Positions 1 to 34,527 of a DNA stretch of 34,527 nucleotides are shown here, piece after piece. Made by a program: the position numbers and the translations under genes. The notes under the pieces are model-generated. The model did no database searches and was not told where the DNA came from. It saw only the letters and a program-made list of their open reading frames with translations. Within the stretch, counting starts at the first letter, position 1. The number at the start of each line of letters is the position of its first letter. The stretch is from positions 1-34,527 of the forward strand of contig JAFUDC010000158.1 in assembly GCA_017459345.1 (NCBI GenBank). The letters run 5' to 3'. The DNA is from Eubacterium sp. (GTDB lineage Bacteria > Bacillota > Clostridia > Lachnospirales > Lachnospiraceae).

Positions 1-53
1 TACCTCCTAGTATTTTTCGGGCAATCGATTTGCTTTGACCGCTGTCGATGCCC
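1..53 (-). promoter_or_regulatory. Leader end and hairpin of a gene lying left of the window
   Basis: Read on the minus strand, bases 10-1 give CTAGGAGGTA, a strong Shine-Dalgarno sequence, so a minus-strand gene probably starts just outside the window. Upstream of it (19-53) is an imperfect inverted repeat, GGGCAATCGA paired with TCGATGCCC. It is followed on the minus strand by GAAAAATAC, so it could be a leader hairpin or a weak terminator. The gene itself cannot be seen. Confidence 0.4.
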
Positions 54-75
54 ATATTTTGATTACTAATATATA

Positions 76-96
76 GAAAAAAGGCCCGAAGGCCTT
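76..96 (-). terminator. Rho-independent terminator of the first methyltransferase gene
   Basis: On the minus strand, AAGGCC-TTCG-GGCCTT forms a 6-bp stem with a UUCG tetraloop, running straight into a run of six T (TTTTTTC). It begins right after the TGA stop of the 98-901 gene. Confidence 0.85.
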
Positions 97-97
97 A

Positions 98-901
98 TCA
101 TTTTCTTCCCACCAAGGCTGCGGAATGTCCCAGAGCCAGCATCTTGGCCCGGGAAAGGATTCCGAAAATCTCTTCGGCCGTTTGGATCACTTGGACATCC
201 TGATAGCCCTCTGCCTTCAGTTCATTAACCAGAGCTTCCATATCGCCGTACATTCCCGGTTTCATATCATCATGGAGGGCAAAAACGCCGCCTTTTTTCA
301 AAACCCGCAGGCTTTCTTTCAGAAGGACCTGCTTATCGGGAGCATTGGTGATGTTGTGATAGACATAATTGCTGATTACCGCGTCAAAGGTCTCATCCGG
401 GAAATCAAGATGGTTGGCATCTCCCCTCTGGAAGCTGCACCTGTCTCCCACCCCCTCTGACCTGGCGTTCTTTTCGCATAGTTCCTTGCTGTAATTCCAC
501 ACAGCCCCCCAGTAATCGATGCCGACCGCTTTGCACTCCGGCCAGGTAAGGGCAGCACGGATAGTCAGAGGGCCGGAACCGCAGCCGACTTCAAGAATTG
601 TCCCTTTCCCGTCAAAGTCCAGGTGCGACAGCAGGGTCTGATGCACCTTATTCATCATGCCGCCTCCGCCAAAGGAATACTGCTTTCTGATCCAGGCAAA
701 CCAGCAGGTGACCGCGCAGGCTGCAATCAGCAGAACCGCAAAGATGATTCCGAGAACTGGCAGGTGAAATACTGTAAAGGATAGCACTGTCAGCAGGGCT
801 ATCACTGCAATAACCCCTCCCAGCATGTAAAAGACCGGATTTGACATCCAATTGCCGTACTGCTCCCCATGGGTTCCGAGTTTGATATTTTTCTGATTCA
901 T
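98..901 (-). CDS. Membrane-anchored class I SAM-dependent methyltransferase
   Basis: A 267-residue protein. Residues about 22-41 and 47-70 are two hydrophobic membrane segments. From about residue 85 there is a class I methyltransferase fold with SAM motif I LEVGCGSGP (103-111), an acidic GIDYW after strand 2 (127-131), a GDA at 160-162, and the post-motif VLKKGG near 203. The domain resembles UbiE/Methyltransf_11 enzymes; the substrate is unknown. The ATG at 901 is preceded by AGGAGGAGG. It lies 88 bases downstream of a second methyltransferase gene, and the GTTAG-N6-CTAAC repeat at 921-936 sits just before its ribosome binding site. The N-terminal membrane hairpin points to a hydrophobic or membrane-bound substrate (inference). 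Confidence 0.85.
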   Translation of the reverse strand: MNQKNIKLGTHGEQYGNWMSNPVFYMLGGVIAVIALLTVLSFTVFHLPVLGIIFAVLLIAACAVTCWFAWIRKQYSFGGGGMMNKVHQTLLSHLDFDGKGTILEVGCGSGPLTIRAALTWPECKAVGIDYWGAVWNYSKELCEKNARSEGVGDRCSFQRGDANHLDFPDETFDAVISNYVYHNITNAPDKQVLLKESLRVLKKGGVFALHDDMKPGMYGDMEALVNELKAEGYQDVQVIQTAEEIFGILSRAKMLALGHSAALVGRK

Positions 902-920
902 ATTTGTCCTCCTCCTAATT

Positions 921-936
921 GTTAGATACCACTAAC
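921..936 (-). promoter_or_regulatory. Operator-like inverted repeat GTTAG-N6-CTAAC (copy 1)
   Basis: GTTAG (921-925), six bases, CTAAC (932-936). On the minus strand it ends 19 bases before the start codon of the membrane-anchored methyltransferase. The same repeat with the same spacing occurs at 1714-1729 and 10832-10847. No good -10/-35 pair was found here, so this copy may act within the transcript of the gene upstream or cover a weak promoter. Confidence 0.6.
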
Positions 937-953
937 CACAAGGTCTAAATGAT

Positions 954-972
954 GCCCCGCAAACTGCGGGGC
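954..972 (-). terminator. Hairpin after the second methyltransferase gene
   Basis: GCCCCGC-AAACT-GCGGGGC is a perfect 7-bp GC stem, 17 bases after the stop of the 990-1670 gene. On the minus strand it is followed by ATCATTT, a poor U-tract, so termination may be partial and allow read-through into the next methyltransferase gene. Confidence 0.55.
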
Positions 973-989
973 AATTCATCTTTATCTTC

Positions 990-1670
990 TCATTTCACAC
1001 AGCGAAAGCATCCGATCCCTTCCACGCTGGCAAGCTTCACTTTTGAGTACATTCCCTCCAGCCGTTTCCGAAGGCTCCCCTTCGTTTCGTAGGGCGGCGT
1101 GAAAAATCCTCCCGGCTGGTACAGATGTCTGATCATCCAGTCTGTGCGCCGGTTCCCGCCTTTGATATAAAAGCAGCCGCAGAAGGTCCCTCCCGGCTTC
1201 AGGACGCGGAAGGTCTCCCGGTAGGCAGCCTCTTTATCAGGAAATGCATGAAAGCCGTTCAGGGACAGAACCACATCAAAGGTCTCATCTTCAAAGGGCA
1301 GTGCTCCCACATCTCCCTGCAGAAAATTCACATGATCCAGTCCCATATCACAGGCTCTTTGCTGCGCTGTCGACATCATATCCTCTGAATAGTCCAGACA
1401 GGTGATATCCGCTTCCGGCAAATCCCTGTAAACAGGCATGGTGAGCACGCCTGTCCCGACCGGTACCTCCAGAAGTTTTCCCTTGAAATCCTCCGGCACT
1501 CCGGAAAGCGCCATCTCAAGATATCTGAGATTCTTCTCCCCATCCATATTCCAGACGAGCCGGCAGACCGCCTTTCCGGGGATTGTGGAATAGGTGATCA
1601 TCCCGTCATAGAAACCGGCACTCTTCCCGGTCACCTTATAGGCATTCTTAATCTGATCTTTTCTGGTCAT
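990..1670 (-). CDS. Class I SAM-dependent methyltransferase (UbiE/Methyltransf_11-like)
   Basis: A soluble protein of 226 residues. SAM motif I is LLEVPVGTG (near 67-75), where the usual second Gly is replaced by Pro (EVPVGTG instead of EVGCGTG). It is followed by CLDYSEDM, by GDVGALPFEDETFDVVLSL (the Methyltransf_11 core), and by FRVLKPGG. The substrate cannot be told from sequence. The ATG follows GAGAGGAAGGGGG. The gene has its own strong promoter with an overlapping GTTAG-N6-CTAAC operator and is transcribed toward the membrane-anchored methyltransferase at 98-901, so the two probably act together. Confidence 0.85.
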   Translation of the reverse strand: MTRKDQIKNAYKVTGKSAGFYDGMITYSTIPGKAVCRLVWNMDGEKNLRYLEMALSGVPEDFKGKLLEVPVGTGVLTMPVYRDLPEADITCLDYSEDMMSTAQQRACDMGLDHVNFLQGDVGALPFEDETFDVVLSLNGFHAFPDKEAAYRETFRVLKPGGTFCGCFYIKGGNRRTDWMIRHLYQPGGFFTPPYETKGSLRKRLEGMYSKVKLASVEGIGCFRCVK

Positions 1671-1713
1671 CCCTGCCCCCTTCCTCTCACATATGAATTA
1701 TACACGGGTTGTA

Positions 1714-1758
1714 GTTAGTTTCCCCTAACAATATAGCACTTGTTAGTTACATTTTCAA
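1714..1758 (-). promoter_or_regulatory. Promoter with overlapping GTTAG-N6-CTAAC operator (copy 2)
   Basis: On the minus strand, a -35 TTGAAA (1753-1758), a 17-base spacer and a -10 TATATT (1730-1735) form a near-consensus sigma-A promoter. The inverted repeat GTTAG-GGGAAA-CTAAC (1714-1729) abuts the -10 and would cover the transcription start, as expected for a repressor site. A further half-site (GTTAG, 1742-1746) lies in the spacer. The -35 is inside the 3' end of the upstream flavoprotein gene. Confidence 0.7.
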
Positions 1759-2343
1759 GCAGGAATCACAAGAAACCAGGGTTGTGTCAATCGTATCCTC
1801 TGCCGCTCTCATGATCGCACCAACGTCAGCTCCATCGACATCAAGACCGATGGCTGTTATCTGCCTGACATCCTGAATGCCATAGTAATTCTGTGCCAGT
1901 GCTTTGATGTATCCGAATCCATATTCCTCTGGCACGTAATAACCCCCTGCTGTCGTCACATAGAAAAGCCTGTTTGCCCTGCAAAGACCGACAGGCACAC
2001 CATCTTTCGAGTATTTGAAGGTAATTCCTACCACATTGATCTGCTCCAGGTATTGCTTTAATGCGGCAGGGAAGGATATATCCCAGAAGGGAGCTGCAAT
2101 CACGATGGTTTCCGCTTCCGCAAACCGCCGTGCAAGGTCAAACATCGGGTTTCCAAAATCCCCCCTGGAAATAAGCAGATCGCGCTTATTGAGATATTCT
2201 TCATCGACGGCAGGGAAAGCATACTCCCAAAGCCGGACTTCCTCATAGGGTTTATCCAGCTTTGAGAGCAGCTTCTCTGCCAGTCTCATTGTTCTGGATT
2301 CTTTTCGCACACAAGCATTTACATAAAGTATCGGTCTTTTCAT
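1747..2343 (-). CDS. FMN-dependent NADH-azoreductase-like flavoprotein
   Basis: 198 residues when started at the ATG at 2343, which has AAAGGTG upstream. An in-frame extension to 2403 lacks a ribosome binding site. It has a flavodoxin-like fold: N-terminal RPILYVNACVRKESRT (phosphate-binding loop), APFWDISFPAALKQYLEQI, the helix typical of the AzoR/AcpD and NAD(P)H-quinone oxidoreductase family, and TTAGGYY. These enzymes use FMN and NAD(P)H for two-electron reduction of quinones and azo compounds. The physiological substrate here is unknown. A GrpB-family gene lies 70 bases upstream on the same strand. The C-terminus has two close cysteines (CDSC). Confidence 0.85.
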   Translation of the reverse strand: MKRPILYVNACVRKESRTMRLAEKLLSKLDKPYEEVRLWEYAFPAVDEEYLNKRDLLISRGDFGNPMFDLARRFAEAETIVIAAPFWDISFPAALKQYLEQINVVGITFKYSKDGVPVGLCRANRLFYVTTAGGYYVPEEYGFGYIKALAQNYYGIQDVRQITAIGLDVDGADVGAIMRAAEDTIDTTLVSCDSCLKM

Positions 2344-2413
2344 TTTTTCACCTTTCATGAGATATGAGCTCCTGTCCACGCTGAAAAGCTTCACATTTCC
2401 CAAAGCATCTCCG

Positions 2414-2926
2414 TCATACCCCTATTTCTGAATATATTCTCTCAATGAATGCGGATTTATGTTGAATATAACGCCCTATATCATCGGGATATAGTTGTGC
2501 TCCTTCTTCTTTGATATGGCCGTATTCCCGCATAGTATCAGGATGGGTCCTCAGATAATCTCTGAAAGCAATATGCCTCTTCAGCTCTGGCGAATCCTCC
2601 GGGCAGACATATAAATGGTGCTTCTGTAAATGTTCTTTGCCATCATACTTGAATGCCTCTCTTCCGACGATGCCAAGGTTGCCTTCATATTGATAGCCAA
2701 TTTCCGACAGGATATCTATAACATCTTCCAAAACATTGTAATCTTTTATGACAACATCAATATCAATGACAGGTTTTGCTGATAAACCCTGAACTGAAGT
2801 GCTTCCGACATGTTCAATCCTTATGGCCAATTGTCCAAGTGCATTATTGAGTTCGGCTTTTATTTTAAGGAAGTCCTGTTCCCATTGTTCATCGTATGGG
2901 AGAACAATAACATGTTGCGTATCCAT
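2414..2926 (-). CDS. GrpB family protein (UPF0157, nucleotidyltransferase-like)
   Basis: A 170-residue protein covering the whole GrpB/UPF0157 domain. It opens with VIVLPYDEQWEQDF, followed by IEHVGSTSVQGLSAKPVIDIDVVI, the GS...D-x-D signature that places the family in the nucleotidyltransferase superfamily. KHHLYVCPEDSPELKRHIAFRDYLRTHP is the second conserved block. Members are sometimes found alone and sometimes fused to CoaE; the function is not established. The start at 2926 has AGAGGT upstream. The left end of the IS element lies about 75 bases upstream, so the insertion may have altered its promoter. Confidence 0.9.
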   Translation of the reverse strand: MDTQHVIVLPYDEQWEQDFLKIKAELNNALGQLAIRIEHVGSTSVQGLSAKPVIDIDVVIKDYNVLEDVIDILSEIGYQYEGNLGIVGREAFKYDGKEHLQKHHLYVCPEDSPELKRHIAFRDYLRTHPDTMREYGHIKEEGAQLYPDDIGRYIQHKSAFIERIYSEIGV

Positions 2927-3011
2927 AATTTCTTACCTCTGAGGAAGCCACCCCTGCAGATCACTTCGTCATTTTATGAATAACAAGCAAGAAAACTCCA
3001 TCCGATGTGAC

Positions 3012-3034
3012 ATAAGAAAACATGGTTTTCTTAT
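3012..3034. repeat. Left-end subterminal hairpin of the IS element
   Basis: ATAAGAAAAC-ATG-GTTTTCTTAT is a perfect 10-bp inverted repeat with a three-base loop, about 50 bases beyond the tnpA stop codon. In IS200/IS605 elements such hairpins are the TnpA recognition structures. It could also end tnpA transcription. Confidence 0.6.
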
Positions 3035-3082
3035 AGGTTCCTTAAAAACATCGGTTGGGGATGAATTGCCTTAAAACTATTG

Positions 3083-3535
3083 TTACCGTTTCCTGGAGTA
3101 TTTGCCACTCTTCACATATTTCCGTTTGTGCTCATCCGTACGCTGGCTGGCTATATATTCCCTGACTTTCTCAAGGGAGGTAGTGCCCGTAGATGCGATA
3201 AAGTAACTATTGCTCCAAAACGGAGCCTTTCCCCAAAGATATTTTTCCACATGTTCCTGGTAGTTGGCCCGGACCTCCTTAGACAGCTGTGTCTTAAGGG
3301 TACCGATCAGCCTGGAGGGGGTCACATCCGGCGGCATGGAGACAAGCAGATGCACATGGTCACGGTCTGTTTCGGCAGAGAGCATCTCACCGCCAAAACG
3401 GCCGCAGAGGTAAGCCGCATGCTCCTTCATGAAGTCACCGATCTCATCCGTGATGACCGGACGGCGGTATTTAGTCACAAAGACGATGTGGTAGGTCAGC
3501 AGATATACGGAGTGGGCTTTCTTTTTGTAGTCCAT
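3083..3535 (-). CDS. tnpA: IS200/IS605 family Y1 (HUH) transposase TnpA
   Basis: A 150-residue single-strand transposase that cuts and joins at hairpin ends through a phosphotyrosine link. The HUH motif is in DRDHVHLLV, with metal-binding H60 and H62. The catalytic tyrosine is Y127 in VREYIASQR. The N-terminal VYLLTYHIVFVTKYRRPV and the FWSNSYF block are typical. Length is normal for the family and all key residues are present, so the protein looks intact. The ATG follows ATGAGGATACTTT. It diverges from tnpB. Confidence 0.95.
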   Translation of the reverse strand: MDYKKKAHSVYLLTYHIVFVTKYRRPVITDEIGDFMKEHAAYLCGRFGGEMLSAETDRDHVHLLVSMPPDVTPSRLIGTLKTQLSKEVRANYQEHVEKYLWGKAPFWSNSYFIASTGTTSLEKVREYIASQRTDEHKRKYVKSGKYSRKR

Positions 3536-3574
3536 AAAGTATCCTCATAAAATTAAAATATAACAAACATGTGT

Positions 3575-3603
3575 TTGCAATCCTGCTTTGGTTATGATAT
3601 AAT
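3575..3603 (+). promoter_or_regulatory. Promoter of tnpB
   Basis: A -35 TTGCAA (3575-3580), a 17-base spacer and a -10 TATAAT (3598-3603). It lies about 120 bases before the tnpB start codon and points into tnpB. Confidence 0.65.
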
Positions 3604-3725
3604 ATAAATAGTTCCAAAGAGAGGATTAAAGGAGAAATCAGGCCGGATCAACTTTAAGCGGAACTATATATGTTTTTCCTATTTTAAAAGATAACCGATG
3701 TGATTGTCAAGGGGGTGGCAGACAT

Positions 3726-5125
3726 ATGTACAGGACAAGACTGGTGAGGATCAGGAAGAACAGCCGGTTCCGGGATTACTGCAGGGCAATATGCCTGGCT
3801 TCAGCCGGACTCTATAACCGGGCCAATTACCTGATCCGCCAGTATGCCACGGCCTGCCGGGACTGGAACCGGATGAGACCGCTGACAAAAAACCAGATGG
3901 AGGTCTTCCGCCTGGTCCGGGAAGTGACCCGGGGGACCAGGTATGAGCCAAAGGGGCAGTGGCTGACCTACGGGCAGCTGGACTATATCCTTAAAGTGAC
4001 GCATGACCCGGCCTACTACGCCCTTCCGTCCCAGGCCAACCAGCAGATCTTGAGGAAGCTCCTCCGGGACTATAAGTCATTTTTTGAGGCAATGAAGGTT
4101 TACCGGGATCATCCCGGGAGCCTGACCGGCAGGCCCGGTCTCCCGGCCTACCGGAAGAAGGGGGCATATGTTACGGCGATACTGACCAACCAGATCTGCA
4201 AGATCCGGGACGGGCACTATGTCCGGTTCCCCGGGACAGAGGACCGGATCGACCTGGGCAGGATCCCGGAAGGGGCCCGCCTTAAGGAAGTGCGGATCAA
4301 ACATGCCCATGATGAGTTTTACGTCGAAGCGGTCCTGGAACTGGACAGGGGACAGATGTGTAAGGAGGGCAGGCTGACCGGACTGGATGAAAGCGCATTA
4401 AGAAAAACACTCCGCCAGGCCGGGGCTGGTGAGTACCGGGCTGTTTCCATCGATCCGGGAGTGGACAACTTCTGTGCGGTGACCAATAACTTCGGGGAAA
4501 GGCCCTTCCTCATCAAGGGGAATCTGATCAAGGCAGAGAACCAGTATTACAACAAGAGACTGGCAGAGTTAAAGTCAGAAGCCATGCGGTGCAACGGCAG
4601 GCACAGCACCAGGAGGATCCGCCGCCTCACTGGCCGCCGCAACCGGATCCTTAAGGACCTCATGCATAAGGCGAGCCGGCGGATCGTGGACTGGGCAGCA
4701 GACCAGAGGGCGGACCTTGTCATACTTGGCCATAATACCTTCCAGAAGCAGGAGATCAGCCTGGGGCATGTCAGCAACCAGAATTTTGTGCAGATACCAT
4801 ACAGCGTATTTGCAGACATGCTGAGGTATAAGCTGGAAGAGAGGGGGATCGCCCTTATCCTGGCTGAGGAGAGCTATACATCAAAAGCAGACTGCCTGGC
4901 GGGAGACGAGATCCCGGTATATGGAAAAAAGGGAAAAAGAAGGCAGAAGACAGGCCTGTCTTTTCCGGGAAAAGGGTCCGCCGCGGCCTGTACCGTCATT
5001 TTGACGGGAGGGTGAGCAATGCGGACATCAATGGGGCGGCGAACATCTTAAGGAAAGTAATCCCAAACCAGAAGGGATGGGATAGAGGCGTCGTGGACAC
5101 GCCGTATGTTGTCAGGATCGCATAG
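3726..5125 (+). CDS. tnpB: TnpB (IS605 OrfB) RNA-guided nuclease, interrupted by a -1 frame change
   Basis: Starts at the ATG at 3726 behind AAGGGGGTGG. The first frame runs 429 codons to 5015, but the conserved C-terminus (PVFSGKRVRRGLYRHFDG then SNADINGAANILRK) lies in the -1 frame and ends at the TAG at 5123-5125. The join falls at the A6 run 4925-4930 and gives 402 + 64 = 466 residues. RuvC motif I is SIDPGVDNFC (D243), and the third acidic residue, D434, lies only in the shifted frame (codon 5024-5026). The zinc-ribbon CxxC pairs of typical TnpB are absent. The usual motif II Glu position reads VILGHNTF, while EES (381-383) precedes YTSK. This is either a 1-base deletion that inactivates the gene or a programmed frameshift. 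Confidence 0.85.
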
Positions 5126-5215
5126 CGGGACTGGCATGGACTGGCACGAAGGTGCCAGCATAGAAACTACATCCGACGAAAGCAGAAAGTCGGTTGTGGT
5201 AGTTCATATCCCGCA
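5126..5215 (+). ncRNA. Right end of the IS element; probable omega-RNA scaffold
   Basis: Just after the tnpB stop, CTGGCAC-GAAG-GTGCCAG (5141-5158) is a perfect 7-bp hairpin. AACTAC-AT-CCGAC pairs with GTCGG-TTGTG-GTAGTT (5165-5204). In TnpB-bearing elements the guide RNA is made from this position, overlapping the 3' end of tnpB and the right end. The RNA here is inferred from position and structure only. Confidence 0.4.
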
Positions 5216-5244
5216 GCGAAAATTGTGTCAATTTAGTGCTACTT

Positions 5245-6585
5245 CTATAGTTTCATGACCCACTTTCTGCTGCGGAAGAGCCACACAGAAACAATCCAGC
5301 GAACAATCTCTTCAAGACCAATCAGAAAATATACCCATGCCACCGGCAGCTTAAGAAGCCGGGCGCACAAAAAGCCAAGAGGGATACCGATCAGCCAGGT
5401 TCCCATCATGTCAATCCACATGATATATTTGGTTTTCCCGCCGCTGCGGATGATCCCGCCGCCGAGTATCATGTTCTGCACCTTAAAGGGTGCGAGTATC
5501 GCAAAGGCCACAAGCAGCCATTCCGCAGTTTGCAGAACATAGTCCTCAACATTATAAATACGGACATAATAGCCCTTCAGCAGGAGCAGCAGGATCGAAA
5601 GGGCGACAGAACCGACAAAACCATACCACATCAGCTTCCTGGACTCGTCATATGCCTTGTTATATTCTCCTTCACCCAGACGCTTGCCAATCAGGATTCC
5701 CGCCGCCTGTGCGAAACCGCTGAGGGCACCGATCAGCAGGGACTCCACCGGGGAAATCAGGGCGACAGCGGCTACCTCCTGTGTGCCCATATGACTGTAA
5801 ATGGCGGTGAAGATATTCTGTCCCAGACCCCAGAGGAATTCATTAACCACAACTGGCAGAAGCATGACGAGATACTGCCGCCGTTCCCTGCCGCTCATCT
5901 TGACAGAAGGAAGGAACCGGCCCTGGCGCTTCGATAAAAGCTTTTGAAAGAAAAGCCCGACGATCAGCACATTTACCCACTGGCTGGCAAGGCTTGCCAT
6001 GGCAGCTCCCCGGACGCCGAGGGCCGGAGCGCCAAACTTCCCGAAAATCAGAATATAATTCAGTCCCGTATTTGTCAGCGCGGATGCTATGGCGGCATAC
6101 AGAGGCGCTTTCGCCCGGTCGCTGCAGCGCAGCATGACCGACAGCGTGGAGGCCATGCCAATCGGGAGATAGGTGCCGGCAATCAGGCGAAGATAAGACG
6201 CTGCCAGCCGGACAGCATAGGCATCCTCGGAATAGAAGCCCATGATTTGTCCGGGGACCAGCAGACTGAGCAGGGTAAAAGCAAGAGCCACCCCGCCTGC
6301 TGCCATCAAATTGATGCATAAACTCCGATCAGCTGCTTTTTGATCCTTCTGCCCTATATATTGGGAAATCATAATCCCGGCGATTGCAGTAACCGCTCCG
6401 ATGACCACGGAGTACAAAAAGGCAAACTTCCCCGCAATACCGACAGCGGCAATACTGGTGCTGCCAAGCTGCCCCACCATGACCTGATCAATCATGGAAA
6501 AGGACGATTGGAGCATGGACTGGAGAGCAACGGGGATTGCAATTCGTATCACACTTTGGAAAAATGATTGCTGTTTCACTGTCAT
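5245..6585 (-). CDS. MATE family multidrug/cation antiporter
   Basis: 446 residues from the ATG at 6585, preceded by AAGGAAGGG. The longer frame to 6696 would overlap the TetR gene and is rejected. About 12 membrane segments in two homologous halves. PVALQSMLQSSFSMIDQVMVGQLGSTSIAAVG is the MATE N-half signature, and PVVVNEFLWGLGQNIFTAIYSHMGTQEVAAVAL repeats it in the C-half, matching length and layout of the family. Such pumps export drugs or metabolites using a Na+ or H+ gradient. It lies 22 bases downstream of the TetR gene in the same direction, so it is probably the regulator's main target. The right end of the IS lies just past its stop. Confidence 0.92.
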   Translation of the reverse strand: MTVKQQSFFQSVIRIAIPVALQSMLQSSFSMIDQVMVGQLGSTSIAAVGIAGKFAFLYSVVIGAVTAIAGIMISQYIGQKDQKAADRSLCINLMAAGGVALAFTLLSLLVPGQIMGFYSEDAYAVRLAASYLRLIAGTYLPIGMASTLSVMLRCSDRAKAPLYAAIASALTNTGLNYILIFGKFGAPALGVRGAAMASLASQWVNVLIVGLFFQKLLSKRQGRFLPSVKMSGRERRQYLVMLLPVVVNEFLWGLGQNIFTAIYSHMGTQEVAAVALISPVESLLIGALSGFAQAAGILIGKRLGEGEYNKAYDESRKLMWYGFVGSVALSILLLLLKGYYVRIYNVEDYVLQTAEWLLVAFAILAPFKVQNMILGGGIIRSGGKTKYIMWIDMMGTWLIGIPLGFLCARLLKLPVAWVYFLIGLEEIVRWIVSVWLFRSRKWVMKL

Positions 6586-6607
6586 TTCTTTTACCCTTCC
6601 TTTTTGT

Positions 6608-7222
6608 CTAAAAGCCAAGCAAAGCCCTCCATCCGGATGTAAAAAACGTGCTGGCTGCCTTAATATACTCATCTGCCTGGGCTCTTGAAAAATCATTTTT
6701 GATAAACTCTATATACGTGCGGTATTGATTCCTTATCATTAGCGAAATCGTCTCTTCTTCAACCAGGGGGATGGAAAAGCCTTTCTCTCTCAATGTGGGA
6801 AGCGTTCTTAAGATAATCTTTGTCTCATAATCCGAGATCCGATCCACAATGTTTTCGTAGGCTGTACCCTCGGCACAGCAGATCAGCAGCTTCATACCGT
6901 CAAAGTTCTCGTAGATAAAATCAAGTGTATCAGAAAAAGTCTGCTCCTTGTCCCACACTTCCTCCGTCTGGTTCCGCTGAAACAAATCATCTTTTTCTTT
7001 CTCTGTCAGCTGCATGATCTTTCTGATACCCTCGATAAGGGGATCCACCAGGGCGGAAAAAATAGCCTCCTTGCTCGCAAAATGCTTATACAGGCCCGGT
7101 GCCGAGATCCCAACCTCTTTTGCAATCATCTGCATTGATGTATCCCGAAAACCATGCTCTAAGAAAACGGTTCTCGATACATCCAATATTTTTTGCTGAG
7201 TATTACCTCTCCTGGCCGGCAT
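6608..7222 (-). CDS. TetR/AcrR family transcriptional repressor
   Basis: 204 residues from the ATG at 7222, with AGGGAGG seven bases upstream; a TTG two codons earlier is possible but less likely. The N-terminal helix-turn-helix reads TQQKILDVSRTVFLEHGFRDTSMQMIAKEVGISAPGLYKHFASKEAIF in blocks typical of TetR. The C-terminal half is a divergent ligand-binding domain. It is co-directional with and 22 bases from the MATE gene. A 9-bp inverted repeat just downstream of its promoter -10 suggests it represses itself and the pump. The ligand is unknown. Confidence 0.92.
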   Translation of the reverse strand: MPARRGNTQQKILDVSRTVFLEHGFRDTSMQMIAKEVGISAPGLYKHFASKEAIFSALVDPLIEGIRKIMQLTEKEKDDLFQRNQTEEVWDKEQTFSDTLDFIYENFDGMKLLICCAEGTAYENIVDRISDYETKIILRTLPTLREKGFSIPLVEEETISLMIRNQYRTYIEFIKNDFSRAQADEYIKAASTFFTSGWRALLGF

Positions 7223-7241
7223 AAGCAAACCTCCCTTTCCG

Positions 7242-7298
7242 AAAGGTTAATGGCGTTAACCTTTTGCTTATAATAGACATTTTCGAGCAAAAAGTCAA
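7242..7298 (-). promoter_or_regulatory. Promoter and operator of the TetR-MATE operon
   Basis: On the minus strand: -35 TTGACT (7293-7298), 17-base spacer, -10 TATTAT (7270-7275). Immediately downstream is a perfect inverted repeat with arms AAAGGTTAA (7242-7250) and TTAACCTTT (7256-7264) around five bases, over the expected transcription start. This is a textbook TetR autoregulatory site. Its core resembles the GTTAG-N6-CTAAC repeats but the half-site spacing is one base shorter. Confidence 0.8.
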
Positions 7299-7302
7299 GA
7301 GT

Positions 7303-7356
7303 AAAAAATTAAAAACGGGTACTCTCCCACTCGATTCAGAGTGGTCAAATACCCGT
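7303..7356 (-). terminator. Terminator of the five-gene operon
   Basis: On the minus strand, ACGGGTA (7350-7356 complement) pairs with TACCCGT (7315-7321 complement), with CCACTC/GAGTGG stacked inside (7327-7344), followed by TTTTTAATTTTTT. It lies 16 bases after the alpha/beta hydrolase stop and separates this operon from the TetR promoter. Confidence 0.85.
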
Positions 7357-7372
7357 AAAACTCTTATTTACA

Positions 7373-8140
7373 CTACACTTGCATCTCCATGAACTCGTCA
7401 ATCGCTTTCAGCACAGGTACGGCATATTTATCTCCGCCAAAAACCCACTGTTCATGCTGCATATCAAACTCGCGGATCTCCGGGTCCCGGAAATACTTCT
7501 TATAGCGTTTCAGATATTTCTCGCCCATCTTGTTGGCATAAATGAAGTGCACCTTTGTATGTTCCACATGAATGTCGTCCTCAAGCCATGTAAGCAAGTC
7601 TGTGTAGTACTCGTTTTTGATGGACTCCGGGGAGAACTTCTCAAAACAGGCCATGAACTTATCCGCCATCTCATCGTTCATCTCAAAGAAGTTTTTAAGC
7701 TTCTCGCGGGTTTTAGCCCTCTTCTTTTCCCCTTTAGTGAAGCTGGTCAAAAGAGGCACCACCAGTTTGGACTGCAGCCAGGCGCTGAACCTGCCGCTTT
7801 GATCCAGATCAGGGCTTCCGAAAATACCATGGTCGATGTGGATATTCTTCCTCTGAATCAGCTGACCGACAAAGCTGCTGCCCAGGGAGGAACCGATGGC
7901 GCCATCCACCCTTCCGTCAAAATGTTCCTGTATGTACTGCTCGATCTTCTCCGTCACCGTGATCATATCCGGAAAAATGGCATCGCTGCCATCAAAGCCG
8001 TCATAATTCACGCAGATCAGGTGGTATTTTTCGCCCAGCCGGTCCAGAACAGAGCCAAAATTCGTCTGATAATCGCAGGCTGTCCCCGGGAGCAGAAGCA
8101 TCGTTTTTCCGCTCATAAGTCCCATTTCATCAAATTGCAT
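7373..8140 (-). CDS. Alpha/beta hydrolase
   Basis: 255 residues. An N-terminal strand, TMLLLPGT (13-20), carries the oxyanion region. The nucleophile elbow is G83-S-S-L-G87 with S85 as the likely nucleophile. A downstream acidic residue and a C-terminal His (DMQHEQWVFGG) could complete the triad. No signal peptide, so cytoplasmic. The substrate is unknown. The ATG follows ATAGGAGAT. Last gene of a five-gene operon, 26 bases after a small membrane protein gene. The order membrane protein, methyltransferase, hydrolase hints at turnover of a lipid or small hydrophobic ester (inference). Confidence 0.8.
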   Translation of the reverse strand: MQFDEMGLMSGKTMLLLPGTACDYQTNFGSVLDRLGEKYHLICVNYDGFDGSDAIFPDMITVTEKIEQYIQEHFDGRVDGAIGSSLGSSFVGQLIQRKNIHIDHGIFGSPDLDQSGRFSAWLQSKLVVPLLTSFTKGEKKRAKTREKLKNFFEMNDEMADKFMACFEKFSPESIKNEYYTDLLTWLEDDIHVEHTKVHFIYANKMGEKYLKRYKKYFRDPEIREFDMQHEQWVFGGDKYAVPVLKAIDEFMEMQV

Positions 8141-8166
8141 TTTTTATCTCCTATATATATGATATC

Positions 8167-8673
8167 TTACAGCATTGAACAAATCCAGGCAATCAGCGCA
8201 GACATCGCAGGGAAGATGACCAGCAGCTTTAACAGCTGACTTTTGATGTTGAAACCATATTTTCTGTTTTTCATAACCTGCCTGGTTTCGGGATAGTAAT
8301 ACTGAAAGAAGCCGAATTTCAGAAGCAGGAAATTGTCGATGAGGATCATGTCACAAAGCTTGTAAACCGTCGTTATAATGAGAAAGCGAAGGAAAAACTG
8401 ACAGAAAGTAAAGTTGTTTCTGAAACCATCGCAGATTGATATTACCACGACTCCTGATGCCATAAGCAAACTGAGAATAAAAAGCAGCCACCCAATCGCT
8501 CTGGCACCCGGGAACAGTTCTTCCGGTCTGGCTTCAATGACCGCCTGTATCTCCTTCGGAGCTGAAGAAAAGAACTTTTTGTCCTGGATAAAAGCTACGG
8601 CTGAGAGCAGCATCACTGCGATAGCTGCGCAGAATACAAGAGTGAGGAAAATGGTTAAAATAATGGTGTACAT
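8167..8673 (-). CDS. Small membrane protein, related to the first protein of the operon
   Basis: 168 residues with about four membrane segments (near 4-27, 60-80, 90-112, 145-165). No family name is recognised. It shares layout with the 10218-10730 product: a first helix, a loop with P-E-(I/V) (APKEIQAVIE here, YPEDVRKASK there), two more helices, and a helix with D-x4-D-x-(F/W)-L-L (CDMILIDNFLL here, IDLLVMDWLLV there), then F-G before the last helix. The start has GGAGGT upstream, inside the end of the methyltransferase gene, and is separated from its stop by three bases, so translation is probably coupled. Confidence 0.8.
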   Translation of the reverse strand: MYTIILTIFLTLVFCAAIAVMLLSAVAFIQDKKFFSSAPKEIQAVIEARPEELFPGARAIGWLLFILSLLMASGVVVISICDGFRNNFTFCQFFLRFLIITTVYKLCDMILIDNFLLLKFGFFQYYYPETRQVMKNRKYGFNIKSQLLKLLVIFPAMSALIAWICSML

Positions 8674-8676
8674 TTC

Positions 8677-9459
8677 TTACCTCCATTCAAACACGGACAG
8701 CCGGTTATTCATATCCCCGATGATCGTTCCGAGTATTCTGCTTAAAAGCCTGCCCTTTTTCATCTGCTCCGAGAAGGTCATCTCCCTGACAAATGAGATC
8801 CTGTCATTCAATAAGGTGAGTTCCCTCCCGGTCTTTTCAATTCCCCAGCCAAAGGTCGCGTTGGTATGCTTCACGGTATCATGCATGTCCTCCTTCATCA
8901 TTTTCTGGCGCATAAGTTCCACAAGAAGAACCCCCCTGGGAAAACCTTCGGTCAGACTCCTTAAGATTGCGGAAACCTGTTCCCGGGAAAAATACATGAA
9001 CAGGCCTTCCGCAACGATAATGACGGGCTTCTCCTTGGGAATATCGTCACTCCAGTGATCATCCAGAATACTGCAGCCGATCATCTTCTCCCTGTCGCTT
9101 TCTTCAAAGACTTTCTTTCTGACTTCAATTGAATCCGGCAGATCAACATTGTACCAGGAGATCTGCCCGTTATCGACACGGGAGAAACGGTCGTCCAGGC
9201 CGCAGCCCAGATTGATGCAGACGGCATCCGGATTCTTCCGGATAAATGCTTTTGTCATATTATCAAAGAGAATCGTTCTGGCCACGACACATTCGTGTGT
9301 TACCAGCTTGTCCAGATTCCTGGTATCAATTCCAAGCGTATCAATAATCTCCACCGCTTTTGGATCGTTGATCCTGGCATTTTTTCTTCTGCTCTCATTG
9401 GCTCTCACCGCAAGGGGAATAAGGGCCGTTTCTTCGACATCACCAAGGTGTAAATTCAT
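8677..9459 (-). CDS. LCMT-type (leucine carboxyl methyltransferase/TcmP-like) SAM methyltransferase
   Basis: 260 residues matching the Ppm1/Ppm2/TcmP family. Early RxxE-type and RR-KNARINDPKAVEII blocks precede ECVVARTILFDNMTKAFI. The SAM motif is VCINLGCGLDDRFSR (about 80-94), followed by WYNVDLPDSIEVRKK and VIIVAEGLFMYF. Bacterial members methylate carboxylates or polyketide oxygens; the target here is unknown. The ATG follows GGGAGGTGA. Third gene of the five-gene operon, 34 bases after the DUF6796-like gene. It makes a third methyltransferase under the GTTAG-N6-CTAAC repeat. Confidence 0.88.
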   Translation of the reverse strand: MNLHLGDVEETALIPLAVRANESRRKNARINDPKAVEIIDTLGIDTRNLDKLVTHECVVARTILFDNMTKAFIRKNPDAVCINLGCGLDDRFSRVDNGQISWYNVDLPDSIEVRKKVFEESDREKMIGCSILDDHWSDDIPKEKPVIIVAEGLFMYFSREQVSAILRSLTEGFPRGVLLVELMRQKMMKEDMHDTVKHTNATFGWGIEKTGRELTLLNDRISFVREMTFSEQMKKGRLLSRILGTIIGDMNNRLSVFEWR

Positions 9460-9493
9460 TCTGTTTGGTCACCTCCCTCATTCAACAGAATTT

Positions 9494-10174
9494 CTATCGT
9501 TTTTTATCAATCGTAATCGCTTTCCGATTCCAGTAGATAACAAGATTGATATAAATACATCCTTCAAACAAACTCTCGGCGGCACCGAGTGCGCCGATCC
9601 ATTTCCAGTTCCTAAGAACAAGCTGGAGGACTGCTATAAGCAAGGCATAGCCGGCATTGATCAAAATCGTTTTTCGGGGTATTCCGTACTTGCCACGTAT
9701 CGTCATATACAAAATCATCAGCAAGGGAAGATAAAGGAGTAGTATCATGAGCACATTCGGGAGCGCCATGTAGGAAGACCATCTCATGCACATCCGGGCA
9801 GCCTGGTCGGCAGAAGCGCCTTCTGCCAGCGCATTCTTATATGTAAGCGGAAGCAGTGTTCCCAGTGCAAAATGCGCAAATCCGGCCATCACAGCTCCGG
9901 GTATACCGAGAACCGCAGCCATTCCCGGCTTCTTCCCCAGCTCATTTTTGATCGCTGTATATGCGCTGAAAGCGCCAAGCATCATGACAATTCCGCCGAT
10001 CATTCCGCACCAGGTTGAACCCATGAATCTATACGCCGACATTTCTGCCCATAATGGCTGGATATCACTGTCAAGCGTAAGCCCGGGATACAAATAGATC
10101 AGCCAGTCGCCCACACCAAACAAGATGGCGCCGACGATCCCCATGCAGGCCATATTTCTGTATTTTTTATACAT
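9494..10174 (-). CDS. Six-helix membrane protein, possibly DUF6796 family
   Basis: 226 residues from the ATG at 10174, which has GGAGGT eight bases upstream; a start at 10195 lacks a site. About six membrane segments. Notable blocks: GVGDWLIYLYPG in the first helix end, WSSYMALPNVLMILLLYLPL, and a C-terminal ESLFEGCIYINLVIYWNR. I recall this layout as the DUF6796 family, but that is not certain, and no function is known. It lies between the operon's first membrane protein (43 bases upstream) and the LCMT-type methyltransferase. Confidence 0.75.
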   Translation of the reverse strand: MYKKYRNMACMGIVGAILFGVGDWLIYLYPGLTLDSDIQPLWAEMSAYRFMGSTWCGMIGGIVMMLGAFSAYTAIKNELGKKPGMAAVLGIPGAVMAGFAHFALGTLLPLTYKNALAEGASADQAARMCMRWSSYMALPNVLMILLLYLPLLMILYMTIRGKYGIPRKTILINAGYALLIAVLQLVLRNWKWIGALGAAESLFEGCIYINLVIYWNRKAITIDKKR

Positions 10175-10217
10175 TGCTGATACCTCCGATATCATATTCC
10201 CTGATAGACATTTTTTA

Positions 10218-10730
10218 CTACGTCCATATCAGATAATGCAAGATCGCGTAATCGATTCCTGCAAAAACCAGCGCCATGATTGTCGTGTATAGGCAGCCGA
10301 TCAGGAAACCTTTGAAATGATGACCGAAATCTTCATAACTGCTGCAGTTTTCCGTACCCGGAATAATCAGCCAGGCAGGCCGCAGCGTGCAGACCAGAAG
10401 CCAGTCCATGACCAGGAGGTCGATGACATTCCAGCTCATGGCGATAATGAACAGAAAACAGAAGATCATTGAAAATTCTGCCTTACCATTACGAAAATAA
10501 GTAAGTCCAAACAGAATCAATGCGCCAAAAATGATAATTGATCCGATTCCGCTGAAGATTTTCGCATTCCTTTTCTGTCGGCTGTCCGGCTCCGAAAGTT
10601 TGGACGCCTTACGGACATCTTCAGGATAGTCGTGCAGCATCTCCCAGGGAAAGCACTTCATAATCACATAAACAAAGAACATCCATAACCCAGACCAGAC
10701 CAGGCCTTCAATCAGTGCTGTTTTTATCAT
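10218..10730 (-). CDS. Small membrane protein, first gene of the five-gene operon
   Basis: 170 residues from the ATG at 10730, preceded by AGGAGG six bases away; the upstream in-frame ATG at 10745 overlaps that site and is less likely. Four membrane segments (near 10-28, 65-83, 88-110, 140-165). Unrecognised family, but clearly of the same type as the 8167-8673 product, so the operon holds two diverged paralogues. It is directly downstream of a near-consensus promoter with a perfect palindromic operator. Confidence 0.8.
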   Translation of the reverse strand: MIKTALIEGLVWSGLWMFFVYVIMKCFPWEMLHDYPEDVRKASKLSEPDSRQKRNAKIFSGIGSIIIFGALILFGLTYFRNGKAEFSMIFCFLFIIAMSWNVIDLLVMDWLLVCTLRPAWLIIPGTENCSSYEDFGHHFKGFLIGCLYTTIMALVFAGIDYAILHYLIWT

Positions 10731-10829
10731 CTCAAACCTCCTCATGTAAATTGTGAATCTCGCAGAAAATTCGCGTGCAAGTTGAGCAAAATAATGCTCT
10801 AGCCATATGTGGTTGAAATGTTCGATTGG

Positions 10830-10883
10830 AAGTTAGTCTTTACTAACTTTATACACTATACCTTATTTTTTCTGATTTTTCAA
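10830..10883 (-). promoter_or_regulatory. Promoter and palindromic operator of the five-gene operon (GTTAG-N6-CTAAC copy 3)
   Basis: On the minus strand: -35 TTGAAA (10878-10883), 17-base spacer, -10 TATAGT (10855-10860). Six bases further begins the palindrome with arms AAGTTAGT and ACTAACTT around four bases (10830-10849), over the expected start site. This is the best copy of the repeat also seen at 921-936 and 1714-1729. The 5' leader to the first gene is about 115 bases. Confidence 0.8.
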
Positions 10884-10910
10884 TAGATTTTAGCTTTTTA
10901 ATTTCGCGCC

Positions 10911-10949
10911 AAAAAAGAAAAGCTGCTCACCATAAAAAGTGAACAGCAG
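10911..10949 (-). terminator. Terminator of galM
   Basis: On the minus strand, CTGCTGTTCAC pairs (with a three-base bulge) with GTGAGCAG across an eight-base loop and is followed by CTTTTCTTTTTTGG. It is just downstream of the galM stop and upstream of the promoter of the next operon. Confidence 0.7.
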
Positions 10950-10966
10950 TATTTTCTCCCGATGCT

Positions 10967-12019
10967 TCATTCCACTGAAAACCGGTAGCCGGTCCTGGTC
11001 ACAAACTCCTCCCCTGCCTTAAGCAGTCCGCCGGGGAAATTCTCATGGTTGATGGCATCGGGGAAGAACTGGGTCTCAAAGCAGACTGCGGCCCGGGACT
11101 GGTAGACCACTCCCCCTTTTCCGGGCTCCTCATTCACATAATTGGCCGTGTAAAGCTGGAGGCCCGGAAGGTCGGTACAGACCTTCATCTTAATTCCTGT
11201 GGACTTGCAGTAGAGGCTGGCAGCCTCGCGGTAAACGTTGTTCTCACCCGAGCAGTCATATCCGCCAATCACATAATTGTGGTCATAGCCATTGCCTATA
11301 TGAAGCGGCTCATAGTCCTCCCGGATATCCCGTCCCAGCGCTTTCGGCTGACGAAAATCCATAGGGGTCCCCTCAAGGTCAAGGAGTTCCCCCGTAGGCA
11401 GGGAGTTATGATCTGTTTCCGTCATGGAATCTGCCTGAATCGAAACAATCTGATCAAGCACGGAGCCGCTGTCATGGCCGCCCAGATTAAAGTAGCTGTG
11501 GTTGGTGAGGTTGATGGGGGTGTCTGCATCTGACTGTGCATGGTACTCAATCAGAAGTTGGTCATCCTCTGTCACCCGGTAAGTCAACTTGATGCAGACA
11601 TTCCCCGGAAAGCCCTGGTCCCCATCCGGGCTGTCCAGGCGGAAGCTGACTGAGGAATCACTTTCCGAGTCCAGCTCCCAGAGGCGGTGGACATAAAAGT
11701 CCCGGCCCCCATGCAGGGTATTGGGGCCATTGTTGGTGGTCAGCTGCCAGGTCCGCCCGCCCAGAGAAAACCTTCCCTGCCCGATGCGGTTGGCCACCCG
11801 GCCCACCGTTCCGCCGAAGGATTCCGTCCCTCGCTCATAGGATGCAGCGTCATCATAGCCCAGAACCAGGTCTCTGTAAACACCGTCTTTATCTTTAAAG
11901 ATCAGGCGGACCAGGGCTGCTCCGTAATCGGTCACCCAGGCAGTAAGGTCCCTGCCAGCGCTGATTCTGAAAAGCCCTGCTTCTCTTCCATCTGCTATCT
12001 TTCCAAATGATTGTCTCAT
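10967..12019 (-). CDS. galM: Aldose 1-epimerase (galactose mutarotase)
   Basis: 350 residues, the usual size. Interconverts alpha and beta anomers of galactose ahead of galactokinase. Visible active-site blocks: NTLHGG (H103), LTNHSYFNLGG (catalytic acid H174), and the C-terminal CFETQFFPDAIN with catalytic base E315. GGTVGRVANRIG near 69-80 is also typical. Cytoplasmic. The ATG has GAGGAGG seven bases upstream. It diverges from galE across an 860-base region and does not share the paired boxes found before galE and galK, so its control may differ. Confidence 0.95.
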   Translation of the reverse strand: MRQSFGKIADGREAGLFRISAGRDLTAWVTDYGAALVRLIFKDKDGVYRDLVLGYDDAASYERGTESFGGTVGRVANRIGQGRFSLGGRTWQLTTNNGPNTLHGGRDFYVHRLWELDSESDSSVSFRLDSPDGDQGFPGNVCIKLTYRVTEDDQLLIEYHAQSDADTPINLTNHSYFNLGGHDSGSVLDQIVSIQADSMTETDHNSLPTGELLDLEGTPMDFRQPKALGRDIREDYEPLHIGNGYDHNYVIGGYDCSGENNVYREAASLYCKSTGIKMKVCTDLPGLQLYTANYVNEEPGKGGVVYQSRAAVCFETQFFPDAINHENFPGGLLKAGEEFVTRTGYRFSVE

Positions 12020-12071
12020 CTCATTTCCTCCTCTAATAGTGCAAGCTGTTTTCTTGCTTAAATTGTCAGGT

Positions 12072-12136
12072 GCTCGCTTTCGTAACCGTGCCGCTTGGCT
12101 TGCACGGACAAAATCGGCTCCGAATATTAAGAATGC
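12072..12136. repeat. Structured 65-base repeat, copy A
   Basis: This stretch aligns without gaps to 31907-31971 with 48 of 65 identical bases, including AATCGGCTCC and ATATTA at the same offsets. It contains CCGTGC...GCACGG, able to form a hairpin. It lies in the 5' leader region of galM (minus) and runs into a plus-strand terminator. No known RNA family is recognised. Confidence 0.5.
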
Positions 12137-12172
12137 CCCGGCGTTCCCTTGCGCCGGAGCCTTTTGTTTTTG
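12116..12172 (+). terminator. Plus-strand terminator with no obvious gene before it
   Basis: GGCTCCG (12116-12122) pairs with CGGAGCC (12155-12161), with a competing inner stem CCGGCG/CGCCGG (12138-12157), followed by TTTTGTTTTTGTTTT. It faces away from galM and toward galE. No coding gene precedes it on the plus strand, so it may end a short RNA, or it may be the upstream part of a structured galM leader. Confidence 0.5.
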
Positions 12173-12176
12173 TTTT

Positions 12177-12684
12177 CTGCATAGCTTGTATTATCATAAC
12201 AGCTGTAAAAGATTTATGCAATCCTAATTTCTCATAGGTATTATAGCCTTTTGAGTTCACGGTACAGTAACACGTAGTTCAGAGTAAATCAAAATAAGCT
12301 TGATATTGCCTAAAACAATTTACACACAAATATGGACTTGACTCTTGAAATGGAGTTCTGGGAGATACAGCTTTGTTTTTTCCAGTTTTTTATCGTAGAT
12401 TTCAGATAAAATCTACCGCTCAATCTTTATTTATCTACTCCAAAACTTCATTCTTAGGTGTATCTTACCTTTTCATGCTTATTTTTGTCGATAATATATT
12501 GATCTCAAGGTCTTTTATCAACTTTAGTTGATAAAAATATCTTTGAACAGAATTTTTCATCTCCTACATCTCTGGGCTTCGTACTTTCAGTCTTAAATAT
12601 TAAGATACTTGCCATTGTGACTTGACTTGGGCTTCATCCGTCATTGCCAGCGTCTGATGCAGACTCCCTTCTACCAATCAAATA
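12177..12684. other. Non-coding, AT-rich intergenic region with several inverted repeats
   Basis: No plausible gene. Three clear inverted repeats: GTAGATTT-N6-AAATCTAC (12395-12416), TTTTATCAAC-TTTA-GTTGATAAAA (12513-12536) and TCTTAA-ATA-TTAAGA (12591-12605). They lie between galM and the galE promoter. They could be operators or ends of short RNAs; nothing more can be said. Confidence 0.5.
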
Positions 12685-12747
12685 TTTAGTAAATATTTTA
12701 ATTTTAGTAAATTTTCTCTTTACATATTGAGCGAAGCAGAGTATACT
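12685..12747 (+). promoter_or_regulatory. galE promoter with two GalR-type boxes
   Basis: -35 TTTACA (12719-12724), 17-base spacer, -10 TATACT (12742-12747). Upstream are two identical boxes TTTAGTAAAT at 12685-12694 and 12703-12712, exactly 18 bases apart. The same pair with the same spacing precedes galK. TTTAGTAAA resembles GalR sites of other Firmicutes, and the LacI-family regulator gene next door is the natural candidate for binding. Confidence 0.8.
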
Positions 12748-12748
12748 A

Positions 12749-12845
12749 AGAAGAGGATGGCCCCTACTTTATAGGAGAAGAGAAGAGCTAAATAAACTCA
12801 AAAGGGGGCCAACTCTCTTCTAAGCAGCCTCCGGCATAGGCCGGA
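12749..12845 (+). promoter_or_regulatory. Structured 5' leader of galE
   Basis: AGAAGAG (12749-12755) plus TGGCCCC (12758-12764) pair with GGGGCCA (12805-12811) plus CTCTTCT (12815-12821), forming a long stem that begins at the predicted transcription start. A second hairpin, TCCGGC-ATAG-GCCGGA (12830-12845), stands before the galE ribosome binding site. A 5'-terminal stem can protect an mRNA from decay; here that is inference. Confidence 0.5.
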
Positions 12846-12880
12846 CTTGAATAATGAAAAATGGAAAAAGGAGATTCATT

Positions 12881-13873
12881 ATGAGCATTCTTGTATTGGG
12901 CGGAGCCGGCTACATCGGTTCCCACACTGTCTATGAACTGATTGATAAAGGGGAAAAGGTTGTAATCGTTGATAATCTGATGACAGGATTTAAAGAAGCG
13001 GTTCACCCTAAGGCAAAGTTTTATGAAGGGGATATCCGGGACCGAGCCTTCATGGATTCCGTATTTGAAAAGGAAGATATTGACGGTGTGATTCATTTTG
13101 CCGCCAGCTCCCAGGTTGGTGAGAGCATGAAGGATCCTCTGAAATACTATAATAATAACTTATGCGGAACGGAAGTCCTGCTGGAAAGCATGGTCGCCCA
13201 CGGCATCGACAAGATCGTCTTCTCCTCCACCGCTGCTACCTACGGCGAGCCGGAGAGCATCCCGATTCTGGAAACAGACCGTACCTTACCTACCAACTGC
13301 TACGGCGAGACCAAGCTTTCCATGGAGAAAATGTTCAAGTGGACCGCCCAGGCTCACAATCTGAGATATGTCTCTCTTCGCTATTTTAATGCCTGCGGGG
13401 CACATCCGGACGGGATAATCGGCGAGGCCCACAATCCGGAAACCCATCTGATTCCACTGATCCTTCAGGTTCCCAACGGGCAGAGAGAGTATATTTCCAT
13501 CTTTGGAAATGACTATGACACCAGAGACGGCAGCTGCGTCCGGGATTACATCCATGTCACAGACCTGGCCCAGGCACATATCCTGGCCTTGAATTATCTC
13601 AGAAAGGGAGGAGAAAGTGATATCTTCAATCTGGGAAATGGAGTTGGATTTACCGTAAAAGAAGTGATTGAAACAGCCAGAAAGGTGACAGGCCACCCCA
13701 TCCCGGCAAAGGAAGAACCCCGCCGGGCCGGAGATCCTTCCACACTGATTGCATCAAGCGATAAGGCAAAACAGATCCTCGGCTGGAATCCGCAGTATGC
13801 AGACCTTGAGACCATCATAACTACAGCCTGGAACTGGCATAAGAGTCACCCGAAGGGTTATAAGGAGATATAA
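12881..13873 (+). CDS. galE: UDP-glucose 4-epimerase
   Basis: 330 residues from the ATG at 12881, behind AAAGGAG; an in-frame ATG at 12854 lacks a site. Interconverts UDP-galactose and UDP-glucose, closing the Leloir pathway. An extended short-chain dehydrogenase fold: NAD-binding GGAGYIGS (7-14), FAASSQVGES (73-82), catalytic S116/T117 in FSSTAATYG, and YGETK with Y141 and K145. RYFNACGAHPDG and RDYIHVTDLA are further family blocks. Cytoplasmic dimer in characterised relatives. It faces the regulator gene across a shared terminator. Confidence 0.97.
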   Translation: MSILVLGGAGYIGSHTVYELIDKGEKVVIVDNLMTGFKEAVHPKAKFYEGDIRDRAFMDSVFEKEDIDGVIHFAASSQVGESMKDPLKYYNNNLCGTEVLLESMVAHGIDKIVFSSTAATYGEPESIPILETDRTLPTNCYGETKLSMEKMFKWTAQAHNLRYVSLRYFNACGAHPDGIIGEAHNPETHLIPLILQVPNGQREYISIFGNDYDTRDGSCVRDYIHVTDLAQAHILALNYLRKGGESDIFNLGNGVGFTVKEVIETARKVTGHPIPAKEEPRRAGDPSTLIASSDKAKQILGWNPQYADLETIITTAWNWHKSHPKGYKEI

Positions 13874-13881
13874 TAATACAC

Positions 13882-13918
13882 ACTTCCCACATTCATATTT
13901 CTAAATAATGTGGGAAGT
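13882..13918. terminator. Bidirectional terminator between galE and the regulator gene
   Basis: A perfect 12-bp inverted repeat, ACTTCCCACATT (13882-13893) and AATGTGGGAAGT (13907-13918), between the convergent galE and LacI-type genes. The plus side is followed after some bases by ATTTTT; the minus side by GTGTGTATTATT. Confidence 0.7.
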
Positions 13919-13933
13919 ATGCAAGTATAATTT

Positions 13934-15046
13934 TTATGACTGCGAATTCCCGGCTACCGACTCCCTGGCCACCAGCCTGCAGGGAATCCGGATCTTCATG
14001 GGAGTATGTATACTCAGATTGGAGGCCGCATATAGGATATTCGCCCCGTGCTGACCCATATCATAGGCCGGGGCATGCAGGGTGGTGAGGGCCGGGGAAG
14101 AGAATGCACACATATCCACATCGTCAAAGCCAATCACGGAAATATCCTCAGGAACTTTCCGGCCGCTGTCCACGATTGCCTTCATGGCTCCGAAGGCAAT
14201 CTGGTCGCTGGCGCAGAAGACAGCTGTGGGGGAGGGAATATTCTCCGGCAAATGGTTCTGGTCATAGTTTTCACCGCGCAGTTTACTCTGTTCGTGGTTC
14301 TCATCGGACAGTTTGCTCTGTTCATGATTCTCATCGGGCAGGAGCCTTTTCATCATCTCATATCCGGAAGCCGAGCTGTAGCTGCCCTCCTGCAGATAAT
14401 CCTCCTGATAAAGGCCCTTCTCCTGGCGGTCACTGACGTAGGCAGCCCGCCTCTCATCATAAACCTCTGCTCCATCCGATGTATATTCTCTGCCTCCGAT
14501 ATAGGCAATCCGGTCATGTCCATATTCCTCAAAGAAGGCAATGGCATCCTTCACTGCCTGATCAAAATCCAGAGTGATGGTGGTTATTTCCGGATCATCT
14601 ATATTCATATCCAGAAAGATAATATTCCTGCACTGGCTGACCAGAGTTTCGGCCTCCGTTTTACTAAACTTTCCGATACAGATCAATCCATTCACATTCT
14701 GAATATTCTTCATATAATCTGCATCAGTCCGAAATGCCCTGCGAATCTCGATGTCATTCTTCACACAGAAATCCTCGATTCCCTGGCGAATCTGAAGATA
14801 GTAGTTATCCGCCAGTTCCTCCTGGGCAGAAAACCACTGGAGGATTCCCATGGTAAAAGAGGCCTTTCTCTTTGTTTTTTTCTTATTCTTTCTGGCCGGT
14901 TTCTGATAACCCAGCTCTCTGGCCGTATCAAAAACCCTCTGTCTGGTCTCAGCCGGCACTCCCAGAGTCGCATCATGATTAAGAATTCTGGAAACCGCGC
15001 TCACGGAAACCCCGGACCGTGCTGCTATGTCTTTTAAAGTAGCCAT
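13934..15046 (-). CDS. galR: LacI/GalR family transcriptional regulator of the gal genes
   Basis: 370 residues, longer than the usual 330-340. The N-terminal helix-turn-helix and hinge are [23 protein letters not shown] (about 3-25) and [18 protein letters not shown] Lys-rich linker ([13 protein letters not shown]) precedes the periplasmic-binding-like sensor domain, with [14 protein letters not shown] and [10 protein letters not shown] near the C-terminus. An insertion of three 10-residue repeats (DENHEQSK type) interrupts the sensor domain. The position between galE and galK-galT, and TTTAGTAAA boxes before galE, galK and itself, indicate a galactose-responsive repressor (inference). The ATG at 15046 begins MATLKDIA. 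Confidence 0.9.
14252..14341 (-). repeat. Three tandem 30-base repeats inside the regulator gene
   Basis: Units at 14312-14341, 14282-14311 and 14252-14281 (gene order) encode [20 protein letters not shown] and [10 protein letters not shown]. The first two are nearly identical in DNA; the third has diverged. The repeat adds a hydrophilic loop to the sensor domain and keeps the reading frame. Confidence 0.85.
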
Positions 15047-15153
15047 GGATGTTCACCTCAACAAGTTTATGCTGTTTCCTGACTTGCTCCCTGCCAGCAC
15101 AGCTGGTACCAGGCTTGATTACGTCTAAAACAGTCAGGAATCCCTTTCTTCTG

Positions 15154-15211
15154 TTTACTAAATTCAAATAAAATGCCCATTTATTTTACCATACTTATAA
15201 GTGATTGTCGA
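15154..15211 (-). promoter_or_regulatory. Promoter and GalR-type box of the regulator gene
   Basis: Minus strand: -35 TCGACA (15206-15211), 17-base spacer, -10 TAAAAT (15183-15188). Downstream lies one box, TTTAGTAAA (complement of 15154-15162), the same word as the paired boxes of galE and galK, suggesting autoregulation. Confidence 0.55.
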
Positions 15212-15820
15212 CACAGATATTATTATAAGAATCTTAGAGCCGACGCAGCTGACGCTGCTCTGTGATTTATCGGGTGAAAGTAAAGCTTCGCTTTGCTCAG
15301 CTTTCCTTCCGATAATTCATATTATCTGACGCTGAAATATAGTTGATGAGTAACTACTCCGAGCCATGCAGATTTATCAATCATAAACGCCTCGGCGATT
15401 GCGCGCGAGTTGCGCGGCGCGTAAGCGCTTTCCAATGTGAAGAGGAAAACCAGTAGTTGCGGTGATGTTCTATTATGTTCGCATCCATATATTTATAAAT
15501 ATAGTTGTGTTAACCATTCTTTTAGTATTGGACTCTTTTTATCAAATTTATTAGGTAGATACTATTAAAAGAGCGGCAATTCATCAAAGCTGATCTTAAA
15601 AAAGGATGTTTCATAGGCATTTTAACCTCCGATAAAATTCATTATTTGGCAAAAAGCAGCGGCATATCATTATTATTTCAAAAATATTTGCAAAAACAAA
15701 GACGAATACCCCTCTACCATCGAAAACTCTTCCATAAACCCATGCTTGTACACCCTCATTCAAGAACAGCTCAGAAAAAACAAGACGACCGAGATGTTTT
15801 TGAAATCGAGATCTATTGAT
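15212..15820. other. Non-coding region upstream of galK with a long hairpin
   Basis: No plausible gene. It holds GCAGC-TGAC-GCTGC (15245-15258) and a nested hairpin (15267-15315) built from TTATCGG/CCGATAA, GAAAG/CTTTC and AAAGC-TTC-GCTTT. A very GC-rich patch (about 15390-15425, CGCG-rich) stands out in an AT-rich setting. The role is unknown. Confidence 0.5.
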
Positions 15821-15882
15821 TTTAGTAAATTTTTATTTTTTAGTAAATTTCTCTTTACTTTTTATTAAAGACAGTGTATAGT
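15821..15882 (+). promoter_or_regulatory. galK-galT promoter with two GalR-type boxes
   Basis: Boxes TTTAGTAAAT at 15821-15830 and 15839-15848 (18 bases apart), then -35 TTTACT (15854-15859), 17-base spacer, -10 TATAGT (15877-15882). The layout copies that of galE, including the CTCTTTAC stretch at the -35. The leader to galK is about 180 bases. Confidence 0.8.
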
Positions 15883-16067
15883 AGGGTTAAGACATCCAAA
15901 TGATAACAGACTTTATTACATATCCCCACAGGAGCCTGATCTTGTCTCGATTGCGAAGCGAAACAGCCAAAGTGTCGCGGCACATACAGATTAAAGCAAA
16001 AAAGATAAAAAAATCGGGCATCCAGCAGTATTAACCAAAAAAAGCAGGCATTTAGAGGAGGATCCCT

Positions 16068-17357
16068 ATGAAAGCAACAAGTATCCTGAAAGAAGAATTC
16101 CAGAACAAAGAACATGACAATCTGCTCCTGGACATCTACGTTGATGATGCCCTGCTCTCCTACCAGAGAGGCCGCTACATCGCAGCCATCGAAACCTACG
16201 AGGAGCTTTTCGGCAAAGAAGGCCAGGATGCCGTTTCCATCTTCAGCGCTCCGGGCCGCAGTGAGATCGGCGGCAACCACACAGACCACCAGCATGGTGA
16301 GGTTTTAGCAGCCTCCATCAACTTAGATGCCATCGCCATCGTGAAAAGAACTGAAGAAAATACAGTAAAAGTGGTCTCCGGCAATTCCGGGATGATCACC
16401 ATCTCTTTAAACAATCTGGCCGCAGACCCTGCTGAGGAGGGTACCACCCGGTCCTTGATTAAGGGTGTCATCGCCGGCATCCAGAAGAGGGGATTTGAGA
16501 TCGGCGGCTTTCAGGCCTACATCACCAGTGATGTCCTGATCGGGGCAGGCCTTTCCTCCTCCGCTGCCTTTGAGACTCTGATCGGAATCATCGAAAGCGG
16601 CCTCTACAATGATATGAAGATTACTCCCATTGATATCGCCATCATCGGACAGGAGGCAGAGAATGTCTACTTTGGCAAGCCCTGCGGCCTCATGGACCAG
16701 ATGGCCAGCTCCGTGGGCAACCTGGTGCATATCGATTTTGCTGATCCGGCTGATCCGGTGGTTGAGAAGGTTTCCTATGACCTCTCCGGTCAGGGATACA
16801 GCCTCTGCATCGTTGATACCAAGGGTTCCCATGCAGACCTAACAGCAGATTATGCTGCAATTCCTGTTGAGATGAAGGCCGCTGCCGCCTGCTTCGGTAA
16901 GGACTTTATGGGACAGGTGCCAAGGTCCGAGCTCCTTGCCGGCCTTTCCAAGGTCAGAGAAGCAGCCGGGGACAGGGCTGCTTTAAGGGCCATCCACTTT
17001 GTGGAGGAGAATGAGCGGGTGAAGAAAGAGGTATCTGCCCTTAAAGATGGAGATTTCTCTACATTTCTTAAGACAGTGAAGGCATCCGGAGATTCCTCCT
17101 TCAAGTTCCTGCAGAATGTTTACACCAACTCTGATGTGGCTCATCAGAATGTGTCCGTAGCCCTGGCAGCCAGCGAAGCCATTCTCGATGATGCAGAAGT
17201 ATGCCGGGTTCACGGAGGCGGCTTCGCCGGCACCATCCAGGCCTTTGTCAAGGATGAGCATGTCACTGGATATAAAAACTATATGGACCTGATTTTCGGA
17301 GATGGCTCCTGCAGCGTATTAAAGATTCGAAAGTACGGTGGAATGCAGGTACTGTGA
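16068..17357 (+). CDS. galK: Galactokinase (GHMP kinase family)
   Basis: 429 residues. Phosphorylates galactose at C1 using ATP. Residues 1-57 form an N-terminal part common in Firmicutes galactokinases. Then come the galactokinase signature FSAPGRSEIGGNHTDHQHG (58-76, with Ser in place of the usual Val/Thr after GR), the GHMP ATP loop IGAGLSSSAAFE, GLMDQMASSVG, and the C-terminal GGGFAGTIQAFV. Cytoplasmic. The start at 16068 has AGAGGAGG upstream. It is followed 56 bases later by galT, probably on one transcript. Confidence 0.96.
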   Translation: MKATSILKEEFQNKEHDNLLLDIYVDDALLSYQRGRYIAAIETYEELFGKEGQDAVSIFSAPGRSEIGGNHTDHQHGEVLAASINLDAIAIVKRTEENTVKVVSGNSGMITISLNNLAADPAEEGTTRSLIKGVIAGIQKRGFEIGGFQAYITSDVLIGAGLSSSAAFETLIGIIESGLYNDMKITPIDIAIIGQEAENVYFGKPCGLMDQMASSVGNLVHIDFADPADPVVEKVSYDLSGQGYSLCIVDTKGSHADLTADYAAIPVEMKAAAACFGKDFMGQVPRSELLAGLSKVREAAGDRAALRAIHFVEENERVKKEVSALKDGDFSTFLKTVKASGDSSFKFLQNVYTNSDVAHQNVSVALAASEAILDDAEVCRVHGGGFAGTIQAFVKDEHVTGYKNYMDLIFGDGSCSVLKIRKYGGMQVL

Positions 17358-17413
17358 AGAACAGATGAAAAAGATATTGTTTTGAAGGCAAATATGTAAA
17401 GGGGATAGTAAAT

Positions 17414-18961
17414 ATGATTACAACATATATCAAGGAATTAATTCAATACGGTCTTTCTACCGGTCTGATCGACCCGGCTGATGAAGTTTATACTGTTAAC
17501 CGCCTGCTGGAATTATTTGGACTGGACTCTTATGAGGAAGATACAAAGGATGCTTCCGCAGTTCAAGACAGGCAGGGCAGTCATGGCAGCCGCCCTCTCC
17601 ATGAAATTCGTCCTCTTCATGAAATCCTTGAGGACATGGTAAATTACGCTGCAGACCAGGGTCTGCTTCCGGATGATACCATCACCTACCGGGACCTGTT
17701 TGATACCAAGATCATGGGGCTGATCACACCGCCGCCATCTGTGGTCAGAAACACATTTGCAGGTAAGCTTAATGAGTCTCCCAAAGAAGCCACCGACTAC
17801 TATTATCAGTTCAGCCAGGATACCAACTATATCCGCAGGGACCGGATTGCAAAGGACGAGCAGTGGACTGTGGATACCGAGTACGGCCCCCTTGATGTCA
17901 CCATCAACCTCTCCAAGCCGGAGAAGGATCCCAGAGACATCGCCAAGGCCGGCCAGGCTAAGAAGTCAGGCTATCCCAGCTGTCTTCTCTGCCGGGAGAA
18001 TGAAGGCTATGCAGGACATTTCTCCCATCCAGCCAGACAGAACCACCGCATCATCCCTATTCGGCTGATGAATGAGGATTATTATCTGCAGTATTCTCCT
18101 TATGTATATTATAATGAGCACTGCATCATCCTCAATAAAGAGCATATCCCCATGAAGATTGACAAGCAGGCCTTCTTAAAGCTCCTGGACTTTGTGGGTC
18201 AGTTCCCCCACTATATGGCAGGCTCCAACGCTGACCTCCCCATCGTGGGCGGGTCCATCTTAAGCCACGACCATTTCCAGGGAGGCGGCTATGTATTCGC
18301 CATGGCTAAAGCGCCCATAGAAAGAGCATTTACCTTAAAAAAATATCCCGACCTTACAGCCGGGATCGTAAAGTGGCCCATGTCAGTCATCCGCCTGCAG
18401 GGCGCCGACCTTGCCATGGTGGCAGATGCTGCAGACGACATCCTGGCCGCATGGCGGGGATACACCGATGAGGCATCCTTCATCTTCAGCGAGACTGATG
18501 GCGTTCCCCATAACACCATCACACCCATCGCCAGGATGCATGACGGCCTCTACGAGTTAGACCTGGTGCTGCGCAATAATATCACCACTGAAGAATCTCC
18601 CTGGGGGGTTTACCATCCAAGCGCAGACCTTCACCATATCAAGAAGGAAAACATCGGCCTTATTGAGGTTATGGGACTGGCCATCCTGCCGGCCCGCCTG
18701 AAAAAGGAGATGGCGGTTCTGGAGGAAGCTATCCTGTCCGGCAAAGACCTCCGGGCTGACGAATCAACGGAAAAACATGCCGACTGGGCAGATGCCTGGA
18801 TTCCCAAATATCCGGACCTGAACAGAAACAATATCCACGCTATCGTCCAGGAGGAGATTGGACATGTGTTTACCAAGGTGCTGGAATGCGCCGGCGTCTA
18901 TAAGAGAACTCCCGAAGGGCAGGAAGGGTTCCTTAAGTTTGTGGAGTATGTGAATGGGTGA
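17414..18961 (+). CDS. galT: UDP-glucose-hexose-1-phosphate uridylyltransferase, class II
   Basis: 515 residues, typical of the class II GalT of Firmicutes, unrelated in length to the E. coli type. It exchanges UMP between UDP-glucose and galactose-1-phosphate. Blocks: PPPSVVRNTF, a C-x-x-C pair near SCLLCRENEGYAGHFSHPARQNHR, and GGSILSHDHFQGGGY with the His-x-His nucleophile region. An insertion around residues 45-70 carries a repeated RPLHEI. The start has AGGGGATAG upstream. It follows galK and ends at a strong hairpin. Confidence 0.96.
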   Translation: MITTYIKELIQYGLSTGLIDPADEVYTVNRLLELFGLDSYEEDTKDASAVQDRQGSHGSRPLHEIRPLHEILEDMVNYAADQGLLPDDTITYRDLFDTKIMGLITPPPSVVRNTFAGKLNESPKEATDYYYQFSQDTNYIRRDRIAKDEQWTVDTEYGPLDVTINLSKPEKDPRDIAKAGQAKKSGYPSCLLCRENEGYAGHFSHPARQNHRIIPIRLMNEDYYLQYSPYVYYNEHCIILNKEHIPMKIDKQAFLKLLDFVGQFPHYMAGSNADLPIVGGSILSHDHFQGGGYVFAMAKAPIERAFTLKKYPDLTAGIVKWPMSVIRLQGADLAMVADAADDILAAWRGYTDEASFIFSETDGVPHNTITPIARMHDGLYELDLVLRNNITTEESPWGVYHPSADLHHIKKENIGLIEVMGLAILPARLKKEMAVLEEAILSGKDLRADESTEKHADWADAWIPKYPDLNRNNIHAIVQEEIGHVFTKVLECAGVYKRTPEGQEGFLKFVEYVNG

Positions 18962-18978
18962 TGCCGAAACTATTAACA

Positions 18979-19007
18979 CCCCCGTCAGGCTGCCAGCCTG
19001 ACGGGGG
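18979..19007 (+). terminator. GC-rich hairpin after galT
   Basis: A perfect 13-bp stem, CCCCCGTCAGGCT and AGCCTGACGGGGG, with a three-base loop, 18 bases after the galT stop. The U-tract is weak (GATGTTGGTTGT), but the stem is very stable. Confidence 0.75.
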
Positions 19008-19036
19008 CGATGTTGGTTGTCATATATTGCTTAGTT

Positions 19037-19088
19037 AACTTTTTTCAATATCTTCTGGCAGCCGAAAGCAGAAGATATTGAAAAAGTT
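19037..19088. terminator. Long bidirectional hairpin at the end of the AAA-ATPase-like gene
   Basis: Arms of about 20 bases (19037-19057 and 19069-19088), starting AACTTTTTTCAATATC and ending GATATTGAAAAAGTT, with an 11-base loop. The right arm overlaps the TAA stop of the minus-strand gene. A- and T-runs lie inside the stem, so it can serve transcripts from both sides. Confidence 0.7.
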
Positions 19089-20655
19089 ATTCCTCTACCT
19101 TCCAATCGGATAACATTCTCCTTTCAGAATCGAATGTCACTCCAATCTTATATAACTTCCGTTGATCTGCTACAAAAGGAAGTGCGTACTCCATTTCTTC
19201 TATCTGGGCTAATGCTGCCTCAACAGTATCATCTCTTTTAAATTCAAAAATATAAATGTAATCCTCAGCCTCAAGGATACAGTCGATTCTTCCGGTAAAG
19301 GTATGCATTTCACAGCGGGCATACTTCCCAAGCAAAGTAAATATCAGATATATGACACTCTGAAAGTAATGTTCGAAAGGATTTCTATCCTCTGTATATG
19401 GAATGCTTGCAAACAATGCTGTGAGCACATTTCTGATTCCTTCAAGATTTCCGTCCTCTATATAAGTCTCTAAAGTAAAGATATCTGTACCTGTACCACT
19501 TGCGGCGGCAGGAGTATATTCCGGTATCAGGTTCTCCAGGAAACCATATTCAACTTCTTCGTTTGGAAAGCAAAGAGTGTATCTTTTTCTTTTTTTATCA
19601 TAATCTGCAATGGTCAGATACCCGGTCTGATAAAGCAAAGGCAGGGGATCCGGATTATCTACAGTGTAATTTGATAGTTTTGCTTCGCTGGCATATAAAG
19701 TCCTGTTGTTAAGTTTTCTCACATCAAATCCCATTTTTTTCAGCCTTTTAACTAAAAAACCTGGTGTACCCGTGGAAAACCAGTAGGACCCGAAATCTCC
19801 TTCTGCGAAGGCGTTTAGCAAACTGAAGGGATTATAAACACCTGAACTATCCGGATGGAAATGGTAGCCATCATAGGTTTGTTTTAATCTGACAATACAT
19901 TCCTTCCTCGATAATTCCTGGACTTTTGCAAGTTTTTCTATCTCCTCATCAAAACATCCTGTCAGCTCTGTCCCGGTAATTCCGCAGATTCCGGAAAACT
20001 CTCTGCTTAAAGAAATATCCCGCAATTGGTTCAAATCACTGAAAATGCTTATCTTATTGAACTTGGTTACTCCGGTAATAAAGACAAACTGGATAGATTC
20101 ATCTGCTTTTTTCAATACACTGAAGAAGCTTTTAAATACCTCTCTATTATGTTCTTCTTTCTTTAAATCCTCAATGGTTTCAAGCAGAGGCTTGTCATAT
20201 TCATCTACTAAAACCACACATCGGCGGCCAGTTTGTTCCGCTGCCATCTCCAGAAGCTTCTGAAACCGGTCGCCCAATGTCCTCTCTTTATATTGATCGC
20301 CGTAGATTGCTTCCCAATCAGCAAGCCTCTGATCCAGTATACTTTCCAGGGAGTTCTCCTGATAGTTCTCACCGTTAAAATCGAAGAAAAAGACTGGATA
20401 CGACTTCCAGGCATCCGGATTACTTCTCTCTAATTCCTCAATCGCCAGTCCACGAAACAGATCCTTTTTCCCATCCCAATATGCCCGTATGGCTGAAAGA
20501 AGAAGACTCTTGCCAAATCGTCTCGGCCTGCTTAAGAAATAGGAGCCTGAGCCATGAACAAGCTGGTAGATATATTCTGTTTTATCGACATAAAGATAGT
20601 GCTCTTCCTTAAGCTTTTCAAAGCCCTGTATGCCAATCGGAAGTCTTCTTTCCAT
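19087..20655 (-). CDS. AAA-ATPase-like protein with C-terminal PD-(D/E)XK nuclease domain
   Basis: 522 residues of the family with an N-terminal AAA-ATPase-like domain (PF09820 type) and a C-terminal PD-(D/E)XK domain (PDDEXK_9 type). Early block YLYVDKTEYIYQLV, Walker A-like SRPRRFGKS (42-50), Walker B CVVLVDEYDKPLL (D151, E152). Nuclease residues: GRIDCIL (D458) and FEFKR (E471, K473). The family is abundant in gut Clostridia and Bacteroidota; its function is not known. The ATG has GGAGG upstream and its own promoter. Confidence 0.9.
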   Translation of the reverse strand: MERRLPIGIQGFEKLKEEHYLYVDKTEYIYQLVHGSGSYFLSRPRRFGKSLLLSAIRAYWDGKKDLFRGLAIEELERSNPDAWKSYPVFFFDFNGENYQENSLESILDQRLADWEAIYGDQYKERTLGDRFQKLLEMAAEQTGRRCVVLVDEYDKPLLETIEDLKKEEHNREVFKSFFSVLKKADESIQFVFITGVTKFNKISIFSDLNQLRDISLSREFSGICGITGTELTGCFDEEIEKLAKVQELSRKECIVRLKQTYDGYHFHPDSSGVYNPFSLLNAFAEGDFGSYWFSTGTPGFLVKRLKKMGFDVRKLNNRTLYASEAKLSNYTVDNPDPLPLLYQTGYLTIADYDKKRKRYTLCFPNEEVEYGFLENLIPEYTPAAASGTGTDIFTLETYIEDGNLEGIRNVLTALFASIPYTEDRNPFEHYFQSVIYLIFTLLGKYARCEMHTFTGRIDCILEAEDYIYIFEFKRDDTVEAALAQIEEMEYALPFVADQRKLYKIGVTFDSERRMLSDWKVEE

Positions 20656-20687
20656 TACTTCATCCTCCAGAACTGACCTTTTTCAAT

Positions 20688-20716
20688 ATGATACCATTGA
20701 ATCTGGATTCTCGCAA
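20688..20716 (-). promoter_or_regulatory. Promoter of the first AAA-ATPase-like gene
   Basis: Minus strand: -35 TTGCGA (20711-20716), 17-base spacer, -10 TATCAT (20688-20693), about 35 bases before the start codon at 20655. Confidence 0.55.
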
Positions 20717-20749
20717 TCTGAAATCTATCGGTCATTCATCCCCCGGAAA

Positions 20750-20920
20750 GCAGCAAATTTGGCTAGGCTGGTCCCTCTGGAAAGCCACTGCGATTATTAT
20801 AATCTGGGCGTCCACACCATCGAAAACGGTGCTCCCAAGGTAATCAAAGATGAGGAAGTGGTCCGGGTTCTGGAAATCCTGGAGGAGGCCACAGAGGTAG
20901 CGAAGTCGCATAAGAAGTGA
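20750..20920 (+). pseudogene. C-terminal remnant of an oxidoreductase (Gfo/Idh/MocA-like)
   Basis: The plus strand encodes about 50 residues ending at 20920: LESHCDYYNLG, then TIENGAPKVIKDEEVVRVLEILEEA, then a short polar tail. This resembles the extreme C-terminus of Gfo/Idh/MocA oxidoreductases (DYY-x-L, NGAP, E-x-x-x-V-x-E-I-L-E). No N-terminal Rossmann domain lies upstream, where the promoter of the divergent AAA-ATPase-like gene sits instead. It is probably the scar of a gene once downstream of galT. The family assignment rests on a short match. Confidence 0.5.
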
Positions 20921-20947
20921 CAACTGTAATTTTCAATACATAGCAAA

Positions 20948-20969
20948 GAGGCTGCCTTACGGCAGCCTC
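20948..20969 (-). terminator. Hairpin overlapping the stop of the second AAA-ATPase-like gene
   Basis: GAGGCTGCC-TTAC-GGCAGCCTC is a perfect 9-bp stem; the TAA stop (20957-20959) lies in the stem-loop junction. On the minus strand it is followed by TTTGCTATG, a short U-tract. Confidence 0.65.
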
Positions 20970-22681
20970 CCGATAATACAGCTCTTCTTACAAAAACAGA
21001 TTCCATATGACACAGATCCTATATATCCATCATCCAGTATGCCTTCTTCATACCTCTTATCTCTTATCTGGGCAAACGCCTCCTCCAGGCCGTCCTGCAT
21101 CTGGTTGAATCTTTTTCGTACCTTCACTTCAAAGAGGATGGCAGGGTCCCTGGGCCGGTTGGGATAGAGGACGATATCAGGCCGTCCGTCTCCCTCTTCC
21201 CTGTTTGACCTGGCGGAATATCCGGGAACTCCATAGAGCAATGGCAGGAAAAATCCATGGTAGAAGGCTTCATCACTGTCAAAGGTGCTGATGCTTTTCT
21301 CCAGGAGTCCATTGATATAGTCCTCCATCTGGTCAGTATCCCCATCAAGCACAGCCTGATGAAGTGTCTTTCTGTCGCTACCCTTAACCAGCTTGTCAAA
21401 CCATAAGCTGATCTGATTGCTGTATATGCTCCGGATTTCCCGGTTGGGAATCCTCATGGTCATATAGATATCGTCTCCAACCTGTCTTTCCGACACCTTC
21501 TTCATATATCCGGTAAAGAAGAGGAAATTCCAGAGATTGTCCTCCGATTCATAGACATCCCCGTAAGTGATATCCTCATGAATCCGCTTCTCTATCACAC
21601 CGCCCTGGATTAAATGATCCAGTTCTTCCCTCATATCCTCATCTGCATGCCAAATCATGTCCCTGATAATCTGATTAGAGGAGGTGTTGGCCCAGTAGGG
21701 TTCGGGAAATTGTCTCTTATTATTAACGATCCCTGACACATATTTGATAATGCTCCATGGATTGTATATTTCCAGCTCTCCGAAGAGATATCCATTGTAC
21801 CAGCTTTTTGCCTCAGGAATCCTGTCTGCTATGCCATAATCTATGAGCATCTGCTCGGTCTCTTCTTCCGTAAAGCCAAAACCTTCCGCGTAGGACACAT
21901 CACGGATCGAATTAATCTCGAGATGGTTGAGTCCGGTGAAGATACTCTCCCTGCTTATCCGAAGACAGCCGGTGACAACCGCAAAGACCAGGGCATCATT
22001 GGTCTTCATGGAAGATTCAAAGAGTGACCGGATAAAGCCGACCATTTCCTTGTAAAAGCCGCTGTACCAGGCATTCTCCAGGGGCACATCATATTCATCG
22101 ATAAGGAGGATGACCTTCTGCCCGTGATGCTTCTCCAGACACTGACATAAGACCTTTAATGCCGTAGAATACCTGCCCACCTCCGCCTCAAACTTTTTGT
22201 CGTCAAACAGGTCCTCATCTTTAGAAGCCCTGGCCAGTGATCTGAGCTGGTCTCTCTCATCCTCCAGCAGTTTATCAGACTGCCACATATAGGCATGCCG
22301 TCTGTATTCTCCGATAATCTCATCCCGCAGATTCTTAAAGGCTGTCGAAAAATTCGGCTGCTTTGCCGATTTCAGAGACAGATTGATCACAGGATATTGG
22401 CCCATCATGGAGAGGACATCCTCCTCCGCCTCCATAATCTTCTTCCCTTCAAAGTAGCGGCGGTTATCCAGCAAATGTCCCTCAAAATCGTATTCCTTCT
22501 CGAAAAATGTGCGCAGCATGGAAAGAGCCAGAGTCTTCCCGAACCGGCGTGGGCGGGTAATCAGGGTGACAATCCCTCCCTTCCCAACCAGTTCACGAAT
22601 GAGAGGTGTCTTATCTACATAATAACAGCCATCGTCTATGATTCTTTTGTAATTCTCATATCCAATTCCGATCTTTTTCAC
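20957..22681 (-). CDS. AAA-ATPase-like protein with C-terminal PD-(D/E)XK nuclease domain (second copy)
   Basis: 574 residues, same family as the 19087-20655 product but clearly diverged. Blocks: CYYVDKTPLIRELV, Walker A-like TRPRRFGKT (42-50), LAL SML, Walker B ILLIDEYDVPL (D195, E196), and nuclease residues GRPDIVLY (D502) with LFEVKVRK (E518, K520). Translation probably starts at the GTG at 22681, with GGGAGGTG eight bases upstream. It lies 35 bases from the PIN toxin remnant in the same direction, so it may now be transcribed from the toxin-antitoxin promoter. The function is unknown. Confidence 0.9.
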   Translation of the reverse strand: MKKIGIGYENYKRIIDDGCYYVDKTPLIRELVGKGGIVTLITRPRRFGKTLALSMLRTFFEKEYDFEGHLLDNRRYFEGKKIMEAEEDVLSMMGQYPVINLSLKSAKQPNFSTAFKNLRDEIIGEYRRHAYMWQSDKLLEDERDQLRSLARASKDEDLFDDKKFEAEVGRYSTALKVLCQCLEKHHGQKVILLIDEYDVPLENAWYSGFYKEMVGFIRSLFESSMKTNDALVFAVVTGCLRISRESIFTGLNHLEINSIRDVSYAEGFGFTEEETEQMLIDYGIADRIPEAKSWYNGYLFGELEIYNPWSIIKYVSGIVNNKRQFPEPYWANTSSNQIIRDMIWHADEDMREELDHLIQGGVIEKRIHEDITYGDVYESEDNLWNFLFFTGYMKKVSERQVGDDIYMTMRIPNREIRSIYSNQISLWFDKLVKGSDRKTLHQAVLDGDTDQMEDYINGLLEKSISTFDSDEAFYHGFFLPLLYGVPGYSARSNREEGDGRPDIVLYPNRPRDPAILFEVKVRKRFNQMQDGLEEAFAQIRDKRYEEGILDDGYIGSVSYGICFCKKSCIIGRLP

Positions 22682-22716
22682 TCATTGCACCTCCCTGATT
22701 ATAGTGAATCTGCGCA

Positions 22717-22948
22717 TCATTCTCCTTCATCACCCTCATCCACCTGCAGAGGCCTTCCCTTATTTTCCAGGATTGTCAGCATTTCTCGCGGAGTTACCAC
22801 AAAAGGTTTCAGCGGGAAATGTTTTATATTCCCGGTAACAAGATAGGCATCGTCTGCCTTTCTTGCTTCCATAGTGACAGCATAGAAAACCACATCCTTG
22901 GGATCTGGAAGGTTCTCCTTCACCTTCGCGGGATCAAGAAAGTTTCAT
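22717..22948 (-). pseudogene. Truncated PIN-domain toxin
   Basis: Only the C-terminal 60-70 residues of a PIN-family protein remain: FLDPAKVKENLPDPKDVVFY, MEARKADDAYLVTGNIKHFP, FVVTPREML. The N-terminal half with the first catalytic Asp is gone. An ATG (22946-22948), overlapping the usual toxin start three bases past the antitoxin stop, reads M-K-L-S then stops. A TGA also interrupts the PIN frame just before FLDPAK. This fits an internal deletion that joined the first codons to the C-terminal part out of frame. A short open frame from 22923 could still be made but would lack the active site. Confidence 0.75.
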
Positions 22949-22951
22949 CTG

Positions 22952-23245
22952 TTATTTCCCGCTCCTTACCGCCGCTATCTCCGCGTTGATTTCCTCCAGT
23001 GTCATGTCAGATACACCAGCCTTCTCAGCATCCAGGCTCATCCGCTTCATGGCAGCAATCGCCGCAGTTGCTTTATAATCTTCGTCCGGAAGAAGCATAC
23101 TGAAGGGAATGCCCCGTACCTGTACCGAACGTTTCAGGAACATGCGGATCGCGGTAGGCAGATCCAAACCGAGCTGTGCGTAAATATCAGCAGCTTCCTG
23201 CCGCAGTGAATCATCTATTCGAAGCTGAAGTAATCCATTTGCCAT
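22952..23245 (-). CDS. RelB/DinJ-type antitoxin
   Basis: 97 residues from the ATG at 23245, with AGGAGGTG upstream; a longer frame to 23293 covers the promoter and is rejected. The N-terminus LLQLRIDDSLRQEAADIYAQLGLDLPTAIRMFLKRSVQVRGIPF is the ribbon-helix-helix domain typical of RelB/DinJ proteins, which bind their own operator as dimers. The C-terminal LEEINAEIAAVR is the usual toxin-binding tail. The partner would be the adjacent PIN toxin, now truncated, so this is an orphan antitoxin. Confidence 0.9.
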   Translation of the reverse strand: MANGLLQLRIDDSLRQEAADIYAQLGLDLPTAIRMFLKRSVQVRGIPFSMLLPDEDYKATAAIAAMKRMSLDAEKAGVSDMTLEEINAEIAAVRSGK

Positions 23246-23264
23246 GGTAGCACCTCCTATATAA

Positions 23265-23312
23265 TGCATTTGTTTGTAATGCAATCGTATCACAAAAGTC
23301 TCGTGAAATCAA
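23265..23312 (-). promoter_or_regulatory. Promoter and operator of the antitoxin gene
   Basis: Minus strand: -35 TTGATT (23307-23312), 17-base spacer, -10 TACGAT (23284-23289). An inverted repeat TGCATT-N7-AATGCA (23265-23283) abuts the -10 and precedes the ribosome binding site, a fitting target for RelB/DinJ autoregulation. Confidence 0.65.
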
Positions 23313-23349
23313 GTGAATTACAAATTCATGCAACAGGAGAAAGCGTATA

Positions 23350-24249
23350 TCAATACACTGTTTTCCCCAAGGCAGACTGAATCAATTCCGAAGCAAGAAT
23401 CGCGGTTTTATTCTTCTCATCCAGAATGGGATTCACCTCCACCATATCCATGGAAAGAAGCTTTCTGCTTTCTGCCAGCACCTCCATGGCAAAAAATGCT
23501 TCTCTGGCAGTAAGTCCGCTATGTACAACTGTACCGGTTCCGGGAGCTGCTTCCGGAGTAACTGCATCAATATCGAAGCTCAGATGTATTCCGGCGGTTC
23601 CGCTTCCGGCTATCTCCACAGCCCGCCCGATTACCTCGTTCATTCCGAGTTTGTCAATTGCATTCATCGGGAAGACAGTAACTCCCGCTTCCTTCATCCG
23701 CTTCCGCTCCTCAGTATCTATGTCTCTTCCACCAATCTGAACACATTTTTTTACATCCACATAGGCCGGAACCTGGCCAAAGTCTGCCATAATATCCGGT
23801 CCATAGCCACAGACAGCTGAAAATGGCATGCCATGCATATTTCCTGTGGGAGATGTCTCATCGTTATTCCAGTCTCCATGGGCATCGATCCATATGACTC
23901 CGATTCCGCCTTCTTCTTCATAGAATTTAGACACGGCGGAGACACTTCCTGCTGCGATACTATGATCCCCTCCAAGGATGATGGGAAACATACCACTTTT
24001 CAATGAATCGGTCACATCCCAAAACAAGCGGAAATTTCCGTCGATTACCTGCTCATAGTTCCGCATATTTTTAAGAGATTTCCCTTTTTGCATAGGGATT
24101 ATATCTCCTTTATCACAAACCTGATATCCCAGGTATTCCAGTCCTTCAAGCAATCCGGCATAACGGATAGCGGATGGCCCCATATTGATTCCCCGGCGAG
24201 ACTGACCAAAGTCCATCTGTACGCCAATCACGGCCAGCTCTCTATTCAT
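23350..24249 (-). CDS. rocF: Arginase
   Basis: 299 residues from the ATG at 24249, with AAGGGGG upstream; a TTG at 24267 is possible. Hydrolyses arginine to ornithine and urea with two Mn ions. Metal motifs are complete: GGDHS (H96), DAHGDWN (D122, H124, D126) and SFDID (D226, D228). The usual DxxDP after the last motif reads DAVTP. MNMGP-like NMGPSAIRYAGL near 22-33 and the C-terminal MDMVEVNP are typical. Cytoplasmic. Last gene of the arginine/ornithine cluster, 21 bases after the GNAT gene; it would feed ornithine to the racemase and OraE. Agmatinase-type substrates are not excluded. Confidence 0.92.
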   Translation of the reverse strand: MNRELAVIGVQMDFGQSRRGINMGPSAIRYAGLLEGLEYLGYQVCDKGDIIPMQKGKSLKNMRNYEQVIDGNFRLFWDVTDSLKSGMFPIILGGDHSIAAGSVSAVSKFYEEEGGIGVIWIDAHGDWNNDETSPTGNMHGMPFSAVCGYGPDIMADFGQVPAYVDVKKCVQIGGRDIDTEERKRMKEAGVTVFPMNAIDKLGMNEVIGRAVEIAGSGTAGIHLSFDIDAVTPEAAPGTGTVVHSGLTAREAFFAMEVLAESRKLLSMDMVEVNPILDEKNKTAILASELIQSALGKTVY

Positions 24250-24270
24250 AGTGATCCCCCTTATCAATTC

Positions 24271-24813
24271 TTATCCTCTATACTCTGACCGGAGCATAGA
24301 ATACACAATCTGATCCAGATATCCCCGCTCCGACTTATAATTCTGACGCAGTATGCCATCTCGATGCATCCCCAGAGATTCATATAAGCAGATCCCTCTG
24401 ATATTATCCGGATATACATCAAGCCACAGACGATTTGTTCCGGTTCGGGTAAATGCATACCGGATCAGTGCTTCCATGGCTTCCCGTCCATACCCTTTTC
24501 CCTTCTCTGTGATCGCAATCCGTCGTATCTCGAAAATATGGGACTGCTCATTCAGATGAATCAGGGCAAATCCTTTTATCTCTCTGGGGATGCCAGCATA
24601 GCCATCCTCCGCAGGATTCCAGTCTGTAAAGGTTCTATCATCTTTGAATATGAGAAGCAGATAATCCTGCCTCTTTATTTCCTCCTGGTGCTGTTCCCTT
24701 GTCCCTGTCCAGACGAAATCCCTGTTATCGTGATGGGATTCTATTTCTTTTATCATATCCACATCCTGAAAATCTGCTTCTGCGATTTCCATTCGCTCTG
24801 TGTGTAGAATCAT
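24271..24813 (-). CDS. GNAT family N-acetyltransferase
   Basis: 180 residues with a full GNAT fold. HIFEIRRIAITEKGKGYGREAM carries the acetyl-CoA loop (R-x-x-G-x-G/A type, here KGKGYG). NRLWLDVYPDNIRGICLYESLGM is motif B, typical of the RimJ/RimL-like group. The acceptor is unknown; an amine from the arginine/ornithine pathway is conceivable because of its place between the YkvI-like transporter and arginase. The ATG follows AAAGGAGACAG; the gap to arginase is 21 bases. Confidence 0.88.
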   Translation of the reverse strand: MILHTERMEIAEADFQDVDMIKEIESHHDNRDFVWTGTREQHQEEIKRQDYLLLIFKDDRTFTDWNPAEDGYAGIPREIKGFALIHLNEQSHIFEIRRIAITEKGKGYGREAMEALIRYAFTRTGTNRLWLDVYPDNIRGICLYESLGMHRDGILRQNYKSERGYLDQIVYSMLRSEYRG

Positions 24814-24899
24814 GGTTGTCTGTCTCCTTTACTACATATCTTCAGAAACATTTCTAACGAAAATGGCAATTGTTCTCCCCACTATAAAGAAGGGAGCCT

Positions 24900-25934
24900 C
24901 TATAGAAGCTGTTGTATAAAATGCACAATCATACAAATCAGAAACAAAAAGCTGCAAAAGCCAAAAACCGGATAGATAATGCTGATGAGATCTCCAAATC
25001 CGCACATTGAGGCCAAAAAGGACAGGGCTGCCAGAACAAAGATGCTCAGAATCCGTTTCTCCCCCGCAGCCGGAAACTGTTCTATCACCTGGTTAACAGC
25101 AGTGAGAAAACAGGAAAAACCGGTCCCAAACATTGCCAGCAGAAGCAGGAGTCCAAACAGCCAGCCTACATATTTAGATATTTGAAAAACCACCGATAGC
25201 ATGGGCAGTTCTTCCATGATTGCCTCCGGATTTCTTTCCAGAACAAGCAGAATCAATCCTGCAATCAGCAGCAGAATACCTGCCCCGACAGATATCCCAG
25301 GAAAGATACTTTTTCTCTTTACTATTTTCCCCAGAGGAGCAAGGATGGCAATGGTACTGAACATGTTATAAGCGGCAAATGTTATTGAGGAGAAGACCCA
25401 CTCAAATCCTCTCGATGTAAGCTCCACCTCTGAAGGAGGGAGAATGGCCAGAGCCAGCATACAGATCAGAACAGCTGCTATGGTGAGAAAGGGAACGATA
25501 ACAGAGAAGACTGCCACCATTCCCTCTTTGCCTGTGAGAGTAAAAAAAGTGATAGCTGCAGCAAATAACAGACTTCCGGCAAAATGAGGTATCTCAAATA
25601 TCTGCTGAAACAGAGCTCCGGTTCCGGCGGTCATAATACTGACAATCCCGAACAAAAAGATCACGGAAAAAAGAGAGACAATTCTTTTGAGAAATGGTAT
25701 ATCCCAGGGAATTATCAGATCTTCCAGTCTTTCATCTCCGGTATTTTGTACCAAAAAGAAGGTAATTGCTCCGAAAGCTCCCAGACCAAAGAGGGCCATA
25801 AAAAGGCCGGTCCATCCCCATGAGCCATATCTTCCAAAGAACTGCCAGGTCTCCTTACCGGATACATAGCCGGCTCCAAGAAAACACCCCGCAAATGTCA
25901 CTCCCAGCTGGAAGCCTGATATTTCTTTTTTCAC
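24900..25934 (-). CDS. YkvI-like membrane transporter
   Basis: 344 residues and about 10 membrane segments. It starts with a GTG (MKKEISGFQLG), with AGGAG upstream. FAGCFLGAGYVSGKETWQFFGRYGSWG near residues 14-40 is the hallmark of the YkvI family, distant relatives of APC-type amino acid permeases. The substrate is not known; its place 18 bases downstream of ornithine carbamoyltransferase suggests an amino acid or a pathway product such as citrulline or ornithine (inference). Confidence 0.85.
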   Translation of the reverse strand: MKKEISGFQLGVTFAGCFLGAGYVSGKETWQFFGRYGSWGWTGLFMALFGLGAFGAITFFLVQNTGDERLEDLIIPWDIPFLKRIVSLFSVIFLFGIVSIMTAGTGALFQQIFEIPHFAGSLLFAAAITFFTLTGKEGMVAVFSVIVPFLTIAAVLICMLALAILPPSEVELTSRGFEWVFSSITFAAYNMFSTIAILAPLGKIVKRKSIFPGISVGAGILLLIAGLILLVLERNPEAIMEELPMLSVVFQISKYVGWLFGLLLLLAMFGTGFSCFLTAVNQVIEQFPAAGEKRILSIFVLAALSFLASMCGFGDLISIIYPVFGFCSFLFLICMIVHFIQQLL

Positions 25935-25952
25935 TCCTATCCACTCCTGTTC

Positions 25953-26936
25953 CTACTCTCCCAGTGTTGCTACCATCACTGCTTTGATGGTATGCATCCT
26001 GTTTTCAGCCTCATCGAACACAACAGAATTGGCACTCCGGAATACACTATCCTCCACCTCACGGATATCCAGCCCCAGCCTGTCCCTCATGTCTCTTGCT
26101 ACTTCCGTCTCGAAATCGTGATAGGCAGGGAGGCAGTGCATAAAGAGACATTTATCATTACCTGTGGTCTCCATCATTTTTTCCGTGATCTTATAGGGAG
26201 CCAGTGCTGCCACCCGTTTGGGATATAATTCTTCCGGTTCCCCCATGCTCACCCAGATGTCTCCGTAGATCACATCAGAGTCCCGAACATCGTCTACCTC
26301 ATGGGAGATGGAAACAGAGGCCCCGCTTATCCGGGCAAGCTCCTGTGCCTTTTTCAGTACCTCCGGGTCACATACCGTCTCCTCCGGGCCGATTGCCTTA
26401 AATACCATACCCATAATGGCACAGCCGTACATCAGCGCATACATTACATTATCCGACAAGTCTCCTACAAAGGTCAGTTTCATCTCCTCCAGAGGTTTAT
26501 CAATATGCTCCTCCATGGTTATAAAATCGGACAGTACCTGTGTGGGATGGTCGGTATCTGTAAGCCCGTTCCATACAGGAATCTCTGCATACTCTGCCAG
26601 TTTATAGACGATATCCTGACCGAATCCACGATACTCAATGGCATCATAAAAGCGGCCGAACACTCTGGCAGAATCCTCCAGGGTCTCTTTCTTATTCAGG
26701 TGAGAATTCGTAAGATATGTAACATTTGCTCCCTCATCAAATGCAGCGACCTCAAAGGAGCTGCGGGTTCTGGTTGAGGATTTTTCAAATATAAGCAGGA
26801 TATTTTTCCCTTTTAGCGAATTTGTTGTAATGCCCTGCTTTTTCTTAGCCTTCAGCTCATGGGCCAGATCCAGCAGATAGCGTATCTCCTCTTTCGTGAA
26901 ATCTGTCAGTGTCAGAAAACTTCTTCCTTTTAAGTC
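25953..26936 (-). CDS. argF: Ornithine carbamoyltransferase
   Basis: 327 residues from the ATG at 26936, with AGGAGG upstream; the extension to 26978 overlaps the upstream gene. Catalyses ornithine + carbamoyl phosphate to citrulline + phosphate, or the reverse in arginine fermentation. Carbamoyl-phosphate loop S55-T-R-T-R59, the HPTQ box (DHPTQVLSD), SMGE loop (DIWVSMGEPEE) and H267-C-L-P270 are all present. The cluster is catabolic, so an arcB-like role is possible, but no arcA or arcC is in the window. It lies between the Cys-rich protein and the YkvI-like transporter. Confidence 0.95.
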   Translation of the reverse strand, partial: DLKGRSFLTLTDFTKEEIRYLLDLAHELKAKKKQGITTNSLKGKNILLIFEKSSTRTRSSFEVAAFDEGANVTYLTNSHLNKKETLEDSARVFGRFYDAIEYRGFGQDIVYKLAEYAEIPVWNGLTDTDHPTQVLSDFITMEEHIDKPLEEMKLTFVGDLSDNVMYALMYGCAIMGMVFKAIGPEETVCDPEVLKKAQELARISGASVSISHEVDDVRDSDVIYGDIWVSMGEPEELYPKRVAALAPYKITEKMMETTGNDKCLFMHCLPAYHDFETEVARDMRDRLGLDIREVEDSVFRSANSVVFDEAENRMHTIKAVMVATLGE

Positions 26937-26949
26937 CATATATAACCTC

Positions 26950-27255
26950 CTATACTTTTTCCCTATCAGACATCGCATTTACGATATCCTGATACCTGTT
27001 TACAATATGGTCATACCCCTTTTCCCCGTGAGGAAGCATGCATTCTGAACAGTCCTTATAGCCCTCGTCCGTATATTGATAATTTCCTCCACAGGAGCTT
27101 CCGAGAACATAAAGGGGACAGTAGCAGAAGAGGCAGTTGAACTTTTCAGGACGATCCGTCTTATGACAGGGAAAATATTCGCACTTATCATGGGAAAAGA
27201 AGCGGAAATTTTCACTCACTGCAGGAGAAGTGTTATTGTTCTCTATATGCTTCAT
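26950..27255 (-). CDS. Cysteine-rich small domain protein
   Basis: 101 residues with nine cysteines: HDKCEYFPCHK, FNCLFCYCPLY, SSCGGNY, KDCSECMLPH. This matches the 'cysteine-rich small domain' family (PF04071 type), probably a metal-binding module. As I recall, the same domain is found at the C-terminus of some CobD-type threonine-phosphate decarboxylases of cobalamin synthesis. Its ATG overlaps the NhaC stop (TAATG), so translation is coupled, and OTC starts 13 bases after its stop. A link to cobalamin use by OraE is inference. Confidence 0.85.
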   Translation of the reverse strand: MKHIENNNTSPAVSENFRFFSHDKCEYFPCHKTDRPEKFNCLFCYCPLYVLGSSCGGNYQYTDEGYKDCSECMLPHGEKGYDHIVNRYQDIVNAMSDREKV

Positions 27256-28664
27256 TATTCACTCTCCGGGCTCATTTTGGCGATGGTTACCCCGAACATG
27301 GCCAGAACGACCACCATGATGGGCATCAGCCAGTTAAACATGGCCCACATGCCATACTGGGCTACGCCGATTCCCAGGGTCGTCCGGATATAGACGCCGC
27401 AGGTATTCCAGGGAACCAGGGCGGAGGTAACGGTTCCTGCCCCTTCCAGGGCATTGGACAGGGTCTTGGGATGAAGTCCTCTCTTTCTGTACTCCTCTGC
27501 ATACATCCTTCCCGGCACTACAATAGAGATATACTGTTCCGGCATGGTGGCGTTGGAGACGATGCAGGTTGCTTCAGTAAGAGCAATCAGGCCCACATTT
27601 CCTTTTACAAGGCGGATCAGCCTGCTGACGATTACTTCAAGCTGACCTGTTGCCTCCATAATTCCTCCGAACATCATGGCCAGTATGGTCAGGGACACTG
27701 AGAACATCATGTTCATCAGACCCCCGGTCTCCAGCAGGTTATCTACCACATCCACGCCGATGGCGGGCTTAAATCCGTTCATACCTGTCTCCAGGATGGT
27801 TCCCAGTGTACAGCCCGGCTGAAAAATCAGCCCGAAGACTGCTGCACTTAAGATGCCCAGGGTGATTCCAGGTATGGCGGGCACCTTAAAGGCGATGGCT
27901 ACAATGACGATCACCGGCGGAAGCAGGAACAGGGGGCTGATCAGGAAACGTCCCGAAAGACCTGCCATAATCTCGTTGATGGCGCTCATGTCCATGGCAC
28001 CGGAAGTATGGATCCTCAGGCCCATAATTCCATAGAATACAAGGCAGATTATATAGGTGATCACCGTGGGCACCATCATAAATTTGATATGGGTGATGAC
28101 ATCGGTTCCGGCCATGGCAGGAGCCAGATTGGTGGTATCAGAAAGGGGAGACATCTTGTCCCCGAAATAGGCTCCGGATAAGACTGCCCCGGCAGTCATG
28201 CCCGGATGGATGCCCAGCCCGTAGCCGATGCCCATCAGGGCTAGTCCCATGGTTCCCATGGTTCCCCAGGAAGTACCTGTGGCCAGAGAAGTAATAGAGC
28301 AGATCAGAATAGTTGCAATAAAAAATATTTTAGGGGAAAGGATTTTCAGGCCGTAATAGATCATGCTGGGCACAACCCCGGAATCGATCCATACGCCGAT
28401 GAGAATTCCTATGATACATAATATGATGATGGACTGCAGGGCCCGGTTGATGCCATCCAGCATAAAGCGCTCGATCTGTGTCCATTTGTAGCCTAAGCGG
28501 AAGGCCATTAATGCCGCTCCGATCACGCCGACAAACATGGGGATGTGAGGGTCTACCTTGTAGACAATAATCCCTATGGACATAATGAGTACCAGCAGCA
28601 AAAAGCTTAATAATGCCTCCGGCAAGGTGGCCTGTCTGGGTTTATTCGCACTCTCTTCCTTCAT
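27255..28664 (-). CDS. nhaC: Na+/H+ antiporter, NhaC family
   Basis: 469 residues from the ATG at 28664, behind AAGGGAGACAG; the longer frame would overlap the racemase gene. About 11-12 membrane segments. ATGTSWGTMGTMGLALMGIG and AGAVLSGAYFGDKMSPLSDTTNLAPA are NhaC signatures. An NhaC gene is a usual member of ornithine degradation clusters in Clostridia, where it may drive substrate or ion exchange; it may instead exchange metabolites such as acids (inference). It is 19 bases downstream of the racemase gene and overlaps the next gene. Confidence 0.92.
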   Translation of the reverse strand: MKEESANKPRQATLPEALLSFLLLVLIMSIGIIVYKVDPHIPMFVGVIGAALMAFRLGYKWTQIERFMLDGINRALQSIIILCIIGILIGVWIDSGVVPSMIYYGLKILSPKIFFIATILICSITSLATGTSWGTMGTMGLALMGIGYGLGIHPGMTAGAVLSGAYFGDKMSPLSDTTNLAPAMAGTDVITHIKFMMVPTVITYIICLVFYGIMGLRIHTSGAMDMSAINEIMAGLSGRFLISPLFLLPPVIVIVAIAFKVPAIPGITLGILSAAVFGLIFQPGCTLGTILETGMNGFKPAIGVDVVDNLLETGGLMNMMFSVSLTILAMMFGGIMEATGQLEVIVSRLIRLVKGNVGLIALTEATCIVSNATMPEQYISIVVPGRMYAEEYRKRGLHPKTLSNALEGAGTVTSALVPWNTCGVYIRTTLGIGVAQYGMWAMFNWLMPIMVVVLAMFGVTIAKMSPESE

Positions 28665-28683
28665 AGTGTCTGTCTCCCTTCTC

Positions 28684-29781
28684 TTACTGCGCAGTGCCTC
28701 TGTATACCTTCTCCACATAGGGGCTTGTGGCAGCTTTGAGCATTCCGCCATAACCCAGGGTAAATGAAAGCACATCGCCAACCTGGTACTGGGTATGACA
28801 TCTGCTGAGATCTACAATAATGTGATCGGAGCTTCCTCCCAGTATCTTAATATCATGATCGAGAGGAATCATGCTGTCCAGCTGGGCATCCTGCTGGCCG
28901 ATGGCAATAATCCCCCGGGTCATCATCCCGGTGTCCACATATTCCGGCCGGTGTCCAAAGGCGTCCACCCCGATCTCTCCAATGGGATAGGATGGTTTGT
29001 CTTTCAGTTCGATGATTTCCGCCTGGAGTACCAGGGTGTCCCTCACCGTCCCGGGGATATTGGTCCCGTATGCAGTATCATTCCCCAGCAGGAAGGACTC
29101 TCCCAGGCGGAGATTATTGATTCCCTCAGGCAGTTCTCCACGGCCGATCAGGTAAATGGAGCTGGAATTGCCTCCGGAGATCATCTGCAATGTGATGGAG
29201 AAAGCCTTCTCTATCTTTCTTCCCAGTTCAACCAACAAGGACAGATTGTCATGCTTCGGGATAATTGCCCCGTAGCAGGTGAGATTTACACCCAGTCCAT
29301 GAAGCTTTATATGCTGCATCTTAAGTATTTCGCTGACGACAGCAAAGATTTCCTCCTCGTTTTGATAAAAGATTCCTTCCCTCAGGTCTCCCAGATCGAT
29401 CATCAGCAGAACCTGATGGACGAGCCCGGCTTTTTCTGCCTCCTGATCCAGGAGGCGGATGGTAGATATCTCGGAATTCAGACTAAGATCGGCATATCGG
29501 ACAACCTCAGACGCTTCACTGTGCATGGGAAGCCGGAGCAGTACCGTCTTTTTCCCTTTTTCCCGTACCTTATCCGCGTAGGTTTTCAGGTTCTGAATGC
29601 GGGAATCCGCCACATATTCCACAGCCGGGTGGTCTGCAGCAAGCTTTACGATTCCGGGATCTGCACACATGCCCTTTGTGACGATCATCATGCTTGCTCC
29701 CGGAACTCGATGAACAATGGATGCACATGCATCAAGATTTTGTTTCAGTTTATCTAAATTAATCATTAAACGTGGATACAT
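28684..29781 (-). CDS. orr: Ornithine racemase (PLP-dependent, alanine racemase fold)
   Basis: 365 residues. Converts L-ornithine to D-ornithine for the aminomutase. PLP lysine K36 lies in MMIVTKGMCADP. Other fold-III blocks: EYVADSRIQNLK, LLMIDLGDLREGI, MISGGNSSSIYL and LRLGESFLLG. The specificity follows from the neighbours (oraE, the GlmL-like gene and nhaC), as in the known ornithine clusters, not from single residues. The ATG is preceded by GGAGGTAAATAAC, inside the end of the upstream small gene. Confidence 0.92.
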   Translation of the reverse strand: MYPRLMINLDKLKQNLDACASIVHRVPGASMMIVTKGMCADPGIVKLAADHPAVEYVADSRIQNLKTYADKVREKGKKTVLLRLPMHSEASEVVRYADLSLNSEISTIRLLDQEAEKAGLVHQVLLMIDLGDLREGIFYQNEEEIFAVVSEILKMQHIKLHGLGVNLTCYGAIIPKHDNLSLLVELGRKIEKAFSITLQMISGGNSSSIYLIGRGELPEGINNLRLGESFLLGNDTAYGTNIPGTVRDTLVLQAEIIELKDKPSYPIGEIGVDAFGHRPEYVDTGMMTRGIIAIGQQDAQLDSMIPLDHDIKILGGSSDHIIVDLSRCHTQYQVGDVLSFTLGYGGMLKAATSPYVEKVYRGTAQ

Positions 29782-29787
29782 CGTTAT

Positions 29788-30120
29788 TTACCTCCACAAC
29801 AATTCTTCTTCCGGCAGTTCAGGCAGGTCCATCCAGGCAAGGACATCAAACTCTCTGCATTCCGGATAATGGTTGAGCTGCCAGCCTTCTGAAGGGTGAA
29901 ATTCTGCAAATACCATAGCCCGGGCAAACATGAGACCATTCCAGCTGCCGTTGATTACGGCAAGAACCACCTTCTTCTTTGGCGGAACACTGTCCTTTGG
30001 ATTCTTCCATTCCGACAGATCCACAGAAGCCTCCCGGATGTCTTCCCATATCTCGGCATCTGCCGGCAGAGAGTATTGCTCTGCAATCCTGGACAGGTCG
30101 AGAACTGATATGTATTTCAT
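29788..30120 (-). CDS. Small DUF551-like protein
   Basis: 110 residues. Residues about 38-105 (EWKNPKDSVPPKKKVVLAVINGSW, WQLNHYPECREFDVLAWMDLPELP) resemble DUF551, a domain best known from phage and prophage proteins (W...P...P...VLV...W.PLP). The match is by eye only and no function is known. It starts behind GGAGGATAAACC, lies 32 bases after the GlmL-like gene and six bases before the racemase gene, so it is an integral part of this operon. I do not recall it from the ornithine cluster described in other Clostridia. Confidence 0.7.
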   Translation of the reverse strand: MKYISVLDLSRIAEQYSLPADAEIWEDIREASVDLSEWKNPKDSVPPKKKVVLAVINGSWNGLMFARAMVFAEFHPSEGWQLNHYPECREFDVLAWMDLPELPEEELLWR

Positions 30121-30152
30121 GGTTTATCCTCCATTTTTCTTTTTCTCTTCCC

Positions 30153-31796
30153 TTACACTGCCTGGCGATTGGGGCAGTGGGGTCGTGTACAGTGGGTGCA
30201 GTCATGGCTGCAGTCACCCATATCCTGGTGGCCGCCCTCCTTTTTATAGGCACTCATGTCGTATCCCAGGGCTTCACACTCTTCTATATGTTTCTGCAGC
30301 TCTTCATCATGGATAGACATCTCTTCCTGAAGCCTGTCGAGTTCCCTGTCCACCTTGGATGACATCTCCTGTGTGGTGGTGCCATGGTATCTGTCTTTTG
30401 CATTCAGGTCTCTTAGATGCATCAGATCCACCCCAAGGCTTTTACCTAACAGTCTTACGGCAGCTTCCCTGTGCCTTTTTGAGAGAACACCCAGAGATGC
30501 CATAATATAATCATTGTCCACCAGGATCTTTGCATGCTTTGTGGGAAGGAGCATCATGCCGGATTCATTGTGGGTGGCTATCTCTGCCATGATTTCCTCC
30601 CGGCCCGGCAGCCTGGTCAGGGCTCCCCCTGTTCCGACAATATACTGCACCTGGGTCAGGTCCTTTCCTTCCGCCACTGTGCTCCGACCGGAGGGTCCGT
30701 AGACATATCGAAGCTGGCCGGCATGACGCTCCGCCGCTTTCAGGACGGCCTCCCGGGTCAGAAGCTCTACCAGAGCCACTTCCTCCGGATTTTTGGGGAT
30801 GGCATGATAGCTCTTAAGGGCATCCTCCATGGAAAAGCCCCGCCTGGCACACTCTTCCCTGAGCTTTTCCTCTCCGATGGACTCCACAACCTTCATCCTG
30901 TTCACATAAACTCCCAGGTCTCCCTCCACCGTGCGTTTCGCCTTGGGTTCCGGGGAGATCATGATCCGGGCCACCTGGTCGGATTCCTCCGTCACAGAGT
31001 GCAGGTCTGTGGTAGCACCGCCCACATCCAGAACAATCAGGTTACCCAGATAGTCATAGAGCAGCTTGGTGCACTCCATCACGGCTCCAGGCGTCGGGAT
31101 AATCGGGCCGTTGACCATATCCCGCACATACTCCATCCCGGGGGCATGGGTGATATTTTCTTCAAATGCATCCTGAATTACCTTCCGACAGGGCTCCACA
31201 TTCAGGTCATCAATCTTGGGATACACATTGTCGACCACATAGAGCTGTTCCCCTTCTTCCTCAGGAAAAATCAGCTTCATCTCTTCCTGATTTTCAATAT
31301 TTCCCGCATAGATCACGGGTATCTTCAGGTTCATGGCACGGATCATCTCTGCATTGCTTATGGCAGTCTCCCTTTCTCCGTAGTCCACTCCCCCCGCAAT
31401 CAGGATCAGGTTGGGATGAATCTTCCTGATTTTTGCCATGTCCGTTCTCCTGAGCCTGCCGGAGGTAATATAATGAATAATTCCTCCGGCTCCCAAAGCC
31501 GCCTCTTTTGCCGCCTTGGCAGTCATGTCATAGACCAGACCATGAACCGTCATCTTCAGTCCTCCGGCGGCGGAGGAGGTCGCCAGCATCTCCCTGTAGT
31601 TCAGGGAATCCAGTCCCAGTTTGCTTTTCAGATCCTCAATCGCGCTCGAAAGCCCGATCCTCACATCCCCATCCAGCACGGATGTGGGGGCCTGGCCCTG
31701 GCCCAGATAAAGCGGGTCATCGCTGTCCAGATTCTGAAATGCATTTACCACTGTCGTTGTAGAGCCAATCTCAGCGACAAGTACATCGATTACCAT
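30153..31796 (-). CDS. GlmL/MutL-like ATPase-fold protein of the ornithine aminomutase cluster
   Basis: 547 residues, longer than the roughly 460 of classical GlmL/MutL. It begins VLVAEIGSTTTVVNAF, the ASKHA phosphate loop, and carries ILIAGGVDYGERE, LIVLDVGGATTDLHSV and YIVGTGGALTRLPG. GlmL/MutL accompany B12-dependent mutases and are thought to protect or reactivate them; an equivalent gene (or-4) is known next to oraE. The C-terminal tail (527-547) has four Cys, C529, C533, C536 and C541, with interspersed His, a likely metal site not usual for the family. The ATG follows AGGAGAATG. Confidence 0.88.
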   Translation of the reverse strand: MVIDVLVAEIGSTTTVVNAFQNLDSDDPLYLGQGQAPTSVLDGDVRIGLSSAIEDLKSKLGLDSLNYREMLATSSAAGGLKMTVHGLVYDMTAKAAKEAALGAGGIIHYITSGRLRRTDMAKIRKIHPNLILIAGGVDYGERETAISNAEMIRAMNLKIPVIYAGNIENQEEMKLIFPEEEGEQLYVVDNVYPKIDDLNVEPCRKVIQDAFEENITHAPGMEYVRDMVNGPIIPTPGAVMECTKLLYDYLGNLIVLDVGGATTDLHSVTEESDQVARIMISPEPKAKRTVEGDLGVYVNRMKVVESIGEEKLREECARRGFSMEDALKSYHAIPKNPEEVALVELLTREAVLKAAERHAGQLRYVYGPSGRSTVAEGKDLTQVQYIVGTGGALTRLPGREEIMAEIATHNESGMMLLPTKHAKILVDNDYIMASLGVLSKRHREAAVRLLGKSLGVDLMHLRDLNAKDRYHGTTTQEMSSKVDRELDRLQEEMSIHDEELQKHIEECEALGYDMSAYKKEGGHQDMGDCSHDCTHCTRPHCPNRQAV

Positions 31797-31838
31797 GTTT
31801 CATTCTCCTATATAACGATAGTTTTTTTGTGACTAAAC

Positions 31839-31971
31839 CGTCCGGGTGCGGTCGTCCAGTGGACGACCCTGCAAAGCAGGAGCACCGACCGAGTCGACAG
31901 ACGAGAGCTCGATTCCGTATCCGTCCTGCTTCGCAAGTCCGGACGTAATCGGCTCCTTATATTATCTATGC
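31839..31971. repeat. Multi-helix structured region including repeat copy B
   Basis: GGTGC (31845-31849) pairs with GCACC (31882-31886) around two hairpins, GGTCGTCC-AGT-GGACGACC (31850-31868) and CCTGC-AAA-GCAGG (31868-31880), a three-way junction. CGTCCGG (31839-31845) can also pair with CCGGACG (31939-31945). Bases 31907-31971 match 12072-12136 at 48 of 65 positions without gaps. It lies just upstream of the GlmL-like gene on the minus strand. Confidence 0.55.
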
Positions 31972-32109
31972 GACGCAGCAATCCGTGATCGCTTTTGACG
32001 CTTGAATCAATTCAATCTGCTGATGAAAACAATGCCCAGATCCGAATCATTGACAACAAGTAACAACAAATCACCGGACCTGGACATCAGGGAGGTAGCT
32101 TATGCTATA

Positions 32110-32211
32110 TTTAATCTCTGACGCAGAATTCTCATGACTTTAGTCGTGAGATGAGTGCGTAAGTGTTCGCTTCTCTCTTAGATGGAATACAAACCCGCGT
32201 CAGAGATTAAA
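32110..32211. repeat. Small element with 15-base perfect inverted repeats
   Basis: TTTAATCTCTGACGC (32110-32124) and GCGTCAGAGATTAAA (32197-32211) flank 72 bases that contain CTCATGAC-TTTA-GTCGTGAG (32131-32150). GGAGG and CCTCC lie outside the arms (32091-32095, 32213-32217). The size and structure suit a MITE-like insertion; the inner hairpin resembles end hairpins of IS200/IS605 elements. No target-site duplication is obvious. Confidence 0.5.
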
Positions 32212-32301
32212 GCCTCCGGCGGATGCGCACGGATTCGGATAGGAATTATGTCAGCAAAGCTGACCCGAATCCGGCGCCAAGAACGCCAAGGCGTTCTTGA
32301 T

Positions 32302-33747
32302 TCAACCTGCCAGTGGGTTGATAACTCCCCTGGCAACAAGGAAGACTGCCACAAGGAGAAGTACAGCCAGTGCGGCAAAGAGCAGGAGGTCAAATGTACT
32401 TTCAAAGAGCTTCCTGCCCTTCTCCTTCTGTCCCTTGGCATATACAAAGATACCCGGAACATAGAGGAAGACAGTCACGATCAGAACCTTCCAGCCCGCT
32501 GCGATCACCATCCAGCATGCATAGACAGCATTAAAGATACCCAATGCTTTGATAAATGTATTATCCTGGGTCAGGGATACCTTACAGAAATACCATGCAC
32601 TCAGGAAGTAGGGGATCATGATCATACCGGTGGCAAAGTAGTAGAATACCTGGAATGTGGAAGCATTAAAGTAGGACAGAATCAGGAAAATCTGAAGGAT
32701 AATGCTTGTGAGGATCAGGGCAAACTTTGGTGCTCCCCTCTCATTGGTCCTGGTAAATGCTTCGCAGAAGGAGCCGCTGTTGGCTGCCTCATAGGGACAT
32801 TCCACACACATGATGGCATGGCCCAGGGTTGCCCCGAGAAGTGAGATGATTACGGCAACATTGACAAAGGTAGCTCCCCATGGTCCCACAACTCTCTCCA
32901 GAATACTGGCCAGAGGAGGATTGCCAAGGGCTGCCAGTTCTTCATTGGTCATAATTCCGGCACTTAAGATGGAGATAATGATATAAAGTACCAGCACGGA
33001 CAGATACCCGATTACGGTGGACCGACCCACATCGCTTGCTTTTTTCGCTCTTCCGGAGATTACAACGGCACCTTCAATTCCGGTAAAAGCCCACACTGTT
33101 GTGGTGGTGGTTGCCATAACCTGTTTTCCGAAGCTCATGCCCAGCTCCATACCGGACAGATTGGCCATAAAGGTCTTCAGCGAGAAGGCTCTTGCGAAAA
33201 TGATTGCAACGATCAATACCATGATTGGGAGGAGTTTGGCTATCGTAGATACTATGTTTACCGTTGTTGCTTCCTTGGTTCCCCGCATAACCAATGTGAA
33301 TGTGATCCACCAGATCAGGGACTGTCCGATGATGGAGGGAATATTGTTGCCTGCGCCAAACAGGGGGAACAGACGGCCCAGCGCAGAGAAGAGCAAGGTC
33401 AAAAATGCTATGTTGGAGAGGAGCTCGCTCAGCCAGTATCCCCATGCAGAGTTAAATCCCACATAGGACCCGAATCCGGCATAGGCATAGCTGTAGATTC
33501 CGCCCTTTAACTCGGGCTTCATCTTGCTGAGATAGTAGAAAGCCAGACAAAGGGCCAGCATACCAAAACCGGTAACCAGCCAGCCGACCATAACTGCTCC
33601 GATACCGGCTCCGGCAGCGGCGAAATCCCCCGGAAAGGCGAAAACTGCACTGGCAACGGTAGAGCCGATTACCATGGCGAGCAGAGCCACAAACGATACG
33701 CCGTTTGGATTATCTGCGGCCTGGGAAACGTTTACTTCATTATTCAT
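32302..33747 (-). CDS. APC superfamily amino acid permease
   Basis: 481 residues from the ATG at 33747, with AAAGGA upstream; the frame extends to 33909 only by overlapping oraE. About 12-13 membrane segments. VIGSTVASAVFAFPGDFAAAGAGIGAVMVGWLVTG is the first-helix signature of the family, followed by KPELKGGIYSYAYAGFGSYVGFNSAWGYWLSE. It fits the basic amino acid/antiporter branch (arginine/ornithine type). Directly 22 bases downstream of oraE, it probably imports ornithine or exchanges arginine for it (inference). In the ornithine cluster known from other Clostridia, the GlmL-like gene usually follows oraE directly. Confidence 0.9.
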   Translation of the reverse strand: MNNEVNVSQAADNPNGVSFVALLAMVIGSTVASAVFAFPGDFAAAGAGIGAVMVGWLVTGFGMLALCLAFYYLSKMKPELKGGIYSYAYAGFGSYVGFNSAWGYWLSELLSNIAFLTLLFSALGRLFPLFGAGNNIPSIIGQSLIWWITFTLVMRGTKEATTVNIVSTIAKLLPIMVLIVAIIFARAFSLKTFMANLSGMELGMSFGKQVMATTTTTVWAFTGIEGAVVISGRAKKASDVGRSTVIGYLSVLVLYIIISILSAGIMTNEELAALGNPPLASILERVVGPWGATFVNVAVIISLLGATLGHAIMCVECPYEAANSGSFCEAFTRTNERGAPKFALILTSIILQIFLILSYFNASTFQVFYYFATGMIMIPYFLSAWYFCKVSLTQDNTFIKALGIFNAVYACWMVIAAGWKVLIVTVFLYVPGIFVYAKGQKEKGRKLFESTFDLLLFAALAVLLLVAVFLVARGVINPLAG

Positions 33748-33769
33748 GATGATTCCTTTCTTCTTAAAT

Positions 33770-34527
33770 TCATTCTTCTGCTGCTTCCGGCACTTCCTCG
33801 CCCCTGCGGCGCATTGCCTCTTCTGCGAAGAAGGTTGCCACATCAATACCATGGGAATCTCTTCCGAAGCCCTGGTCGATACCGGTCTCGAGTGCTTCCT
33901 CGGGAACAACCTGGGTACCGCCTGCGGCGATCATCACCTTATCCCGGATCCCCTTCTCGATTGCCAGCTCATTGATGCGCTTCATGTTCTTATAGTGAAT
34001 GTTGTCGTGGGAGATAATGGTGGAGGCAAGGATGGCATTGGCATTGAGCTCAACGGCGGCGTCAACCAGCTTTTCTACCGGTACGGAGGTTCCAAGATAA
34101 TGAACCTTTACGCCCCACTTTTCGATTCCGCCATGCTTGATGTTGATGATTTCCCGGAGTCCTACAGAGTGCTCATCTTCACCGACTGTACCGCAGACAA
34201 CCACCAGGGGATGCTCTTCAAACTCTTTGTAGAGAACGGCATCGCTCAAATGATGGGGCTCCGGCGGAATCTCCAGCTCATCGGGATTGATATCAAAGGT
34301 AATCTTTCCCTTCATCTCGATCCGGGTTCCTTCTGCTTCCTGAAGAACTTCCTTGCTGATTACTTCCGGTTTCTCCAGACCCAGCCGTTTTCCGATCTCG
34401 AGGGCTGCTGCTTCCGCCGTCCGCTTCTCGGAGGGGATGCACATGGTGATCATGATGGTTCCATCAGCACACCACTCCACCTCAGGACGGATTGCTTCGC
34501 CGTCAAGATACTTCTTTACCTTCTCAA
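33770..34527 (-). CDS. oraE: D-ornithine 4,5-aminomutase, E component, C-terminal part (runs off the window)
   Basis: The frame is open to the right edge, so only the C-terminal 251 residues are seen. They hold the Rossmann-like cobalamin domain: GEDEHSVG is the D-x-H-x-x-G motif, with the cobalt-binding His at codon 34169-34171. YLGTSVPVEKLV and MIAAGGTQVVPE are later cofactor blocks. A Lys 11 residues after that His (INIKHGG) is where the PLP-binding lysine of the Clostridium sticklandii enzyme is expected. The enzyme moves the terminal amino group of D-ornithine to C4 with adenosylcobalamin and PLP. oraS should lie just outside the window. Confidence 0.93.
   Translation of the reverse strand, partial: EKVKKYLDGEAIRPEVEWCADGTIMITMCIPSEKRTAEAAALEIGKRLGLEKPEVISKEVLQEAEGTRIEMKGKITFDINPDELEIPPEPHHLSDAVLYKEFEEHPLVVVCGTVGEDEHSVGLREIINIKHGGIEKWGVKVHYLGTSVPVEKLVDAAVELNANAILASTIISHDNIHYKNMKRINELAIEKGIRDKVMIAAGGTQVVPEEALETGIDQGFGRDSHGIDVATFFAEEAMRRRGEEVPEAAEE

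Follow-up and report, generated by a model that had tools for sequence, protein, structure and literature searches.

The palindromic repeat GTTAG-N6-CTAAC, which occurs three times in the window (the whole 34,527-nt stretch of DNA analysed), is very probably the operator of a short DtxR-family, iron-dependent repressor controlling an iron-starvation regulon to which genes of the window belong. The copies lie at 921-936, 1714-1729 and 10832-10847, each 5' of a minus-strand gene with gaps of 19, 43 and 86 bp, and no further exact copy is present anywhere in the window, as a preliminary description of this DNA had reported. That description took the repeat to mark a methyltransferase/membrane-protein regulon. 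A shared operator and regulon are borne out, the repeat being over-represented, mostly intergenic, conserved before orthologues and linked to a DtxR gene, but the nature of the regulon was missed. Most likely it responds to iron starvation and has the methyltransferase and membrane genes as only part of its membership.

All three predicted operators are read on the minus strand. Copy 1, with arms of five bases, precedes the start codon of a membrane-anchored methyltransferase gene, and the region checked holds no promoter-like match of its own. Copy 2 abuts the -10 box of a promoter-like TTGAAA-N17-TATATT (minus strand, 1758 to 1730), hence lying over the expected transcription start. Copy 3 is extended to an 8+8 palindrome, AAGTTAGT-CTTT-ACTAACTT (10830-10849); the 16-bp repeat lies seven bases past the -10 box of TTGAAA-N17-TATAGT (minus strand, 10883 to 10855). 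The two promoters were described as near-consensus, and the sequences are as stated, each with 10 of 12 consensus letters; shuffled sequence, however, yields about one equally good match per region, so such matches carry little weight by themselves. The position of copies 2 and 3 just past promoter-like sequences nevertheless fits expectation for a repressor.

Elsewhere in the source genome the repeat keeps company with iron genes. Eight exact copies are found against one of the reversed pattern, and exact or one-mismatch copies precede three ferrous-iron feo operons, FTR1 permease/Fe2+-transport/FtrD genes, a DUF3793-flavodoxin locus, a Fur-like gene, an ABC transporter pair and the gene for a DtxR-family repressor. 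A regulon specific to methyltransferases is therefore rejected. The number of one-mismatch copies was discarded as evidence, the reversed pattern being commoner (64 versus 22), so single-mismatch copies are credible by location only; four of the 14 have no clear iron target (on contigs C127 and C133, and two on C153).

The excess of exact copies extends to the family sample of 150 genomes, mostly Lachnospiraceae judging by named relatives. Counted in the source strain and its relatives, the repeat is over-represented and mostly intergenic, with 852 copies against 259 of the reversed control (3.3-fold); an excess is seen in 118 genomes, and 18 have fewer copies than control. An ORF lies downstream of 27/29 copies in other genomes compared with 10/29 control sites. 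Neighbouring proteins include FeoB (five times), DtxR (four times), FeoA, Shp haem-binding proteins, ApbE and DUF3793, none of which is among the 25 control-neighbour families listed. Certain other neighbours (AraC-type, AMP-binding, histidine biosynthesis, resolvase) are not known to be connected with iron. The excess is linked to a specific regulator gene. Genomes with a DtxR gene (139) average 5.99 copies against 1.68 for the control, and the 11 lacking it average 1.82 against 2.36, on average no excess (P 2.6e-4 for copy number with versus without the gene, ignoring shared ancestry). The link has exceptions: eight of the 139 DtxR-bearing genomes hold no exact copy and four of the 11 DtxR-less genomes still exceed control. 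In a class-wide count of 291 genomes, read by eye, the excess outside the family is patchy, many genomes being at control level; the seven genomes labelled f45 gave motif/control counts of 11/2, 18/3, 6/0, 2/0, 4/0, 9/0 and 6/0.

The repressor gene is on contig C132 (L025:5290-5670) and encodes 126 residues matching PF01325 (E 1.1e-9) and PF02742 (E 1.5e-14), both above cut-off; its product is the only protein in the source genome above cut-off for PF01325. Its C-x2-E-H motif (C102, E105, H106) is invariant in 14 aligned rows representing 13 different genes, L042 and L059 carrying the same gene, and is presumably the primary metal site, of the iron type, with ligand roles as in DtxR. The N-terminal metal ligand is Met10 in DtxR and Asp8 in MntR; at this position 11 of the 14 rows have Asn and three have Asp or Met. 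A C-terminal SH3-like domain is found in DtxR and IdeR, not in MntR, and the protein described here, ending at residue 126, has none. Like the iron genes, dtxR itself often lies close to the repeat, with the core motif within 400 bp at 32 of 73 loci (reversed pattern, 1/73) and no core motif within that distance at the other 41. Around these 73 loci an arm spacing of 6 occurs 37 times and a spacing of 10 ten times, all others in the range 0-14 occurring at most twice.

Spacing 6 forms a strong peak in four locus sets, three chosen by protein and the fourth, that of the source genome, chosen by motif and so not independent. Two palindromic TTAG/CTAA arms six bases apart match the half-site layout, and in its geometry the element corresponds to the single-dimer half of a classical DtxR/IdeR operator. 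Shared with the IdeR/DtxR regulons of Actinobacteria are a PF01325 plus PF02742 repressor, TTAG...CTAA half sites, a box over the start site or -10 region, iron uptake targets and a repressor gene that often lies behind a copy. There, however, the operator is the 19-bp two-dimer TTAGGTTAGSCTAACCTAA, whereas here single-dimer half sites are apparently the rule: upstream of the 73 dtxR genes the two-dimer spacings are found once (inner, N1) and never (outer, N11), against the 37 for N6. The inner (fifth) arm base is usually T or A here (60 sites: T 0.59, A 0.19, C 0.17, G 0.04) and G/C there (TTAGG, CCTAA), and the actinobacterial proteins, unlike this one, carry the SH3 domain. In Saccharopolyspora erythraea, one IdeR dimer is described as binding a half site of two five-base repeats, TTAGGNNNNCCTAA, with the same TTAG-CTAA spacing (PMC8464063). 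In that account the half site supplements the usual two-dimer boxes (nuo promoter), whereas here it apparently serves a whole family-wide regulon (PMC8464063). At genes repressed by IdeR the box overlaps the start site or the -10 region, and the 2023 review reporting this asks whether half-site operators of iron sensors exist in other species (PMC10317159), a question on which the present repeat bears. It is likely that the operator departs from the known DtxR/IdeR kind as a variant. A search of open-licence papers returned none naming an iron regulator of Lachnospiraceae and no description of a GTTAG-N6-CTAAC-type operator; a C. thermocellum binding-site paper makes no mention of DtxR.

Could another protein, or none, account for the repeat? 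That the copies are functionless, a product of chance or of a repeat family, has next to no probability: the reversed control does average 1.7 per genome (259 in 150), so that a few copies anywhere mean little, but three fall in this window and none in 200 windows simulated from its first-order base transitions, and the intergenic bias and exact spacing also argue against coincidence. The MarR-family protein encoded in a MarR-FeoA::FeoB operon on contig C139 is a rival candidate, its gene lying directly 3' of an exact copy, 31 bp away, and MarR proteins bind palindromes of roughly such size. It is nonetheless a most improbable one and was rejected, as only 13/150 family genomes, the source among them, contain a relative (E 1e-8; 25-35% identity in the 12 others), and genomes with and without the gene do not differ in copy number (5.54 versus 5.69, P 0.88).

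Binding by a Fur-family protein is very unlikely. A one-mismatch copy stands 58 bp upstream of a Fur-like gene on contig C78, and in Clostridioides difficile the response to iron is under Fur control (PMC6311696), but the C78 gene covers only positions 1-64 of the 121-position Fur profile and the repeat shows DtxR geometry and tracks the DtxR gene. Target functions are similar to those of the C. difficile Fur regulon, which includes the ferrosome genes fezA and fezB, although the operator here is DtxR-type, not Fur; candidate counterparts are the DUF6110 and P-type ATPase pairs that follow the repeat in L167 and L174 (cf. PMC12574912). No copy lies 5' of the pair in the source genome (L024). 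It is also unlikely that the DtxR-family protein senses manganese as MntR does. MntR proteins of Bacillus and E. coli are its best sequence matches in the PDB and have a similar two-domain length, yet the regulon is one of genes for ferrous iron and flavodoxin, joined in some relatives by haem-binding genes, and at the position of the MntR Glu the protein has an aligned Cys (D-A-C-K-I-E-H versus D-V-E-G-I-E-H), the iron-type ligand of DtxR/IdeR. The MntR operator also differs from GTTAG-N6-CTAAC.

For an iron-sensing DtxR-type repressor, plentiful ferrous iron would place one metal-loaded dimer on TTAG-N6-CTAA over the transcription start, blocking RNA polymerase. When iron is scarce the repressor would release the operator, allowing joint transcription of the iron uptake genes, the repressor gene, accessory regulators and the methyltransferase, hydrolase and membrane genes of the window. 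Iron supply shapes the gut flora, in which Lachnospiraceae are a dominant family, and for this family the results put forward a candidate iron regulator together with its operator and a set of targets.

Several uncharacterised enzymes are thus probably controlled by iron, and several uncharacterised gene families gain an iron-starvation context in which to be assayed. Conservation of the repeat upstream of orthologues is strong for the LCM-family (PF04072) SAM-dependent methyltransferase (8677..9459, minus strand like all window genes given here; 260 aa, E 8.7e-15) and less so for the other two methyltransferases. The LCM gene was found in 42/397 family genomes; the core element is present at 28/29 loci examined and within 300 bp upstream of the gene at 17 (reversed control 0/29). 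A PDB sequence search with this protein returned LCMT1 only (E 0.0099). For the membrane-anchored class I enzyme (98..901, 267 aa; Pfam Methyltransf_31/25/11, two hydrophobic N-terminal segments by hydropathy) the motif lies within about 1.5 kb of 6/15 orthologues (control 0/15), and for the class I methyltransferase at 990..1670 (226 aa; Methyltransf_25/11) the figure is 4/8 (control 0/8). Best NCBIfam matches of all three were below cut-off.

The LCM gene belongs to a five-gene operon opening with a small membrane protein (10218..10745, 175 aa, five hydrophobic segments) that has no match in Pfam or NCBIfam. NCBIfam likewise returned nothing for the other membrane proteins or the hydrolase-like protein. 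The DUF6796 membrane protein (9494..10195, 233 aa; PF20599 E 5.7e-27, five hydrophobic segments) shares its domain with proteins in L162 and L163, although a 250-genome search at E 1e-15 for close orthologues returned its own gene only (0/249 others). Homologues of the other small membrane protein (8167..8673, 168 aa, four hydrophobic segments) occur in 5/19 LCM-orthologue regions (L162, L163, L166, L170, L172). The preliminary description suggested a hydrophobic metabolite as product or substrate of these genes, an idea that the results neither strengthen nor weaken. A bolder and rather doubtful proposal is that, throughout Lachnospiraceae, a short DtxR-type repressor runs iron homeostasis via single-dimer half-site operators and that the regulon includes a pool of reshuffling genes, encoding small methyltransferases (LCM-type and others), alpha/beta hydrolases, ATC-hydrolase-like proteins and small membrane proteins, whose products make or process an as yet undescribed compound for iron acquisition, either a metallophore or a modified tetrapyrrole. 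The last operon gene (7373..8140, 255 aa) had been called an alpha/beta hydrolase; Pfam gives nothing for its product and the PDB no more than a weak match (E 0.12). Abhydrolase_1 is matched (E 3.4e-6), however, by a relative at L162:8621-9394 with 44% identity, making the window protein a probable one of this type. A 76%-identical relative in L170 has no domain match, and in L170 and L177 homologues 76-78% identical stand next to LCM genes that carry the motif.

GTTAG-N6-CTAAC is a candidate operator, very probably of a short DtxR-family iron-dependent repressor that governs iron-starvation genes, those of the window included. Its three copies in the window (921-936, 1714-1729 and 10832-10847, minus strand) lie where the preliminary description placed them, with no other exact copy in the window; no exact copy arose in 200 windows simulated from the same first-order base transitions. 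The two promoters claimed at copies 2 and 3 are likewise present as described. The repeat begins at the first base past the -10 hexamer at copy 2 and seven bases past the -10 box at copy 3, and would thus cover the expected start point. As evidence for start-site placement these promoters are suggestive only, since shuffled sequence averages the same single promoter-like match as was found in each promoter region. Copy 1 lies 19 bp before the start codon of the membrane-anchored methyltransferase gene (98-901), and a search for a promoter-like match of its own found none; the gene may be transcribed by read-through from the promoter of copy 2. In one relative, G121, the orthologues of both class I methyltransferases adjoin on one strand with a single repeat copy upstream. 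A contig-edge fragment of the window's own genome (C163:3-383, locus L277) matches the membrane methyltransferase over its last 127 residues at 96% identity and represents a second, partly assembled copy.

Across that genome (2.96 Mb in 188 contigs, 97% complete) there are eight exact copies against one of the reversed pattern used as control. They are not, however, confined to methyltransferase and membrane-protein genes as had been proposed, and iron genes are also preceded. The five outside the window, each 14 to 116 bp before a start codon, precede genes for FeoB-associated protein/FeoA/FeoB (C25:1615, with a second, one-mismatch copy at 1683), an ABC transporter pair (C25:14031), DUF3793-flavodoxin (C78:8114), an ABC/FtsX pair (C95:30720) and MarR-FeoA::FeoB (C139:175). 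With one mismatch allowed the reversed pattern (64) outnumbers the repeat (22), and single-mismatch copies therefore count by location only. Seven of 14 precede iron or metalloregulator genes: besides C25:1683, these stand before FeoA-FeoA-FeoB (two, C38), FTR1 with PF10634 and FtrD (two, at 173 and 308 bp), a Fur-like gene and a DtxR-family gene (246 bp away). Outside these seven, one lies before an ATC-hydrolase/methyltransferase operon adjoining feoB, and one before the gene of a large surface protein that carries an FMN-binding domain and, below cut-off (17.7 against 22.3 bits), a Shr-like haem domain. The copy on C127 has no clear target, and three others (one in C133, two in C153) look like chance. 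A further one-mismatch copy (C101, locus L023, 1867-1882) lies 104 bp before enolase; the repeat also precedes enolase in a second genome (L167, 4316), and enolase is one of the neighbour families in other genomes. Glycolysis may be tied to iron.

Which protein would read the repeat? The own genome encodes, on contig C132, a 126-aa protein (L025:5290-5670) with both DtxR-family Pfam domains, the only one over the PF01325 cut-off, with two weaker matches below it. In 150 genomes of the family (mostly Lachnospiraceae, judged from named relatives) the repeat occurs 852 times and the control 259 times, the repeat being more frequent in 118 genomes, equal in 14 and rarer in 18. DtxR relatives are present in 139, and the idea that the repeat tracks one regulator gene is supported: genomes with dtxR average 5.99 copies (control 1.68), those lacking it 1.82 (control 2.36; Mann-Whitney P 2.6e-4, a test that ignores the ancestry of the genomes). 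At completeness of at least 85%, 129 genomes with dtxR compare with nine without (P 0.0015). Against this link, exact copies are absent from 8 of the 139 dtxR-bearing genomes, one of which, G057, has the variant ATTAG-N6-CTAAC before dtxR, and the repeat exceeds the control in 4 of the 11 genomes lacking the gene. The MarR protein encoded in the C139 feo operon, itself behind an exact copy, is a most improbable regulator: it is found in 13 of the 150 genomes, and copy number does not differ with its presence (P 0.88).

The DtxR-family reading is also favored by the surroundings of dtxR itself. Of 80 named contigs bearing repressor relatives, 37 are labelled Lachnospiraceae and a few Clostridium or Oscillospiraceae; others are Roseburia, Blautia, Dorea and Butyrivibrio, genera of the Lachnospiraceae. 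Among the 73 dtxR loci with at least 300 bp upstream, the core TTAG-N6-CTAA lies within 400 bp of the gene in 32 and the reversed core in one. Arms upstream of dtxR are spaced by six bases 37 times, by ten bases ten times and by no other distance between 0 and 14 more than twice; the peak at six recurs in whole dtxR loci and in regions of LCM methyltransferase orthologues and relatives. The core was read by eye within about 350 bp upstream in 15 of 30 fetched family dtxR loci, the own included.

Two dimers occupy the classical IdeR/DtxR box TTAGGTTAGSCTAACCTAA: repeats 1 and 3 take one, repeats 2 and 4 the other (PMC8464063). Each one-dimer pair consists of TTAG and CTAA six bases apart, as in the present repeat. 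A single IdeR dimer has been shown to occupy such a half site, for which a 14-bp consensus TTAGGNNNNCCTAA was proposed; half-site operators in other species are, according to a 2023 review, still to be examined (PMC10317159). Searches of open-licence literature on the DtxR family and iron in Lachnospiraceae, gut commensals and Clostridium, and on iron limitation in Roseburia, found no description of this operator among the titles listed. The inner base of the half site is mostly T/A in the present sites, whereas it is G/C in IdeR sites. In a by-eye alignment using DtxR numbering, the position of Gln43, the residue that contacts this base in IdeR, would hypothetically be filled by Ile/Val in most of the proteins. 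An Fe2+-loaded dimer would sit on the start site and repress, and low iron would release it; a preference for iron is suggested by the targets and the Cys in C-x2-E-H.

Placement was compared using one fetched copy from each of 29 other genomes, with own-genome loci excluded from both sets. The repeat lies outside ORFs of at least 120 aa in 26 of 29 cases and upstream of an ORF in 27, against 10 of 29 each for the reversed pattern. Among the best 25 of 48 Pfam families, 37 repeat-neighbor proteins include FeoB (5), DtxR (4), Trep_Strep (2), ABC (2) and AraC-type (2), single FeoA, Shp haem-binding, ApbE, DUF3793 and enolase matches, and AMP-binding, histidine biosynthesis and resolvase proteins; for 32 control neighbors, none of the iron families is among the best 25 of 82. 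Dense islands at G116:C7:124984-144306 (nine copies within 20 kb) and G082:C9:115808-133030 (five within 18 kb) are probable iron-acquisition islands. Outside the family, f5, f45 and f52 of the same class carry many copies, and many other families are at control level.

Conservation with the downstream set is clearest for the LCM methyltransferase (8677-9459, minus strand), relatives of which give 46 matches in 42 of 397 family genomes. Of the 45 matches outside the own genome, the 29 with retrieved loci were examined, namely 19 orthologue regions (46-63% identical, fetched wider) and ten more distant relatives; the core occurs in 18/19 and 10/10, the reversed core in 1/19 and 1/10. In 17 of the 29 the core is no more than 300 bp upstream of the methyltransferase gene (reversed, 0), and in 24 no more than 5.5 kb upstream (reversed, one). 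FeoB, DUF3793-flavodoxin, a P-type ATPase with DUF6110 and TetR/ABC genes surround these loci in varying order, though not in every region. Homologs of small membrane proteins and of the hydrolase-like protein of the window do lie near the LCM orthologues, but their order varies and some regions lack them. The two other methyltransferases show a weaker link, as 6/15 and 4/8 of their orthologue loci carry the core, be it upstream or downstream of the gene (control 0), and a search of 249 other genomes at E 1e-15 found no orthologue of DUF6796 (9494-10195). A predicted role of the methyltransferase, hydrolase and membrane genes in iron acquisition or haem processing is plausible, as their neighbors are iron uptake genes and ABC transporters. 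DUF6110 typically accompanies P1B6 ATPases (PMC9374683), and pairs of DUF6110 and P-type ATPase directly behind the repeat (L167 1561-2046, L174 5099-5438) are possibly ferrosome-like.

A palindrome read by eye at 7242-7264, AAAGGTTAA-TGGCG-TTAACCTTT, adjoins a TetR gene (6608-7228) that precedes a MatE-family exporter (5245-6696), and is probably the operator of that TetR, separate from the iron repeat. An IS200/IS605-type element occupies 3083-5100, with a Y1_Tnp transposase (3083-3535, minus strand) and an OrfB_IS605 ORF (3726-5015) whose conserved C-terminal end lies, by eye, in another frame downstream.
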